In this document: positions 1 to 60,774 of the stretch, in pieces | How the letters are laid out: each line of letters starts with the position of its first letter | Position numbering within the stretch: position 1 is the first letter of the stretch | NCBI GenBank assembly: GCA_009845835.1 | Contig: VXYV01000036.1 | Coordinates: 1 to 60,774, forward strand | From: Gammaproteobacteria bacterium | GTDB lineage: Bacteria > Pseudomonadota > Gammaproteobacteria > Pseudomonadales > Azotimanducaceae | Length of the DNA stretch: 60,774 nt | Reading direction: 5' to 3' | The notes under the pieces: generated by a model | What the model was told of the DNA's origin: nothing | The model's database searches: none | What the model saw: only the letters and a program-made list of their open reading frames with translations | Program-made: the position numbers and the translations under genes

Positions 1-319
1 GATGTCCTGTTCCCTTAGTGAATACGAACACTGCAAAGCAGGGTGTGGGCGGCTATAATCTATTGTGTGTACGAAAATTGCCACTTAAATCCTTCCCTCG
101 GCAGATTTTCGCAGAGACTTACCCACCTACACTAGAATATTCAAGTATAATTGGGTAGAGATCGGCGTTGGACCATAAGCTCACGTTTTATCTCTCAGTA
201 TCGTTTTCTTAAGGGGGGAGTGTAATTGGTAAATAAGCTAGTGGTTTGTTAAGCAATCTTATATCAACATATTGTAAGAAATGAAAAATTCCTGATCACA
301 ACGCCAGTAGAAGGAGAAA
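1..319. other. Non-coding start of window
   Basis: No coding region was found here. The stretch is AT-rich and ends with an AAGGAG ribosome binding site (311-316) for the next gene. No tRNA arm, integrase remnant or clear terminator was recognised. Confidence 0.4.
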
Positions 320-934
320 ATGACTACGAAATTTATGGAAGTAAAAGGCAGATTCATCGAAATTGCCAAAAGATACGGTTCAGAAAAGCCATGGACAATA
401 CAAGAACTATCAAACCTGCTGCGAGAAGATGAAATTTGGATCATTAATGCTATGGCGGAATTGTGCAAAGAAGGCCGGTTAAGCACATTAGAACGGCTAA
501 TCAGTCCAGATAGCTATTACAAAAAAAGAATATACGAACACAGCTACTATTATTTGACCGTAATAGACCATGCAAATCACAAAATCGTGGATGCGGATAC
601 AACTGAATCAGAAGCTATTGAGTTGGATAGTCTGGCAGACTTTCTCAATGACCCAAGTATTAGAGATGACATACCGTATTTTGAAAGAGCATTAGTACAC
701 TACGATAATAGTTGGAGTGCGTACGTATATGCTAGAGAACCACAACACCATAAAATTCATTTTCATATCCGCTGCACTGATGGCAATAAATACTCGTTAG
801 ATTTATATGGACAGCTACTTAGGAATGTGTTATTTATAAAACCTACTCTAAGAAGAAAAGTCATACGTTGGTTGGAAAATGGAGGAAGACAACAAGTTAT
901 AGATAAGTGGGACGAATTTATTAGTAGTGCCTAA
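320..934 (+). CDS. Hypothetical protein, 204 aa
   Basis: I do not recognise this protein. The first ~60 residues look like a small helical, possibly winged-helix segment (an IQELSNLL helix followed by a helix ending in KEGRLSTLERL). The middle is acidic, and the C-terminal part mixes beta-type stretches with a basic end (RRKVIRWLENGGRQQ). There is no signal peptide or membrane segment. An AAGGAG box lies only 3 bases before the chosen ATG, which is close; a second in-frame ATG at 335 would be 18 bases away. The gene stands alone in AT-rich DNA, with about 1 kb of apparently non-coding sequence after it. It may be a cargo gene of the accessory region. Coding status rests on length, start context and lack of any better frame. 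Confidence 0.6.
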   Translation: MTTKFMEVKGRFIEIAKRYGSEKPWTIQELSNLLREDEIWIINAMAELCKEGRLSTLERLISPDSYYKKRIYEHSYYYLTVIDHANHKIVDADTTESEAIELDSLADFLNDPSIRDDIPYFERALVHYDNSWSAYVYAREPQHHKIHFHIRCTDGNKYSLDLYGQLLRNVLFIKPTLRRKVIRWLENGGRQQVIDKWDEFISSA

Positions 935-1935
935 ATGGTAAAATCGTACTCTGTTTTACGTGAAAACCTCAAGTTCACTCCCTGTTAACAAAATCAGTCT
1001 GTTTCGGAGAAAATCTTAGTTAAAATCAAGTTTATTGGAGACATGTTGACTAACTGCAATTTAGCTAACGAATCTTTCTTGAACGAATGATTACCAAGTT
1101 AATTTAAATTGTATGATCGATCCTCATCATAGGTTGTCCAATACATCAATGACTATGCGAGATCGACATTGTATGATAGACTGTGTAGTATAACTAGGTC
1201 ACCTTTGTAAGACTCCCTATTTGCACTCTGTCATATTGCCCGACGAGCTTAGAACTTAGCTCCATAGTACCTCTCTTCCGAAGGGAATTAAAGTATTGAA
1301 TTACACGTTTGACGAAACAAAGTATTGCAGTACATGAGTAATGAATGGAAATTCAGGAATTGAATCCAATTTGAAATTTAACAAACAAGCAAGCTGACTC
1401 AGTTAGCTACAAGAGTTTTCCCTTCCCTTAGGACAATACACACCCTACCTTGGGATGGAGGAATGTTGATCGCTAAATTCGCCTCATCAATCTCCACTTG
1501 GAACTGTTTAATCCTCAACTTCGTCTGAGTAGAAATCTAAATTCGGAGGTACTCGCAAGAATATTGCAATACAGTGAGTTTTTGAAATTGATTTCTTCGA
1601 TTCGATAAAACGAGCGTATTACTAGATCGCCAAGAAATTCTCGGTTCTTTCCCAACGTTATTGGTAGTTTCAGGGTTTCCAAACAATTGATGCAACCTTT
1701 AGCATCAAACAAAAATTCCATTCACCACTTACCGTTTTATAGAACATTCTGACATCTTAAAGATCTGAAGATTCGTCCAAGCTCACTTCCTCAAATACGC
1801 AGCTCAACACACTCTATGAGATGAAGTAATCCTAACGTATTTGGAGTTTATTCGGTTTTTACTTACAATTGTCACAATACCAAACGGCTTAAACTATACC
1901 GTTTCCATAAATCAGTTAAACCAATGGAGGTTTTT
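935..1935. other. 1-kb gap without a supported gene
   Basis: AT-rich sequence with stops in all frames. A 68-codon open frame on the minus strand (1515-1721) has no recognisable motif and is not supported. A short direct repeat TTGTATGAT occurs near 1108 and again near 1170. No intact RNA gene or mobile element was recognised; decayed accessory DNA is a plausible reading. Confidence 0.4.
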
Positions 1936-2598
1936 GTGAAAACAAATTTTATGAATTGGGTGCGTCACCCAGCTGCTGAGAAAGCAAACCCCACGGACGA
2001 AAGTGCTATTCATAGATTACGAACATCAATGAAACGTTTTGGTTACCTTGAAGAGTTTCCAATTGTAGTAACCGAAAACGATGATTCCAACTACGAAGTC
2101 GTAGATGGGTGGCATCGACTGCGTGCTTGTCGAGATTTAGGTATAGAACCGACGCATGTTTGTGTTGACGGGACAGTCGAGGAATTGTTTGACCGTGCAG
2201 AAGCATCAAACGTGATGCGACGGCATACTAATCCTTATAAGTTGGCTGCTCGTTTTATATCTCGACACCCCGAGTTTAAAACTGTGAAAGATCGAACGAA
2301 TGCTCTTGTTGAGATAAGATTGCTCGGACCGAAAAAAGCAACCGAGTTTGAAGCTGTTTGGCGGCAAGCTAATTCCAGGGATAGAGAGGAATTTCTCTAT
2401 ACATCTTTGACTATGGCTGGATTGTCAAAAAGATTGAAAGATCGGGACAAACGATCCAAAGGGACGGCTCCATTACAGATAAACTTTGCGTTATCAGGTG
2501 TAGATGCAGCGCTGTTTCAGCAAAAATGCGAGAGTCTAAATATCCTACCACGCGAAAAGTTCCGTGAAATATGTAAAGCCTGGATTAACGATGAATAA
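1936..2598 (+). CDS. ParB/Srx-fold N-terminal domain protein
   Basis: The N-terminal ~90 residues match the ParB-like (ParB/sulfiredoxin) fold: an SMKRFGYLEEFPIVV strand-helix segment, then the diagnostic DGWHRLRACRDLGI (residues ~57-70), equivalent to the GxRRxxA nucleotide-binding box of ParB. The rest (~90-220) is helical and not recognised; no canonical ParB helix-turn-helix was identified. At ~220 aa it is shorter than chromosomal ParB (~280-300), and no parA lies next to it, so a role in chromosome segregation is unlikely. ParB-like domains of this kind occur in regulators, CTP-dependent switches and nuclease-like proteins of accessory regions. I choose the GTG at 1936 because GGAGG (1926-1930) lies exactly 5 bases before it; an upstream in-frame ATG at 1924 overlaps that site. 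The next gene starts inside the stop region, which suggests coupling. Confidence 0.75.
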   Translation: MKTNFMNWVRHPAAEKANPTDESAIHRLRTSMKRFGYLEEFPIVVTENDDSNYEVVDGWHRLRACRDLGIEPTHVCVDGTVEELFDRAEASNVMRRHTNPYKLAARFISRHPEFKTVKDRTNALVEIRLLGPKKATEFEAVWRQANSRDREEFLYTSLTMAGLSKRLKDRDKRSKGTAPLQINFALSGVDAALFQQKCESLNILPREKFREICKAWINDE

Positions 2599-3064
2599 TG
2601 ATTTCAAGAGCCGTGTACTATATCGCGGGATAAGATTAAACGAACCACTATCGTGCGAAACACAAAAAAGCCGTGGGTTAAAAAATATGGAGTTGATTAT
2701 GCCTCTACAAGAGTTGCTAGTTTGCGCTGTTGTGTTGCTTCGTTTGCCATACCGATCTGACGGCGTACTTGATCGTATGCGGAAAAACGGTGCTATGACC
2801 AAGATTGAAGGTATTGAGTGTGCCCGGATTGACAAAATAACGAGATACATGCTAAATCTTATTCCAGATCAGGTAGACAACACAAGAATGTTATTTATGC
2901 TAGGATTTTGCGAGAATACCGAATACATGATGCTCCATCATAAGACACGTTCACGGAGCTCTTGTCAGAAAATACTTATGCTTGATAAAGTTTGTGAACG
3001 TTACCAAGCAACTGTTCCACTATCTGCATTTACCAAAACCAAAAGTAATAGTGGTGTGTGTTGA
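2591..3064 (+). CDS. Hypothetical protein, possibly damaged at its 3' end
   Basis: Unrecognised protein of ~157 aa if begun at the ATG (2591) that overlaps the stop of the ParB-like gene; that overlap suggests translational coupling. It contains a hydrophobic stretch (QELLVCAVVLLRLPY) and basic, cysteine-containing regions. It stops at 3064. A second open frame (2982-3203) overlaps its end and continues with a plausible sequence (VIVVCVDVSKGQPRAFRLPP), so the reading frame may have been broken near 3000-3060 and the original protein may have reached 3203. No homologous family is recognised, so neither reading can be confirmed. The neighbour suggests a two-gene unit with the ParB-like protein. 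Confidence 0.4.
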   Translation: MNNDFKSRVLYRGIRLNEPLSCETQKSRGLKNMELIMPLQELLVCAVVLLRLPYRSDGVLDRMRKNGAMTKIEGIECARIDKITRYMLNLIPDQVDNTRMLFMLGFCENTEYMMLHHKTRSRSSCQKILMLDKVCERYQATVPLSAFTKTKSNSGVC

Positions 3065-3277
3065 TGTGTCAAAAGGTCAACCAAGAGCATTCAGGTTGCC
3101 TCCATTTCCGTATGGTATTTTATCAAATTGTAGATACCATAAATTTCTATTCAACCGCAGATTGCTAAATTGTTTTTCAAACTTTTCATTTGAGTTTCAA
3201 TAAGTAAACTCCGATACTAACCTAAACACGAAGATTCACTGTCGAAGTACTGTTACTACCATGATTGTCCGAAAATT

Positions 3278-3865
3278 GTGAGTATATTAGATCTCCTCGG
3301 TTATGTTTGGTGGTTACCGTTAGTGGGATTGCTCATATACCTAATTAAAGACTTCTTGAGTGTTTTTGCAAAGGAGTTTGCGCATACGGTTATTAGATGG
3401 TTCAAGCATAGAAAACAATTTGTTGATGCGAGCACCCCTGACTTGATAACCGACAATAGTTCACATGTAGAAACTAACACCATGTATGTTTCAATTGAAT
3501 CAGGATCAGAATCGAAGATTAAGTCGATTCTACAAACGTGTATTACATTTATTGTTCCAATAATCCTGTACTTTCTTGTTGTACTACATCCAATTGGTTT
3601 AGTAGAAGTATTCAATGCACTGAATATAACAAGTTCGATAACAATTGTCGTCGGAACTTACTCAATACTGTATCGATGGGTAGGATCCGTATTGTTAGTT
3701 CTTCAACTTGTGTCGGTTGTTTTAGTGTGGATTTTTGGTGATTTAATCAAAAGAGACAAACGAAACAAACTGGGAACAACTCAAAAAATACTGGTACACT
3801 TATATGTACTCATTTTTTCTTGTAGCATGATATCTGTTGCAATTTACCTCGATACTTATACTTAA
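3278..3865 (+). CDS. Hypothetical inner-membrane protein, 195 aa
   Basis: Small integral membrane protein of unknown function. Hydrophobic segments are seen at about residues 10-25 (WWLPLVGLLIYLI), 90-112 (ITFIVPIILYFLVVLHPIG), 118-155 (a pair of helices) and 170-192 (VLIFSCSMISVAIYL). A polar, basic stretch (~35-80) lies between the first two. It starts with GTG. Spacing to its neighbours is wide, so it is probably a single transcription unit. No transporter or enzyme motif was recognised. Confidence 0.55.
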   Translation: MSILDLLGYVWWLPLVGLLIYLIKDFLSVFAKEFAHTVIRWFKHRKQFVDASTPDLITDNSSHVETNTMYVSIESGSESKIKSILQTCITFIVPIILYFLVVLHPIGLVEVFNALNITSSITIVVGTYSILYRWVGSVLLVLQLVSVVLVWIFGDLIKRDKRNKLGTTQKILVHLYVLIFSCSMISVAIYLDTYT

Positions 3866-3931
3866 TATTATACTGATATTTTATCATTTCTTAATATTCT
3901 GCGTAGGTGTATTTTTGATTGAGATTTACAA

Positions 3932-4507
3932 ATGTTAGACAATGCGATCGTCTATGTTTTCGGTACAGACCATGACCTGCAATGTGGAGATGTGCGTCGT
4001 CAGCGGATTAGTTCAATTCACATTCAGCAGTACCAAGATGCAATTCAATCTGTAATCGAATCCAAGAAAATACGGATTATCTTTGAAGAATGGCACCCAA
4101 CAGTCAGAGAACAAACTAGTTACAACAATACACTATTGCAAACCTGGTATTCAGACACGGAATTCGCTCCGCATCACATCGATCTTAGCCGTGAGGATCG
4201 AGCCAGAATAGGTTGTTCCCGAGAGTGCATCAATATACAGATGCATTTGAAAGCGTTTTTTGACAACCAAGAACAAAGTGAATCTGTTTGTCCTAAAGAT
4301 CCTCGCAAAACTACCACGGACTGTGATTGTGAGCTTCTTGTAGATGAGATTAGAGAACGAGTTTGGGTGTCTCGTATTCGAAAAAAGAACATCTGGCCTG
4401 CCCTTCTAGTTTGCGGTTCAAATCACACGGTTAAAGTTCATGATTTATTCGGTAGATTTGGCGTGAAAAGCAATATTCTTTACCGAGATTTTGGTAAGAT
4501 TCCTTGA
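3932..4507 (+). CDS. Hypothetical protein with a TraB/Tiki-like motif pattern
   Basis: A 191-aa soluble protein. Order of notable motifs: VFGTDHDLQ near the start, IIFEEWHP (~50-57), EFAPHHIDLS with a following RARIG (~78-93), and a C-terminal RERVWVSRIRKKN followed by LLVCGSNH (~160-170). This spacing (early His, Glu pair, His-x-Asp, Arg/Glu-Trp helix, late Gly-x-x-His) resembles hypothetical proteins I associate with the TraB/Tiki/ChaN-like fold, some of whose members are metal-dependent hydrolases. That link is an inference from pattern only. Several cysteines occur (CPKD, CDC, VCG). No signal peptide. The role is unknown. Confidence 0.55.
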   Translation: MLDNAIVYVFGTDHDLQCGDVRRQRISSIHIQQYQDAIQSVIESKKIRIIFEEWHPTVREQTSYNNTLLQTWYSDTEFAPHHIDLSREDRARIGCSRECINIQMHLKAFFDNQEQSESVCPKDPRKTTTDCDCELLVDEIRERVWVSRIRKKNIWPALLVCGSNHTVKVHDLFGRFGVKSNILYRDFGKIP

Positions 4508-4859
4508 GTGACAGTATTGAAACATAAAGTTCGTATTGTTTCACATCGCAAGAAATATCTCCCATAAACCGTAGTCGATCAAGACTAGGCTTTCGTTAGC
4601 TTCCGGATGACAGAACTCTAACTTGATTCTTAGTGGTCGTGATGCTTTAAACTACTCATACTCGTCAAGTTCCCGCCCAAAACAAAGTGAGATTTCTTGT
4701 CCTAGTTCATTTCCATGAGAATTTAGTACGGTGTCTTATATGAGGATTGTGTTATGTTTTAATGCCGAAAATATATAATATAAAATCGTTTTTTGTTCAT
4801 ATCTCAGTGTAACAATAATATGGAACAAATCTGTATAAACTGTCCAAACCTTGAAAAAA
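4508..4859. other. Intergenic region before the Fic gene
   Basis: About 350 bases of AT-rich sequence with no supported gene. It probably holds the promoter of the Fic gene, but no clear -35/-10 pair or Shine-Dalgarno site was identified. Confidence 0.35.
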
Positions 4860-6014
4860 ATGGTTAGTCAATACGAAATTCGCTCTGGTAGGTATGAATA
4901 TCAAACAGAAGGATATCGTGCTTTTGTTCCCGCTTCTTTACCACCTGACCCTCCTATAAAGTTCGACGGTAAGTTACTATCAGTTCTTTCGCGAGCTGAT
5001 CAAGCCCTAGGTAATCTAAACGGCGCCATCCGAACGCTTCCGGAACCCCAACTGTTCGTATCGATGTATGTTCGACAGGAAGCTTTGCTTTCAAATCGGA
5101 TTGAAGGGACTCAAAGTTCTTTACAGGAATTGTTGGAAGCTGAAGCCCAGTTGTTCGGGAATGAACGCTACAGTGGTGCCTATGAAATTGTCAACTATAT
5201 TACGGCTACGCGGCTCGGACTCAAACAGATCGAACGCAATCCAATCACAACCCAATTAATTCAAGAGATACACCACGAACTACTACAAAACACGAGGGGA
5301 TCTCATCTGACTCCTGGTCAATTCAGAACAAACCGGGTATGGATAGGACCGGCAGACTGCCGTATTCAGGAAGCTGAATTCATTCCTCCCCCTCCCAATC
5401 AAATTGAGTTGCATATGAGAAAACTAAGTGACTTTATCGACCAAAATGACGAATTTCCTTTACTAGTGAAAGTCGCGTTAGTTCACTCTCAATTTGAGAC
5501 GATTCATCCGTTTCGCGACGGTAATGGACGTATCGGTAGATTGCTTATGACCTTAATATTGTGTAAAGCTAAAGTGCTAGAACACCCCGCGTTATATCTC
5601 TCGTGGTTTTTCAATCGTCATCGTACGACATACTACGAAAAATTGCAGTCTGTACGCGACGACGGTTCGTGGGAGGATTGGTTGATGTTCTGCTTACGCG
5701 GCATAGAAGAAGTCAGTAATCATGCTGCCACAACTGCCCAGCGTATTCTTGCCATGAGAGAAAACGATCGTAATACAATCAATGAGAATTTCGCTCGAAC
5801 TGCTGCCAATGGCCACCTCCTACTAGACAGCTTGTACGAGTTTCCTTCCACTAGTATCAATGAAGTCAAAGCATTGACAGGAATCTCATTTGCATCGGCG
5901 AAGTTACTTGTAGATCGCATGATCGACAACAGATTACTTCGGGAATACACCGGATACTCGCGAAATAAACGGTATGTTTTATTCAGGTATCTGGATTTGT
6001 TCGACAGTATGTAG
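4860..6014 (+). CDS. Fic family AMPylase-type protein, class II (N-terminal inhibitory helix)
   Basis: Fic/DOC enzymes transfer AMP or related groups to target proteins. Numbering from the ATG at 4860: a Fic N-terminal region with the inhibitory motif (S/T)xxxE(G/N) as SNRIEG (78-83), then the Fic core with the full catalytic motif HPFRDGNGRIGR (216-227), so both the catalytic His and the ATP-anchoring Arg pair are present. The C-terminal ~70 residues resemble a winged helix (INEVKALTGISFASAKLLVDRM), as in many Fic proteins of ~370-390 aa. The inhibitory motif on the same chain makes this class II, which needs no separate antitoxin; none is seen nearby. A TTG at 4851 is an alternative start. 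Family assignment is firm; the target is unknown. A weak hairpin (6030-6047, GGGTAA/TTACCC) follows the stop. Confidence 0.93.
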   Translation: MVSQYEIRSGRYEYQTEGYRAFVPASLPPDPPIKFDGKLLSVLSRADQALGNLNGAIRTLPEPQLFVSMYVRQEALLSNRIEGTQSSLQELLEAEAQLFGNERYSGAYEIVNYITATRLGLKQIERNPITTQLIQEIHHELLQNTRGSHLTPGQFRTNRVWIGPADCRIQEAEFIPPPPNQIELHMRKLSDFIDQNDEFPLLVKVALVHSQFETIHPFRDGNGRIGRLLMTLILCKAKVLEHPALYLSWFFNRHRTTYYEKLQSVRDDGSWEDWLMFCLRGIEEVSNHAATTAQRILAMRENDRNTINENFARTAANGHLLLDSLYEFPSTSINEVKALTGISFASAKLLVDRMIDNRLLREYTGYSRNKRYVLFRYLDLFDSM

Positions 6015-6506
6015 TATCCAAATTTTGATGGGTAATAAAATTTACCCTCATATTGTTCTAATTCCGATACTGTCAAGATAAGTACTGATGAAAAGCATTC
6101 CAACGTGGTAATTATCCTCCTAACTGTGGGGTTGGTTTTTGTTACCATTGTTCTCATACACAACTTCTTTAGCTTTAAAAAGGTCATCAGAAGATAGATG
6201 CGAACATCTTATAAATAGCAGACGAGTATCTTCAATCAACGTGCTGACAATGGACGAGGCGTGACACTCACATTGACAACAACGCAGCATACGATACTGC
6301 TTAAAGGCAATAGTACGAGCATGTCAAGAACGGTGAGCATCGAGTTGCACTAACCGCTTCCAATATTCTTTTCAGTACCAAATTATTCCATCCAAAATAG
6401 ACAATCGTGTTTTTCGCGTTGATTCATCTTATTATTGCTCTAATGCAATGGTGTATATAATTATAGTTGTCGGACATTAATAAGTGGCAAATAAAGAGTT
6501 CAATTC
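6015..6506. other. Intergenic stretch without a supported gene
   Basis: About 490 bases. It contains the weak hairpin GGGTAA-TAAAAT-TTACCC (6030-6047), which has no T-tract. A minus-strand open frame here is only the shadow of the Fic gene's 3' end. No RNA gene or mobile element was recognised. Confidence 0.35.
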
Positions 6507-6620
6507 ATGAAACACCTGTTTTTTATCCTCTGTTTTAGTGCAATGCTCACTACTTCCGACAGTAGAATATCTGCGGTTCCTTTAGTAAGCGTGTATCTCA
6601 GAGATAACTATACAGGATAG
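6507..6620 (+). CDS. Possible small secreted or membrane peptide, 37 aa
   Basis: Short open frame starting MKHLFFILCFSAMLTTSDS, which looks like a signal peptide or lipoprotein-type leader (basic residue, hydrophobic core, small residues), followed by only ~18 residues (ending LRDNYTG). It ends 4 bases before the DUF488 gene, so it could be its leader peptide or a chance frame. No clear ribosome binding site is present. Weak support. Confidence 0.2.
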   Translation: MKHLFFILCFSAMLTTSDSRISAVPLVSVYLRDNYTG

Positions 6621-6624
6621 CAGA

Positions 6625-7554
6625 ATGACTTCTTCCAACGAATTGTTTTTGTTTCAACGTGAAAAAAAGTTGATCGCGCTAATGTATGTGCTCGGTAAAG
6701 CTGTTTCTCGAACTGACTTGCAAAAGTTGCTGTTTCTCTTCTGTCGGCAAGAACCCGATATGGCAGAAAGACGGACTAATTCTGCAACTTACGATTTCGT
6801 ACCATACAAATACGGTGCGTTTTCGTTCACTAGTTTGCATGATCTGGGGCGACTTCAAATTAAACGAATCATCGAGATTCAAGGCGAAGATTGGCAATTA
6901 ACAACTTTCGGACGCAATTTAGCCAGTACATTTGTAACTAACCGAATAAAAGAGTTTAGCCAACGTTATGAACGGCTTAGAGGCGACAAACTCATTGCCA
7001 AAACTTATCAAAAGCATCCATTTTCAGCGATCAATTCCACAATCATTGGCCGAGTTCTCCATAATGATCCTGTCACTAGACGACGGGTACGGGAAGTCAC
7101 TCCGACACTGTCAGGTGGCGGGTTGTTCACTATTGGATACCAAGAACGTAGCTTAGAAGAGTACGTGAATCGATTAATTAAGAACAACATAAAGCTGTTA
7201 TTTGATGTGCGTCAAAACCCCGTTTCTAGAAGGTACGGATTCTCAAAAAAGGTCCTTAACAATGTGTGTTCAAGGCTAGGAATAGAGTACCAACATCTGC
7301 GGGAATTAGGAATTGAGACTCACTTACGAGACGGTATTCACGAAAAACAAACCTACGATGCGGTCTTCGAGCACTATCGGAACTTCACGCTCCCTGAAAG
7401 GCAAGACAAAATTCAAGTGATCAACAAACAATTACTTAAAGGAAACCGAATTGCTCTCACCTGTTTTGAGCGCAACCACGAGCAATGTCATCGTTCGATT
7501 TTGTCCGATTATATTAAGGATAATTTGAGTGAGTGTAAAGTTTACCACATATAA
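6625..7554 (+). CDS. DUF488 protein with an N-terminal winged-helix-like domain
   Basis: Two-part protein of 309 aa. Residues ~1-110 form a helical domain with DLQKLLFLF and YDFVPYKYGAFS, resembling the SocA/Panacea (DUF4065) type of region. Residues ~170-309 are a DUF488 domain: FTIGYQERS, then DVRQNPVSRRYGFSKKVL, an RLGIEYQHLRELGIE segment, and the C-terminal cysteine motif CFERNHEQCHRS. DUF488 proteins are widespread and poorly understood; the conserved Asp-Arg and Cys-x(n)-His residues suggest a nucleic-acid or nucleotide role, which is inference. It lies 49 bases before the frameshifted gene below; I recall the two families as frequent neighbours. It is probably part of a two-gene module. 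Confidence 0.8.
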   Translation: MTSSNELFLFQREKKLIALMYVLGKAVSRTDLQKLLFLFCRQEPDMAERRTNSATYDFVPYKYGAFSFTSLHDLGRLQIKRIIEIQGEDWQLTTFGRNLASTFVTNRIKEFSQRYERLRGDKLIAKTYQKHPFSAINSTIIGRVLHNDPVTRRRVREVTPTLSGGGLFTIGYQERSLEEYVNRLIKNNIKLLFDVRQNPVSRRYGFSKKVLNNVCSRLGIEYQHLRELGIETHLRDGIHEKQTYDAVFEHYRNFTLPERQDKIQVINKQLLKGNRIALTCFERNHEQCHRSILSDYIKDNLSECKVYHI

Positions 7555-7606
7555 GCTAAAAACGAGTTTACACCGGCGCCGTGCACCAATGTAAACAAAA
7601 AAAGTG

Positions 7607-8432
7607 ATGAAAAAAGAAAAGTTGCTGATAACCGTTAAGACGTACCCTGTCTTATCCACCAAGTATCAAGAAACGGTGTGTACTGCTGGATTACGTGAAG
7701 ACGGATCCTGGGTAAGACTTTATCCAATACCGTTTCGCTTGCTACCGGAAGAACAACAGTTCAAAAAGTATGAATGGATTGAATGCGTGTTGTATGAAAG
7801 GAAAGACGATCCACGTCCTGAATCGTTCTCTCCCACGAATGTACACGAGATCGAGACGGTGGGACACATCGATACAAGACAAAACTGGCTCGAACGTCGT
7901 ATGAAGATATTAGATAAAGCGCGAGTCTACCGAAAATTTGAACCCCTTATACAAGAAGCAAAAAAGAACCTAACTTCTCTCGCGATCTTTAAACCTACAG
8001 AACTTCTAAATTTTTATGCCAAACCAGCAGAGATGTGGAGTACTGAAAAGATACGTAAAACGCAAGCAGTTCTTCGTGAATATGATCTGTTCGATGATAA
8101 CGAATGGCGGAAAACGTACTCACTTCCAGCCAAAATTCCATACGACTTTTTCTACGAGTTTCTTGATGAAACTGGAAAACGGAGCAATCTCAAAATTCAC
8201 GACTGGGAAGCGGGTATGCTTTTTTTGGAACTGCCTCAGGGCGGAGTCGGGAGATCACGATCTAGCGCTGAAGAAAGTTAAGAAAAAATACTGGTCCAAA
8301 TTCATTGAGACAGACATTCATTTCTTTGTCGGAACCACATTACTTCATCAATATTGGGCATCGAACCCGTTTACAATCGTGGGAGTGTTCCCAATTCCAC
8401 ATAAGGCAACTAATGAATTGAAATTCGAGTAA
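7607..8432 (+). pseudogene. Conserved hypothetical partner of the DUF488 gene, frameshifted at a T-run
   Basis: The start frame (ATG 7607, or GTG 7604) runs to a stop at 8281. After codon ~205, though, the protein switches to a meaningless arginine/serine-rich tail. Removing one T from the 7-T run at 8220-8226 restores a continuous reading: GMLFWNCLR, then GDHDLALKKVKKKYW, FFVGTTLLHQYW and NPFTIVGVFPIP, to the stop at 8432 (274 aa). That downstream sequence has the look of the conserved C-terminus of a family I associate with DUF488 neighbours. So this is one gene broken by a single-base change. A sequencing error in the homopolymer, a true mutation, phase variation or programmed slippage are all possible. 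The N-terminal part includes TAGLREDGSWVRLYPIPFR, typical of this family. Function unknown. Confidence 0.75.
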
Positions 8433-8690
8433 TGTTCAAACATACTGACCCATAGATGATGTTAGCATGCTCATCAATTTTCCTCGCAAGATCTCTGAGC
8501 TGATGGAAGACCTCTTTGTTTGGGGAGATAGCTTTTGTCTACAAAGTATCACGTAACCCGTTAGTTTCAATTCCCACAAGTCAATAACGTCGACGGATAA
8601 TTACTGCTCAAGACTGCGAGTACCGGTTGAACACAAACCGAAGTTTTGATGGTCTACAATACTATATTTTGTAACGAGCCAAGATGCATT

Positions 8691-10427
8691 ATGTATCAAC
8701 AAGGTCTAACTATTAAGAAAGCAGTTGACAAAATCGCAAAGGAAGAGTTAGTTCTTCCGGCAATCCAAAGAGAATTTGTGTGGCGGCCAAATCAAATTTG
8801 TAGTCTGTTCGATAGCGTCATGCAGGGATATCCGTTTGGTGACTTTCTCTTTTGGAATATCCATCATCAAAACTCAAATGACTATAGATATTTCAGGTTC
8901 ATGTGCGAGTACCACCAACGAGACAAACCTCATTGTGAGGATCACGGTCCGTTTCCACAGCAACAGGTTGTCGCAGTACTGGATGGACAACAAAGGTTGA
9001 CCGCATTCAATATAGGTTTACGGGGTTCGATGGCAGTTAAACTCCGAAACTTATGGTGGAATAATCCTGATGCGTTCCCAATTAAAGTGCTTGCACTAGA
9101 CTTACTAACCGAAACTGTGGAATCTGACGAAGGAAATAAGTACTTGTTCGACTTCATTGAACTGAACAAAACTGGCCTACAAGGAAATCAATTATGGTAC
9201 AGAGTTGGTGATATCTTCAACGCTGAGGATATTGGTCCAATACTGGACTGGATTAACGATCAAGATCTTGAAAACGCAAAACGAAAGCAAGCAATGAGAA
9301 CTGTATTGCGTTTACACAAGGTAATCCACAGTGAACCCACGATATCATATTACGAGGAACCTCGACAGGATATCGAGCATGTTTTGAGAATTTTCATTCG
9401 ACGGAATAGTGGAGGAACTCAGTTATCTTATTCGGACCTCCTCCTCAGTATTGCGACGTCGCAATGGAAGAATCTTGATGCTCGAAAAGAAGTTCACCAA
9501 CTCGTCGAAGATCTTAATCGGACTGGCTTGAATCTAACCAAGGATTTCGTGTTGAAAGCAGGCTTGATGCTTTCAGACATTTCTAGCGTGAAATTTCAGG
9601 TTAGAAATTTTAAACACGACAACATGGAGACTATCGAAAAAAATTGGAAAAACATTAAACAGATATTGCAGAAGACCTGCAATCTTGTGGCAGGATTTGG
9701 ATTTGACCGAGCTAACTTTCGAGCGGTAAGCGCGCTTTTGCCTATAGCATATTATTTTTACAAAACAGATAAAGTAAAAGGTATTGATGTTGACGAGGAT
9801 GAACTTGCCATCAAATTATGGTTGATTCGTTCTAGCTTAAAGTTAGGAATATGGGGCAGTGGTCTTGATACATTGCTAACTGCTCTCCGAAAAGTGATTC
9901 GAGAGTCAGTCGAAGATGATTCAAGCAGGGGGTTTCCAGTAGCTCTTATACATCGTGAAATGGGGAAGCAAGGAAAATCTTTGCATTTCAACGACGAGGA
10001 GATTGAAGATCTTGCCGATATGGAGTATAGTAATAAACAGATCTTTGCACTTCTGACATTAGTCTTTCCGTTTGTTGACTGTAAACGCAACTTTTTTCAT
10101 GTCGACCACATATTCCCAAAGAGTAGATTTGAAACAAAAAAGTTGCGAAAAGAAGGAATCGACGACGAAAAAATAGAAGTGTTAGGAATTTTAGTTAATC
10201 GAATAGGAAACCTCCAGTTGTTATCCGGTGAGCAAAATCTCGAAAAACAGGATAAACTTCCTGGTGAATGGCTGGAGGGTGAATTCAAGAACGCTGAGAC
10301 TCGTCAGGAGTACATCGAACGCCATCTTCTCCAAGACTTACCAAGCAGTATACAAGAATTTGAAAATTTCTATACTGCAAGACGAGAACGATTACGAAAA
10401 TGTATTGCAAACTTAGTCAATAGGTAA
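8691..10427 (+). CDS. GmrSD-like DUF262/HNH (DUF1524) protein
   Basis: Numbering from the ATG at 8691 (578 aa). N-terminal DUF262 domain with LPAIQREFVW (~22-31) and LDGQQRLTA (~97-105). This ParB/Srx-related fold in GmrS binds and hydrolyses NTP. The C-terminal DUF1524 HNH-type domain carries HVDHIFPKSRF (H470, D472, H473) and NRIGNLQLLSGEQN, the usual His and Asn positions of this nuclease. GmrSD enzymes are modification-dependent (type IV) restriction enzymes that attack phage DNA with modified, especially glucosylated, cytosines. DUF262 proteins more broadly occur in several defence systems. An upstream ATG at 8649 or TTG at 8646 is possible, but family members usually start close to the DUF262 motif. 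No partner gene or methylase lies adjacent. Domain call firm; exact specificity unknown. Confidence 0.9.
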   Translation: MYQQGLTIKKAVDKIAKEELVLPAIQREFVWRPNQICSLFDSVMQGYPFGDFLFWNIHHQNSNDYRYFRFMCEYHQRDKPHCEDHGPFPQQQVVAVLDGQQRLTAFNIGLRGSMAVKLRNLWWNNPDAFPIKVLALDLLTETVESDEGNKYLFDFIELNKTGLQGNQLWYRVGDIFNAEDIGPILDWINDQDLENAKRKQAMRTVLRLHKVIHSEPTISYYEEPRQDIEHVLRIFIRRNSGGTQLSYSDLLLSIATSQWKNLDARKEVHQLVEDLNRTGLNLTKDFVLKAGLMLSDISSVKFQVRNFKHDNMETIEKNWKNIKQILQKTCNLVAGFGFDRANFRAVSALLPIAYYFYKTDKVKGIDVDEDELAIKLWLIRSSLKLGIWGSGLDTLLTALRKVIRESVEDDSSRGFPVALIHREMGKQGKSLHFNDEEIEDLADMEYSNKQIFALLTLVFPFVDCKRNFFHVDHIFPKSRFETKKLRKEGIDDEKIEVLGILVNRIGNLQLLSGEQNLEKQDKLPGEWLEGEFKNAETRQEYIERHLLQDLPSSIQEFENFYTARRERLRKCIANLVNR

Positions 10428-11156
10428 AAATTTCACTTATACAAAACGACTAGGAAATATAGATTCTTAGAGTAGCCCGTCGAGAAATCGACTAGCAAAG
10501 CCCACAGGTTTTGAAGGAACTTGGTTAGAAGAGAAGACTAATCGAATAGAAGCCATGCAACATGAATGAGATCTCGTGGATTAGGTTACGAAGAAAGATT
10601 GAGCACTACGATAAGAGTACTTTCCAGCGCTTGATTCGACGAAGTACTGGGATCGTTCTAATTAACAACCGTCTTATTCCCTTTTAACGCAAATCAAGAA
10701 AACTTGTAGACAATAGATCGGTGGTACATAAATATCAGAACAAGAATCTGATAGCTTGATAAATGTGTCTCAAGACAGCATCGGATAGATCGTTAGATTG
10801 TCATCAACCGCAACATCCGGTAGGAACTCAACGCTAGGGAAGCACTTCATAATGCGGCTTCCAATCCAGTAAAAATCTAGTTGTTAAGCCGACCGGATGT
10901 ATCGCGCTTATGGAATGTTATAGACTGGTACTGAACCGATTGACCTAATAGAAATGTTCGATGTACAATAGCAGTTCTGACAGCTGAAGTTATGCGAAAA
11001 TATCAAGAACATAGTGTGACGAAGCTGTCCTCAATAACCCACAGAAAATGTTCGCTTGGAGCAGAATCTAGAACGGTGGAAAGGGTTATGTGTAATAACT
11101 CCGATTCGAGTAATCAGCAAGAATTAACGTCAAACGTCTCAAGCTAAATAACACAG
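10428..11156. other. 730-base gap without a supported gene
   Basis: AT-rich DNA between the DUF262 gene and the minus-strand 191-aa gene. A short hairpin GTCGA-GAAA-TCGAC is visible at 10479-10492. A 41-codon frame from about 10564 has no recognisable content. No transposase remnant, tRNA or CRISPR-like repeat was recognised. Confidence 0.4.
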
Positions 11157-11732
11157 TCAAGGGGGTTCTCCAGGTACGCGAAACCGAGCGGTTTTTCCAG
11201 AATACTTACACTTTTCACTGCAGGGCCAACTAAATGTGACATCAAGTTCTATCCCGAACGATCTCGCTATCGCAACCAAAGCATCACACGATTTGTTAGC
11301 CGATTTATATCGCGCGGAAATATTGAGTTTATCGATGGGTTTAAAACCACGAGTTTTCACTTGGCCTAATTCCAAATTTGACTGATCTCCGGATACTAAA
11401 ACACCTGATTTTCCTCCAGACTTCTCTATTGCAACATCGAACATTGTTTCTAGCAACTGACGCCAATGCCGACTGTTAACCTCGCGTTCGTCGACGAAAG
11501 CGCATACACTCTTGGAGTGCGTCAAATTTAATTGTGCAATGTTAGTCAGATCAACGTCATAGATCTCTTGTGAACTAGAGAAAAGTTCGTCGAGTGATTG
11601 GCTAGCTTTAGCGATGGAATCTAGTGCATCTATCGCGCGATTGATTACCGCATTGTGGTTCTCGTGTCTGGACCTTAACTTTTCTATTCGCTCATATGTA
11701 GACTTTTTGAGTTTGATATTGAACGAGCCCAT
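11157..11732 (-). CDS. Hypothetical protein, 191 aa, possible DNA-binding N-terminus
   Basis: Unrecognised. The start (MGSFNIKLKKSTYERIEKLRSRHENHNAVINRAIDAL) has the beta-strand-helix-helix look of a ribbon-helix-helix or MetJ/Arc-type DNA-binding segment: a basic strand, then KSTYERIEKL, then NAVINRAIDAL. The remaining ~130 residues include an SGVLVSGDQS segment and a cysteine-containing C-terminus (SWPCSEKCKYSGK). A G-rich stretch (GGGGGTG) lies just before the ATG and could serve as its ribosome binding site. It is on the same strand as the PH-domain gene but 275 bases downstream of it. A regulatory role is a guess. Confidence 0.55.
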   Translation of the reverse strand: MGSFNIKLKKSTYERIEKLRSRHENHNAVINRAIDALDSIAKASQSLDELFSSSQEIYDVDLTNIAQLNLTHSKSVCAFVDEREVNSRHWRQLLETMFDVAIEKSGGKSGVLVSGDQSNLELGQVKTRGFKPIDKLNISARYKSANKSCDALVAIARSFGIELDVTFSWPCSEKCKYSGKTARFRVPGEPP

Positions 11733-12007
11733 TGGTCACCCCCAATGTAATCCTCACAGCGTCAAAAGAACATAGCTGATAATAATTTATGATTCTGCAT
11801 ATTCCGATAGGTATTGAGTTCCTGTTGTTTAAATCACGGTTTCACATCGTGAATTAATAATTGGCAAGTACTAATCAACCCAGTCAATGGATGTGTTCAG
11901 TAAGTTATGAAGTTGACACTCTACATAAAGTTAGGGAATGGACATAAGACATGGAGTCTGAAAGTGTCGAGAAGCATTAATTTAGTTGTTGCTTGGTGGA
12001 CTCCAGC

Positions 12008-14845
12008 TCAATCGTCCGATAGTTCTTTATGCAATGCTTCGGCGTCTGCTTCACTCAAGTATTTAAGGGTTATCGATTCATTCGATGTCTCGACTTCGAC
12101 AGTCCTTACTTTAAATAGACGATCTAAAAACGTAGAAGAAACATTCACGCTCTGAATCCGATTGCGCGGTACGAATTGGTGTTCCTGTGCGAGCCATCCA
12201 TTTTTATATCGAAGTACTGTTGGGGTTATGGAATACCCCTTGAATGGAATATCTAGAAACGGTCCCGAACCAATCCGTAATGCAAGTACTGCCCAAATAG
12301 AGAACATGATCCAAAAAATCGTCCATAACTGCTCCCCGTCATTTAGGTGGTTGTCGATACTTGCTGCCAGTTCCGGCAACCACGGCGCAAGTATCAATAG
12401 AGTTAGAAACGTCAATATCGGTAAGCCAAACATGGCGAGCGCTAACGGCAACCCAAACAGTACCAATAATACTGCCGTCGTGATTTCGCGCCCCCAACCT
12501 GCGAACTTTCTCCATTCGATTTGTTCATTCTCATTTTCGGAGGTCGCTTGAACCTCATTACCGACTGCAAGTGTCATGATCGAATGTGAATCCAATGAGT
12601 TTGTACCCTGTTCCGTCATGGTTAAGGAATCACTCCCGGTGCTTGATACTTCAAGTAATCGCGCCGAAATATATTCTCGGAGTCTCACGGCTTCTCGCTG
12701 GTCCAAATCATCTATGGTAATCGAACCTTCTGCGGTGTAAAGATATAAAGTACTCAACCGAAACAACCAATCGATAAAGGTGTTAAGTGTTGACACCGAT
12801 TGCAACCGGCTATACCGCACAGTCTCAGTTTCACGCGCGAGGAAAGACTCTTTCACAGTGAAGTCGACATCGCTGTACCCGTAGCGATACTTCGGAATTT
12901 TGAGACACACGACAACAATCCTCCAGAGCGCCAAACCACACCAGGCGATCACCATAGGGAGCTTCAACACTTCGTACGAAACGGAGAACCAAGAATGAAC
13001 CGCAAACGCAAGACCAAACAACAAGGGTATAAAAAAGATTATCGATGTCAATAGTTTCCCAATGGCGCGCCGAACAACCGCTCTCTTGGGCAATGAGTGC
13101 CAATCTGTTGTAGTTTCGTGCGCTTCTTCAATCACGGTAACGTCGTCGCCACTAATCCGGCGTTCGACCACACTTTTCATCTCTTCTGCTTTGGGAAGAT
13201 TCAAATAGCGAATAGACAGAGTCTCAGATGCAGAATGAAAACGAATAGTCGAGCGGTTACTTCTTCGTTGAATCCAACTCTGCTTAATCGACACTCGTTG
13301 GATTTTCTGTAAGGGTACAACTTTGACCGACCACGAACCAATACCACCTCTCTTTTGTAACAAGAAACCATTGTCTATGATGTACCCGTCCTGCTTCCAA
13401 CCGATCCAAGTGGCAACGATGGCATATCCAACCAAAAAGAGTGAGTAAGGCCAAATCAATCCTCGGGTAAAAGGAATGAAAGTAGCGATAAGCACTAGTG
13501 TTACTGACAACACAAGTACTACACTTATAACCAAGTCATGGACTAAATTCAAGACATGAAGTGGTGTAAATCGTTGAGTGAAAGGGGACATCGTTATTGG
13601 AGTAGGCGCCTCCTCATTCACCAAATGAAGTACACGGTCGGCACAGTCGTTAGTCACATAGGGAATATGACTTCTGAGATTTTTGTGCTTACTAACGCTG
13701 TCTAGTTCTACATTGCCGCGGTTGAGCGAACGTTCGACAAAATTCGTACTGAATGAAGTCGATTGAACGCGGTCACGACGAATAGTCAAGCGATTTTTTG
13801 TTCGTAATCCGAACTCGGATCGCATGTGTATCCCCTGTTGGGTTAGAGCAAAGTTGTGGTAACTGAACACATACAAGATTCGTCTAATCAAATAGAACAC
13901 GATTGACGTTATCAGAGCTAACGATATAAAGAGGAACAGCTGCCCATGGGGATGCTGGGTAATTGCAAGCCCAGTAAATGGCAGAACTACTTCAACAAGC
14001 GAAGTAGTATCCGCGGCAAAATTTGCCGGGAGGTCGCTCATGGTTGCACCAACTTGCTCACGGAGGATTGCAAAGGGGCCTTCGTCCAATTCGAAGACAC
14101 TCGGTGCATGCACGAGAACCTGATAAACAAACCGGTACACAACGTATGCGACACCAAGCACTACAAAGCCGAAGATTGCATCTACCAATACATTGCCGTT
14201 CGCGAATGTCGCGCGCAGTAAATCACGAAAACTCAACTTATGTATGAGTTCACCCGGTTGTTCGGCAGACTCAACTTTGCTGTCAACCATAGATGAGTCA
14301 GAGTCTGGCTGTGAAGGTACTTGCTCTACCGTCTGACTTTTGACTCGGTTCTCCCACTCTAGTGCCAATGCATACGGAATATAAGGTATTTCTATTGTGT
14401 TGTCTGAAGATCCGGCGGTAACCAAAGAAATATCAGCTACCTTAAGTAACCGTTGGAGCGGGGATTGGGTCAACAAGATCGAGCGTACGTTAAACCAATC
14501 GAAGTCTAGTATTTTTTGCGACCCAAGCCCGGTCTTGGTAGAAATTTTCTTGTCGTCCCAACGAAACCGCAAAGTCCAAAATTTGAAGACGGATATAGCC
14601 AGTTGAACAATTAAGACTCCAAGACACAGCACCAGTAACCGGAAAGACCAATGAACACCAAACATTTTGAGTGTTCCTAGCGCGTAGAGTGCGAGTACCG
14701 CACCACCACCACCTTTCAGCAACAATCCGAATAACTTTCCAGTACTAGCAACCGCAAATCCACGGATCAGATAGCCAACAATCACCATAGGTGACGATCG
14801 TTGATACACAGTAGCGTCGGATTCGTTGCTGTACGAATTATCCAA
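12008..14845 (-). CDS. Multi-module bacterial PH-domain (bPH2, YdbS/YdbT-like) membrane protein
   Basis: A 945-aa membrane protein made of alternating helix pairs and bPH2 (DUF304-type) domains. Five modules can be traced, at about residues 95-165, 330-405, 485-560, 655-730 and 865-940, each with the family's pattern of a strand, a basic RxxRLQS/RNRIQSV-type turn, then a LDRLFKVRTVEVET-like or FRLSTLYLYTAEG-like strand. Hydrophobic pairs precede each module (e.g. 25-90, 220-245, 300-328, 432-482, 597-650). Typical relatives are YdbS (one module, ~160 aa) and YdbT (three modules, ~490 aa), so this looks like a longer fusion. A polar linker (~170-200) separates the first module. Family function is poorly known; a few members affect secretion or envelope stress. 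Membrane location is certain from sequence; the role is not. Confidence 0.85.
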   Translation of the reverse strand: MDNSYSNESDATVYQRSSPMVIVGYLIRGFAVASTGKLFGLLLKGGGGAVLALYALGTLKMFGVHWSFRLLVLCLGVLIVQLAISVFKFWTLRFRWDDKKISTKTGLGSQKILDFDWFNVRSILLTQSPLQRLLKVADISLVTAGSSDNTIEIPYIPYALALEWENRVKSQTVEQVPSQPDSDSSMVDSKVESAEQPGELIHKLSFRDLLRATFANGNVLVDAIFGFVVLGVAYVVYRFVYQVLVHAPSVFELDEGPFAILREQVGATMSDLPANFAADTTSLVEVVLPFTGLAITQHPHGQLFLFISLALITSIVFYLIRRILYVFSYHNFALTQQGIHMRSEFGLRTKNRLTIRRDRVQSTSFSTNFVERSLNRGNVELDSVSKHKNLRSHIPYVTNDCADRVLHLVNEEAPTPITMSPFTQRFTPLHVLNLVHDLVISVVLVLSVTLVLIATFIPFTRGLIWPYSLFLVGYAIVATWIGWKQDGYIIDNGFLLQKRGGIGSWSVKVVPLQKIQRVSIKQSWIQRRSNRSTIRFHSASETLSIRYLNLPKAEEMKSVVERRISGDDVTVIEEAHETTTDWHSLPKRAVVRRAIGKLLTSIIFFIPLLFGLAFAVHSWFSVSYEVLKLPMVIAWCGLALWRIVVVCLKIPKYRYGYSDVDFTVKESFLARETETVRYSRLQSVSTLNTFIDWLFRLSTLYLYTAEGSITIDDLDQREAVRLREYISARLLEVSSTGSDSLTMTEQGTNSLDSHSIMTLAVGNEVQATSENENEQIEWRKFAGWGREITTAVLLVLFGLPLALAMFGLPILTFLTLLILAPWLPELAASIDNHLNDGEQLWTIFWIMFSIWAVLALRIGSGPFLDIPFKGYSITPTVLRYKNGWLAQEHQFVPRNRIQSVNVSSTFLDRLFKVRTVEVETSNESITLKYLSEADAEALHKELSDD

Positions 14846-14905
14846 TTTGGTTCTGTGAAAAGAGGTTTGCAGTAATTCCTGTCGAGACTAATTCTCGAGC
14901 GTTTG

Positions 14906-15346
14906 TCAGTCCACCAAACAGATCGTTCTAGTCAGCAAATGCCCATGACTCTTGTTCTGATAGATGCTACCCTGAAAAGGAATAATCTCGCGATTTTTAA
15001 AGTCTTGATGTAATTTTTTATCTTGCGTAAACAACAAACGAGTATTTGACAAACGCGCCAAAGCCAGGACATGATGGTCTTTCGATTTAATGCTTAAATC
15101 ACCCTCACGTAATTTGCGCGCTTCGTTAACTACCTCTTCATCGGCTATCGCGATTGCTTGCCCACTTCGAGAAAACTCTTCAAGTTTCTGCTTCGCGTTC
15201 TCAGACAACTCTGTCGAAAATTTATCGCCCATAGAATAAACTATCCTACCTACACGTGCTAACCAGCGATGTAACGGTTGCATATCTTCATGTTCTGGGT
15301 TTTTCAGAAACTCCGGTAAACGATTAGTATCGATGACGATGCACAT
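14906..15346 (-). CDS. PIN-domain nuclease-like protein
   Basis: A 146-aa protein with the PIN layout: VIDTN near the start (first catalytic Asp, D6), E12 or nearby Glu as second acid, SKDHHVLALARL (D90) and LLFTQDKKLHQDF (D109). These are the clustered acidic residues that bind Mg or Mn in PIN ribonucleases. Most PIN proteins are toxins paired with a small antitoxin. Here the gene instead begins 31 bases after the AAA ATPase gene on the same strand, so the two are probably one operon. The last ~15 residues look unrelated to the PIN core. The ATPase could regulate the nuclease, or PIN could be the effector of a defence pair; that is inference. Confidence 0.75.
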   Translation of the reverse strand: MCIVIDTNRLPEFLKNPEHEDMQPLHRWLARVGRIVYSMGDKFSTELSENAKQKLEEFSRSGQAIAIADEEVVNEARKLREGDLSIKSKDHHVLALARLSNTRLLFTQDKKLHQDFKNREIIPFQGSIYQNKSHGHLLTRTICLVD

Positions 15347-15377
15347 CCGAAACTACATAACAATAACGTTTTGGTTC

Positions 15378-16697
15378 TCAGAAAAATAACAGACGGTCGG
15401 TTTCTCGACGGAAGAAGTCACGATATCCTTCAGGGCGACTTTCCAAATTTCCATACTTATCCAAAGTTAGATTGTGAATCTTAACAGAATCCTGGTTCGG
15501 GTCGAAGTAGAGAATCGAAACATCTTCTGGTTTGAGAAGTTGTTCGCGCACGCCGATTCTAACTCGATCGATGATATAGTCACTATGAGTCTCGATCATA
15601 AATCGGTTGTGAGATTCTCTGACTGACTTTAGCAAAAATGTTGCTAGCTCAGCTTGAGCACGTGGGTGTAAATGTACCTCTGGTTGTTGTAAGATGAATT
15701 TTGTATGTTCAGAACATAAAACATCGACTAAGATCGGTAAACATTGACTCACACCATAACCCACATCCATGAGATTTGCTAACGAATTAGACCTAACCTG
15801 AACTTGCAACTGAAATGGTTCACTCATATCCTGACCAAGATTTTTCACGTGTATATCTTGAAATAATCCTGATTCTTTACCAAAGGCTACTAACTGTTCT
15901 CGTAATGAATTCCAACGATCGGTCTCTGCTCGTGTCAATCTCATTAGCAGCATAGGTACATGATCACCTTCCGGAGATAGAACTACTTTGGTAGGATCGT
16001 AAGTTCGTTGGAGAGAGGCCCTTAAAGGTGCTAAAGGAGCAAGCGCGAACGGTGGTCGAAAAAACCGATCACCATGTATATCTGTTTCAAACCAGCGTTT
16101 TCGAAACTCATCCAATTTCTCAGACCACGGACTGTTGGCTTTTGTATTTTCCGAGGATTCTGGGTCTAATCCAAAATCATAGAGTACAAGTAGCATAACC
16201 TCTATTCTTCGCTCAATTTTCTTAATCTCTCCGTCAATATTGACCGTAAAAGATTCGTTTGTCAATGGTACAAATTCAAGAAATGAGTCTTCAATCTCCA
16301 ACTTTACGGACACTACCACCGGTTGCCCGCTTACCTCGCCGAAACAAATGTTAGCAACTTTTCGCGCCGATTCTTGTTGATCATATCCCAAACGTAAACA
16401 AAATTTTTCAAGTTTCTTGTCCTCCTGGTACTCACTACGAACGATGTCTTTGAACGAACCCAAACTGAAAGGCTCTTCGTTGAAATCGAAGTTGTCAATT
16501 CGATACGGGAAAGGCTCTCCGTGAAACATATGGTGGAGCAATGAATAACACGCTAGAAAAGTAGTTTTTCCTGTGCTGTTTTCGCCGACTAGAAGTGTAA
16601 TTGGTCGTACTTGACCGGTTTCTAAACCACGAAAACAACGAATATTCGCTAGACTAAACTCCGTTGGCCAAAAACGGCTATGCATATGCGTTCTCAT
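15378..16697 (-). CDS. AAA/OLD-like ATPase (DUF3696-type)
   Basis: A 439-aa ABC/SMC-related ATPase. Visible motifs: FSLANIRCFRGLE start strand, Walker A GENSTGKTT (38-46), an APLAPLRASLQRTYDP segment (~219-235), a signature-like YGVSQCLPIL (~314-323), Walker B FILQQPEVHLHP (~334-345) and ETHSDYIIDRVR (~369-380). This is the AAA_15/AAA_21 type found in OLD, RloC, Lit-like and PARIS AriA proteins, which use ATP to sense phage factors or DNA ends and control an effector nuclease. No nuclease domain is fused here; the next gene encodes a PIN protein. A good -10 hexamer (TATAAT on the minus strand, 16722-16727) lies 24 bases before the start. Family is firm, defence role inferred from context. Confidence 0.85.
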   Translation of the reverse strand: MRTHMHSRFWPTEFSLANIRCFRGLETGQVRPITLLVGENSTGKTTFLACYSLLHHMFHGEPFPYRIDNFDFNEEPFSLGSFKDIVRSEYQEDKKLEKFCLRLGYDQQESARKVANICFGEVSGQPVVVSVKLEIEDSFLEFVPLTNESFTVNIDGEIKKIERRIEVMLLVLYDFGLDPESSENTKANSPWSEKLDEFRKRWFETDIHGDRFFRPPFALAPLAPLRASLQRTYDPTKVVLSPEGDHVPMLLMRLTRAETDRWNSLREQLVAFGKESGLFQDIHVKNLGQDMSEPFQLQVQVRSNSLANLMDVGYGVSQCLPILVDVLCSEHTKFILQQPEVHLHPRAQAELATFLLKSVRESHNRFMIETHSDYIIDRVRIGVREQLLKPEDVSILYFDPNQDSVKIHNLTLDKYGNLESRPEGYRDFFRRETDRLLFF

Positions 16698-16834
16698 TGT
16701 GAAAAGTAGGACAATACGTCAATTATAAATTGATTGACAGCGCGAGATTTTAGTCGTTAGAGTCAAGTCTCCGTTTGTGCAATTGCCTTCTGTTTAAACA
16801 ACGATTGATTCCATCAAGACCCAGATTGTGAGTC

Positions 16835-16840
16835 TATAAT
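16835..16840 (+). promoter_or_regulatory. -10 hexamer of gshB, predicting a leaderless transcript
   Basis: A perfect TATAAT ends 6 bases before the gshB ATG. Transcription from it would begin at or next to the start codon. No Shine-Dalgarno site lies in between. The -35 region is poor. Confidence 0.4.
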
Positions 16841-16846
16841 TTCACT

Positions 16847-17821
16847 ATGATTGAGGTACTATTCATCGTCGATCCTTTACCGTCTTTGAACCTCAAGAAA
16901 GATTCTTCAACCGCGATGATTTGTGCGGCCGCGCGACACGGTTGGTCGGTTTCAGTAACCGAACCCAAATATCTTTACTGTAGTGATGGAAAGGCACACG
17001 TTAATTGTTCAAAAATAACAATTGACGAAGAAGTACTGAGCGCCTTTGACTCGTCTAAGAACTACAGTTCTCCTTGGTATCAACTCTCCGAATGGACCCT
17101 TCGCCCCCTAAACTCGTTCCCGGTTATTTTCATGCGGAAGGAACCACCTTTCGACATGCAGTACATCTACACGACGTACTTTCTAGACCTCGCGGAATCG
17201 GATGGTTCTTTAGTCGTGAACAAACCGAGTAGCCTACGTGACTGTAACGAAAAGTTTTACGTTGCAGAATTCCCGGAGTTCACCCCCCCGACCTTAGTTT
17301 CCCAAAATCTAACACATCTCAGTGCCTTTCATCAGAAGCACAAAGATGTCGTATTTAAACCATTGGATGGAATGGGTGGGAAAGGGATCTTTCGTATTGA
17401 TAAAGACGATTCGAACCTCAATGTTGTTCTCGAAACCCTAACGGCGCGCGAACGTATCCCTATCATGGCGCAAAAGTATATCCCAGAGATCACTGAGGGC
17501 GACAAACGAGTTATCTTGATCGCCGGTAAAGCCATACCTTTCGCTTTGGCGCGTATCCCTCAACTCGGTGAGTTTCGCGCCAATCTTGCGACCGGCGCTA
17601 AAGGTGTTACCCAACCTTTGTCAGCACGCGACCAAGAAATCTGTAATGCTATCGGCAAAGATTTTCAAAAACGTGGTCTGCTATTCGTCGGTATCGATAT
17701 TATTGGAGACTACCTCACTGAAATTAATGTGACTTGTCCAACTGGTATACGCGAAATCGATACCCATTGCGATACCGATATTGGTTTGAGTTTAATAAAA
17801 GCTGCTGAACGACAACTTTGA
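16847..17821 (+). CDS. gshB: Glutathione synthetase
   Basis: Ligates gamma-glutamylcysteine and glycine with ATP to give glutathione, in the cytoplasm. The protein (324 aa, usual ~315) has the prokaryotic GSH-S N-terminal domain (IVDPLPSLNLKKDSS, FMRKEPPFDMQYIYTTY, with NKPSSLRDCNEK) and the ATP-grasp domain (DVVFKPLDGMGGKGIF, PIMAQKYIPEITEGDKRVILI, FVGIDIIGDYLTEINVTCPTG). All family blocks are present, so it should be active. It heads the conserved run gshB-yqgE-ruvX and is followed by yqgE after 23 bases. No gshA is visible in the window. Confidence 0.97.
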   Translation: MIEVLFIVDPLPSLNLKKDSSTAMICAAARHGWSVSVTEPKYLYCSDGKAHVNCSKITIDEEVLSAFDSSKNYSSPWYQLSEWTLRPLNSFPVIFMRKEPPFDMQYIYTTYFLDLAESDGSLVVNKPSSLRDCNEKFYVAEFPEFTPPTLVSQNLTHLSAFHQKHKDVVFKPLDGMGGKGIFRIDKDDSNLNVVLETLTARERIPIMAQKYIPEITEGDKRVILIAGKAIPFALARIPQLGEFRANLATGAKGVTQPLSARDQEICNAIGKDFQKRGLLFVGIDIIGDYLTEINVTCPTGIREIDTHCDTDIGLSLIKAAERQL

Positions 17822-17844
17822 AATCAACTTACTGGGCATGAATT

Positions 17845-18417
17845 TTGACCGAACTTAATCTTATCAATCAGTTTCTAGTAGCTTTACCCGTGCAAGTCAA
17901 TACTTATTTCGAAGATACAGTGACTTTTTTGGTTCATCACGGCGACGAAGGTTCGATGGGTTTCGTCATCAATCGACCTACACCAGTGCGAATCGATGAT
18001 GTTTTGATTCAAGCGGAACTGACACCAAATACTGAATCAGATGCGGTAATTTTAGAAGGTGGGCCAGTGAGCCGAACCTCACCGACGATTATTCATACCG
18101 ATGACTTTAATACAGAAGGTACCTTTGAAATTGCCAATGACCTTTCTTGTACCTCGGAACTGCGAGACGGTGATATCATGCATTTTCTCCGGGCTTTAGC
18201 TGAAGGCAAGGGGCCAACTCATTATTTGTTTTTCTTGGGCTATGCTGGATGGGCACCCCAACAACTCGAAGATGAACTCGAAACCAATTCTTGGATCACC
18301 TGTCCTGCCGATCTACAAATTCTGTTTAACGAACCATACGAATCAAGGTTTCAACAGATTGTGTCCGATATTGGAATTGACTTCGACCGAATGGGACCTA
18401 CTAGTGGCTCAGCTTGA
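17845..18417 (+). CDS. yqgE: YqgE/AlgH family protein (UPF0301, DUF179)
   Basis: Conserved protein of ~190 aa with the family's start (INQFLVALP), FLVHHGDEGSMGFVINRP, VILEGGPVSRTSPTIIHT, and the FLGYAGWAPQQLEDELETNSWI block. Function is not settled; the family is sometimes named AlgH for an alginate-related regulator. Its location between gshB and ruvX is the classic gammaproteobacterial order. The start is the TTG at 17845: an ATG at 17838 is out of frame and no other suitable start exists. Confidence 0.92.
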   Translation: MTELNLINQFLVALPVQVNTYFEDTVTFLVHHGDEGSMGFVINRPTPVRIDDVLIQAELTPNTESDAVILEGGPVSRTSPTIIHTDDFNTEGTFEIANDLSCTSELRDGDIMHFLRALAEGKGPTHYLFFLGYAGWAPQQLEDELETNSWITCPADLQILFNEPYESRFQQIVSDIGIDFDRMGPTSGSA

Positions 18418-18424
18418 TCTTACG

Positions 18425-18835
18425 ATGTCTGTTCGTCGCTTAGCACTCTCCTTTGATTTTGGGAAAAAGCATATTGGTGTAGCCAGTATCGAGGTTTCTT
18501 CACGCACGATCAATCCGAAAGGGATTGTGAAAGCTAATAATGGTCGTCCGAATCTACCACAATTGGATTTCATCGTCCAAACGTGGAAGCCGACCGATTT
18601 AGTGGTGGGATTACCACTCCACATGGATGCGCGACCATCGACGATGTCAAGAGCAGCGCAAAAGTTCGGTACATTTCTGGAGAAACGGTTTGATCTACCG
18701 GTACACTATGTAGATGAACGGTTAAGTTCGGACGAAGCTGCTCGACGTTCCGAGGAAGACGAACCTGACCATGCTTTAGCTGCTGTCGTGATCGGTGAAT
18801 CGTGGTTACACGAAATCGTGAGAGTACGACGATAA
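18425..18835 (+). CDS. ruvX: Putative pre-16S rRNA nuclease / Holliday junction resolvase-like protein
   Basis: YqgF/RuvX, an RNase H-fold protein (136 aa here, usual ~138) that matures the 5' end of 16S rRNA. Family blocks: LALSFDFGKKHIGVA (first Asp), LVVGLPLHMDARPSTMSRAAQKFG, VHYVDERLSS (DER) and DHALAAVVIGESWL. The ATG at 18425, 7 bases after the yqgE stop, is chosen because it is followed at once by the conserved first strand; the longer upstream frame is only the shadow of yqgE. The first catalytic motif reads DFGKKHIG, as expected. Confidence 0.94.
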   Translation: MSVRRLALSFDFGKKHIGVASIEVSSRTINPKGIVKANNGRPNLPQLDFIVQTWKPTDLVVGLPLHMDARPSTMSRAAQKFGTFLEKRFDLPVHYVDERLSSDEAARRSEEDEPDHALAAVVIGESWLHEIVRVRR

Positions 18836-18880
18836 CTTATTCGGTTTCAACGATCTAATCCTGCCATTCAAGGAATTCGA

Positions 18881-19576
18881 TTGGATCAGTCCCTTCAACA
18901 ACGATACCACTTAATCCAAAAATGTATCGAAAGTTGTTCTACGAAACATCTTTCTACGATGAAAAAAGTTGTGATCTTAGGGGCGAGTAAACAACAAAGC
19001 GTCGACGCGATCAGGCAACTCTACGAGTTAGGAATCACCCATTTTGGAGAAAACTACGTGCAAGATGCACTACCTAAAATTTCCAGTACGGCAGACACTA
19101 AAATTAAGTGGCACTACATTGGTAAAGTTCAGTCGAACAAAACTCAATTGATCGCAACACATTTTGATTGGGTTCAATCGGTCGATCGATTGCGTATAGC
19201 CGAACGCTTAAACCAAACTCGATCACTACTACAAGACAAAGAGCCGCTAAACGTATGTATCGAAGTGAATGTGGACAATGAACCATCAAAATCGGGAATA
19301 CAAACAACAGAAGTGCATAACTTTGTGAAATCACTGAAACAGTTCAAATCGTTACAACTACGTGGTCTGATGGCAATACCCAACGCTTCGAGCGATGTAA
19401 AAGAGACACGACAGGCGTTCCGGCGCTTGTATGAACTTTTTGTAACTTGTGGAACTCTGGATAGTCCTCGATGGGACACCTTATCGATGGGTATGTCTGC
19501 AGATTATCACATCGCGATTACTGAAGGTGCGACCATGATTCGACTTGGCACTGCTTTATTTGGACCACGAAAATGA
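18881..19576 (+). CDS. yggS: PLP homeostasis protein YggS
   Basis: PLP-binding, alanine racemase-like single-domain protein (PLPBP/COG0325) that buffers pyridoxal phosphate. The expected blocks are present: VILGASKQQ with the PLP lysine (K37), THFGENYVQDALPKI, WHYIGKVQSNKT, LRGLMAIPN and TLSMGMSADYHIAITEGATMIRLGTALFG. Length 231 aa is normal. It starts with TTG (18881), supported by AAGGA (18870-18874) 6 bases before. Its stop overlaps the proC start (ATGA). Confidence 0.96.
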   Translation: MDQSLQQRYHLIQKCIESCSTKHLSTMKKVVILGASKQQSVDAIRQLYELGITHFGENYVQDALPKISSTADTKIKWHYIGKVQSNKTQLIATHFDWVQSVDRLRIAERLNQTRSLLQDKEPLNVCIEVNVDNEPSKSGIQTTEVHNFVKSLKQFKSLQLRGLMAIPNASSDVKETRQAFRRLYELFVTCGTLDSPRWDTLSMGMSADYHIAITEGATMIRLGTALFGPRK

Positions 19577-20379
19577 CTTTACAAGTCGCTATTATTGGTG
19601 GTGGAAATATGGGTCAAGCATTGTCACGCGGGATCTTACGCGACCCTAGTCTTGATGCGAATGTTACGGTTGCAGATCCAAGAGCTGAGGTTCTTCTCAA
19701 CGAATTTCCTATTGACGTTCGAGTCTTAACCGACAATCGTAAAGCAATTGAACCTTCAGAGGTTGTGATTCTTGCTTTAAAACCACAAGTTATGGAATCA
19801 GTCGTCAAACCGTTGCGCCCCTATATCGGCGAAAAGATTGTAGTAACGGTTGCGGCTGGAATTCCTATCGCAAAATATCAAGAGTGGCTTGGTTCACATA
19901 TTGCATTGATTCGTTGTATGCCGAATACTCCCACGCTAGTCGGAATGGGTGTAACCGGGCTATTTACCAACGCAAATGCGACTGCAGTCGATCGCGAAAT
20001 CGTAGCCCGGTTGCTACAGTCCACTGGCGACCTTTTGTGGGTTAAAAATGAAAATGAACTTCATACAATCACTGCGTTATCGGGTAGTGGTCCTGCTTAC
20101 TTCATCTATATGATGGAGGCAATGATAAAACAAGGCATCGAACTGGGGTTTACACCCAGCACGAGTCGCGCAATTGTGGTTCAAACTGCATTGGGGACCG
20201 CGACGCTAGCAGCCCAATCTGACGAGGACTTACAACAATTACGGCATAGAATTACATCGCCACGTGGTACGACCGAACGGGCAATTCAAGTATTCGATGA
20301 GTTAGCAGTCGACCGTGGTATTCAAGAAGGAACAAAAAGTGCCCACCAACGATCAATCGAATTGGCAGAGAGTTTTTAA
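19573..20379 (+). CDS. proC: Pyrroline-5-carboxylate reductase
   Basis: Last step of proline biosynthesis: NAD(P)H-dependent reduction of pyrroline-5-carboxylate. Rossmann motif IGGGNMGQAL at the start; ALKPQVME; RCMPNTPTLVGMGVTGLF; the C-terminal P5CR block (TALSGSGPAYFIYMMEAM, ITSPRGTTERAI). Length 268 aa is typical. Translationally coupled to yggS by a 4-base ATGA overlap. Confidence 0.97.
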   Translation: MTLQVAIIGGGNMGQALSRGILRDPSLDANVTVADPRAEVLLNEFPIDVRVLTDNRKAIEPSEVVILALKPQVMESVVKPLRPYIGEKIVVTVAAGIPIAKYQEWLGSHIALIRCMPNTPTLVGMGVTGLFTNANATAVDREIVARLLQSTGDLLWVKNENELHTITALSGSGPAYFIYMMEAMIKQGIELGFTPSTSRAIVVQTALGTATLAAQSDEDLQQLRHRITSPRGTTERAIQVFDELAVDRGIQEGTKSAHQRSIELAESF

Positions 20380-20384
20380 CTAGT

Positions 20385-20915
20385 ATGACAGAAATTTTGA
20401 GTTTCTTATTTGGATGCGTTATGTTGGTCGTGTTGTTGCGCTTTCTGGTGCAACTAACAGGCGTGAATTTTTATAACCCGATCGCTAACGCGATTGTGAA
20501 GTTAACAAATCCAATACTCCGACCGGTCCGGAAGCTACTTCCATCGTACGAACGGTGGGATTTTGCCTCACTCGCGACGGTCTTTGTGATCAGTATCGCG
20601 ATTAAACTCATTCCACAGTTATTTACCGAAGTGGCGATTGGTGCTACCCTTTTGAATGGTGTCTTAGAAGCCTTCAAAGTCGCAATCTGGGTGTTCATCA
20701 TAACTTTAGCTTGTTCCGTAATTATGAGTTGGATTGCTCCGAGCACTTACTCACCTATCAACGAATTTACACGCCAGATTAGTGATTTTTTCCTTAGACC
20801 TTTACGGCGATTTCTGCCGACGATCGAAGGTTTTGATTTTTCGCCTATGCTTGCAATGTTCATCTGTATCTTTTTATTACGATTTGTGATTCCGAACCTG
20901 ATGCAATCAGTGTGA
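20385..20915 (+). CDS. yggT: YggT family membrane protein
   Basis: Small inner-membrane protein with two YGGT repeats: each has a hydrophobic helix followed by NPI(A)N / SPINEF and a P(I)LRPVRKLLPS or LRPLRRFLPT block, at about residues 20-60 and 100-145. Length 176 aa matches the gammaproteobacterial form. Its function is not firmly known; relatives affect osmotic tolerance, division or envelope organisation. It sits 5 bases after proC. Confidence 0.93.
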   Translation: MTEILSFLFGCVMLVVLLRFLVQLTGVNFYNPIANAIVKLTNPILRPVRKLLPSYERWDFASLATVFVISIAIKLIPQLFTEVAIGATLLNGVLEAFKVAIWVFIITLACSVIMSWIAPSTYSPINEFTRQISDFFLRPLRRFLPTIEGFDFSPMLAMFICIFLLRFVIPNLMQSV

Positions 20916-20918
20916 AAC

Positions 20919-21524
20919 ATGCAGACCGTAGTGGTAGCAACCCACAATGACAACAAAGTACGCGAACTCACGACTTTACTGCGAACGAATTCGTTTCAGC
21001 TAGTTTCACTTAAAGAGTTTTCCATTCCGTCGGTTGAGGAAACCGGTAGCACGTTTCGCGAAAATGCACTGTTGAAAGCCGAGTACGCAACAAAACACAC
21101 AAACCTTCCAGCAATTGCCGATGATTCTGGGCTCGCTGTAGACATACTGGAAGGTGAACCGGGTGTTCGTTCAGCGCGATATGCTGGCGAGTCTGCAACT
21201 GATACTGAAAATGTTCAGCTCTTACTCAAACGATTAAAAGACAATCGAGTCAATAACTCGCCTATCTCGGCAAGTTTTCACTGTGTCCTAGTGTTTATGC
21301 AATCATCAAGTGATCTTAATCCAATTGTTGCGTCAGGAACATGGTTTGGACATATCGTCGATGCCCCACGAGGGAACGGTGGGTTTGGTTACGATCCGAT
21401 CTTCCAACCACTTGGATCGAGTAAGACAGCAGCCGAACTTGCTCCTGAACTAAAAAGTCAAATTAGCCACCGAGGTCGAGCTGTAGCAGATCTCAATCAA
21501 CAACTACTATCTCGATTCGGATAA
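20919..21524 (+). CDS. rdgB: dITP/XTP pyrophosphatase
   Basis: RdgB/HAM1 hydrolyses non-canonical purine nucleoside triphosphates (dITP, XTP) to monophosphates, keeping inosine and xanthosine out of DNA. Motifs: VVATHNDNKVREL (start), FRENALLKAEYA, AIADDSGLAVDILEGEPGVRSARYAG, GFGYDPIFQP and SHRGRAV. The 201-aa length is usual. Begins 3 bases after yggT and ends 2 bases before hemW. Confidence 0.97.
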   Translation: MQTVVVATHNDNKVRELTTLLRTNSFQLVSLKEFSIPSVEETGSTFRENALLKAEYATKHTNLPAIADDSGLAVDILEGEPGVRSARYAGESATDTENVQLLLKRLKDNRVNNSPISASFHCVLVFMQSSSDLNPIVASGTWFGHIVDAPRGNGGFGYDPIFQPLGSSKTAAELAPELKSQISHRGRAVADLNQQLLSRFG

Positions 21525-21526
21525 AA

Positions 21527-22666
21527 ATGAGCGGATTGTACATTCACATTCCATGGTGCGTTCGAAAATGTCCGTACTGCGATTTCAATTCACATGAAAT
21601 CTCTCAGGGGTTTGACGAACCCGCCTATGTCAATCGACTACTACAGGAACTTGAACAAAAACTTGCCACGTGGATGTCTCCGATCGAAACTGTCTATTTT
21701 GGCGGTGGGACGCCGAGTCTGTTCCAACCAAAATCATTTCAGCGTATCTTGGAACACCTTGATCTCTCCGTTGTCTCTGAAATTACCATGGAAGTGAACC
21801 CCGGTACGACTGAACACACTAACTTGAAGGAGTATCGGGACATTGGTATCACACGGATATCGCTAGGGATTCAATCCTTCAATGAAAAACACTTACAAAG
21901 GCTAGGTCGGATACACGATTCGGCTGAAGCTAGGGAGGCGTTAACCAACGCTTTAACGTCCGATTTCGATGTGGTCAACGTCGATCTGATGTACGGCTTG
22001 CCCCATCAAAACATCAATGAGGCACTTGCCGACTTGCAAGTTCTGGAACAGTTTCAACCAGCTCACGTTTCCTGGTACGAGCTCACAATCGAACCCAATA
22101 CGAGATTTGCGAAATATCCGCCGGTTTTACCCTCACCCAATCAGCAAGCACAAATGAGTGAACTGGGCTGTTCATATCTTGCTGATTTAGATTACAAACG
22201 CTACGAGGTTTCGGCGTTTGCTAAATCACGTAAAACTTGCAATCACAATAAAAATTATTGGACTTTCGGCGATTACCTCGGAGTAGGTGCCGGAGCACAC
22301 GGAAAGAAAACAACTCCCGCCGGAGTCTTCCGTACATCGAACGTTCGCACGCCAAAGAGTTACTTGGCTGGTAAACTAGGGAACGAATTCAAGGTTCTAT
22401 CAGAAGATCTCCCGGTCGAATTCATGATGAACGCGCTGCGATTAACGGATGGCGTTGACGAGGAGCTGTTCGTAGAACGAACCGGTCTACCTATCGAAAC
22501 AATTCAAGAAACCGTAGCGCGTCTCCGATCGTGGGGCCTCTTACAAACGAACAAACTACAACTTACGAACAGAGGATTTTCGCAACTTAACGGTGTAGTT
22601 GCAGAGTTTTTGAACGGCTCGCGTTCGGTTAAGAACGAAACTGCTTTGGCGGTTGGGGATTACTAG
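21527..22666 (+). CDS. hemW: Heme chaperone HemW (radical SAM)
   Basis: Radical SAM protein of the HemN/HemW family. The cluster motif is CVRKCPYCDFN (C11, C15, C18). Other blocks: ETVYFGGGTPSLF, EVNPGT, RISLGIQSFNEKHLQRLGRIH, VNVDLMYGLPHQ and the HemW-type C-terminal region. At 379 aa it is HemW-sized rather than HemN-sized (~450), so it is a heme chaperone and not the coproporphyrinogen dehydrogenase; this follows from the family. Its last ~38 bases overlap the convergent next gene. Confidence 0.94.
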   Translation: MSGLYIHIPWCVRKCPYCDFNSHEISQGFDEPAYVNRLLQELEQKLATWMSPIETVYFGGGTPSLFQPKSFQRILEHLDLSVVSEITMEVNPGTTEHTNLKEYRDIGITRISLGIQSFNEKHLQRLGRIHDSAEAREALTNALTSDFDVVNVDLMYGLPHQNINEALADLQVLEQFQPAHVSWYELTIEPNTRFAKYPPVLPSPNQQAQMSELGCSYLADLDYKRYEVSAFAKSRKTCNHNKNYWTFGDYLGVGAGAHGKKTTPAGVFRTSNVRTPKSYLAGKLGNEFKVLSEDLPVEFMMNALRLTDGVDEELFVERTGLPIETIQETVARLRSWGLLQTNKLQLTNRGFSQLNGVVAEFLNGSRSVKNETALAVGDY

Positions 22667-23111
22667 CCGGATTGGTGTCGTATTTCGATACCTTTTCCAC
22701 CAATTCATCGCCGACGAGAGTTTGTAGTTTGGCTTCTAGTTCGTCGGCTATACTTTTATCGTAAACTTCTTGTCCGTCGACGTATATCGTAAAAATCTTG
22801 ATGTACTTCGCTTGTTTTTCAGGTAAAGAGACTGTTGCTTTAGTCCATTTATAAAGTGCACTATCGGTTAATCCCTTAGCTTCGCAATCGTCACAATAAT
22901 TTTCAAACGCAGTTAACTGGCATATAGCAGTGGCGTTGTGATCATCCAATATGTCAAAAAGGGGGTGTGTGGCAAGGATGAGAACTTTGTTTGCCACTAT
23001 CCTAGCAAAATTTGTGTTTGTGACTTGAATACGAATCTGGTATTGCCAATCATCCGAATCAGCAGAATCCTTTTTCAGCGTGTGATCGAAGTTCGTTGGA
23101 GATGATTCCAA
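22629..23111 (-). CDS. Hypothetical protein, 160 aa
   Basis: Unrecognised soluble protein, converging on hemW with a 38-base overlap of the 3' ends. No signal peptide or membrane helix. It contains VANKVLILATHPLFDIL, a cysteine pair (CDDC), IKIFTIYVDGQEV and an acidic helix (SIADELEAKLQTLVGDELVEKV), ending in a proline-rich basic tail. The residue mix looks like a real protein. It shares its strand with the next gene but with a 158-base gap. Confidence 0.5.
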   Translation of the reverse strand: MESSPTNFDHTLKKDSADSDDWQYQIRIQVTNTNFARIVANKVLILATHPLFDILDDHNATAICQLTAFENYCDDCEAKGLTDSALYKWTKATVSLPEKQAKYIKIFTIYVDGQEVYDKSIADELEAKLQTLVGDELVEKVSKYDTNPASNPQPPKQFRS

Positions 23112-23206
23112 CTTCAGCTACCCGTCAATAACCATGTCGTATACCTCGACTTCAGGGCGAGGTCTGTCCCCGTTTCAATCAGTACGGTTGAAGCGCGAGC
23201 ATCCTG

Positions 23207-23235
23207 AAGTAACGTTCTCACGCGAAACGTTACTT
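23207..23235. repeat. Perfect 10-bp inverted repeat
   Basis: AAGTAACGTT (23207-23216) and AACGTTACTT (23226-23235) with a 9-base spacer. There is no T-tract on either side, so it is not a standard terminator. It lies 35 bases beyond the stop of the outer-membrane protein gene. Confidence 0.5.
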
Positions 23236-23269
23236 ATTCTTAAGTGAGGGGAGAAAAATTATCTAGTCG

Positions 23270-23941
23270 TTAAAAGGACATGCCAAATGAAAATGCCAAA
23301 CGGACCGATTCCTCTCCAGATTCAGTACTGATTGGATACGAAAATTCAATGCCACCTACGTACTCATTCATAACTGAGAAGAATGTTCCTAAACTGACGG
23401 TCCGATGAACATCGTTATCACTCAACAGTCGATCTAAGGTAATTCTGAACTTCCTATCTGGCGACCCCATCCACATACCTAAATCCACATCCCATTCAAC
23501 ATTACCACGATCAGCGATAGTGTTTAAATCCAAGATTTCGGCAGCAGCTTCGTCTTGATCTATTTCAATGGTGCTGGCGCTAATGCTGATGAACGGTAAT
23601 ACGGAACCAGCATAACGACCAATTGAACCAGTCACAGTCCAGGTGTTCAGATCTTCTTCAACACACCCAGCTTCTACACAAAACTCCGCGGTACCTTCTC
23701 CTATTTCAAAGGAAGCGCCTAAATACATTTTTTCACGAACCTGAAAATTATGGTACTCTCCTCCATATAAAGGCCACTCCTCCGTAACACGGATACCGTC
23801 AAATGTTCCATCTTGCTGTTCGAAATATTCGGTGAAATCGAGTGTTTGGGTACCCAACGTCCCAACAACCATCTGTCCTTGCGCGAGCACGGTACCAGAG
23901 ACCAAGATTAACGCCAACATTACACAAAATTTGCGAATCAT
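23270..23941 (-). CDS. Putative outer-membrane beta-barrel protein
   Basis: Begins with a clean Sec signal peptide (residues 1-20, ending TVLA). The rest alternates hydrophobic and polar residues as in barrel strands (HNFQVREKMYLGASFEI, TWTVTGSIGRYAG, RKFRITLDRLL, HRTVSLGTFFSV, EESVRLAFSFGMSF). It ends in phenylalanine, as needed for BAM-dependent insertion. Size (~200 aa mature) fits an 8-10 strand barrel. One Cys pair (EFCVEAGCVEE) is present. No specific family was identified, so the role is unknown. Confidence 0.65.
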   Translation of the reverse strand: MIRKFCVMLALILVSGTVLAQGQMVVGTLGTQTLDFTEYFEQQDGTFDGIRVTEEWPLYGGEYHNFQVREKMYLGASFEIGEGTAEFCVEAGCVEEDLNTWTVTGSIGRYAGSVLPFISISASTIEIDQDEAAAEILDLNTIADRGNVEWDVDLGMWMGSPDRKFRITLDRLLSDNDVHRTVSLGTFFSVMNEYVGGIEFSYPISTESGEESVRLAFSFGMSF

Positions 23942-24138
23942 TACTTTGTTCCTAACTAGTTTGTAACAAGTGTTTGATAGGGTGTGAACGGGTCACACCA
24001 ACGATTATTTTATTGTAAACTTAAGAGATTGAGTGTTCCGACGAATTTTTATGTTTCTGAGTGTTGTTAATGTTCGACTAAAAAACACTTACTCGGACAG
24101 TGATAGCATAAAGGTTCATGCAATGGTTTTGTTAAGAA

Positions 24139-25113
24139 TCAGGTGGCATTTATCAAAATTTTTGCGTCTGCAAAACTCATGCGTCTCCGATATCTGCCAT
24201 CTTTTCTAAGCCCCTTGAATGGTGTTAAGAACAGATCTCTAGTACTCTCGCGAACCTCCCCGACAGCCGAATTTAGACTCTCAATGGAATAGTCATTATT
24301 CGCAACGTATATACGGGTGAAAAAACGCGACGATACTTTGACGGGGTACTGAGCAATGTCTGCGGCTTGACAAAATCGTATAGTCGGTTCTAGCGTGTTG
24401 TCAAAGGCAATAAATCCTAGTTCCCCGCGGACGTCGTTAAATCTTATAAGCTTCTGAGATTTTGGAACGGGAATCATGCGTTCTAACGCAGTTAACTCAC
24501 CGACGTATTCGTTATCGTAATAAATGTTGACTTCGTCTGTGGACTCGGAGTTGAATAACGCAAGACACACCGGATTATCGGTATCGTTGAACAAACTTCT
24601 ATCGTGCAGCAATACGTACGTTTCTAGACGGTCGAGAAAGAGTTTTGAGTGAAGAAAACTTGCAGGTATTAGTGCTGCGACGGCAGGACAGTGTTGTAAG
24701 CATAGGTCCAAGCATTGTTTGTATAGATCATCGTATGTAGTTGTTGGAAACTGTAGACCCCGGCGAGTGGCTGAGTTGCGAGCCAACCACGGTGGATTAG
24801 TTACACAAACGTTATATCCTTGTGGAAAGTCTTCGAGCGTGTCTCGATACAGAACAGAGTTGTTTGTTGGACAGACATCGAAGGCTGCAAACTCGTTGCA
24901 TAAATTAATCGCGCTTAGAGACTTAATGATGTTGTTTGCTCCGGCAAATGGTTCTAGGACGATTTGATTGGTTAAGTCAACTCGCTTACTCCAATCTAAA
25001 AAAGGTTTTAAAGTGAACGGATTACCTTCAGTGTAGTACTCACCTCGCGAACGTTTACTTTGATTTTGTAGATTTCCGCGCTTTGTGGCCGTTAAAGAGT
25101 CTTTCAAATACAC
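24139..25113 (-). CDS. N6-adenine DNA methyltransferase-like protein
   Basis: Shows SAM motif I (VLEPFAGANN, residues 52-61), an AFDVCP segment (motif II area), and catalytic motif IV TNPPWLA (105-111), the order of N6-adenine methylases. Early EYYTEGNPF is like the start of type II enzymes. Later blocks (VAALIPASFLHSKLF, FIAFDNTLEPTIRF) match the C-terminal half of such enzymes, though with no long target-recognition region. Length is 324 aa. No restriction endonuclease was recognised nearby; the divergent HEPN gene starts 215 bases away. It could be an orphan methylase or half of a restriction/defence unit. Confidence 0.8.
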   Translation of the reverse strand: MYLKDSLTATKRGNLQNQSKRSRGEYYTEGNPFTLKPFLDWSKRVDLTNQIVLEPFAGANNIIKSLSAINLCNEFAAFDVCPTNNSVLYRDTLEDFPQGYNVCVTNPPWLARNSATRRGLQFPTTTYDDLYKQCLDLCLQHCPAVAALIPASFLHSKLFLDRLETYVLLHDRSLFNDTDNPVCLALFNSESTDEVNIYYDNEYVGELTALERMIPVPKSQKLIRFNDVRGELGFIAFDNTLEPTIRFCQAADIAQYPVKVSSRFFTRIYVANNDYSIESLNSAVGEVRESTRDLFLTPFKGLRKDGRYRRRMSFADAKILINAT

Positions 25114-25328
25114 TTTATTTACGTCGTACCTTGAGTTATTTGATTCACAAAAGATTGAATTGGGTGGTTATGAATTTGTGAAGATTTCATTCTATACTAG
25201 AAATTTTTTTGAACTTTACCGGAGTTTCTCTTTAATGCTATACGAGTCTAGAATATCCAAATGGTTTCAACCAGTCATTTTTCTCAAGTATCGACTCGAC
25301 AAGACTCTTCTAAGGCTCAAACTCAGTG

Positions 25329-26036
25329 ATGGAACTCGACGAATCTGTTCAACCAATTCCAGTCAGTGATCTTCGTGCTCTCATTGATGAATGGCAATCT
25401 GAGCATAGCGCCGACAATCAACTTCGTCTCCGCCGCTGTGTTAGTTGGCTAGAAAATGCGCATCGCCATTCCCAGTCATTCGACTTCGATTCTTCGTTTG
25501 TATTTCACTGGATTTCGTTTAACTCGATGTACGCATTGCCGAATTTCGAAGAGGAAGAGTCTAGCGATGTTACTCAATACAAAACCTTCTTAACCAATAT
25601 CGCTAAACTTGACACTCAAGATACGATAAATTCGATCCTTCGCCCAATGTACGGCGGGACTGTGAATCCACTGTTAGGAAATAAATTTGTCTACTCGACT
25701 TACTGGAAAAATGATTTCGACGACACTGAACGGAAACAGGTGAACCATACGTGGGAAGAGTTTCGAAACAGGAATGTTCAACAGATAACTCGAGCAATTT
25801 CTCAAGGAAGACAAAGTAATCCGACGGTGGTGTTGCACCGTATCTTTGACCTGCTATACTCTCTGCGTAACCAACTGTTCCACGGTTCCTCGACTTACTT
25901 TGGTTCTTTGAATCGAGAACAAGTACAAACCGGGGCTGTGATTTTGAGCAAGTTGATTCCGTGTTTTATCGAAATCATATTAACGCACCCAGAAATCGAA
26001 TGGGGAACACCTCCATTTCCACCACACAATCAATAA
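25329..26036 (+). CDS. HEPN-like (Apea-type) protein
   Basis: A 235-aa soluble, helix-rich protein. The late motif RNQLFHG (R180-H185) fits the Rx4-6H catalytic signature of HEPN ribonucleases, preceded by the helix VVLHRIFDLLYSLRNQLFHG. An FHWISFNSMYAL segment (~59-70) is also typical of the RiboL-PSP/Apea-like HEPN group. Many HEPN proteins are RNases in toxin or abortive-infection systems; this is family knowledge. Start: ATG 25329 (GTG 25326 overlaps). It is divergent from the methyltransferase and precedes the cus operon by 72 bases. Confidence 0.65.
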   Translation: MELDESVQPIPVSDLRALIDEWQSEHSADNQLRLRRCVSWLENAHRHSQSFDFDSSFVFHWISFNSMYALPNFEEEESSDVTQYKTFLTNIAKLDTQDTINSILRPMYGGTVNPLLGNKFVYSTYWKNDFDDTERKQVNHTWEEFRNRNVQQITRAISQGRQSNPTVVLHRIFDLLYSLRNQLFHGSSTYFGSLNREQVQTGAVILSKLIPCFIEIILTHPEIEWGTPPFPPHNQ

Positions 26037-26108
26037 CACCTTCAGTCGAGTTCGTTTTATTCGTAGAATTTGATTTATTCTTGACCGAAGAGCAACTCGG
26101 AGGCTTGA

Positions 26109-27365
26109 GTGTCTGGACGATTTATAACCCTCTCAATTGCGTCGTTGATGTATATTTCAACGTTAGCGTTCGAATCACCATTATCTTTAAGTACTGCTGA
26201 ATCTATTGCGATCACTAACGATCCGAAAGTAAAAGCTATTAATGCGGAAGTGTCCGCGATACGGGAACTTGTAGAGGCTAGTACGGACTTACCAGACACG
26301 CAGGTACGACTTGGATTGCTCAACTTCCCTTTCGAAGAAGGTAGTTTTTCGACCGAAGCCATGACACAGTTTGCTTTCGGGGTTCGGCAAATGATTCCGC
26401 CTCGTGGCCAACGAAGTGCTATGCAAGAAATTTATCGCGCTCACGCCCTCGAGAAAGAGCATCTAATCAAGGCACGACAAAACGACGTTAAATTGGCAGT
26501 ACGAGAAGCGTGGCTCGAAGCGTACTACCAAGATCATGCAGTAGATCATCTACAAGAAACCTATGAACACTTCGAAGATTTGGTCTCGATTTCCCAGTCT
26601 CTGTATTCAGTCGGCACGCATAAACAAGAAGATGTATTGCTCGCGCAAGTAAATCTCTTACGTATGGACGACCGGTTACTGCAGACGCGGCAACAACAAG
26701 AGGAAGCTTATGCTAAATTGGGATACTTACTCAATACTAAAGCCAACTTTCAGGTGGGAGAAGAATTACCCAACTGGGCTATTGAAACTCCCATTGAAGA
26801 GCTTAAAGTACAGTTGCTAAATCACTCCGAGACTCTTGCGGTGTTCTCTCGTTCGACTCAATACGAAGCTAACATGGATCTCGTCTCTAGCAGTAAAAAT
26901 CCGACATGGGCGATCGATTTGGGGTATGGACTGCGAGATGGAAGTACCAATACCGTCAAACCGCGATCTGACGTGATTAGTTTATCTATTTCGTTCAGCC
27001 TACCGATATTGCGGAACGAGGGGCGAAACCATCGGTTGCAATCAGCAAGTTTGCTCAGATCAGCTGCCTTAGAGGATCGCACCTTGTTGTTGCGGGACAT
27101 GGAATACCAACTTGATGTGGCATTCTCCAGGTGGAACACACTTTCAGAACGTTTAGGACTATACACTGAGCACATAAATCAACAGATTCGCGAACTAGCT
27201 AAAGCGACCCTCACTAGTTATCAGAATAAGACAACGGAGTTAACCGAAGCCATTGCGCGGTATATTGAAGAAATTGAACATCTTCTTGCGATTCAAAAAC
27301 TACAGGTTGATCGCCTGAAAACTTGGGCGAAAATTGACTGGCTCACGGAGGGTAAGGCACAATGA
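26109..27365 (+). CDS. cusC: TolC-family outer-membrane factor of a metal exporter (CusC-like)
   Basis: Outer-membrane channel for the tripartite RND pump below. Weak signal peptide at the start (MSGRFITLSIASLMYIS), then the two TolC-type helical repeats with coiled-coil content (AEVSAIRELVEAS, QDVLLAQVNLLRMDDRLLQ, ALEDRTLLLRDMEYQLDVAFSRW). 418 aa. GTG start is well supported by GGAGG (26099-26103) exactly 5 bases upstream. Its stop overlaps the next start (ATGA), so cusC-cusB are coupled. The Cus identity comes from its neighbours. Confidence 0.85.
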   Translation: MSGRFITLSIASLMYISTLAFESPLSLSTAESIAITNDPKVKAINAEVSAIRELVEASTDLPDTQVRLGLLNFPFEEGSFSTEAMTQFAFGVRQMIPPRGQRSAMQEIYRAHALEKEHLIKARQNDVKLAVREAWLEAYYQDHAVDHLQETYEHFEDLVSISQSLYSVGTHKQEDVLLAQVNLLRMDDRLLQTRQQQEEAYAKLGYLLNTKANFQVGEELPNWAIETPIEELKVQLLNHSETLAVFSRSTQYEANMDLVSSSKNPTWAIDLGYGLRDGSTNTVKPRSDVISLSISFSLPILRNEGRNHRLQSASLLRSAALEDRTLLLRDMEYQLDVAFSRWNTLSERLGLYTEHINQQIRELAKATLTSYQNKTTELTEAIARYIEEIEHLLAIQKLQVDRLKTWAKIDWLTEGKAQ

Positions 27366-28825
27366 AAAAAATTCTCGCATTCGTCGGAGTTGCCGTTATA
27401 GGGATAGGCTTTGGATTCGGCGGTGCGTACTACCTATTTGAGATAAGGGATGATAGTGCGGCGGGTAGTTCGGGTAAAGCAGAACCAGAAATTTTATACT
27501 GGGTCGCACCAATGGATCCAAATTATCGGAGAGACGGACCTGGTAAATCACCCATGGGTATGGATCTAGTTCCAGTTTACGCCGACGACTCGACACAATC
27601 GGATGTTGTTGTCAGCATTGAACCGCATGTCGTCCAAAATTTAGGGATTCGTACTGCAACCGTTTCTAAAGGAACTTTCCAACATCAGATCCAAGCTGTG
27701 GGATACGTTGAGTACGACGAGAATGCGCTGCAACATGTACACACCAGAGTCGAAGGTTGGATCGAAACTTTAAACGTAAAAGCGAACGGTGATCCCATCG
27801 AAAAAGGTCAAGTACTCTTTGAAATTTACTCGCCTGAATTGGTTAACGCGCAAAGTGAGTACCGGATGGCACTGTCACGCGAGAATGAGGACCTTATCGA
27901 TGCCTCGAAGGAACGTCTCCAAGCGCTGGGATTGACTAGCATGCAAATCGACGCTATAGACACTGAGGAAGCCTCAGACGACCGTGTCCGCATATTTGCG
28001 GAAGCTAACGGGGTAGTGGCAAAACTCGGCATTCGAGAAGGTATGTTCGTAACTCCAGCGACGCACACTATGTCAGTGGCTTCGCCCGATAAGGTATGGA
28101 TAGTCGCCGAGGTAATGGAACGAGAGTCCAACTTTTTAGAAGTCGGACAATCGGTCGAGTTTGAACTGGATTCACTTCCAGGTACCACCTTTAAAGGGAC
28201 CGTAAACTACATCTACCCTGAACTCGACATAACCACTCGGAGCGTGAAACTCCGTATAACTTTCGATCGTGATTCCCATGTCGTACGCCCTAACACTTAT
28301 GCGAGTGTTTCTATCGCCATTGACAATCAGAAGGCTGTGTTAAATATCCCGTTAACTGCGGTGATTCGCGGTGGATTAGCGGATCGAGTGGTGTTAGCCC
28401 TTGGAGACGGGAAGTTTCGCTCAACTCCGGTAGAACTCGGCATGCAATGGAATGATCGAATCGAGATCGTTCGTGGATTGAAAGAAGATGACCTAGTGGT
28501 TACTTCAGGTCAATTCTTAATTGACTCTGAATCCAACATTGAATCAGCCTTAGCACGCTTTTCAGAGGAGCATTCAAAATCGGAACCCTCACAACGTGTA
28601 TCGGTTGCTGGCGTCGTTCGGAAAACCATACCTGACGAATCTAAAGTACGTGTGAAACATGATGCGGTCCCAGAATGGAAGTGGCACAGCATGACCATGA
28701 ATCTAAAGGTAGAGAGTGTGGACTTACTCGACAATCTTGAAGCTGGAGACGAGATCATTATGGAGATTGAAAAACGTGAAAAAGGCGGGTACATCATTGT
28801 CGATATCCAACCCAATGCTGAGTAA
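27362..28825 (+). CDS. cusB: Periplasmic adaptor of a Cu/Ag RND efflux pump, with heavy-metal-binding and CusF domains
   Basis: Membrane-fusion protein (HlyD family) linking the inner-membrane pump to the outer-membrane channel. N-terminal membrane anchor (1-28). Then a heavy-metal-binding domain with WVAPMDPNYRR and GKSPMGMDLVPVY (~47-73). Barrel-sandwich, alpha-hairpin and beta-barrel regions follow (HTRVEGWIETLNVKANG, TPATHTMSVASPDKVWIVAEV, SVKLRITF). A C-terminal CusF-type domain (~410-487) has EWKWHSMTMNLKV, the Trp/Met/His copper site of CusF. So CusB and CusF are fused. Predicted substrates are Cu(I) and Ag(I). It is coupled to cusC. Confidence 0.92.
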   Translation: MKKILAFVGVAVIGIGFGFGGAYYLFEIRDDSAAGSSGKAEPEILYWVAPMDPNYRRDGPGKSPMGMDLVPVYADDSTQSDVVVSIEPHVVQNLGIRTATVSKGTFQHQIQAVGYVEYDENALQHVHTRVEGWIETLNVKANGDPIEKGQVLFEIYSPELVNAQSEYRMALSRENEDLIDASKERLQALGLTSMQIDAIDTEEASDDRVRIFAEANGVVAKLGIREGMFVTPATHTMSVASPDKVWIVAEVMERESNFLEVGQSVEFELDSLPGTTFKGTVNYIYPELDITTRSVKLRITFDRDSHVVRPNTYASVSIAIDNQKAVLNIPLTAVIRGGLADRVVLALGDGKFRSTPVELGMQWNDRIEIVRGLKEDDLVVTSGQFLIDSESNIESALARFSEEHSKSEPSQRVSVAGVVRKTIPDESKVRVKHDAVPEWKWHSMTMNLKVESVDLLDNLEAGDEIIMEIEKREKGGYIIVDIQPNAE

Positions 28826-29061
28826 CTGTACGATGCGAAAGTTTCGGTTAGTGGAACTAAAAAATCAGAAACCATTTAACACGTTTACGCCTGTTCCCAC
28901 GCTTCGATTACGACGAAGTCTGCAGCCTCGGGGTACACAATTTTTCGCGGTCGTTTTGTGGCATTTGCTGCGAGACTCAAAAAGAGCCAAAAATAAATAG
29001 AGACTTCTGACGATGATCAACACAGTTCTGAAAGGTACGTCGGGGTTAGTGCGCTAGTTTT

Positions 29062-32000
29062 ATGATTGCTGCGATAATCGACTGGTCGATTAAAAATCGT
29101 ACCATCGTACTCATCGGAACCTGCTTGCTCGTTGTCGGTGGTATTTATAGCATGCTCCGGACGCCGGTTGATGCAATACCGGACCTGTCTGATATCCAGG
29201 TCATTGTCAAGACAACTTACCAGGGTCAAGCACCTCGTGTCATTGAAGAACAAGTAACCTATCCGCTTTCGGTGGCGATGCTGTCAGTTCCCAAAACGAC
29301 TGCGGTCCGCGGTTATTCGTTTTTCGGCGATTCGTATGTTTATGTCATTTTTGAGGAAGGTACTGATATCTATTGGGCTCGGTCGCGCGTCTTAGAGTAT
29401 TTAAACCAAGTTTCCAATCTGTTACCACCGGAAGTCACGCCGGCACTTGGTCCAGATGCAACCGGGGTCGGATGGGTCTACGAATACGCATTGCAGGACA
29501 CTACTGGCGCACACGATCTCAGTCAACTACGCAGCATTCAAGATTGGTTCTTGAAATACGAACTGCAGGCCGTCGAAGGGGTGGCTGAAGTAGCAACTGT
29601 CGGTGGTATGGTTCGGCAGTATCAAGTTGTCGTCGATCCGAATCGACTCATTGCCTACGGGATCACTCTAAAACAAATCAGCCAAGCGATACAACGCAAC
29701 AACTCAGAAACCGGTGGTTCGGTTATTGAGATGGGAGAAGCTGAATATATGGTACGTGCGAAAGGCTATCTGTCAAATACGACTGACCTGCAAAAAATTC
29801 CCTTGGGTGTGAGTGCTGCCGGTACCCCTTTGCAGCTAGAAGATGTTGCTGAAATTCGTATCGGACCACAAATGCGCCGCGGTATCGCTGAACTTGACGG
29901 TGAAGGGGAGGTAGTTGGTGGAATCGTGGTCATGCGTGTTGGCGAAAACGCGTTATCAACGATAAGTGGGGTGAAACAACGTTTGAGTGAACTAGAATCG
30001 AGTTTACCTGAAGGAGTCGAAATCGTTCCGACTTATGACCGCTCAAAACTCATTCGCCGTTCAGTCAATAATTTAAGCATTACACTCCTTGAAGAGTTCT
30101 TTATTGTCGCGCTAGTTTGTGCACTATTCCTTTTTCACTTACGATCTTCGTTGGTCGTAATTCTTAGCCTACCAATCGCCATTCTTGGGGCTTTTGCCAT
30201 CATGCGAGTTCAAGGAATTAATGCAAACATCATGTCATTAGGTGGAATCGCGATAGCCGTAGGTGCGATGGTAGACGGCGCGATTGTGATGGTGGAAAAC
30301 GCGCATAAAAAGCTAGAGACTTATGGTCGCGAGAACAAAAATATCGATCAAGCTACACGGTGGTTAGCTATCAAGGAAGCTGCGGTAGAACTCGGCCCAC
30401 CAATTTTCTTTTCGCTACTGATTATTACCTTGAGTTTTTTACCAGTTTTTGCTTTAGAAGCGCAGGAAGGACGACTCTTTTCACCGTTAGCGTTCACGAA
30501 AACCTATTCAATGGCGGCCGCCGCTATCTTGGCTATTACATTAGTCCCTGTGTTAATGGGGTACTTTATTCGCGGTCGTACTTTTGCTTCTTCGACTAAT
30601 CCAGTCAACCGAGTGCTTGAATATGGCTATCGCCCCATACTCAATGGCGTATTGCGATTCCCAAAAACGACACTATTCCTCTGTGTCTTGGTCTTTGTGG
30701 CTGGTATGTGGCCCGTGACTAAATTAGGTTCGGAGTTTATGCCTCCGCTGGATGAAGGAGATCTGATGTACATGCCTTCGACTCATCCAGGGATTTCGAT
30801 CGACAAAGCGCGAGAGTTGTTACAGCAGACGGATAAATTGATCCGTGGTGTACCGGAAGTTGAAAACGTGTTTGGTAAAGTCGGTCGAGCTGAGACCGCT
30901 ACTGATCCAGCACCACTTACCATGATCGAGACTACGATTCAGTTAAAACCACAGGCAGAATGGCGCGAAGGCGTAACCTCTGATGACATTCGCGACGAGC
31001 TCAATCGGCGTGTGAACATTCCAGGCGTCAATAACGCCTGGGTGATGCCGATTCGTACTCGGATCGATATGCTAGCAACGGGCATAAAAACGCCGGTTGG
31101 AATCAAGGTTTCCGGTCCAGATCTGGGTGTAATAGAAGAGGTAGGTACAGCGATCGAAGATGCCCTCGCAGACGTAGACGGTACGGCATCGGTATTCGCT
31201 GAACGAGTAACCGGTGGTCGTTACGTCGACGTCGATATTGATCGGGATAAAGCCGCCCGGTATGGGCTTAACGTTGACGACCTCCAAGAAATCGTTCGTA
31301 CTGCGATTGGTGGTATGAACGTGTCACAAACAGTTGAAGGTTTGGAACGATACCCGATCAGTGTTCGCTATCCTCAATATTATCGTAATTCACTCGAAAA
31401 TCTACGAGAACTACCCATCGTAACGGCCCAGGGTGCTCGCATTGCATTAGCGGATGTAGCGACGGTTCAGGTTGTCGACGGTCCACCGGTGATTAAGAGC
31501 GAAAATGCTCGACCTAGCGGTTGGCTGTTTGTCGACATCGTCGGCAGAGACTTGGGTTCTTACGTAGCCGAAGCTAGAGAAGTTGTGAAACAAACCGTTG
31601 ATTTACCGCCTGGTTATGCGTTGAATTGGACTGGACAGTATGAATATCTCTTACGGGCGCAGCAAAGGTTGAGTGTGATTGGTCCCCTCACGTTGGGTAT
31701 CGTAATAGTTCTACTCTTTTTCGCTTTCAGAAGATTTTCTGATGTGTTGCTAATCATTATTACGTTACCTTTTGCATTGATCGGCGGTGTTCTACTACTT
31801 TATCTTCTTGATTTTGACGTTTCGGTGGCTGTTGGAGTTGGTTTCATTGCGCTTGCTGGAGTCGCGGTCGAACTCGGAGTGGTCATGCTCACTTATATGA
31901 ACCGGGCTCTGGAAAATCGTTTCAAACTAGCACGAGAGGAAAGTCGCGAACTCACGCGAGAAGATATTATCGGTGCTATTCGCGATGGTGCGTTACGCCG

Positions 32001-32223
32001 TATACGTCCTATCGTTATGACCACCTTAACTGTGATCCTAGGGTTATTGCCGATAATGCTTGATCACGGTACAGGTTCCGAAATGATGCAGCGGATAGCA
32101 ACACCAATGTTTGGCGGCATGATCAGTGCAACGTTGTTGACGATTGTTATTCTGCCCGCGCTCTATTTGCTCTGGAAGAATTTTTCCCTCATTCGGTTAT
32201 CTCGAACGACTGCTACGGAATAG
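29062..32223 (+). CDS. cusA: Cu(I)/Ag(I)-type RND efflux transporter (CusA/CzcA family)
   Basis: Inner-membrane proton-driven pump, 1053 aa (CusA of E. coli is about 1047). HME-RND hallmarks: VDAIPDLSDIQVIV, ATGVGWVYEYAL, the TM4 motif GAMVDGAIVMVENAHKK with its proton-relay Asp, the ETATDPAPLTMIETTIQLKP block, and MLATGIKTPVGIKVSG, close to the CusA sequence that carries one copper-site Met. Twelve-helix pattern with two large periplasmic loops. This points to Cu/Ag rather than Zn/Co/Cd specificity. A 236-base gap separates it from cusB; no gene was supported there. The 3' end is convergent with trmB. Confidence 0.93.
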   Translation: MIAAIIDWSIKNRTIVLIGTCLLVVGGIYSMLRTPVDAIPDLSDIQVIVKTTYQGQAPRVIEEQVTYPLSVAMLSVPKTTAVRGYSFFGDSYVYVIFEEGTDIYWARSRVLEYLNQVSNLLPPEVTPALGPDATGVGWVYEYALQDTTGAHDLSQLRSIQDWFLKYELQAVEGVAEVATVGGMVRQYQVVVDPNRLIAYGITLKQISQAIQRNNSETGGSVIEMGEAEYMVRAKGYLSNTTDLQKIPLGVSAAGTPLQLEDVAEIRIGPQMRRGIAELDGEGEVVGGIVVMRVGENALSTISGVKQRLSELESSLPEGVEIVPTYDRSKLIRRSVNNLSITLLEEFFIVALVCALFLFHLRSSLVVILSLPIAILGAFAIMRVQGINANIMSLGGIAIAVGAMVDGAIVMVENAHKKLETYGRENKNIDQATRWLAIKEAAVELGPPIFFSLLIITLSFLPVFALEAQEGRLFSPLAFTKTYSMAAAAILAITLVPVLMGYFIRGRTFASSTNPVNRVLEYGYRPILNGVLRFPKTTLFLCVLVFVAGMWPVTKLGSEFMPPLDEGDLMYMPSTHPGISIDKARELLQQTDKLIRGVPEVENVFGKVGRAETATDPAPLTMIETTIQLKPQAEWREGVTSDDIRDELNRRVNIPGVNNAWVMPIRTRIDMLATGIKTPVGIKVSGPDLGVIEEVGTAIEDALADVDGTASVFAERVTGGRYVDVDIDRDKAARYGLNVDDLQEIVRTAIGGMNVSQTVEGLERYPISVRYPQYYRNSLENLRELPIVTAQGARIALADVATVQVVDGPPVIKSENARPSGWLFVDIVGRDLGSYVAEAREVVKQTVDLPPGYALNWTGQYEYLLRAQQRLSVIGPLTLGIVIVLLFFAFRRFSDVLLIIITLPFALIGGVLLLYLLDFDVSVAVGVGFIALAGVAVELGVVMLTYMNRALENRFKLAREESRELTREDIIGAIRDGALRRIRPIVMTTLTVILGLLPIMLDHGTGSEMMQRIATPMFGGMISATLLTIVILPALYLLWKNFSLIRLSRTTATE

Positions 32224-32232
32224 ATTCGCGGT

Positions 32233-32826
32233 TTAGGAACAACGGCGAAACAAATAATTCCAGATTTGATGTCCCGCTTGTTCAGCTTTGATTTCGTACC
32301 GAGTCTTGGAACGGTAATCTGTCGATTCCAGGCTAGTACCAGCAAAAAAACTAGTCATAACCATTTCGATCTGATTAGCGTAATCCTCCCAATCCGTTGA
32401 GACATAGATCTCACCACTGGTGGCGAGTTTGTCCTTCAGAAGTCCGACGAATTCCTCATTGATTAAGCGGCGAAAATGATGGCGGCGTTTGGGCCATGGA
32501 TCCGGAAACAAAACATAGAGTAAATTGATACTACGGTCTGGTAAGTGTTCCAATGCGCTGATCGCATCGGTTTCGAGAATGTGTACATTGTCGAGTGTTG
32601 TGTTCTCACATTCTTGAATCAGCGCCCCAATACCGGGACGATATACATCAATCCCAATACAAGTCCAATCTGACCTCTCATGCGCAAGTGAAGCAAGAAC
32701 TTTACCATCTCCAAAGCCAATTTCGACAAATAGATTGGACGCCTGCCCTGCAAGGGAACATAAGTCTTCTAATTCGATAGAGTAATGTTCACGTTTGGCA
32801 TAGCCCCTGGCTTGACCGGCGGACAT
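32233..32826 (-). CDS. trmB: tRNA (guanine-N7)-methyltransferase
   Basis: SAM-dependent enzyme making m7G46 in tRNA. Motifs: VEIGFGDGKVLASLA (SAM loop), IGIDVYRPGIG, NLLYVLFPDPWPKRRHHFRRLI (the TrmB signature PDPWPKxRH) and ETDAISALEHL. The listed start is the first ATG, but the frame continues upstream with VRRNNRM, which closely fits the conserved TrmB N-terminus (VRRQGRMTKGQ). No ATG, GTG or TTG exists between this ATG and an upstream TAG, so a non-standard start such as ATT (32868) or a sequence fault must be considered. At 197 aa the ATG-started form is shorter than usual (~230). Confidence 0.95.
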   Translation of the reverse strand: MSAGQARGYAKREHYSIELEDLCSLAGQASNLFVEIGFGDGKVLASLAHERSDWTCIGIDVYRPGIGALIQECENTTLDNVHILETDAISALEHLPDRSINLLYVLFPDPWPKRRHHFRRLINEEFVGLLKDKLATSGEIYVSTDWEDYANQIEMVMTSFFAGTSLESTDYRSKTRYEIKAEQAGHQIWNYLFRRCS

Positions 32827-32918
32827 ACGGTTGTTCCGGCGGACGTATAACTGACGGGGGTGGGTAATGCGTGGTGGAGAGGTGTTTACCCCGGGTTCCT
32901 AGTTAAGAAAACGCTGAC

Positions 32919-33779
32919 TTACGCGACGAGTAAATGTCCTCGAATCTTATCCATTGCTGCACTTTCTAGCTGTCGTATACGTTCGGCTGAAACGCTAAAC
33001 TGATCAGCTAGTTCGTGCAGGGTCGCTTTTTGTTCCGAAAGCCACCGAGATTGCAAAATGGTGCGACTGCGTTCGTCTAGACTCTGCAGTGCTGTATATA
33101 AACGTTGATTCTGTTGGTTATCCCAATCTTCTTGCTCTAGTGCAGCCTCGGCCGTCGGCGAGTCATCGACTAAGGTATCGATCGGTGCAAATGAATTTTC
33201 ATCGTCTGGATTATCGGGTATGTCGATAGGCATATCGTTGTATGCCAAACGACTTTCCATCAAGGACACGTCTTTCGGACGTACACCTAACTCTTCAGCG
33301 ATGTTTTCAGTCTCTGCCTTGGTCAGCCATCCTAACCGTTTTTTGGCTTCCCGTAACTTAAAAAATAGTTTGCGCTGTGCTTTGGTCGTAGCGATCTTAA
33401 CGATACGCCAGTTGCGAATGATGAAATCGTGAATTTCCGCGCGAATCCAGTGGACGGCGAACGACACTAAGCGAACGCCGACATTCGGATCAAATCGTTT
33501 CACGGCTTTCATTAGGCCGATATTTCCTTCCTGGATTAAGTCGGCATCTGATAAACCGTAGCCGCGATAGGTCCTGGCGATATGCACGACAAATCGCAAA
33601 TGACAAATGATGAGCTCTCGGGCTGCTTCGACGTCTTGTTCGTCATAAAAGCGGCGGGCGAGTTTTTGTTCTTCTTCTGTCGACAGAATTCGAAACGAGT
33701 GAACCGTATTGATATACGACTGAATATCGCTTCCTGGCGATAAACTAGCTGTTGAAACTAAAGTTGTACTCATACTCAA
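32919..33779 (-). CDS. rpoH: RNA polymerase heat-shock sigma factor (sigma-32)
   Basis: Directs RNA polymerase to heat-shock promoters. Sigma region 2 (LIICHLRFVVHIARTYRGYGLSDADLIQEGNIGLMKAVKRFD), region 3 and region 4 (SERIRQLESAAMDKIR) are present. The RpoH box QRKLFFKLR (135-143) separates it from other sigma factors. 286 aa is the usual length. Single gene; amt is divergent. No RNA thermometer was identified by eye in the leader. Confidence 0.97.
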   Translation of the reverse strand: MSMSTTLVSTASLSPGSDIQSYINTVHSFRILSTEEEQKLARRFYDEQDVEAARELIICHLRFVVHIARTYRGYGLSDADLIQEGNIGLMKAVKRFDPNVGVRLVSFAVHWIRAEIHDFIIRNWRIVKIATTKAQRKLFFKLREAKKRLGWLTKAETENIAEELGVRPKDVSLMESRLAYNDMPIDIPDNPDDENSFAPIDTLVDDSPTAEAALEQEDWDNQQNQRLYTALQSLDERSRTILQSRWLSEQKATLHELADQFSVSAERIRQLESAAMDKIRGHLLVA

Positions 33780-34006
33780 GTTGTTGTTTTCAGTACCTAA
33801 TATTATACGTATTTAGCAGTCTGCCTTCAAGAGTGCTAATCAAAATCATTACTTTATTCTTACTTTCCAACGACAAATATGAGGTCGTTGTGCAAGTTTT
33901 CAAGGGGTAGTTTGATAACTTTTGAGTAATTCTGTTTCATTTCTTTTATCATTATCGTTTTGAACGTGTTCGCGTTCATTCTTTGTAGAGGAGAAAAACA
34001 TACACC

Positions 34007-35422
34007 ATGCAAAAATTAATGGGGATATCATCTCATCAGACTAACCGAACTGTCATTACTGTCCTAGTGGTAGCCTGCTTACTTGCATTACCGCTGACTG
34101 CCTCGATGGCTGGCGACACACAGTATGTGTTGAACAGTTTTGCTTTCTTAATCTGGGGTGCTTTAGTGATGTGGATGTGTGCCGGCTTTACCATGCTAGA
34201 GGCTGGCTCCGTGCGGACGAAAAACGCCTCCGTCATTTGTATTAAAAATATCGGCCTATTTTCAATCGCCTGCATCAGTTACTACGTTGTTGGCTATGAC
34301 TTGATGTACAACGTTGGTGAAGGCGGTTTAGGTTTAATTGGAGTACCTGACTTTGCGAAATTTGGCTATACACCCTCCGATGCCGAGGTTGCCATGTTAG
34401 GGTCGGGCGATACCGCTGCATCGGCCCCCGCCGACCAAGGTCATGCGACGATGTCTGATTGGTTTTTCCAAATGGTCTTCGTCGCAACAACGGCATCCAT
34501 AGTCTCGGGGGCACTTGCTGAACGAGTCCGATTATGGTCGTTTTTCGCGTTCATCCTAGTGCTAGTAATCTTTATATATCCAGTGGTTGGTGCGATGACT
34601 TGGGGTGGTGGCTTCCTAACCACTCAGTTTCAGTTTTTCGACTTCGCTGGCTCCACGATCGTGCACTCGACTGGAGGTTGGGCAGCACTCGCCGGTATCT
34701 TGTTGCTCGGACCTAGGATAGGTAAGTTTCGTAAAGACGGCTCGGTACATATGACACCACCCTCAAACGTTCCCATCGTAACCTTGGGTGTTTTCATTCT
34801 ATGGTTCGGATGGCTAGGATTTAATGTTGGGTCAGTATTGGCTTTAGATGGACCGTTCAACGCGACGAATATGAGTAATGTAATCGCGAATACAGTAATC
34901 GCTGGTGCAGCAGGTGTAATCGCGGTGCTGTTTTTCTCAAAAATGATCCTAGGCAACATGAGTATTTTGGCGGTCCTGAACGGTGCAATTGCTGGTTTAG
35001 TCGCCATCACCGCGGGACCGGATTTTCACAACATGATTTGGCTAGCCGCACTAATTGGTGCAATTGGAGGCATTATCTGTCTGCTTTGTATCCGACTGTT
35101 TGACATGCTTAAGTTAGACGACGTCGTGTCTGCTATACCCGCACATTTGGCCGCGGGGATCTGGGGAACCTTAGCTGTTTCCTTTACCCACCATGATGTG
35201 TCATTCTTAAACCAACTCATCTCGATAGTTATTGTGGGCGTGTTTGTGTTTAGCGTGTCTTTACTAGTTTGGTGGATCATTCAGCAAACCATAGGCTTGC
35301 GAATCTCTCGACAGGTTGAAGAATTGGGTCAAGATGTCGCCGAACTCAAAATTGAAGCGTATCCAGAGTTTGTGCAGATTCCGGATCATGACATGTATGA
35401 TGAAGACGACGAAGCTGCTTAG
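34007..35422 (+). CDS. amt: Ammonium transporter
   Basis: Amt/MEP/Rh channel. A signal-like N-terminus (VVACLLALPLTASMA) precedes ten or eleven helices. Family blocks: LVMWMCAGFTMLEAGSVR, FFQMVFVATTASIVSGALAER, STIVHSTGGWAALAG (first channel His) and VSAIPAHLAAGIWGTL (second His of the twin-His pair). The polar C-terminal tail ends in acidic residues. No glnK is next to it, unlike the usual glnK-amtB pair. An AGGAG box lies ~13 bases before the ATG, which is rather far. A strong terminator follows. Confidence 0.96.
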   Translation: MQKLMGISSHQTNRTVITVLVVACLLALPLTASMAGDTQYVLNSFAFLIWGALVMWMCAGFTMLEAGSVRTKNASVICIKNIGLFSIACISYYVVGYDLMYNVGEGGLGLIGVPDFAKFGYTPSDAEVAMLGSGDTAASAPADQGHATMSDWFFQMVFVATTASIVSGALAERVRLWSFFAFILVLVIFIYPVVGAMTWGGGFLTTQFQFFDFAGSTIVHSTGGWAALAGILLLGPRIGKFRKDGSVHMTPPSNVPIVTLGVFILWFGWLGFNVGSVLALDGPFNATNMSNVIANTVIAGAAGVIAVLFFSKMILGNMSILAVLNGAIAGLVAITAGPDFHNMIWLAALIGAIGGIICLLCIRLFDMLKLDDVVSAIPAHLAAGIWGTLAVSFTHHDVSFLNQLISIVIVGVFVFSVSLLVWWIIQQTIGLRISRQVEELGQDVAELKIEAYPEFVQIPDHDMYDEDDEAA

Positions 35423-35450
35423 ACAGCGTTAAAAATTATTTCATAGTTAA

Positions 35451-35476
35451 AACAGGCTCATCCGAGCCTGTTTTTT
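35451..35476. terminator. Bidirectional rho-independent terminator
   Basis: Hairpin AACAGGCTC (35451-35459), loop ATCC, GAGCCTGTT (35464-35472) followed by a T-run. On the minus strand it is also followed by TTTT, so it can end both amt and the convergent aminotransferase gene. Confidence 0.85.
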
Positions 35477-35492
35477 CTTGTCGTCGGAGACC

Positions 35493-36887
35493 TTACCTGA
35501 TTTGGGTAAGTTCGTCTGTTGTGGCGCGTAGGGCGCGCGCAAATTTATCGAACAATTCATCAATTTGGGAATCACTAATCACTAAGGGTGGACAGAAACA
35601 AATCACGTCGCCTAACGCACGTACGATTAAACCCTGTTCGACACAGTGGTGCAAACACTTCTGACCGGCGCCCATTTCCTTCGGGAACGACCGTTTCGTC
35701 GCGACATCTTGTACCAGCTCGATCGCACCAATCAGTCCGACGCCCCGTACATCACCGACGTATTGATACTCTTCAAATTCTCGTAGCCGTTCTTGGAACA
35801 GTTTGCTTTTTGTCTTAATCTTCTGGTACAGTTCTAGTTCTTCAATGAGTTCAATGTTTCTTAACGCTACAGCGGTGCAAACCGGATGTCCCGTATAAGT
35901 GAACCCATGTCCGAATACACCGGATTGGCGAGTCCCATCTGCCACGACGTCATAAATGGAATCAGGTACTAAAACAGCGCTTAACGGAAGATAAGCACTG
36001 GTTAACGCTTTAGCAAGACTAATGGTTGTCGGTTTAAGGTCGAATGTCTCAAACCCAAAAGGCTGCCCCGTTCTACCAAAACCACAAATGACCTCGTCGT
36101 CGATAAACATGATGTCGTAATAGTCAAGAATCTGTTGAACTTTCTCAAAGTAACCGGCGGGAGGTACAATCACGCCACCGGCACCCATCACCGGTTCGGC
36201 GATGAATGCAGCAATAGTTTCAGGTCCTTCAAATAAGATCAGTTCTTCAAGTTCATGTGCTAGGCGTGTACTAAAAGTTTCTTCGTCTTCGCCTTCTTGT
36301 CCAGATCGGTAAAAATTTGGATTGGTCGTGTGAAGGATTCCAGGTATTGGTAGGTCAAACTGGTAGTGGAATGGCGGAAGTCCTGTTAAACTACCAGCAG
36401 CGACGGTTGAACCGTGATAACCACCCCAACGGGAAATGATTTTCTTTTTCTCCGGTTTACCAATAAGATTGTGGTAGAGCCAAATGAGTTTGATTTGGGT
36501 ATCGTTTGCGTCGGACCCGGACAAGCCAAAGAATACTTTCCCATTTTTTATAGGGGTCATTGACAAAAGTTTTTCGGCTAAGATAATGCTAGGTTCGTTG
36601 GAAATACCTGCGAAAAGTGGGGAGTAAGATAGTGTTTCGATTTGTTTGTGGGCTGTCTTTGCTAACTCTTCGACGCCATACCCCAAGGCGGTACACCATA
36701 AACCAGCCATAGCTTCAAGGTATTGCTTCCCTTGTGAATCCCAAACATGCACTCCTTGAGCACGCGCACGAACCGTCGGTCCTTCAACCGGAAGTGTTGC
36801 TAAATTCGTTGCTGGATGTAGGATGGATCGAAGATCTCGGTACTCCAAAGAGTCTTCAGAATATGGCAGGGATGTCGAGTCACTCAT
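35493..36887 (-). CDS. Class III omega-aminotransferase (SpuC/pyruvate-transaminase type)
   Basis: PLP enzyme that moves an amino group from an amine or omega-amino acid, usually to pyruvate or 2-oxoglutarate. Family blocks: VWDSQGKQYLEAMAGLWCTALGYG (~48-71), SGSDANDTQIKL, RWGGYHGSTVAAGSLTG, FIDDEVICGFGRTG with the cofactor Asp (D264), and SLAKALTS with the PLP Lys (K293). 464 aa is typical. Relatives include putrescine-pyruvate and beta-alanine-pyruvate transaminases; the substrate cannot be told from sequence. It lies next to amt, which could fit amine-nitrogen use, though the two genes converge. Confidence 0.88.
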   Translation of the reverse strand: MSDSTSLPYSEDSLEYRDLRSILHPATNLATLPVEGPTVRARAQGVHVWDSQGKQYLEAMAGLWCTALGYGVEELAKTAHKQIETLSYSPLFAGISNEPSIILAEKLLSMTPIKNGKVFFGLSGSDANDTQIKLIWLYHNLIGKPEKKKIISRWGGYHGSTVAAGSLTGLPPFHYQFDLPIPGILHTTNPNFYRSGQEGEDEETFSTRLAHELEELILFEGPETIAAFIAEPVMGAGGVIVPPAGYFEKVQQILDYYDIMFIDDEVICGFGRTGQPFGFETFDLKPTTISLAKALTSAYLPLSAVLVPDSIYDVVADGTRQSGVFGHGFTYTGHPVCTAVALRNIELIEELELYQKIKTKSKLFQERLREFEEYQYVGDVRGVGLIGAIELVQDVATKRSFPKEMGAGQKCLHHCVEQGLIVRALGDVICFCPPLVISDSQIDELFDKFARALRATTDELTQIR

Positions 36888-37003
36888 AGAATTGAAACCT
36901 GAAGATAAAAACGATTAGATTTGGATTGTAATCTGGAAAACTTGTAAGTATCGAATTACGCTAGTGTTTAGAACAAAAAAATAAACGTATCTATGGTATT
37001 GCC

Positions 37004-37786
37004 ATGAAAAATATTTTGTGCATTGGGGGATCTGATTCCTCAGGGTTTGCGGGAATACAGGCCGACCAAAGGGTTACCCACACCCACGGACTCCATACAC
37101 TGTTTGCAGTGACTGCGGTTACTTCTCAGAGCGTTGACGAAGTCGAGATGATTTCACCAATGTCGAGCGCGAGTATACAGTCACAACTAAAGAGTAACGT
37201 CGAGAATTTTGACGTCAGCTGTGTGAAATCCGGCATGATCCCTTCAGCAACGGCGGTCAAAGCAATCGCGTCTGTTCTTAACACAAGTGAACGGGCTTTT
37301 GCATATGTATTGGATCCTGTATTACGAACAAGTTCCGGTGCGAACCTTATTGACATCAATGGTAAAGAAGCGCTCGTGGATCAGCTTTTTCCAATCGCGA
37401 CTGTAATTACTCCTAATGTAATAGAAGCAGAAGTTCTCACCGGTCACAAAATCGAGAATGTCGAGCAACAGCACCAGGCCGCTCGATCACTTTTGCAAAC
37501 TGGGTGCCGTGCAGTGTTGATTAAAGGGGGCCACTTAACAGAAAGCCTAGGAACTGATTTGTTGTTACTCCAAGAACAACCAGACACGGTAATTATTATT
37601 GAGGGAACCGCCGTTCAAGACCGGAGTGTCAGGGGGACGGGATGTGCCTATGCTACGGCCATTGCTTGTGGTCTAGCTGAAGGGAATTCGTTGGTCGATT
37701 CCGTACAACGTGCTAAGCAATTTATACAACGAGCGATTGAACAGGCACTGCTTGTTCCTGGAAACGGTTGGTTACTAGGACCTTAG
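37004..37786 (+). CDS. thiD: Hydroxymethylpyrimidine / phosphomethylpyrimidine kinase
   Basis: Phosphorylates HMP and HMP-P on the pyrimidine branch of thiamine biosynthesis. PfkB/ribokinase fold: ILCIGGSDSSGFAGIQAD, FAVTAVTSQ, CVKSGMI, YVLDPVLRTSSGANLI, ITPNVIEAEVLTGHKI, VLIKGGHL and the anion-hole motif VRGTGCAYATAIA. 260 aa is normal. Divergent from the aminotransferase. First gene of the thiamine run; thiE follows after 93 bases. Confidence 0.94.
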   Translation: MKNILCIGGSDSSGFAGIQADQRVTHTHGLHTLFAVTAVTSQSVDEVEMISPMSSASIQSQLKSNVENFDVSCVKSGMIPSATAVKAIASVLNTSERAFAYVLDPVLRTSSGANLIDINGKEALVDQLFPIATVITPNVIEAEVLTGHKIENVEQQHQAARSLLQTGCRAVLIKGGHLTESLGTDLLLLQEQPDTVIIIEGTAVQDRSVRGTGCAYATAIACGLAEGNSLVDSVQRAKQFIQRAIEQALLVPGNGWLLGP

Positions 37787-37879
37787 ACGTAGGATGAGAA
37801 TCTACTCGAACTATCGTCCTAAATGAAACCTACGGTAATTGAGTCTACATTTAATCGAGGACTAGGAGAAGCTTAAGCC

Positions 37880-38515
37880 ATGCAACAACTTTGTCTCCAT
37901 GTAATTACCGATGAAATATTGCAGTCTCGTTTTACCCATCAGGACCTAACGCGTCTGTGTAGTGAAGGCGGTGCTGACTTCATTCAGTTTCGAGAAAAAC
38001 GTGCAATGTCTCTACAACAACGTTTCGCCGTTGCGGGAGCAATGCATGCGCTATGTGAGTCGACCCAAACTTGTAAATTAATCATCAATGACGACGTCAA
38101 TTTAGCTCGAACTATCGATGCCTTTGGAGTCCATCTCGGCTCACAGGACATGGATATCGAATCGGCCCGAAAAATTCTTGGCAAACAAATGGTCATTGGG
38201 CGAACCATTAATACACTAGAAGAACTAGACTCACAAACAGACGTGCCGGCCAACTACTTCGGAGTTGGACCAGTGTTTGGTACAAAATCGAAAACCAACG
38301 CAGCTTCGACCTTGGGTCTAGCTACACTTAGACGCATTGTTCAAAATAGTCCGATTCCCATTATCGCCATTGGTGGTATTCAACTAGACAACCTTGAAAA
38401 AGTACTTGACACTGGAGTCGCCGGAGTCGCGGTACTCTCTAATATCGTCTTAGCAAAGGATCCAGCAGAAAAAACTGCTCAATTTAAACAGATTCTGAGT
38501 TCGCGAGGACCATAA
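37880..38515 (+). CDS. thiE: Thiamine-phosphate synthase
   Basis: Joins HMP-PP and the thiazole phosphate to make thiamine phosphate. TIM-barrel motifs: FIQFREKR, LIINDDVNLARTIDAFGVHLGSQDM, VIGRTINTLEE, YFGVGPVFGTKSKTN and IPIIAIGGIQLDNLEKVLDTGVAGVAVLS. 211 aa is usual. An AGGAG box lies 11 bases before the ATG. The stop is immediately followed by the next start. Confidence 0.93.
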   Translation: MQQLCLHVITDEILQSRFTHQDLTRLCSEGGADFIQFREKRAMSLQQRFAVAGAMHALCESTQTCKLIINDDVNLARTIDAFGVHLGSQDMDIESARKILGKQMVIGRTINTLEELDSQTDVPANYFGVGPVFGTKSKTNAASTLGLATLRRIVQNSPIPIIAIGGIQLDNLEKVLDTGVAGVAVLSNIVLAKDPAEKTAQFKQILSSRGP

Positions 38516-39163
38516 GTGTCAAACAGTCACTTACCTCGATTCATGGTTATCGGCGACTTCGAATACTGCGAAAATGAACTTCGCTGGCAAACCGTGCTTG
38601 AACAAATCGGTTCCGTTGACTGGGAACGCAAGATCGCTGTGCAAGTTCGAATCAAGAATCAAACCAACGAAAATTTCCTACGACTCGCTGCACTCGCTCG
38701 ATCGATACTGGGAGAAACAGTGATAACCGTCCTGAATGGCGATATTCACCTCGCACGAAAATTACTTTATGACGGGGTACATCTCCCACAACTGACTAAT
38801 CTGAAACAGACTCCGGTTGACTTCAAGTGGTTGTCAACGGTATCTCACAATTTAGCCGATCTCAACGCAATCGACTCTACACCCGTGACGTGTAATCTTG
38901 TTTCACCAATTTTTTCACCTCACTGGAAAAGAACTTCCCCCTTAGGTTTAGAACAACTACGAGTATTCTGTCGCACTTGCGAGGTTCCGGTGTTTGCTCT
39001 AGGAGGTATCTGTTTACAAATGGTATCGGACTGTATTGCTAGTGGCGCGTACGGAATCGCTTCGCTATCTGGCGTACTAGATTCAATGTCGCCGAACGAA
39101 ACGATTGCGCAATTCTTGTACACTATCGATAGTAGTTTAATACGACGTACGTATGAATCATAG
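38516..39163 (+). CDS. Second, divergent ThiE/TenI-like protein
   Basis: A 215-aa TIM-barrel protein starting with the GTG that directly follows the thiE stop. It keeps the tail blocks of the ThiE/TenI family (NLVSPIFSPHWKRTSPLGLEQLRVF, VPVFALGGICLQMVSDCIASGAYGIASLSGVL) and GDIHLARKLLYDGVHLPQL, but the early FREK-type and Asn-Asp substrate motifs are altered (ITVLNGDIHL instead of LIINDDVNL). TenI-like proteins in other bacteria act as thiazole tautomerases or have unknown roles. It may serve that step here, or be a decaying duplicate. Tandem layout with thiE is clear. Confidence 0.75.
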   Translation: MSNSHLPRFMVIGDFEYCENELRWQTVLEQIGSVDWERKIAVQVRIKNQTNENFLRLAALARSILGETVITVLNGDIHLARKLLYDGVHLPQLTNLKQTPVDFKWLSTVSHNLADLNAIDSTPVTCNLVSPIFSPHWKRTSPLGLEQLRVFCRTCEVPVFALGGICLQMVSDCIASGAYGIASLSGVLDSMSPNETIAQFLYTIDSSLIRRTYES

Positions 39164-39254
39164 ATTAAGGTTAAAATCTTTCTCGTTCTTTTAGGATTAC
39201 AATGAGTACAAATTTACTTCGTAGTCTTTTTCACAGACAAGAGGTGTCAGTTGT

Positions 39255-40601
39255 ATGAAGACGAATAAAAACCAACCATCGCTTACACGCGCCTCTCGTC
39301 GTACCGTCATGAAAGGAGTGTTAGCAGGTTCTCTGCTGACCCCTTTTGGTTTAGTACATCTCCGCGCACAGGATTCTCAAATGTCAAACTCTTCTCCACT
39401 CACCTCTGCTAGCCACACCCAAGGTATCAGCGATAACGAAATCGTTCTAGGTACCTCTGCCGCTTTTACAGGTCCATCCCGCGGTTTAGGGATCGAGTTG
39501 TATCGCGGAGCGATGGCTTATTTCCAACATGTCAACGAAAACGGTGGAGTTCATGGACGAAAAATCGTACTTAAACTTTACGACGACACCTACAACGCCG
39601 ACCCAGCTGTCGAAAATACGATGAAACTAATGCTGGAAGATCAAGTGTTCGCGTTGTTTGGATATGTGGGTACACCTACCGTAACTCGCGTACTACCACT
39701 TTTGAAAAAATTTCAAGAACAGGAGTTCGTTTTGTTCTTTCCGTTTACCGGTGCCCAACCACAACGACAACCGCCGTACGGACCGTTCGCTTTCAATCTA
39801 CGGGCGTCCTACCGTCAAGAAACGGCCGGATTAGTAGATAATTTTGTCGGTATTGGTCGAAAGAAAATTGGGGTGTTCTATCAAGCCGATGCATACGGAC
39901 GAAGTGGCTGGGCTGGGGTTCGTGAAGCACTTTCAAAACACCACCTTAAGATTGTTGGCGAAGTTACCTATAAACGTGGGGAAAAGTTCACTAATTCCTA
40001 CGAAGCTCAAGTAGAACGATTAAACCGAGATAAACCAGAGGCGGTTATCTGTATTGGCGCCTACGCTGCCTGTGCTGGTTTTTTGCGAGATGCCGTGGAC
40101 GGTGATTTAAAAGTCCCGATCGCTAATCTCTCCTTCGTTGGTAGTGAAAATTTATTAAAGTTAATTGTGGACTCGCAAGAAGATCCCGGTGAATATAGTC
40201 GATATCTTGTTAATTCCCAGGTAGTTCCTAGTTACGAAGACCTATCTCTCGCCGGTATAGCACAATATGATGACTTTATGCAAAAATTTAACCCCGGTTT
40301 ACCCCCACAATGGGCCGATAGTGACTATAAAACTTTTGATCGAAGTTTCGTGAGTTTAGAGGGTTTTATCAATGCTAGACTAATGACTGAAATTCTTCAA
40401 CGAATAGGACCGGAACCGACGCGAGGAAAGATTGAAGAAGCGGTTTTCACAATCGACAATCTTGATCTAGGAATCGGGGAAATGGTGTCTTTCAACGAAG
40501 CGCGGAGACAAGGATTGGATAAGGTGTATTACACCATCGTAGATCGCGATAAAAATGTCTTTGTCCCACTCCGTGAGGGAGAATGGTCGAAGGTGTTCTG
40601 A
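39255..40601 (+). CDS. Leu/Ile/Val-type ABC substrate-binding protein with a Tat-like signal
   Basis: A 448-aa periplasmic binding protein of the LivJ/UrtA (Peripla_BP_6) type. Twin-arginine motif SRRTVMK (~14-20) followed by a hydrophobic stretch and LRAQ, so a Tat leader is likely. Body: IVLGTSAAFTGPSRGLGIELYRGAMAYFQ, FALFGYVGTPT, FFPFTGAQ, VGRKKIGVFYQADAYGRSGWAGV and EAVICIGAYAACAGFLRD. No permease or ATPase genes follow, so it probably does not serve a classical ABC importer; it could feed the sensor encoded next. Ligand unknown. The stop is 4 bases before the next ATG. Confidence 0.85.
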   Translation: MKTNKNQPSLTRASRRTVMKGVLAGSLLTPFGLVHLRAQDSQMSNSSPLTSASHTQGISDNEIVLGTSAAFTGPSRGLGIELYRGAMAYFQHVNENGGVHGRKIVLKLYDDTYNADPAVENTMKLMLEDQVFALFGYVGTPTVTRVLPLLKKFQEQEFVLFFPFTGAQPQRQPPYGPFAFNLRASYRQETAGLVDNFVGIGRKKIGVFYQADAYGRSGWAGVREALSKHHLKIVGEVTYKRGEKFTNSYEAQVERLNRDKPEAVICIGAYAACAGFLRDAVDGDLKVPIANLSFVGSENLLKLIVDSQEDPGEYSRYLVNSQVVPSYEDLSLAGIAQYDDFMQKFNPGLPPQWADSDYKTFDRSFVSLEGFINARLMTEILQRIGPEPTRGKIEEAVFTIDNLDLGIGEMVSFNEARRQGLDKVYYTIVDRDKNVFVPLREGEWSKVF

Positions 40602-40605
40602 TCGC

Positions 40606-41370
40606 ATGAGACTACTTCGTCTTTTTCAAAAACCTTTTTTCGGGATCATTAGCTTGTTCTTTTTGGTCGCATTTGCGACTTCTTTGGTGTGTATCTCAGC
40701 CGTGGATTCACAATTGTCGAAAGAATACACTGAAAACAGCGAAGGATTAGCCAGATCCATCGCCGATTCTAGTGTCGACATATTGCTCAACCGTGATCTC
40801 TCAACGTTACAAGCATTAATCGATAAGTCTTTGGATATACAAGGCATTAGTTACATCTATATCACTAACGAGAACCGTGAAATTCTTGCTCACACGTTCG
40901 TTCCATTCGTACCCGATGAGGTATTGCAAGGAATTGAAGAACTGTTTCAAATAGATCCAAGTAGTCCGGTCCATAGACCACTCAATTTAAGTGGGATTGG
41001 GGACTTTCTGGAGGTTAGCTTTCCCATTTTGCGTAGCGAAGCCGGTCGAGTTCAAATCTTGATGGATCAAGATAACATATCACTCAAGATTCAAAACGCT
41101 ATTGGACAGCAAGTTATTTGGATGGCGATTATCCTTACCGTTGGTTTTTTTCTCGTGCTGATTTTGGTAAATCTGACCTACAACCCGATTCGCGAAACAT
41201 TGAATTATGCTACCGGTCTAGCCCGCGGAGAGAGTATGGAAGACCCCAAGATTCAAACGCTGTTAGAACGAAAAGATGAGACTGGTGATCTAGCACGTTT
41301 GTTCCAATACTTCGCTTCAGTTCGAGATCCCGATAAAACCGGTAGACTACCGGGAAAGAAGGAAGAATAA
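40606..41370 (+). CDS. Membrane sensor-like protein with a HAMP region but no output domain
   Basis: A 254-aa protein with the layout of a bacterial sensor: TM1 (~11-31), a periplasmic domain of ~135 residues with a CACHE-like GISYIYITNENREILAHTF core, TM2 (~168-192) and a short HAMP-like region (TYNPIRETLNYATGLARGE, ~192-245) that simply ends. No kinase, cyclase or methyl-accepting domain follows. The ATG at 40606 lies 4 bases after the binding-protein stop. It may relay ligand binding to another protein, possibly the MFS transporter, or be a regulatory partner; this is inference. Confidence 0.7.
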   Translation: MRLLRLFQKPFFGIISLFFLVAFATSLVCISAVDSQLSKEYTENSEGLARSIADSSVDILLNRDLSTLQALIDKSLDIQGISYIYITNENREILAHTFVPFVPDEVLQGIEELFQIDPSSPVHRPLNLSGIGDFLEVSFPILRSEAGRVQILMDQDNISLKIQNAIGQQVIWMAIILTVGFFLVLILVNLTYNPIRETLNYATGLARGESMEDPKIQTLLERKDETGDLARLFQYFASVRDPDKTGRLPGKKEE

Positions 41371-41383
41371 ACAAGGGTAGAAA

Positions 41384-42712
41384 GTGAGATTCTCCAGTTT
41401 TACGTCCTCGATTCCCGGTTTTGTTCGGGGAATTCTATGCATCGTCCTGCATTTGTGTTTTGGTACCGTTTACGCATGGAGTTTCTTCCAAGTGTTGTTG
41501 GTTGATTACCTTGGCTGGTCATTCACCGATACATCCTTATCGTTTGGTATCACGATTTTTTCCTTAGGGATATCGGCGGCCTGGGCTGGGGCAATGCTTC
41601 CAAAACTGGGTCCTCGTAAACTAGCTGTCGCTGGCTGCATCATGTTTTGTGCAGGATACTTCATCGGGTCTTGGGCACTTGCAAATGACAACTTTGCCGT
41701 ATTTCTATTTGGGTATAGCTTTATTGGCGGTACTGGCTTAGGCTTCGGCTATGTCGTACCAGTGGCTACGATCGCCAAATGGTTTCCAACCGCGAAGGGA
41801 CTTTCGACAGGTCTAGTCGTGATGGGTTTTGGTTTAGGCGCGTTATTCCTTAGCAAGATTTTAGCGCCGTTTTTGTTGATCACAACGCAACAAAGCTTGG
41901 TCGATACATTCTTTTGGCTCGCGGTATTTTTCTCGGTGATCTTAATACCAGCGAGTTTCTTTGTAACCAATCCAAAAAAACCAGTTCGTACTGGTATCGA
42001 CCCACTTCAACAAACTGAAGAAGATCACCCGAAGTATGTTTCGAGGTGTTTGCGATCACGTGAATTCATTGTGATGTGGTTCATTTTTTTCTGCAACATC
42101 GCTGCTGGGATTTCTGTGATCAGTTTTCAATCGCCACTATTACAGGATGTCTGGCAGTTCACCAACGGTAATGTGGATCCGGAAAAACTCGCAATCTATG
42201 GGGCGAATCTCATCGCTGCAAGCTCGGTCTGTAATGGTTTAGGTCGCCTACTGTTTGGACTTTTGTCCGATCATTTAGGACGAGTTTTTGTGTTCCGATT
42301 TTTGTTGGCCAGTCAAATCATCGTGTTTGGGATTTTGATGACCGAGCGCAATCCGTGGATTTTTTCGGTTCTCGTTTGTTACATTTTGCTTTGTTTTGGT
42401 GGAGGATTCGCGGTTATGCCATCGTTCGTCCTCGATGTGTTCGGAGCAAAAAAAATGTCCACCCTATATGGACTCATCCTTACAGCTTGGTCCTTTGCGG
42501 GAATCTTCGGACCGCTGTATGTTGGGTACCTGAAAGACAACTATCCTAACAAAACCGTCATTTATTGTTTCCTGATTGGTGTATTGTTCCTAAGTTTAGG
42601 ATTTCTGGTCTCAATCTTGTTGCGTAACGAACGGATACGCTTGCAAAAACCGACTATGGAATCGACTTTGGTCGACTATAAGATTCCGTTACCAAAACTA
42701 AAGCACGGCTAA
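41384..42712 (+). CDS. OFA-type MFS transporter (oxalate/formate antiporter family)
   Basis: A 442-aa, 12-helix major facilitator protein. GTG start with an AGGG-like site upstream. Blocks: CFGTVYAWSFFQVLL, GISAAWAGAMLPKLGPRKLAVAG, GLGFGYVVPVATIAKWFPTAKGLSTGLVVMGFGLGA, and GLGRLLFGLLSDHLGRVFVF at the second half. This pattern fits the OFA subgroup, whose known members exchange oxalate or formate, and related ones move monocarboxylates. It follows the sensor gene by 13 bases, so binding protein, sensor and transporter form a unit. Confidence 0.87.
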   Translation: MRFSSFTSSIPGFVRGILCIVLHLCFGTVYAWSFFQVLLVDYLGWSFTDTSLSFGITIFSLGISAAWAGAMLPKLGPRKLAVAGCIMFCAGYFIGSWALANDNFAVFLFGYSFIGGTGLGFGYVVPVATIAKWFPTAKGLSTGLVVMGFGLGALFLSKILAPFLLITTQQSLVDTFFWLAVFFSVILIPASFFVTNPKKPVRTGIDPLQQTEEDHPKYVSRCLRSREFIVMWFIFFCNIAAGISVISFQSPLLQDVWQFTNGNVDPEKLAIYGANLIAASSVCNGLGRLLFGLLSDHLGRVFVFRFLLASQIIVFGILMTERNPWIFSVLVCYILLCFGGGFAVMPSFVLDVFGAKKMSTLYGLILTAWSFAGIFGPLYVGYLKDNYPNKTVIYCFLIGVLFLSLGFLVSILLRNERIRLQKPTMESTLVDYKIPLPKLKHG

Positions 42713-42737
42713 CACGCGAAAACGACTTAGCCAATAT

Positions 42738-42746
42738 TGGTATACT
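42738..42746 (+). promoter_or_regulatory. Extended -10 promoter element of thiC
   Basis: TGGTATACT: a TGn-TATACT extended -10 about 109 bases before the thiC ATG. A hairpin TGTCGT/ACGACA (42755-42779) lies in the leader. No TPP riboswitch core (CTGAGA or the distal CCTGAT element) is visible. Confidence 0.4.
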
Positions 42747-42842
42747 AGTTACTTTGTCGTCAGATTAATCACTACGACATTGTTCAATCCAAAATATAAA
42801 GTTCGAACGTGCCTTCAAGGTAGCTTCGGACATAACGTTTGA

Positions 42843-44747
<1,905 letters not shown>

Positions 44748-44750
44748 ACA

Positions 44751-45725
44751 CTGAATATTGCGATTGTCGGCGCGGGGTTAATGGGGCGCCTGATCGGTTG
44801 GCAGTGTGTGAAAAAGCAACACCAAGTCACGCTCTACGAAAAAGCGAGTCGAAACACTCCTCAAAGTGCGGCTCATGTCGCTGCCTCCTTACTTGCATCG
44901 ACCAGTGAACGTCCAGAATCGGACGATGCCTACATGGCGATGGCGCGTTCGAGTCGAGATGTTTGGCGCGCTTGGTGCGATGAATTGAGTGTTCCTTATG
45001 CTTTTGATGGCACACTCGTAGTCGCCCATCCGGTTGACGTCTCGCTGCTGGAAAAATTTGAAACTACGTTGCGACGGCATCGAATTCCCGAATTCGTTAA
45101 GTTGGGCGGCCCGGAACTACAAGAAGTTGAACCAGCTCTAGCATCTCATTTTCGTAACGGTATTCTGCTTGAAACCGAAGGTTGGCTTGATAATCGTGCC
45201 TTACTTGAAGCACTTGAGTCGCGGTGCGGAAACATTCTTTACGAACATTCAGTAGAACCCGAAGATTTATCAGCAGATTGCGTGATAGATTGTCGCGGTG
45301 CTGGAAGTACTAATCCCGAGATACGCGCGATTCGCGGCGAGATCATTCGATTGTTTGCGCCAGAGGTCAACTTTACTCATCCTATTCGGTTGTTACATCC
45401 AAAGTATCGAGTTTATATTGCACCTCGATCCAACCATCAATACGTTGTTGGTGCGACACAAATAGAAAGCAGTATTGAGTGTGGTGTTACAGTGCAAGGA
45501 GCACTAGAATTGCTGTCTGCAGCATATAGTGTAAATCCCGGTTTTCAAGATGCCGAAATTACAGAGATTGCCACGGGATTACGTGCTGCTTTCGACGATA
45601 ATCTTCCACGAGTGCAATGGCACAGTAGCGTCCTTGAAGTCAATGGCCTTTATCGCCACGGTTATTCGATTGGACCAGCCATCGTCGGACAGGCGATGGA
45701 ACAAATACAAGCCTGTGCAAATTAA
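44751..45725 (+). CDS. thiO: Glycine oxidase ThiO
   Basis: FAD enzyme that oxidises glycine to dehydroglycine for thiazole synthesis. Start: the FAD-binding GxGxxG motif (VGAGLMG, residues 6-12) lies upstream of the first ATG (44781). The frame there runs from the thiC stop TAA, then ACA, then CTG (44751), so CTG is the only reasonable start; AAGG (44739-44742) is 8 bases before it. Further blocks: RAIRGEIIRLF, RVYIAPRSNHQYVVGAT, EITEIATGLRAAFDDNLP and GLYRHGYSIGPAIVGQAM. 324 aa; thiS begins inside its last codons. Confidence 0.93.
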   Translation: MNIAIVGAGLMGRLIGWQCVKKQHQVTLYEKASRNTPQSAAHVAASLLASTSERPESDDAYMAMARSSRDVWRAWCDELSVPYAFDGTLVVAHPVDVSLLEKFETTLRRHRIPEFVKLGGPELQEVEPALASHFRNGILLETEGWLDNRALLEALESRCGNILYEHSVEPEDLSADCVIDCRGAGSTNPEIRAIRGEIIRLFAPEVNFTHPIRLLHPKYRVYIAPRSNHQYVVGATQIESSIECGVTVQGALELLSAAYSVNPGFQDAEITEIATGLRAAFDDNLPRVQWHSSVLEVNGLYRHGYSIGPAIVGQAMEQIQACAN

Positions 45726-45912
45726 CGTTAACGGACAAGAGCAGACAGTCGAGTCGATCACACTTCGAGCGATATTAGAAGAACTCGGATACGATGAAGA
45801 CGATTCTGTCGTCGCCGTAAACAGTGAATTTGTACCTAAGGTTCAATGGAATGATCGGAACATTCATCCTAACGATACCTTAGATGTTTTAGCACCCATG
45901 GTGGGAGGCTAA
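45715..45912 (+). CDS. thiS: Sulfur carrier protein ThiS
   Basis: Ubiquitin-like carrier of the thiazole sulfur as a C-terminal thiocarboxylate. 65 aa; [11 protein letters not shown] start, [33 protein letters not shown] and the required C-terminal MVGG. Start is the GTG at 45715, overlapping the thiO end by 11 bases, because a longer upstream frame is just the thiO shadow. Followed after 2 bases by thiG. No thiF was found in the window. Confidence 0.93.
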
Positions 45913-45914
45913 CG

Positions 45915-46712
45915 ATGGACGACAAATGGTCGGTTTATGATACTAAGTTAACTAGTCGTTTGTTCTTAGGTACTGCTCGGTATCCTTCGTTAGCAGTCCT
46001 GCAAGCTGCAATCAAAAAATCGGGAACGGAGGTAGTAACAACTAGTCTTCGCCGCCAAAACCCTTCGCAGAAAGGTGGGAAATCTTTTTGGAATAAGTTA
46101 CAGCAACTTGATTGTTGGGTGCTCCCGAATACAGCGGGGTGCCATACTGCCAACGAAGCGACGACACTAGCGCAAATGTCGCGTGAAATATTTCAAACGG
46201 ATTGGATTAAGCTTGAAGTAACCGGCGATGAGTACAACTTGCAGCCTGACCCCTTCGAACTGGTAGTCGCCGCAGATCAACTCGTCAAATTAGGCTTTAA
46301 AGTGTTCGCTTACACCACTGAAGACCTCGTGCTGTGTTCTCGGTTACGCGATGTAGGTTGCGAGGTTATCATGCCTTGGGGTGCACCAATTGGTACTGGC
46401 AAAGGCATTCTGAACCAGTATGCATTAGAGACTTTGCGCAACCGTTTACCCGAAGTCAGTCTAGTGCTTGATGCTGGTGTCGGGCAACCGTCACATGTAG
46501 CACAAGCGATGGAATTAGGATTTGACGGAGTTCTACTGAATACCGCGATCGCCACCGCTGATGATCCGGCTCAAATGGCTGAGGCTATGAAGTATGCGAC
46601 ACTTGCTGGTCGTACAGCATACCTTGCCGGGCCCATGGCAGAAAGTGGTACAGCTAACCCTTCCACCCCGAATGTGGACTTACCGTTCTGGCAGAATCGC
46701 CAACAAAATTGA
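45915..46712 (+). CDS. thiG: Thiazole synthase
   Basis: Forms the thiazole phosphate from DXP, ThiS-COSH and dehydroglycine. 265 aa. Blocks: [59 protein letters not shown] with the Schiff-base Lys (K99), [15 protein letters not shown] and [30 protein letters not shown]. Ends one base before the minus-strand SelW-like gene (stop to stop). Confidence 0.97.
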
Positions 46713-46713
46713 G

Positions 46714-46929
46714 TTATTTCAACTCTGAGATGAGTTGATCTTCGTCTGGGAACTCCCCGGTCTTATGTTTGGAGTAGATTAATTTGCCATCGATATAGAC
46801 GTCAAATATACCTGCACCACCCGCTTCGATCTCGGTGTCGACACCGAAGTGGGTTTTGAACTTAGCAGCTAAACTAACCGCTTTGGGTTTATAGTCTCAC
46901 GCGGAGCAATATAGGATTCGAACGTGCAC
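46714..46929 (-). CDS. SelW-like Rdx-family selenoprotein (UGA read as selenocysteine)
   Basis: A 71-residue protein hidden by an in-frame UGA. From a GTG start (46929) it reads HVRILYCSA, then UGA (46897-46899), then DYKPKAVSLAAKF, FGVDTEIEAGGAGIFDVYIDGKLIYSKH, and KTGEFPDEDQLISELK to TAA. YCSA-U-DYKPK is the CxxU redox motif of selenoprotein W (compare YCGAUGYKPK) and the rest follows the SelT/SelW/SelH thioredoxin-like fold. Fifteen bases after the UGA there is a 7-bp hairpin suited to a bacterial SECIS. A -10-like TATAAC (46959-46964) lies upstream, but it could also be read through from the kinase gene. The role is probably thiol redox; the sel genes themselves are not in the window. Confidence 0.85.
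46864..46882 (-). promoter_or_regulatory. SECIS-like hairpin after the selenoprotein UGA
   Basis: On the minus strand: AGCGGUU, loop AGUUU, AGCUGCU, a 7-bp stem (two G-U pairs) beginning 15 bases after the UGA, with G in the second loop position. Spacing and loop fit published features of bacterial SECIS elements; a folding program is needed to confirm it. Confidence 0.6.
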
Positions 46930-47093
46930 TTTTTTTCAGCTCTAGTCAAATGGAAGAAGTTATATTTTAAGTTTAACGAACGTTGTTCAGATTGGGCAAA
47001 CTTCGATCTTTTCTATAGACATCGTCTAGGTTCGAGTTTATGCTCTACAACTGTATCTCAGTTCCACACTACTAAAGATTTCGTAATCTCCCA

Positions 47094-48116
47094 CTAGACT
47101 TCGAGGGGGCGGTCAATCCGAATTGGATTCATCCACGCCTCAAGCGCATGAATAACGTCTTCCATACTGTCATAACGTTTCTCACGGTCGGAGTGTGTAC
47201 ACCGTAAACACACTTCTTCTAATTCTTCCGGAATATCTAGTTGCGGTGTGCGACTCGAAGGACTAATCTGAACACTCTTCTTGATATTTTCGATTACCGT
47301 CAAAACATCGTTCCCTTCGATCATTCGTTCTAAAGCCAGAACTTCAAATAGTAATGTTCCAATACTATAAATGTCTGTACGATAATCGACGTAACTCGGA
47401 TGTGTGAGTTGTTCCAAAGACATGTAAGGTGGTGTACCCTGCAACGGTGAACGCTGGGTTAATGGTAGGTTTTCGTCGTTTATGTTGAAAGATTTATATG
47501 AAAAATCTTGTTGAGCTTGATCAATCTCAGCTAACATCTCATCGTTATCCCAAACTTTCGCCATACCCCAATCTAGCACCATTACTTCACCGAATTCACC
47601 AACCAAAATGTTCTCCGGTTTCATATCTCGGTGTACGACACCGTGAATATGTGCGTAATGTAGGGCGTGACATGCTTCCGAAATCACATCGATCAAACGA
47701 AACAAATCAAATCCTTCGACCTCATGGGAATTGTGTTTTCGACAACGGTCAATGATTTCGCGTAAAGTCGACCCGTGTACAAGTTTCATCGTGAAGTAGT
47801 AATTACCTTTCACATCTCTACCTAGCTCGTAGGTGGGGATCGTGTTAGGATGCTGCAGCATTGCGGTAACTCGCGCTTCGCGCAGAAAGCGTGCGCATTC
47901 CACTGGGTTCTTCGCCAATTCTGGCTTCAGCATCTTATGGCAAATCGTCCGGCGTAAATGCAAATCCTTACATGAACTGATAATGCAAGTTCCGCCTTTT
48001 GTAATGGTCTTGAAATACATGTAGCGCAACCGATTATCCGGTCGCTCAGGTAGCAAGGTATCTGTCTCCTTGCGATACACCTTAGGATAGGCATCAGGCT
48101 GTTTTGGATAGAGCAC
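47094..48116 (-). CDS. Ser/Thr protein kinase (Hanks type)
   Basis: Cytosolic 340-aa kinase. Visible catalytic features: a degenerate glycine loop (ITKGGTCIISS, ~38-48), Lys K61 (ICHKML), helix-C Glu E80 (FLREARV), HRDMKPEN (162-169, catalytic D164, K166, N169), metal-binding DWG (182-184, Trp in place of Phe of DFG), and GTPPYMSLEQ in place of the usual APE region. So an active kinase is likely. DWG is common in bacterial kinases of this type. No sensor domain or membrane helix follows. It is divergent from the operon at 48263, with 146 bases between, so a shared regulatory region and a shared job are likely. Confidence 0.92.
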   Translation of the reverse strand: MLYPKQPDAYPKVYRKETDTLLPERPDNRLRYMYFKTITKGGTCIISSCKDLHLRRTICHKMLKPELAKNPVECARFLREARVTAMLQHPNTIPTYELGRDVKGNYYFTMKLVHGSTLREIIDRCRKHNSHEVEGFDLFRLIDVISEACHALHYAHIHGVVHRDMKPENILVGEFGEVMVLDWGMAKVWDNDEMLAEIDQAQQDFSYKSFNINDENLPLTQRSPLQGTPPYMSLEQLTHPSYVDYRTDIYSIGTLLFEVLALERMIEGNDVLTVIENIKKSVQISPSSRTPQLDIPEELEEVCLRCTHSDREKRYDSMEDVIHALEAWMNPIRIDRPLEV

Positions 48117-48262
48117 GGTTAGTCGAAATTACTAAATTACTAAAATTTTAGGACAGGCTGTCATATTACGTTTCGTATGTATGATAGACATTCCATTGAT
48201 CTAGTAAACATTTTTTAGAATCTCTCCGTCATTTTTTCGACTTATTCAATTAAGGAACCCAT

Positions 48263-49300
48263 GTGATCATTGCCGTTGCTCTCTACTTCATTCTGATTCT
48301 GCTTGTATTAGTTAATGTGATGCAAGCTTTTGAATGGTCCGTGTTTTGGGCTGCGATTCCCTTTGTTCTTGTGATCTTAAGTGTGGGAGGAGTCTACATG
48401 TGGAAAAGTACTCGCCGAGTAATGCTAACCGCCCTTGGATACGTCGGAATGATCGCTCTAACAGCGGTCGCTATCACGCTAGCTTTTCCAGCGTACGAAA
48501 TCATTTTTTCTGATAGTAGCAGTAATTGGACAGCTAACTTGACGCAAATTTTTTTCTCGTCGATCGGACTCTACGTGTGTGGTCTATGGATCCGCGCAAC
48601 AACCTGGGACCAAGCAGACTCGCTTGAATGGTTAGCAAAATTCTTAGGTGGCCCAAGTCTGTATCTAACCATGGTGAGTGCTTTAATCCTGTGCTCAGCT
48701 ACGTTACTTGCTATGGAATGGTTACAAGAAGTACAAGAGTGGGCCTTGACGATCACTCCCCGATTTCTCGCACGCGGAATTATCCCACCACTGACGTTAT
48801 TTCTATTCTTCTGGGGTATCCTGTTGTTATTAAGCAAGTGGTGGAATACGTTCTATCTTCGTCTCTCGATCAACCGTTGGGAAAGTGGAGTACCAATCAA
48901 CGAACGTTCGAATTTAGATCGTGTCCGCAATGTCATGAACGATGCGAATATGTTCGAAGATCAAATGCGTTTTCTGTGGCGTCGCCATGACGAGTCGTAT
49001 CTAGTACCAAGGTACATTTCGTTCGCGACACCAGTACTTGGTTTTATCGGTACTGTGTTAGGTATTTCATTAGCGGCCGACGGCATTCGAAAGATTATTG
49101 GAACCGACTCTGGTCTCAGTGGGTTATCGAACGAATTAGGCTCCGCGATCGCTCCGCTTGGAATCGCATTTGACACAACGCTAATCGCGCTTTCGCTAAG
49201 CATTGCTTTAACTCTGTTACTCGCTCTAGTACAACGCGGCGAAGAAAGAACCTTAACCGTACTTGAACGACATATGAAAGAGCGTCTCCGTGTTCACTGA
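48263..49300 (+). CDS. MotA/TolQ/ExbB-like membrane channel protein
   Basis: A 345-aa protein with about eight membrane helices: six in an N-terminal part (~1-195) not found in ExbB, then a cytosolic stretch (~196-250), then a MotA/TolQ/ExbB-type pair at ~251-272 (FATPVLGFIGTVLGISLAADG) and ~296-325 (APLGIAFDTTLIALSLSIALTLLLALV). The GTVLGI and ...F(D)TTLIALSLSI blocks are the family's proton-channel helices. GTG start with AAGGA 6 bases before. It would be the stator-type subunit for the two ExbD-like proteins below. The C-terminal end overlaps the next gene by 11 bases. Confidence 0.85.
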   Translation: MIIAVALYFILILLVLVNVMQAFEWSVFWAAIPFVLVILSVGGVYMWKSTRRVMLTALGYVGMIALTAVAITLAFPAYEIIFSDSSSNWTANLTQIFFSSIGLYVCGLWIRATTWDQADSLEWLAKFLGGPSLYLTMVSALILCSATLLAMEWLQEVQEWALTITPRFLARGIIPPLTLFLFFWGILLLLSKWWNTFYLRLSINRWESGVPINERSNLDRVRNVMNDANMFEDQMRFLWRRHDESYLVPRYISFATPVLGFIGTVLGISLAADGIRKIIGTDSGLSGLSNELGSAIAPLGIAFDTTLIALSLSIALTLLLALVQRGEERTLTVLERHMKERLRVH

Positions 49301-49844
49301 CACCGGCAGTAACAACTCGCGTAGTCTGGAAGACAATCCACGACCGCGCCAACAAGAGGACAACAGTGCTCCAATGATGGCTGTCTTCGGGGGAATGTTT
49401 GCGTTGATGCTAGTCTTTCTCGTCGTCATTAACGCTGTCTCTGAAGCCGCTGTTAGAGAACGCTTAAAAGACAGTGCAGATGATGGATCGTACCGGATTC
49501 AACGGGAGGATGGAGGGTTTGGTTATTCAATCATCGTCTTTCCAGAAGCTATCAGAATTGTCGAAACAGCACAGGGTATTGGGCGTGGTGCGATCTGTGA
49601 TCAAGGTAGTGCGTTTCGCGAGTACGTTGAAAGAATATATCGCGACTCGAACGATCAACTCTTGTTTTTTATTCTCGAAGAAAGTGTTTCGACGATGGCT
49701 GAAGCACGTAACTGTATACGAGAACTCATGTGGCCACAACAAGTATCAATCGGTTGGGTCATTGCCGATAACGAATTCTTGAAATCAGTAATGTTGGACG
49801 ATATTCCTGAATACATTAAAGAACACGCGGATACCATCCCGTGA
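49290..49844 (+). CDS. ExbD/MotB-like single-TM protein (small)
   Basis: A 184-aa protein beginning with a short cytosolic, polar segment (EDNSAP around 23-28), one transmembrane helix (MMAVFGGMFALMLVFLVVINAV, ~29-50) and a periplasmic domain of ~130 residues containing SIIVFPEAIRI and EARNCIRELMWPQQVSIGWVI. The topology matches ExbD/TolR. The acidic pair just before the helix (E23, D24) may stand for the ExbD proton-path Asp. The GTG start overlaps the previous gene by 11 bases, so it is made together with the channel protein. Confidence 0.7.
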   Translation: MFTDTGSNNSRSLEDNPRPRQQEDNSAPMMAVFGGMFALMLVFLVVINAVSEAAVRERLKDSADDGSYRIQREDGGFGYSIIVFPEAIRIVETAQGIGRGAICDQGSAFREYVERIYRDSNDQLLFFILEESVSTMAEARNCIRELMWPQQVSIGWVIADNEFLKSVMLDDIPEYIKEHADTIP

Positions 49845-51571
49845 CTTCTTCTGCTGCTCGAATTCCCAATTTCTCCGGTGTCGCTTTAGTCGACATTTTG
49901 GCTAATGGTGTTGCCGTACTGATCATTGTGATCGTGCTCAGTATCGCAGCGCGCGCGGAGAAAGAAGAACGTTATTCGGAAAAAGTTCAGGAAGTATCAG
50001 CAGTCATGACGCGAGAATTTAGCACCTCTCTAGTACTAAATCGTTTGGCAGCAAGTCCTCCAGCCCAACTCCATGATTATGAGACCTCCGAAATGGATCA
50101 AAACTGGGATCCCATCATCATGCCCGTAATCGAGTTTCATAGTTCATTCGTGCGCGATCCATACTCGGGTGCCGTGTGGAGTCGGAACGAACTATTACAG
50201 TCTCCCAACGGTCTCGATTCTTTTTTGATGGATCTCGGCGAATATTCGCGAACTCACGTCCGCGGAGATATTTATGATGTCGGAACCTATTACCTTGTAA
50301 TGTCGATTTTACGAGATCACAATATTCGAATTTGGCATTGGCACTTTATCGGTGGTGTCGGCGGCGCCGACACAGCTGGCTCTGCCGCCGATTGTCCGCC
50401 TGGAGTTAGTTATGAAGACTGTCTTCAGTTAGGTGCTGATGGACGCGCTAATTACCTCGCGCAGCAGGATGATCTCGGAGTACTCAGTGGGTTCGCGAGC
50501 GACGATGCAGACCAAACCCAAGATGAACCTGGCGCGTCCTGGCCACCGGCAGATGACCCCACACAACAACAACCAGACGGTCAATTGGATGATCAAGTAC
50601 ATGGTACTGCTGTGGTTCCTGAAGGATCAAGTCTCGGTCGTGGTGGAAATCCGAATTTACCCGAAGGTGCTCTAGAAAGTTTTCCCGATGCACGACCGCC
50701 GTCGAACTCAAGCGGCTCCTCTCAAAACCTTGGACCCGGCGACGGTAGCAGTGGTAACGAACAGGGAAATAGTTTCACTATCAGACTCGCTGACCCCTCG
50801 GCTCAAGATAGAGTTATCGAAGGTATTGCGATGGAAATGCCCGAACCGCAGCAGGTTTTAAGAGCCTTAATGTTGTACTTGAATGCTATTCAGGAAATGC
50901 TCAATAACGATCGTCCTCCGACCGAATTATTGGACAACTTCACCGATCAACTATCTTTGAATCTGCAGGTATTAGACGCACTACCCATTGATGAACGAAA
51001 CATTGTCGACGACTTGTATGCGAGTATGCAGTTACGGCTTCAATCTCCTAATGCAGCGGCATGGGAACCACTAGCGATTACAACTGAATTTGAGGAAAAT
51101 TTAGAGTACGGATTTCTTAACATTTTGCCAAACCGAGTCCTGCTTGACGCGGTCGCCGTAACCGATCCAGCTAATTCTGACCTAGATGAAATGGCTTCAC
51201 CGCGGTTATTGATCAATATGTTTCCTGATGTTTGGCAAGGATTACAAGTTACGTTAACGCAAGGTTCGGTACTGTTAATGTCGCCTAAAAATCCAGCGGC
51301 GGATGAACCCTCCTGGTATGCAGTTGCGTATTTGTCTTCGACCTTAGACGATATGATTGTCGGTTTTCTTTACGGTCGACTAGACGAAGAAGGTTACTTT
51401 TCGATATATTCCGACAGTAATAGAGTTCGCTTAGACTACCAAGAAATAACCCCATCACCAATCACCGCGTTCTTTGGGGCTAAAGCGTGGCTTATGACCA
51501 TGTACATCGTATTCGGTTTACTGTTGTTCCTGTTTTTCTTATTCTGGCGCCCGGGTCTTAAAAACACGTGA
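49841..51571 (+). CDS. ExbD-like protein with a large extra domain and second membrane helix
   Basis: A 576-aa protein. Residues ~14-36 form a membrane helix with an Asp at its start (VALVDILANGVAVLIIVIVLS, D18), as in ExbD/MotB. A large non-cytosolic part follows: a folded region (~50-190), a proline/glycine/serine/aspartate-rich disordered linker (~205-305, with runs of Q, G, S and D), a second folded region (~310-530), and a C-terminal helix (~547-570, AWLMTMYIVFGLLLFLFFLFW). The extra domain is not recognised. The 4-base GTGA overlap with the previous gene and the same overlap with the next show a tightly coupled operon. Confidence 0.7.
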   Translation: MTSSAARIPNFSGVALVDILANGVAVLIIVIVLSIAARAEKEERYSEKVQEVSAVMTREFSTSLVLNRLAASPPAQLHDYETSEMDQNWDPIIMPVIEFHSSFVRDPYSGAVWSRNELLQSPNGLDSFLMDLGEYSRTHVRGDIYDVGTYYLVMSILRDHNIRIWHWHFIGGVGGADTAGSAADCPPGVSYEDCLQLGADGRANYLAQQDDLGVLSGFASDDADQTQDEPGASWPPADDPTQQQPDGQLDDQVHGTAVVPEGSSLGRGGNPNLPEGALESFPDARPPSNSSGSSQNLGPGDGSSGNEQGNSFTIRLADPSAQDRVIEGIAMEMPEPQQVLRALMLYLNAIQEMLNNDRPPTELLDNFTDQLSLNLQVLDALPIDERNIVDDLYASMQLRLQSPNAAAWEPLAITTEFEENLEYGFLNILPNRVLLDAVAVTDPANSDLDEMASPRLLINMFPDVWQGLQVTLTQGSVLLMSPKNPAADEPSWYAVAYLSSTLDDMIVGFLYGRLDEEGYFSIYSDSNRVRLDYQEITPSPITAFFGAKAWLMTMYIVFGLLLFLFFLFWRPGLKNT

Positions 51572-53151
51572 GAAAATGGCGCGGTCCCATCATAGTTCTC
51601 GTGTTGTTTCTCATTGGTGGAGTGGGAATTACACTATTGAATCTTGGGCGAACCGATATAGATGCGATCGAGATTAATCTCGAAATTCCACAGGCTACTG
51701 ACGCCGCATCTAAAGCTGTCGACGACGCCGTTTTACACGCCATCGAAACCGGTTCTTTAAGTCCCGAACTACGAATTCGGCTACAAAAGCCACTCCGCTC
51801 TGTATACATCAACGATTTTCATGTCGACACTTGTGAGGTGTCGCAAGGTGAATATGAAAGTTTCTTAGAGTGGCTTGAAAAACGCGGGGATGAAACAAAT
51901 CAACCAACCATACCCGAGTGGTTGCGTTCGCTGTCAACTAAACATCGTACTGCTGGCATTATCAGTTCGCCGGCTAGCGGCGTAACTCAAGCTGGAGCAG
52001 TGATGTACTGCGAAATGGTAGGCGGACGACTTCCGCAAATTGAAGAACTTGAGGTAGCGGCTAGCGGTATTGAGGGGCGACTATACCCGTGGGGTAATGA
52101 TTTCGAAGGATCAGCTTGGCCGTTTATGGAACCAGATCGAAATGCCCAACAAGCTTGCGGAACACATTTGCTGAGTTCTACACCTGATGGGATACACGAC
52201 TTAGCGAACAATGTCATGGAATGGACTATTGGGACGATGAGCCCTGAGCTGCTTCAGTCGCCTGATCTTATACCGGTAATGGGGACACCACCGGTTCGTA
52301 ACCGTGCACGCGAACTCTACGCACTCAGCGCGGCTTGGTATGCCGTTCAAGGTAACGTACAAAGTCACCATTTAGGTTTTCGTTGTGTGTATGACACCCC
52401 ACCGCGACCGATCCTCCCGTGGGATGAATTTCGTGGCGAGACTGTGCATGTCGAAGGCGGTGAATACCAAATTGGAATTTCACCAGATGCCCGCATCACG
52501 GCTTTCATGACGAAAATTCCCAATGATGCCAACATTCCATTACGCGAGTTAGCGCGTTCGATGGATCAAATTCCGGACCGCTTACAAGTTGATCGCTGTG
52601 AAGTGACTCGCGGTGAGTACGCTCAATTTTTACAAGATCCGCTGGTACAAGCAGGACTGTATGCCAATGACAATGAACCCTCGCGGCATTCACATATACC
52701 ACTTGATTGGGCCGAACAACAGAAAGACCCCGAATTACCTGTTACTGGAGTGACCTGGTGGTCAGCAGATGCTTTTGCACGTTGGTCTCGAGGTCGATTA
52801 CCCACCGCTGAGGAATGGCGCGCCATCGCTGCCGGTGGCGAAGGAAGAATCTATCCATGGGGTGATATTTATGAGCCAAATGGTGCAGCTGTAGGCGACG
52901 ATGCAGAAGGGACTTTAGTTCCTTGTCACGAAACTACTTTAGACGTTACCGTAGAAGGGGTACGACACCTTGGGGGTAACGTGTCAGAATGGACACGATC
53001 CATTAGTCATGAACGCGGTGCACTGACCATGTGGGTACACGGTGGAAACTGGATTCTTCCCGGACTAAAAACAGCACAAACGGTGTTTGGTCGTAAAGTC
53101 ACACTCGGTCATCGATCGCGCAGTATCGGATTTCGAGTAGTTTACGATTAG
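51568..53151 (+). CDS. Membrane-anchored protein with two FGE/SUMF1-like domains
   Basis: A 527-aa protein with an N-terminal anchor (~8-26) and two copies of the formylglycine-generating-enzyme/PvdO-type fold. Copy 1 (~80-276): VDTCEVSQGEYESFLEWL, GRLYPWGNDFEG, DGIHDLANNVMEWT, HHLGFRCVYD. Copy 2 (~290-527): VDRCEVTRGEYAQFLQ, PVTGVTWWSADAFARWSRGRLPTAEEWRAIA, GRIYPWGD, LGGNVSEWT, SIGFRVVYD. The catalytic cysteine pair of true FGE is not visible, so these are probably binding or recognition modules, not oxidases. Domains would be outside the cytoplasm. GTGA overlap with the preceding gene. Confidence 0.85.
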   Translation: MRKWRGPIIVLVLFLIGGVGITLLNLGRTDIDAIEINLEIPQATDAASKAVDDAVLHAIETGSLSPELRIRLQKPLRSVYINDFHVDTCEVSQGEYESFLEWLEKRGDETNQPTIPEWLRSLSTKHRTAGIISSPASGVTQAGAVMYCEMVGGRLPQIEELEVAASGIEGRLYPWGNDFEGSAWPFMEPDRNAQQACGTHLLSSTPDGIHDLANNVMEWTIGTMSPELLQSPDLIPVMGTPPVRNRARELYALSAAWYAVQGNVQSHHLGFRCVYDTPPRPILPWDEFRGETVHVEGGEYQIGISPDARITAFMTKIPNDANIPLRELARSMDQIPDRLQVDRCEVTRGEYAQFLQDPLVQAGLYANDNEPSRHSHIPLDWAEQQKDPELPVTGVTWWSADAFARWSRGRLPTAEEWRAIAAGGEGRIYPWGDIYEPNGAAVGDDAEGTLVPCHETTLDVTVEGVRHLGGNVSEWTRSISHERGALTMWVHGGNWILPGLKTAQTVFGRKVTLGHRSRSIGFRVVYD

Positions 53152-53620
53152 TACGGCATGGATGGAATTGATTTTTGAACCTATCCTGTCATTCATAACT
53201 AACTAATCGAAATATTTGATAGTGAACATTACGATGCAACATTGACTAAAAGCGTAAACTTTTACTTTTTGCATTTTCAGATAAAATAAAAGCCATTCGT
53301 AATGTCTTGACGGCTTGGAATAGTCAAAAATACTCGCCACAAGGGGTTATCGAAATTTGGATTGTAAAGGCTTACAACACTATGAGATTATAAATCTTGT
53401 GAATAACTTTATGAGGAGAGAATAACAAGATTACACGTTTCGTATGCACTCTAACTATGATGCCATTTGGATTTTAATACGGATTTGTATGGGCTCATGT
53501 CAAAAATTTCGCTAAGAAATCTGAGCGGAAATTTACGGTGTAGGTGCAAGCTTCGTAATATTCTCATAGAAACTTACCTAAACCAAAAATGCAATTTTGC
53601 AATATGAGGAACAAAGAACT
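53152..53620. promoter_or_regulatory. Upstream region of the TonB receptor gene
   Basis: About 470 bases without a gene. A possible promoter is TTGACG (53307-53312), 16 bases, AATACT (53329-53334). A GTAAA/TTTAC palindrome lies near 53261-53272. GAGGA (53606-53610) serves the receptor start. No clear Fur or riboswitch motif was recognised. Confidence 0.3.
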
Positions 53621-56600
53621 ATGTTTCAACGACTAAGAACATTACCCTCTACTTTGTGGTTAGTGCTATTGCTTCTTTTCTCGTTCACACTAGCAGCTTC
53701 ATTACAAGCGCAAGAGGACGACGAAGACGATGCAGATGCTGCCACGGAAGAAGCAGAAGACGATGACGATGAGGAGTCTGATGCGTCTACTGAGCCGATG
53801 GAGGAGATGACCGTAACCGGTTCGCGATTGATCCGGGATACCTACAGCAATATCTCGCCGCTACAGATTATCGACTCCGAGGTCGAACGCGAGGCCGGAC
53901 TCATTGAAGCTGCGGACATCTTACAGCAAACCACGCAAGCGCAAGGGCAGCAAATTGACCTCACTTATACTGGGTACGTGTTGGACGACGGCCCCGGTTC
54001 ATCTACTATATCATTACGCGGCTTGGGCGCTTCAAGATCGCTCGTCTTAGTGAATGGTCGACGTATGGCACCAGCCGGAGTTGAAGGTGCTCCAAGTAAT
54101 CCAGACCTTAATCTAATTCCGGGCGCTTTGGTTCAACAATACGAACTATTGCTTGACGGTGCGTCCTCCGTTTATGGTTCTGACGCCATCGGTGGAGTGG
54201 TCAATGTCATTCTTGCTAAAGACTTCGACGGTCTTGAGATTGATAGCTATTTCGACTACGATGAATACAGTGGTTTAACTTCACAATCGTTGTCTCTGAA
54301 ATGGGGCCAAAACTATGATCGCGGATTTTATGGTATTGGTATGACATTCAATGATCAACCCGAATTCACTCGTGGCGATGCTAGAAGTTATCAAGGTTGC
54401 ACCGGTGCTGCTGAAATCACCCAAGACGGGGAAATTCGTAACACCAGTCAGTGGTTTTCGTACTGGTATGGTATGGAATGGGATGAAGGCTGTGGTTACT
54501 CGGGGTTACTTGGTGGCTGGGTAACAAGCGTTCCTTACGGACCACTGTTTTATACGGCTGGTACTTCCAATGGTGGTTGGAACAATTATTCGATTTCTAG
54601 ATTGCGCGTAGGTGGTGTTTGGTTTTATTCAGACATGGACGGTGACGGTTTTAATGACGTAAGCTGGCAAGATTACGCTCGTGATAAGAATCAGATGTTC
54701 GCGACTCTCTATCCCGAAACTAGCCGCCAAAATGTCATGGCATATGGTGAGTACACTTTCCCGGGAGAGATGAATTTGACGACTTTCTTTGAACTTGGAT
54801 ACGGTAGTCGTTCATCGACCCAAAACGGTGGTGGGTACCAACTGTTTCCTGTCGTACACCCACTAAATCCGTTTAATCCTTGTAATCCTTTCGGTCAAGG
54901 GGTAGATTGTGGTACAGCAGTGAACGGCTTCTTTGCACAACCGTCAGTACGCCAACAGTTTCTTAATACATTCGGCTGTGATCCTGGACCTGGTGGTTCT
55001 TGTGATTTTTCGCAACGTCCACGCGGCCCCATTCCGGTACAACCTGTAGTTGTGATTGAAGGGGATCGAAATATTACTACTGTTGACGTTGCGCAAACTC
55101 GCTTCGTAGCAGGAGCGCGGTTCGATATGCCATTTCTGTCTAACTATGGTTCGCGCAGTGGCTGGCAAGCCGAGTTTTTCGTATCGTTTTCAGACTCTAC
55201 GGGCGAAACCTACAGAGAAGGAATCCATGAAGATCGGCTTCAATTTTCCTTAGGGAATATGTCCGATTACGGTATCCCCTGTAGTATAGGTCCAGTTACA
55301 CCTGGGGATATCTCTGAAGAAGATCAAGCGGGGTGTGTGCCAGTCAATCTCTTTGCACCCAGTGTGATGAATATCGAAACCCATCAAGGACATTTCGCAA
55401 CCCAACAAGAACGTGACTACTTATTTGTCTCCCGTGAATTTGACACGGATATTAGGCAACTGATAGTCTCATATTTCATGACTGGGAACCTCTATAGCAT
55501 GCAAGGGGGGACAGTTGCGGCTGGTTTCGGCGTCGAATGGCGCCAAGATGAGATCGACTCCATACCAAATGAAATCGCAGCGCAAGGTAAGTTTTTTGGT
55601 TTTAGTGCTGATCAAGGTGCCGTGGGTAAGAAATCAGTCTACGAGTGGTTTGGCGAAATCGAATTTCCAATCTTCGGGAATTTACCATTTGCTAACGAAT
55701 TAACTGTAAACTTGTCGGCGCGTAATACGGAAGAAGAGTTTGCTGGAAATGCATGGACTTATTCGGCAAAAATGGCTTACAGACCCGTGTCGTCGTTCCT
55801 GATTCGAGGGACCAAGGGTACTTCGTTCCGCGCGCCAAATTTGCGAGAATCATTCCTTCTAGCCCAAACTGGGTTCTCAAACCTCTTTGATCCTTGTGTC
55901 GTTCCTACAGCTGCTATTGACCCAATTTCGGGCGAGTATGTACCTGACGAAGATCGTCGGGAAGAGCACGTATTGAGGAATTGTCGCGATAACGGTGTCG
56001 ATCCCACTGCATTATTTGGATTCTCAAGTTCTAGCGTGGAAGTGGCCTCCGGTGGTGCGTTAGATCTATTAGCGGAAACCTCAACCTCCGAGACTTGGGG
56101 GTTCAGCTTTGAACAACCATTTACCAATGCATTTTCGTTGGCGTTTGGTGGCTCCGTATACAACGTGAGCATCGACGATACGATTGTTGAACCTTCAGCT
56201 GGTTTTATTATTCGCGACTGTTATTACAGTGAAACTGGCGACAGCCCGTTTTGTCAACGAATCACCCGTGGGCCCGATGGCCGTTTTAGTTACATTCATC
56301 AGGGTTTTATCAATCGTGATAACGAATCAGTTCGTGGAATCGACTTTAATCTGACATTTGCTGACACCTTCACAATATTTGACCGACCAATCGCTTTTGG
56401 GTTCGATTTGATAACCCATAAATTGTTAGAACGTTCCTCCATTACTATAACCGAAGATGAGGAACGCAATGAAGATGTGTCAGAATGGTACTTCCCAAGA
56501 TATCGTCATCGAATGACTCTACGTGCACAATTCAGTCAGATGCGGATTAGTTGGGGTATCAGGGTTCTAGGTCGTCAAGAACAAAACGATGAGTTCGAAG

Positions 56601-56902
56601 ATGTATGGGGTTCAGTACCCACCTTTAATGCTGACACCTGTTTAGGTCCTGACTATGATGACGTATTGTGTCGAGACATCGATTCGGCAGACTTTTACTG
56701 GGTACACTCATTGTCATTTGCTATGGCACGTCGCGACTTTTACTTCACGGCTGGTATTTCCAACGTGATGGACGAACAACCGCCAGCGGTGAACGGTAGC
56801 GATGTGTTCTCGCGAAGCAATGTACCGATCGGTGCGGGCTATGACATCTTAGGTCGTTCTATGTTTATGAGCCTTACTTATCGTTTAGGTGGTGGGCTAT
56901 AG
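53621..56902 (+). CDS. TonB-dependent outer-membrane receptor
   Basis: A 1093-aa receptor. Signal peptide (~1-31, ending LQAQ), then an unusually acidic segment (Asp/Glu-rich, ~32-65) before the plug. Plug: EEMTVTGSRLIRD, ISLRGLGASRSLVLVNGRRM, LLDGASSVYGSDAIGGVVNVI. Barrel: ARFDMPF, FRAPNLRESFLL (typical TonB-receptor strand), C-terminal MSLTYRLGGGL. Numerous cysteine pairs occur in the outer loops. Substrate is unknown; size and loops fit a large-molecule or peptide/glycan-type receptor. The ATG at 53621 is chosen for its GAGGA box and signal peptide. A strong terminator follows, so the S9 peptidase has its own promoter. Confidence 0.92.
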   Translation: MFQRLRTLPSTLWLVLLLLFSFTLAASLQAQEDDEDDADAATEEAEDDDDEESDASTEPMEEMTVTGSRLIRDTYSNISPLQIIDSEVEREAGLIEAADILQQTTQAQGQQIDLTYTGYVLDDGPGSSTISLRGLGASRSLVLVNGRRMAPAGVEGAPSNPDLNLIPGALVQQYELLLDGASSVYGSDAIGGVVNVILAKDFDGLEIDSYFDYDEYSGLTSQSLSLKWGQNYDRGFYGIGMTFNDQPEFTRGDARSYQGCTGAAEITQDGEIRNTSQWFSYWYGMEWDEGCGYSGLLGGWVTSVPYGPLFYTAGTSNGGWNNYSISRLRVGGVWFYSDMDGDGFNDVSWQDYARDKNQMFATLYPETSRQNVMAYGEYTFPGEMNLTTFFELGYGSRSSTQNGGGYQLFPVVHPLNPFNPCNPFGQGVDCGTAVNGFFAQPSVRQQFLNTFGCDPGPGGSCDFSQRPRGPIPVQPVVVIEGDRNITTVDVAQTRFVAGARFDMPFLSNYGSRSGWQAEFFVSFSDSTGETYREGIHEDRLQFSLGNMSDYGIPCSIGPVTPGDISEEDQAGCVPVNLFAPSVMNIETHQGHFATQQERDYLFVSREFDTDIRQLIVSYFMTGNLYSMQGGTVAAGFGVEWRQDEIDSIPNEIAAQGKFFGFSADQGAVGKKSVYEWFGEIEFPIFGNLPFANELTVNLSARNTEEEFAGNAWTYSAKMAYRPVSSFLIRGTKGTSFRAPNLRESFLLAQTGFSNLFDPCVVPTAAIDPISGEYVPDEDRREEHVLRNCRDNGVDPTALFGFSSSSVEVASGGALDLLAETSTSETWGFSFEQPFTNAFSLAFGGSVYNVSIDDTIVEPSAGFIIRDCYYSETGDSPFCQRITRGPDGRFSYIHQGFINRDNESVRGIDFNLTFADTFTIFDRPIAFGFDLITHKLLERSSITITEDEERNEDVSEWYFPRYRHRMTLRAQFSQMRISWGIRVLGRQEQNDEFEDVWGSVPTFNADTCLGPDYDDVLCRDIDSADFYWVHSLSFAMARRDFYFTAGISNVMDEQPPAVNGSDVFSRSNVPIGAGYDILGRSMFMSLTYRLGGGL

Positions 56903-56933
56903 TTCTTTGATCGCTAAAGATAGTTTTTAATCA

Positions 56934-56972
56934 GAAACGGTTTCGGCGAGTATTTCGCTGGAACCGTTTTTT
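56934..56972 (+). terminator. Rho-independent terminator after the TonB receptor
   Basis: AAACGGTT (56934-56941) pairs with AACCGTTT (56961-56968), with a further GCGA/TCGC pairing inside and a T-run at 56966-56972. Confidence 0.8.
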
Positions 56973-57119
56973 TATAAAGCTTTCGTAGCCACACACGTAA
57001 ACGTGAGGTCAAACTTCGCAGAATTGATGTGTACAATTTATAATCGATAGCAATATGGTGTAAATTGTTCCAATTTTCAATGGCAATCCCACTGAATATT
57101 TGATTCGAGAGACTAACTT

Positions 57120-59147
57120 ATGACGCAAAAACTGATAAAAAAACTGTTCGTACTTTCTCTGTGTGGTTTGTTAACAAGCATTGTTGTGTTTGCACAAGAG
57201 AATACGGACGTCGAAGAATCGGAAGCTGAGACTGACGAATCGGGATCGTATCCCGCGGAAGTTTGGGCAGCGAACCCAACAATGTCTAGTGCTAGAGTTT
57301 CACCTAATGGCGATTATTTGAGTTGGATTAGGTGGGATGATCCTACAAGTACGGGTGGACCCGTCATATTGGTTTTTGAAATTAATACTGAAGACGGTGA
57401 GCTTAAACCGATCCATCGACAAAGTGCCGACCCTATGCAGATTCAAGGGTACGACTGGGTTGGACCACAAACTTTTGTCATGTCCGTCCGGCAACAAGTC
57501 CGACGACAGACCCAAGGATTTAACCGTGGTATATTTTCTTCGCGGCTCGCACTAGTCGATGTTGTAGAAAAGAAAATGAAAGGGTTCGGTGAAGGGTCTG
57601 GTGGGATCTCCCATATCTTACCCAATGAACCCGATAAGATTTTGACTGCGGTTCAAGAAGGAGCTCGCGCCCAAGGTACAAGAATCGCTGGTGCATTTCG
57701 ACCTACCGCATTCTACAAGTTAGACTTGAATACTGGGTCGAGAGAACTGGTTCATCGAACCAAGATTGCACAATCGGGTATCGCATTTGACACTGATGGA
57801 GTTCCTATTCGAGCGCGTGGAATTGATCAAGGAACGGAAGAGATTGTGTATTACTACAGACCGGCTGGTTCGAAGGACTGGATTGAATACTATCGTTGGT
57901 CGTTCGAGTCGTTTGAGACCTTCCAAGTAGTTGGGGGAGATCCTATTGCCGATTACAGGATATTCGTCATTGCACACAACGGAGAGGATAGAGCGGCTTT
58001 GTGGTCGTACGATATGGCCAACAAAAAGTTCGTTGAGAAAGTGTTTCAACATGCAAAGGTCGACTCTCTGTCCCCCCTCTACCATACGAACGAATGGAAA
58101 CATTTCCGTGAGGTAACAGGAGTTGAGTACTTCTGGGAGAAACCACATAGGGTATATTTAGACGCTCAAGAAAAAGCCATCAATGATCAGCTAGAACAAC
58201 TGATACCGAATGCTGGAAGCATTAACATTATTAGTCGGTCCGTGGATGGTAATACGTTTATCGCTCACAACTCCGCACCGCGCGATCCTGGTACGTACTA
58301 TCTTTACAACAAAGGGCGTTTACAGGTTATCGGAAGTTTCAATGATGCACTCGATAGCGACAGACTTGCAGACGTAGAGTATATTACGTATCCATCGACA
58401 GATGGTTTAACCATTTCTGGTTACATAACAGTACCGAATGGTGAACCACCTTTTCCACTTGTGGTACTCCCGCACGGTGGACCTCATGTCTCCGAAACTG
58501 TTTTGTATGATCCGTGGGGTCAAATGCTAGCCAATCACGGTTACTTAGTCCTACAACCGCAGTATCGTGGTTCACACAATTATGGAATTGAGTTTTATAA
58601 AGCGAGTTTTGAAGGTGAAGAGAGTCAAGCTGGGCGCTTGATGCAAGCCGACAAGGATGCAGGTGCGTTGTATCTTGTGGAACAAGGAATGGTGGACCCA
58701 GAGCGTATGGCTATGGTTGGATGGTCTTATGGTGGATATGCCGCCTTGATCGCCGCTGCGCGAGATGAACAAATCTACCAATGTGTCGTGGCTGGCGCAG
58801 CTGTTACAGATCCGATCATGCAATTGAACAATTATCGATACAGTTTGACAGGTGCCCAAAAGGAAGAACAAATGGGGACTTGGATGACTGCAGTAATGCC
58901 AATTGATGAGGTCGAAAAAATCAATGTACCGATGCTACTTGTACACGGCGATGCCGATCAGCGAGTGTCTGTCGATCATATCATTAAGTATCGCCGTAAA
59001 CTGGATGAACTCGAAAAAGAGTACAAGTATGTTGAATTACCTAGCGCCGACCATTTCTACAACACATTGAATTACCGGCACCGAGAGACTTTTTACTCAG
59101 CGATGCTTGACTTTTTGAAAGACGACTGCGGACCAGACGGACTGTAA
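57120..59147 (+). CDS. S9 family (prolyl oligopeptidase-type) peptidase
   Basis: Secreted serine peptidase of 675 aa. Signal peptide (~1-26, ending VFAQ), a beta-propeller-type region (~45-440), and an alpha/beta-hydrolase domain (~440-675). Catalytic triad: S536 in GWSYGGYAAL, D613 in HGDADQRV and H645 in SADHFY. HGGPH (oxyanion area) is also present. Periplasmic or surface location; substrate unknown. It may cleave peptides taken up through a receptor such as the one upstream, but the gene has its own start region. Confidence 0.93.
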   Translation: MTQKLIKKLFVLSLCGLLTSIVVFAQENTDVEESEAETDESGSYPAEVWAANPTMSSARVSPNGDYLSWIRWDDPTSTGGPVILVFEINTEDGELKPIHRQSADPMQIQGYDWVGPQTFVMSVRQQVRRQTQGFNRGIFSSRLALVDVVEKKMKGFGEGSGGISHILPNEPDKILTAVQEGARAQGTRIAGAFRPTAFYKLDLNTGSRELVHRTKIAQSGIAFDTDGVPIRARGIDQGTEEIVYYYRPAGSKDWIEYYRWSFESFETFQVVGGDPIADYRIFVIAHNGEDRAALWSYDMANKKFVEKVFQHAKVDSLSPLYHTNEWKHFREVTGVEYFWEKPHRVYLDAQEKAINDQLEQLIPNAGSINIISRSVDGNTFIAHNSAPRDPGTYYLYNKGRLQVIGSFNDALDSDRLADVEYITYPSTDGLTISGYITVPNGEPPFPLVVLPHGGPHVSETVLYDPWGQMLANHGYLVLQPQYRGSHNYGIEFYKASFEGEESQAGRLMQADKDAGALYLVEQGMVDPERMAMVGWSYGGYAALIAAARDEQIYQCVVAGAAVTDPIMQLNNYRYSLTGAQKEEQMGTWMTAVMPIDEVEKINVPMLLVHGDADQRVSVDHIIKYRRKLDELEKEYKYVELPSADHFYNTLNYRHRETFYSAMLDFLKDDCGPDGL

Positions 59148-59163
59148 GACAAGAGAAAAACGC

Positions 59164-59208
59164 ACTGGCTAGAGTCACCTCGAGCCTTTTGGTTCGAGTA
59201 TGACCAGT
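59164..59208 (+). terminator. Hairpin after the S9 peptidase gene
   Basis: Nested pairing: ACTGG/CCAGT, GTCA/TGAC, and CTCGAGCC-TTTT-GGTTCGAG. It has no terminal T-run, so it may be a processing or attenuating structure more than a classic terminator. Confidence 0.45.
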
Positions 59209-59254
59209 CAATACGCTTAATCGCTGCGACTGTCGCGCGGCCGTTCAATACATA

Positions 59255-60535
59255 ATGGTTGGGATTCTTTATTCGCTACTTTCGCGAATTAGCTTACCTT
59301 TGGTACTACTGTATCTAGTATTTAGAGGTATTAAAGAACCAGCCTACCGACTCCGCAGATCAGAACGTCTGGGCAAACTACCTGCCGACATTGAGTCAGG
59401 GTATATCTGGTTTCATGCAGTATCAGCTGGTGAAGCGCTCGCGGCGATTCCAATTATTGAAGATGTGCTTGCGAACGCACCAACGAGAAAAGTATTAGTC
59501 ACAACAACAACACCGACGGGTTCGCAGACAGTTCGATCCAAGCTGGGATCTAGAGTCGCTCACTGTTACCTACCTTACGATATTCCCATCTGTGTGAAAT
59601 CCTTTCTGACAAAAATTCAGCCGCAGTGCTTATTTTTGATCGAGACTGAATTGTGGCCAAACCTGATTCAGTACACTCACGAACACGGTGCCCCCATATA
59701 TTTGATCAATGCTAGACTCTCGGAACGGTCGCAAAAAGGTTATCGCCGGTTAGGTGACCTTACCAGTTCCATGTTGAACAAGATTCAAGGAATCGCGTGC
59801 CAATACGACGATACCTTACGCAGACTCCGTGAATTAGGAGTTGAAAGAGAGCGGTTATTTCTCACGGGAAACGCCAAATTTGATTCCGTACCGGATGATT
59901 CGATGTCGAAAGAGCAGAAGTCGGCGCTTGAGCAGTTTGTGCAATCAAATTCTTCGGTGTGGATAGCAGGAAGTACCCATTCTTCCGAGGAACCGGTCGT
60001 ATTAGCTGCACACTGTAAAGTAATGCAGGACTACAACAATGCGAAACTAATATTGGTGCCTCGGCACATGCAACGATGCCACGAAGTAATCAAACAATGT
60101 CATAAACTGAACCTTCAGGTATCTACTTTGAGCGCTCCAAAAGCCACTAGTCATATTCTTGTCCTGGATCAGATGGGGCTCTTGTTCCAAGTTTATCGAT
60201 ATGCACGCGTTGCATACGTTGGTGGTAGCTTACATGGAGTGGGTGGACATAACCCAATTGAACCAGCGTACTATGGAATCCCGATTCTCATGGGACCGTA
60301 TCGTTACAACTTCGCCGAGATTTGTCGGCGTTTCGAAGATCAAAACTGTCTGCTTAAAGTTTCCGACGCTACCGATTTAGCGAAACAAGTTAATAATTTG
60401 TTTACGAACGATCACCTATACCAGCAGATCTCAGAGGGTGTACGAAGGGTATTAGAGAACAATCGCGGTGCGTGTGCGCGCATCAGTGCTATGATCGAAC
60501 AATGGTTATCCAAAGTCGAGGATAAAATCAACTAA
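59255..60535 (+). CDS. waaA: 3-deoxy-D-manno-octulosonic acid (Kdo) transferase
   Basis: Adds Kdo to lipid A at the inner membrane. 426 aa: N-terminal membrane anchor (~1-20), glycosyltransferase-N domain with IWFHAVSAGEALAAIPII, LVTTTTPTGSQT, HCYLPYDIPICVKSFL, FLIETELWPNLI, INARLSERSQKGYRR and a GT-B C-domain with WIAGSTHSSEE, LVPRHMQR, YVGGSLHGVGGHNPIEPAYYGIPILMGPY. All WaaA blocks are intact. Shows that the organism makes LPS. Confidence 0.96.
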   Translation: MVGILYSLLSRISLPLVLLYLVFRGIKEPAYRLRRSERLGKLPADIESGYIWFHAVSAGEALAAIPIIEDVLANAPTRKVLVTTTTPTGSQTVRSKLGSRVAHCYLPYDIPICVKSFLTKIQPQCLFLIETELWPNLIQYTHEHGAPIYLINARLSERSQKGYRRLGDLTSSMLNKIQGIACQYDDTLRRLRELGVERERLFLTGNAKFDSVPDDSMSKEQKSALEQFVQSNSSVWIAGSTHSSEEPVVLAAHCKVMQDYNNAKLILVPRHMQRCHEVIKQCHKLNLQVSTLSAPKATSHILVLDQMGLLFQVYRYARVAYVGGSLHGVGGHNPIEPAYYGIPILMGPYRYNFAEICRRFEDQNCLLKVSDATDLAKQVNNLFTNDHLYQQISEGVRRVLENNRGACARISAMIEQWLSKVEDKIN

Positions 60536-60567
60536 CTACAAAGGGAATAACTACTCGTTTACAAACT

Positions 60568-60581
60568 GAGCTACGTAGCTC
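60568..60581. repeat. 14-bp perfect palindrome
   Basis: GAGCTACGTAGCTC, 33 bases after the waaA stop. Could be an operator or the base of a weak hairpin; no T-run follows. Confidence 0.35.
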
Positions 60582-60774
60582 AAAACTGCACGCGTTGTGT
60601 GTCTACGTGACGTACGGGCTCTCACACACTCCTCATCACTCATCCAGCTCACCAAAAATCGAAAGTTAAATTATTGCGATTTTCTTGCAGGTTTGTGAAT
60701 TTATTTTGTCAAAACTGTCGTTATTTGTATATATTTCTGTATTAGAAGTATATATTAGAATATTATTTATTAAT

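Follow-up and report, generated by a model that had tools for sequence, protein, structure and literature searches.

A predicted selenoprotein W gene with an in-frame UGA in a gammaproteobacterium of the family Azotimanducaceae

SelW-like proteins form the most abundant family in the selenoproteomes of the Sargasso Sea (48 genes) and of GOS (427 sequences), and these marine proteins are described as carrying a CxxU motif, with a bacterial SECIS element placed just after the UGA and a G in its small apical loop (PMC1088965, PMC2398784). In eukaryotic selenoprotein genes, according to the former account, the SECIS element lies in the 3'-UTR (PMC1088965). As summarised in a 2026 review, a SELENOW-like protein (PF10262, CxxU) is predicted with high confidence, and the functions of this and similar proteins are largely uncharacterised; the bacterial SECIS model given there has a loop of 3-9 nt with G in its first two bases, an upper stem of 4-16 bp, 16-37 nt between the UGA and the loop, and an MFE of -7.5 or lower (PMC13188914).

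Here we describe a gene of this type in a gammaproteobacterial contig (VXYV01000036.1), of which a stretch of 60,774 nucleotides, referred to as the window, was analysed. We hold with very high confidence that the gene, designated selW, encodes a SelW-like protein of the Rdx family, a bacterial selenoprotein W in which the UGA is read as Sec. This interpretation was initially proposed in a sequence-only reading of the window; it is now supported by the family match, by the SECIS rules together with covariation, by the presence of selA-selD, and by TGA in relatives.

Reading frame, protein family and predicted fold

The selW gene lies on the minus strand at 46714..46929. Read from 46929 down to 46714, it begins with GTG and ends with TAA, and comprises 71 codons including the UGA (Sec) at codon 11 (GTG-CAC-...-TAT-TGC-TCC-GCG-TGA-GAC-TAT-AAA-CCC-AAA-...-AAA-TAA); the 71-codon frame with YCSA-UGA-DYKPK, as first proposed, was exact in its coordinates. 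The in-frame UGA (46897..46899, minus strand) would be read as selenocysteine, giving U11 of the motif C8-S-A-U11. The Shine-Dalgarno-like stretch before the GTG was weak on inspection of the sequence. Across the 35 selW copies considered below, the first codon is ATG in 23, TTG in 8, GTG in 3 and AGA in one, the last being a copy (L055) framed one codon after an ATG. A table 11 ORF listing contained no ORF of at least 60 aa across the selW site on either strand. The gene would therefore probably escape an ordinary gene caller, and reading through the UGA restores a conserved gene that is absent from that listing.

With the UGA read through, the protein matched Pfam Rdx (PF10262) over residues 2-70 at 63 bits (cut-off 22.6, E = 3e-17) and NCBIfam CXXU_selWTH (TIGR02174) at 52.6 bits (cut-off 34.2). 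The Rdx-type, selenoprotein W identity, formerly read from the motif and its setting, was recovered above the cut-offs of both families. The best-scoring NCBIfam model was NF041051 SelTWH_Campy (SelT/SelW/SelH family (seleno)protein), with 70.4 bits; this is under the equivalog cut-off of 88 bits, so the protein is not filed there. Each of the 33 aligned copies matched the same model at E <= 0.001. In alignment A1, the selW protein shares 48-62% identity with the 32 other copies. Because of the Rdx E-value of 3e-17 and the 34 further copies with TGA at the same codon, we judge from these sequence comparisons that the frame did not arise by chance.

Employing 33 aligned copies, with Sec entered as Cys, we built an AlphaFold model of the protein (mean pLDDT 92.9). 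The model has a strand at residues 3-8 followed by a helix at residues 14-28, and presents a thioredoxin-like SelW/Rdx fold with the CxxC/CxxU motif after strand 1 (Sec modelled as Cys). In a Foldseek search with the model, all 23 matches with E <= 0.001 were chains of SelW/Rdx entries, and thioredoxins came next with weaker E-values. PDB sequence matches of the protein included bacterial Rdx proteins as well as C17orf37/MIEN1 (2ljk) and selenoprotein W (2npb). The bacterial Rdx structures 2fa8, 2obk, 2oka, 2ojl, 2p0g and 3dex share the fold of the model (TMq 0.85-0.91) but are presumably not Sec proteins; the motif of 3dex is CxxC, unlike the CxxU of the selW protein. Mouse SelW (2npb) and MIEN1/C17orf37 (2ljk) are related in sequence and similar in fold, but their TM-scores (TMq 0.70 and 0.74, respectively) are below those of the bacterial Rdx proteins; in both structures, the second Cys of the motif aligns with position 11 of the selW protein.

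Conservation of the UGA and the selenocysteine machinery

A protein search of 58 genomes, the source genome included, gave matches in 31, and in 29 of these a matching copy has TGA as its codon 11. The matches numbered 33, of which 29 had TGA and four did not; two of the four are additional copies in G020 and G033, and two are the only matches of G042 and G043. Six more TGA copies taken from named genome contigs brought the total to 35. A 37-residue match in Chryseobacterium (L027), judged to be due to chance, and a Cys protein without TGA (L057) were left out, and a copy found later (L068) stands outside the 35. Over the 66 bases compared, L022 and L025 do not differ from L021, and both were omitted from alignments A1 and A2, each of which has 33 rows (31 distinct rows in A2). 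Codon 11 is TGA and codon 8 is TGC in 35/35 copies, including that of the window. A search of plasmids found no relative.

If a sequencing or assembly error had produced the TGA, codon 11 would truly be a Cys codon and selW an ordinary Cys Rdx gene. In a class-wide sample, 50/369 genomes matched at E <= 1e-8, and 48 of these 50 Rdx matches show no internal stop, as such an error would lead one to expect; TGA was present in the remaining 2, those of the window and of G148. Thirty of the 50 matches became loci, namely that of the window, L068 and 28 Cys loci. When their codons were inspected one by one, TGC or TGT stood at codon 11 in 28/28 of the Cys loci. However, TGA stands at the same codon in 34 copies from other assemblies, which refutes the error in practice; the possibility noted at the outset, that close relatives would carry Cys, was not borne out. 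Moreover, the 28 Cys loci have tryptophan (TGG) at the place of the SECIS serine AGT in Sec genes, and because tryptophan replaces this serine, we regard the Cys homologues as a different subfamily. We consider a misread Cys codon exceedingly improbable. As expected of a bacterial selenoprotein gene, selW has an in-frame UGA at a conserved Cys position, and the UGA is kept in relatives.

The UGA could also be a real stop, with only a 10-residue peptide made and the remainder of a pseudogene decaying. Under table 11, translation does stop at codon 11, and the sole in-frame start-type codon past the TGA is the penultimate sense codon, TTG. We compared seven pairs of relatives, which exclude the window copy and use two rows twice. 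Over codons 24-70, dN was 0.02-0.16 and dS was 0.31 or more, with about 134 synonymous changes over about 227 sites, and these values indicate strong purifying selection on the codons after the UGA in relatives. The synonymous sites of codons 17-22 are nearly frozen, with 2 changes among 35 such sites. Conservation reaches the C-terminus; in the window copy itself, the downstream frame is intact and the Rdx match extends to residue 70. A decaying remainder is hardly credible in the face of these results, and we continue with selW as a selenoprotein gene.

The source genome (2.54 Mb, 122 contigs, 95.7% complete) carries the full set of genes sought: selA (511 bits, over the family cut-off) and, adjoining it on contig C51, selB (355 bits), together with selC (64 bits; UCA anticodon read by eye from the alignment) and selD (261 bits), the last three also over their cut-offs. 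A lack of Sec machinery, which had been named as an objection to the proposal, was thus not observed, and the selW reading shows a source genome equipped for selenocysteine. The selD gene makes up the C-terminal portion of a frame of 730 aa (L018, 1399-3591, minus strand), whose N-terminal portion resembles, on inspection, a pyridine nucleotide oxidoreductase; the SelD portion, with the sequence RCGGCG, is of the Cys type and has no in-frame TGA.

Among the 58 genomes, selB was found at E <= 1e-60 in 28/29 genomes with TGA selW versus 11/29 without (Fisher p 2.2e-6, kinship ignored). Within the window's own family the contrast is weak (28/29 genomes with selW versus 7/8 without), so that the difference stems from other families of the order. 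G032 has a TGA selW and no selB match at E <= 1e-60; its selC scored 73.8 bits, over the cut-off, and two selA pieces were below the cut-off. Our guess is that its selB was lost to an assembly gap or lies in a damaged copy.

Other selenoprotein candidates were considered in the source genome. A peroxiredoxin-like frame (L093; G000:C117, match at 53912-54304, minus strand; AhpC-TSA, 91.5 bits) has an in-frame TGA in SNWUPYC (UxxC) and a possible hairpin after it with the loop AGUUG; as judged from its sequence, it probably represents a second selenoprotein of this genome. Formate dehydrogenase alpha was rejected as a further one: four below-cut-off matches lay in one frame, with no stop. PF07355 gave no match, and its control likewise matched no genome.

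The stem-loop downstream of the UGA

A bacterial SECIS-type stem-loop of 7 bp with the loop AGUUU was located at 46864..46882 (minus strand) by folding and by comparison among copies. Counting the T of TGA as base 1, bases 18-24 pair with bases 30-36, which confirms a 7-bp hairpin whose first base is the 15th past the UGA. The apical loop AGUUU (46871..46875, minus strand) has G in second place; codon 19, the serine codon AGT, supplies its first three bases, and codon 20 contributes its own first two. The loop's outer bases A25 and U29 can pair too, giving 8 bp and the loop GUU. The distance from the UGA is 14 nt to the stem and 21 nt to the 5-nt loop (22 if the loop is GUU). When the bacterial SECIS rules were applied by hand, as the sequence-only reading had suggested for a predictor, the stem of 7-8 bp, the loop AGUUU or GUU and the spacing of 21-22 nt all agreed with the geometry of the model.

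The folding energy was less telling. The hairpin has an MFE of -8.0 kcal/mol on 50 nt and of -7.0 on the bare 19 nt, and the outcome relative to -7.5 depends on the stretch folded. For the single sequence, the energy is unremarkable (z = -0.86; 38/200 shuffles fold at least as well). Rfam gave nothing on the window at the gathering threshold and nothing on 451 bases around the gene in E-value mode. The support for the hairpin is comparative, not energetic, and its energy is borderline.

In the 33 aligned rows, the pair 21-33 is G-U in 24, C-G in 7 and G-C in 2, and the pair 24-30 is C-G in 26 and U-A in 7, with no broken cell at either. In each of the 7 rows where base 21 is C, base 33 is G, and in each of the 7 where base 24 is T, base 30 is A. 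Both pairs join third codon positions, and the changes are synonymous. The covariation score was 0.284 versus a shuffled mean of 0.156, with 0/500 shuffles as high. This score, the number of paired cells and that of cells altered on both sides were above all 500 shuffles and all slid versions, whereas the other two of the five measures (pairs with change on both sides, and further pair types) were not above the shuffles. The outermost pair, 18-36, is broken in 18/31 distinct rows. Mapped onto the protein tree, the two covarying pairs show few changes (at minimum, 7 and 2 pair-state changes), with 2 and 1 independent pairs, respectively, if only well-supported branches are counted, and a tree-aware covariation test cannot reach significance with so few changes.

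The loop serine is AGT in 35/35 copies versus 45/171 of the other serines in the same genes. In the distant SelW of G148, from the same class (L068, TGA at 1531), the stem is GCUCUC/GAGAGC and the loop CGUGC, at bases identical in offset; the stem is unrelated to that of the window in sequence but identical in geometry. The third-position covariation, the fixed AGT loop codon and this unlike stem make a neat RNA signal overlaid on the coding sequence. At the exact SECIS positions, six of the six inner pairs are formed in 32/34 Sec genes (L048 and L056 keep five) versus 0/28 Cys genes (two keep five), a comparison that leans towards this result, as it was the Sec set that defined the positions. 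We also ran a generic hairpin scan, which asked for a loop of 3-9 nt that starts at least 10 nt past codon 11 and has G as its first or second base. The best stems measured 6-8 bp in 34 Sec genes and 3-10 bp in 28 Cys genes, and the scan was dropped as too weak to separate the two.

The SelW of one contig titled BD2-11 clade cluster bacterium (MPMR01000044.1; L026) lies on the longest tree branch. It shares a 17-base hairpin core (3049-3065) with L021-L025 although its protein is far off; transfer, strong constraint or mis-binning may each account for the identity.

The UGA might instead be read as another amino acid, as Trp or through general suppression. We found no point in support of this. 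The presence of all four of selA, selB, selC and selD, a hairpin fitting the bacterial SECIS rules and Cys at codon 11 in every distant homologue checked argue against it, and general suppression is inconsistent with the 11/35 copies that end at TGA, in the genomes concerned (the window copy ends at TAA). Insertion of anything other than Sec has, in our estimate, a negligible chance.

The steps of Sec insertion are established for E. coli. For selW as a selenoprotein gene, the ribosome would start at the GTG at 46929 and meet the UGA at codon 11, where the stem-loop just downstream would recruit SelB carrying Sec-tRNA(Sec), the product of selC charged by SelA with selenophosphate from SelD. 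Sec would then be inserted and translation would run on to the TAA, yielding a 71-residue thioredoxin-like protein with the CxxU pair between strand 1 and helix 1. Computation establishes the frame, the family, the machinery genes, the conserved UGA and hairpin and, in relatives, purifying selection past the UGA; Sec insertion in the cell and a redox role we infer. The protein is most likely a small thiol/selenol oxidoreductase, and its redox partner is probably glutathione or thioredoxin.

Gene neighbourhood and comparison with known SelW proteins

Upstream of selW there is a protein kinase gene (47094-48116, minus strand; Pkinase, 117 bits). On the other side, thiG (45915-46712, plus strand; ThiG, 331 bits) runs in the opposite direction, and its end is next but one to the last base of selW. 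The window also has an FAD oxidoreductase gene (thiO-like, 108 bits). In 10/35 loci (the window and nine same-genus genomes), selW follows a same-strand protein kinase gene at a distance of about 75-176 bases and is convergent with thiG and the thiO-like oxidoreductase gene. None of the other 25 loci showed the kinase-selW-thiG cluster within flanks of 3 kb or less on each side. That SelW in the kinase/thiG loci would be a redox partner of the kinase or of the ThiG sulphur chemistry appears very unlikely.

Judged by their published description, the SelW-like proteins of the Sargasso Sea and GOS are of the same SelW type as the product of the window gene, with CxxU and a SECIS element just after the UGA (PMC1088965, PMC2398784). 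By that description we found no difference in kind; the window copy has a GTG start. SelW-like selenoproteins are, as these accounts present them, already well known in bacteria and common in those of the sea, and the selW gene described here adds one member to them.
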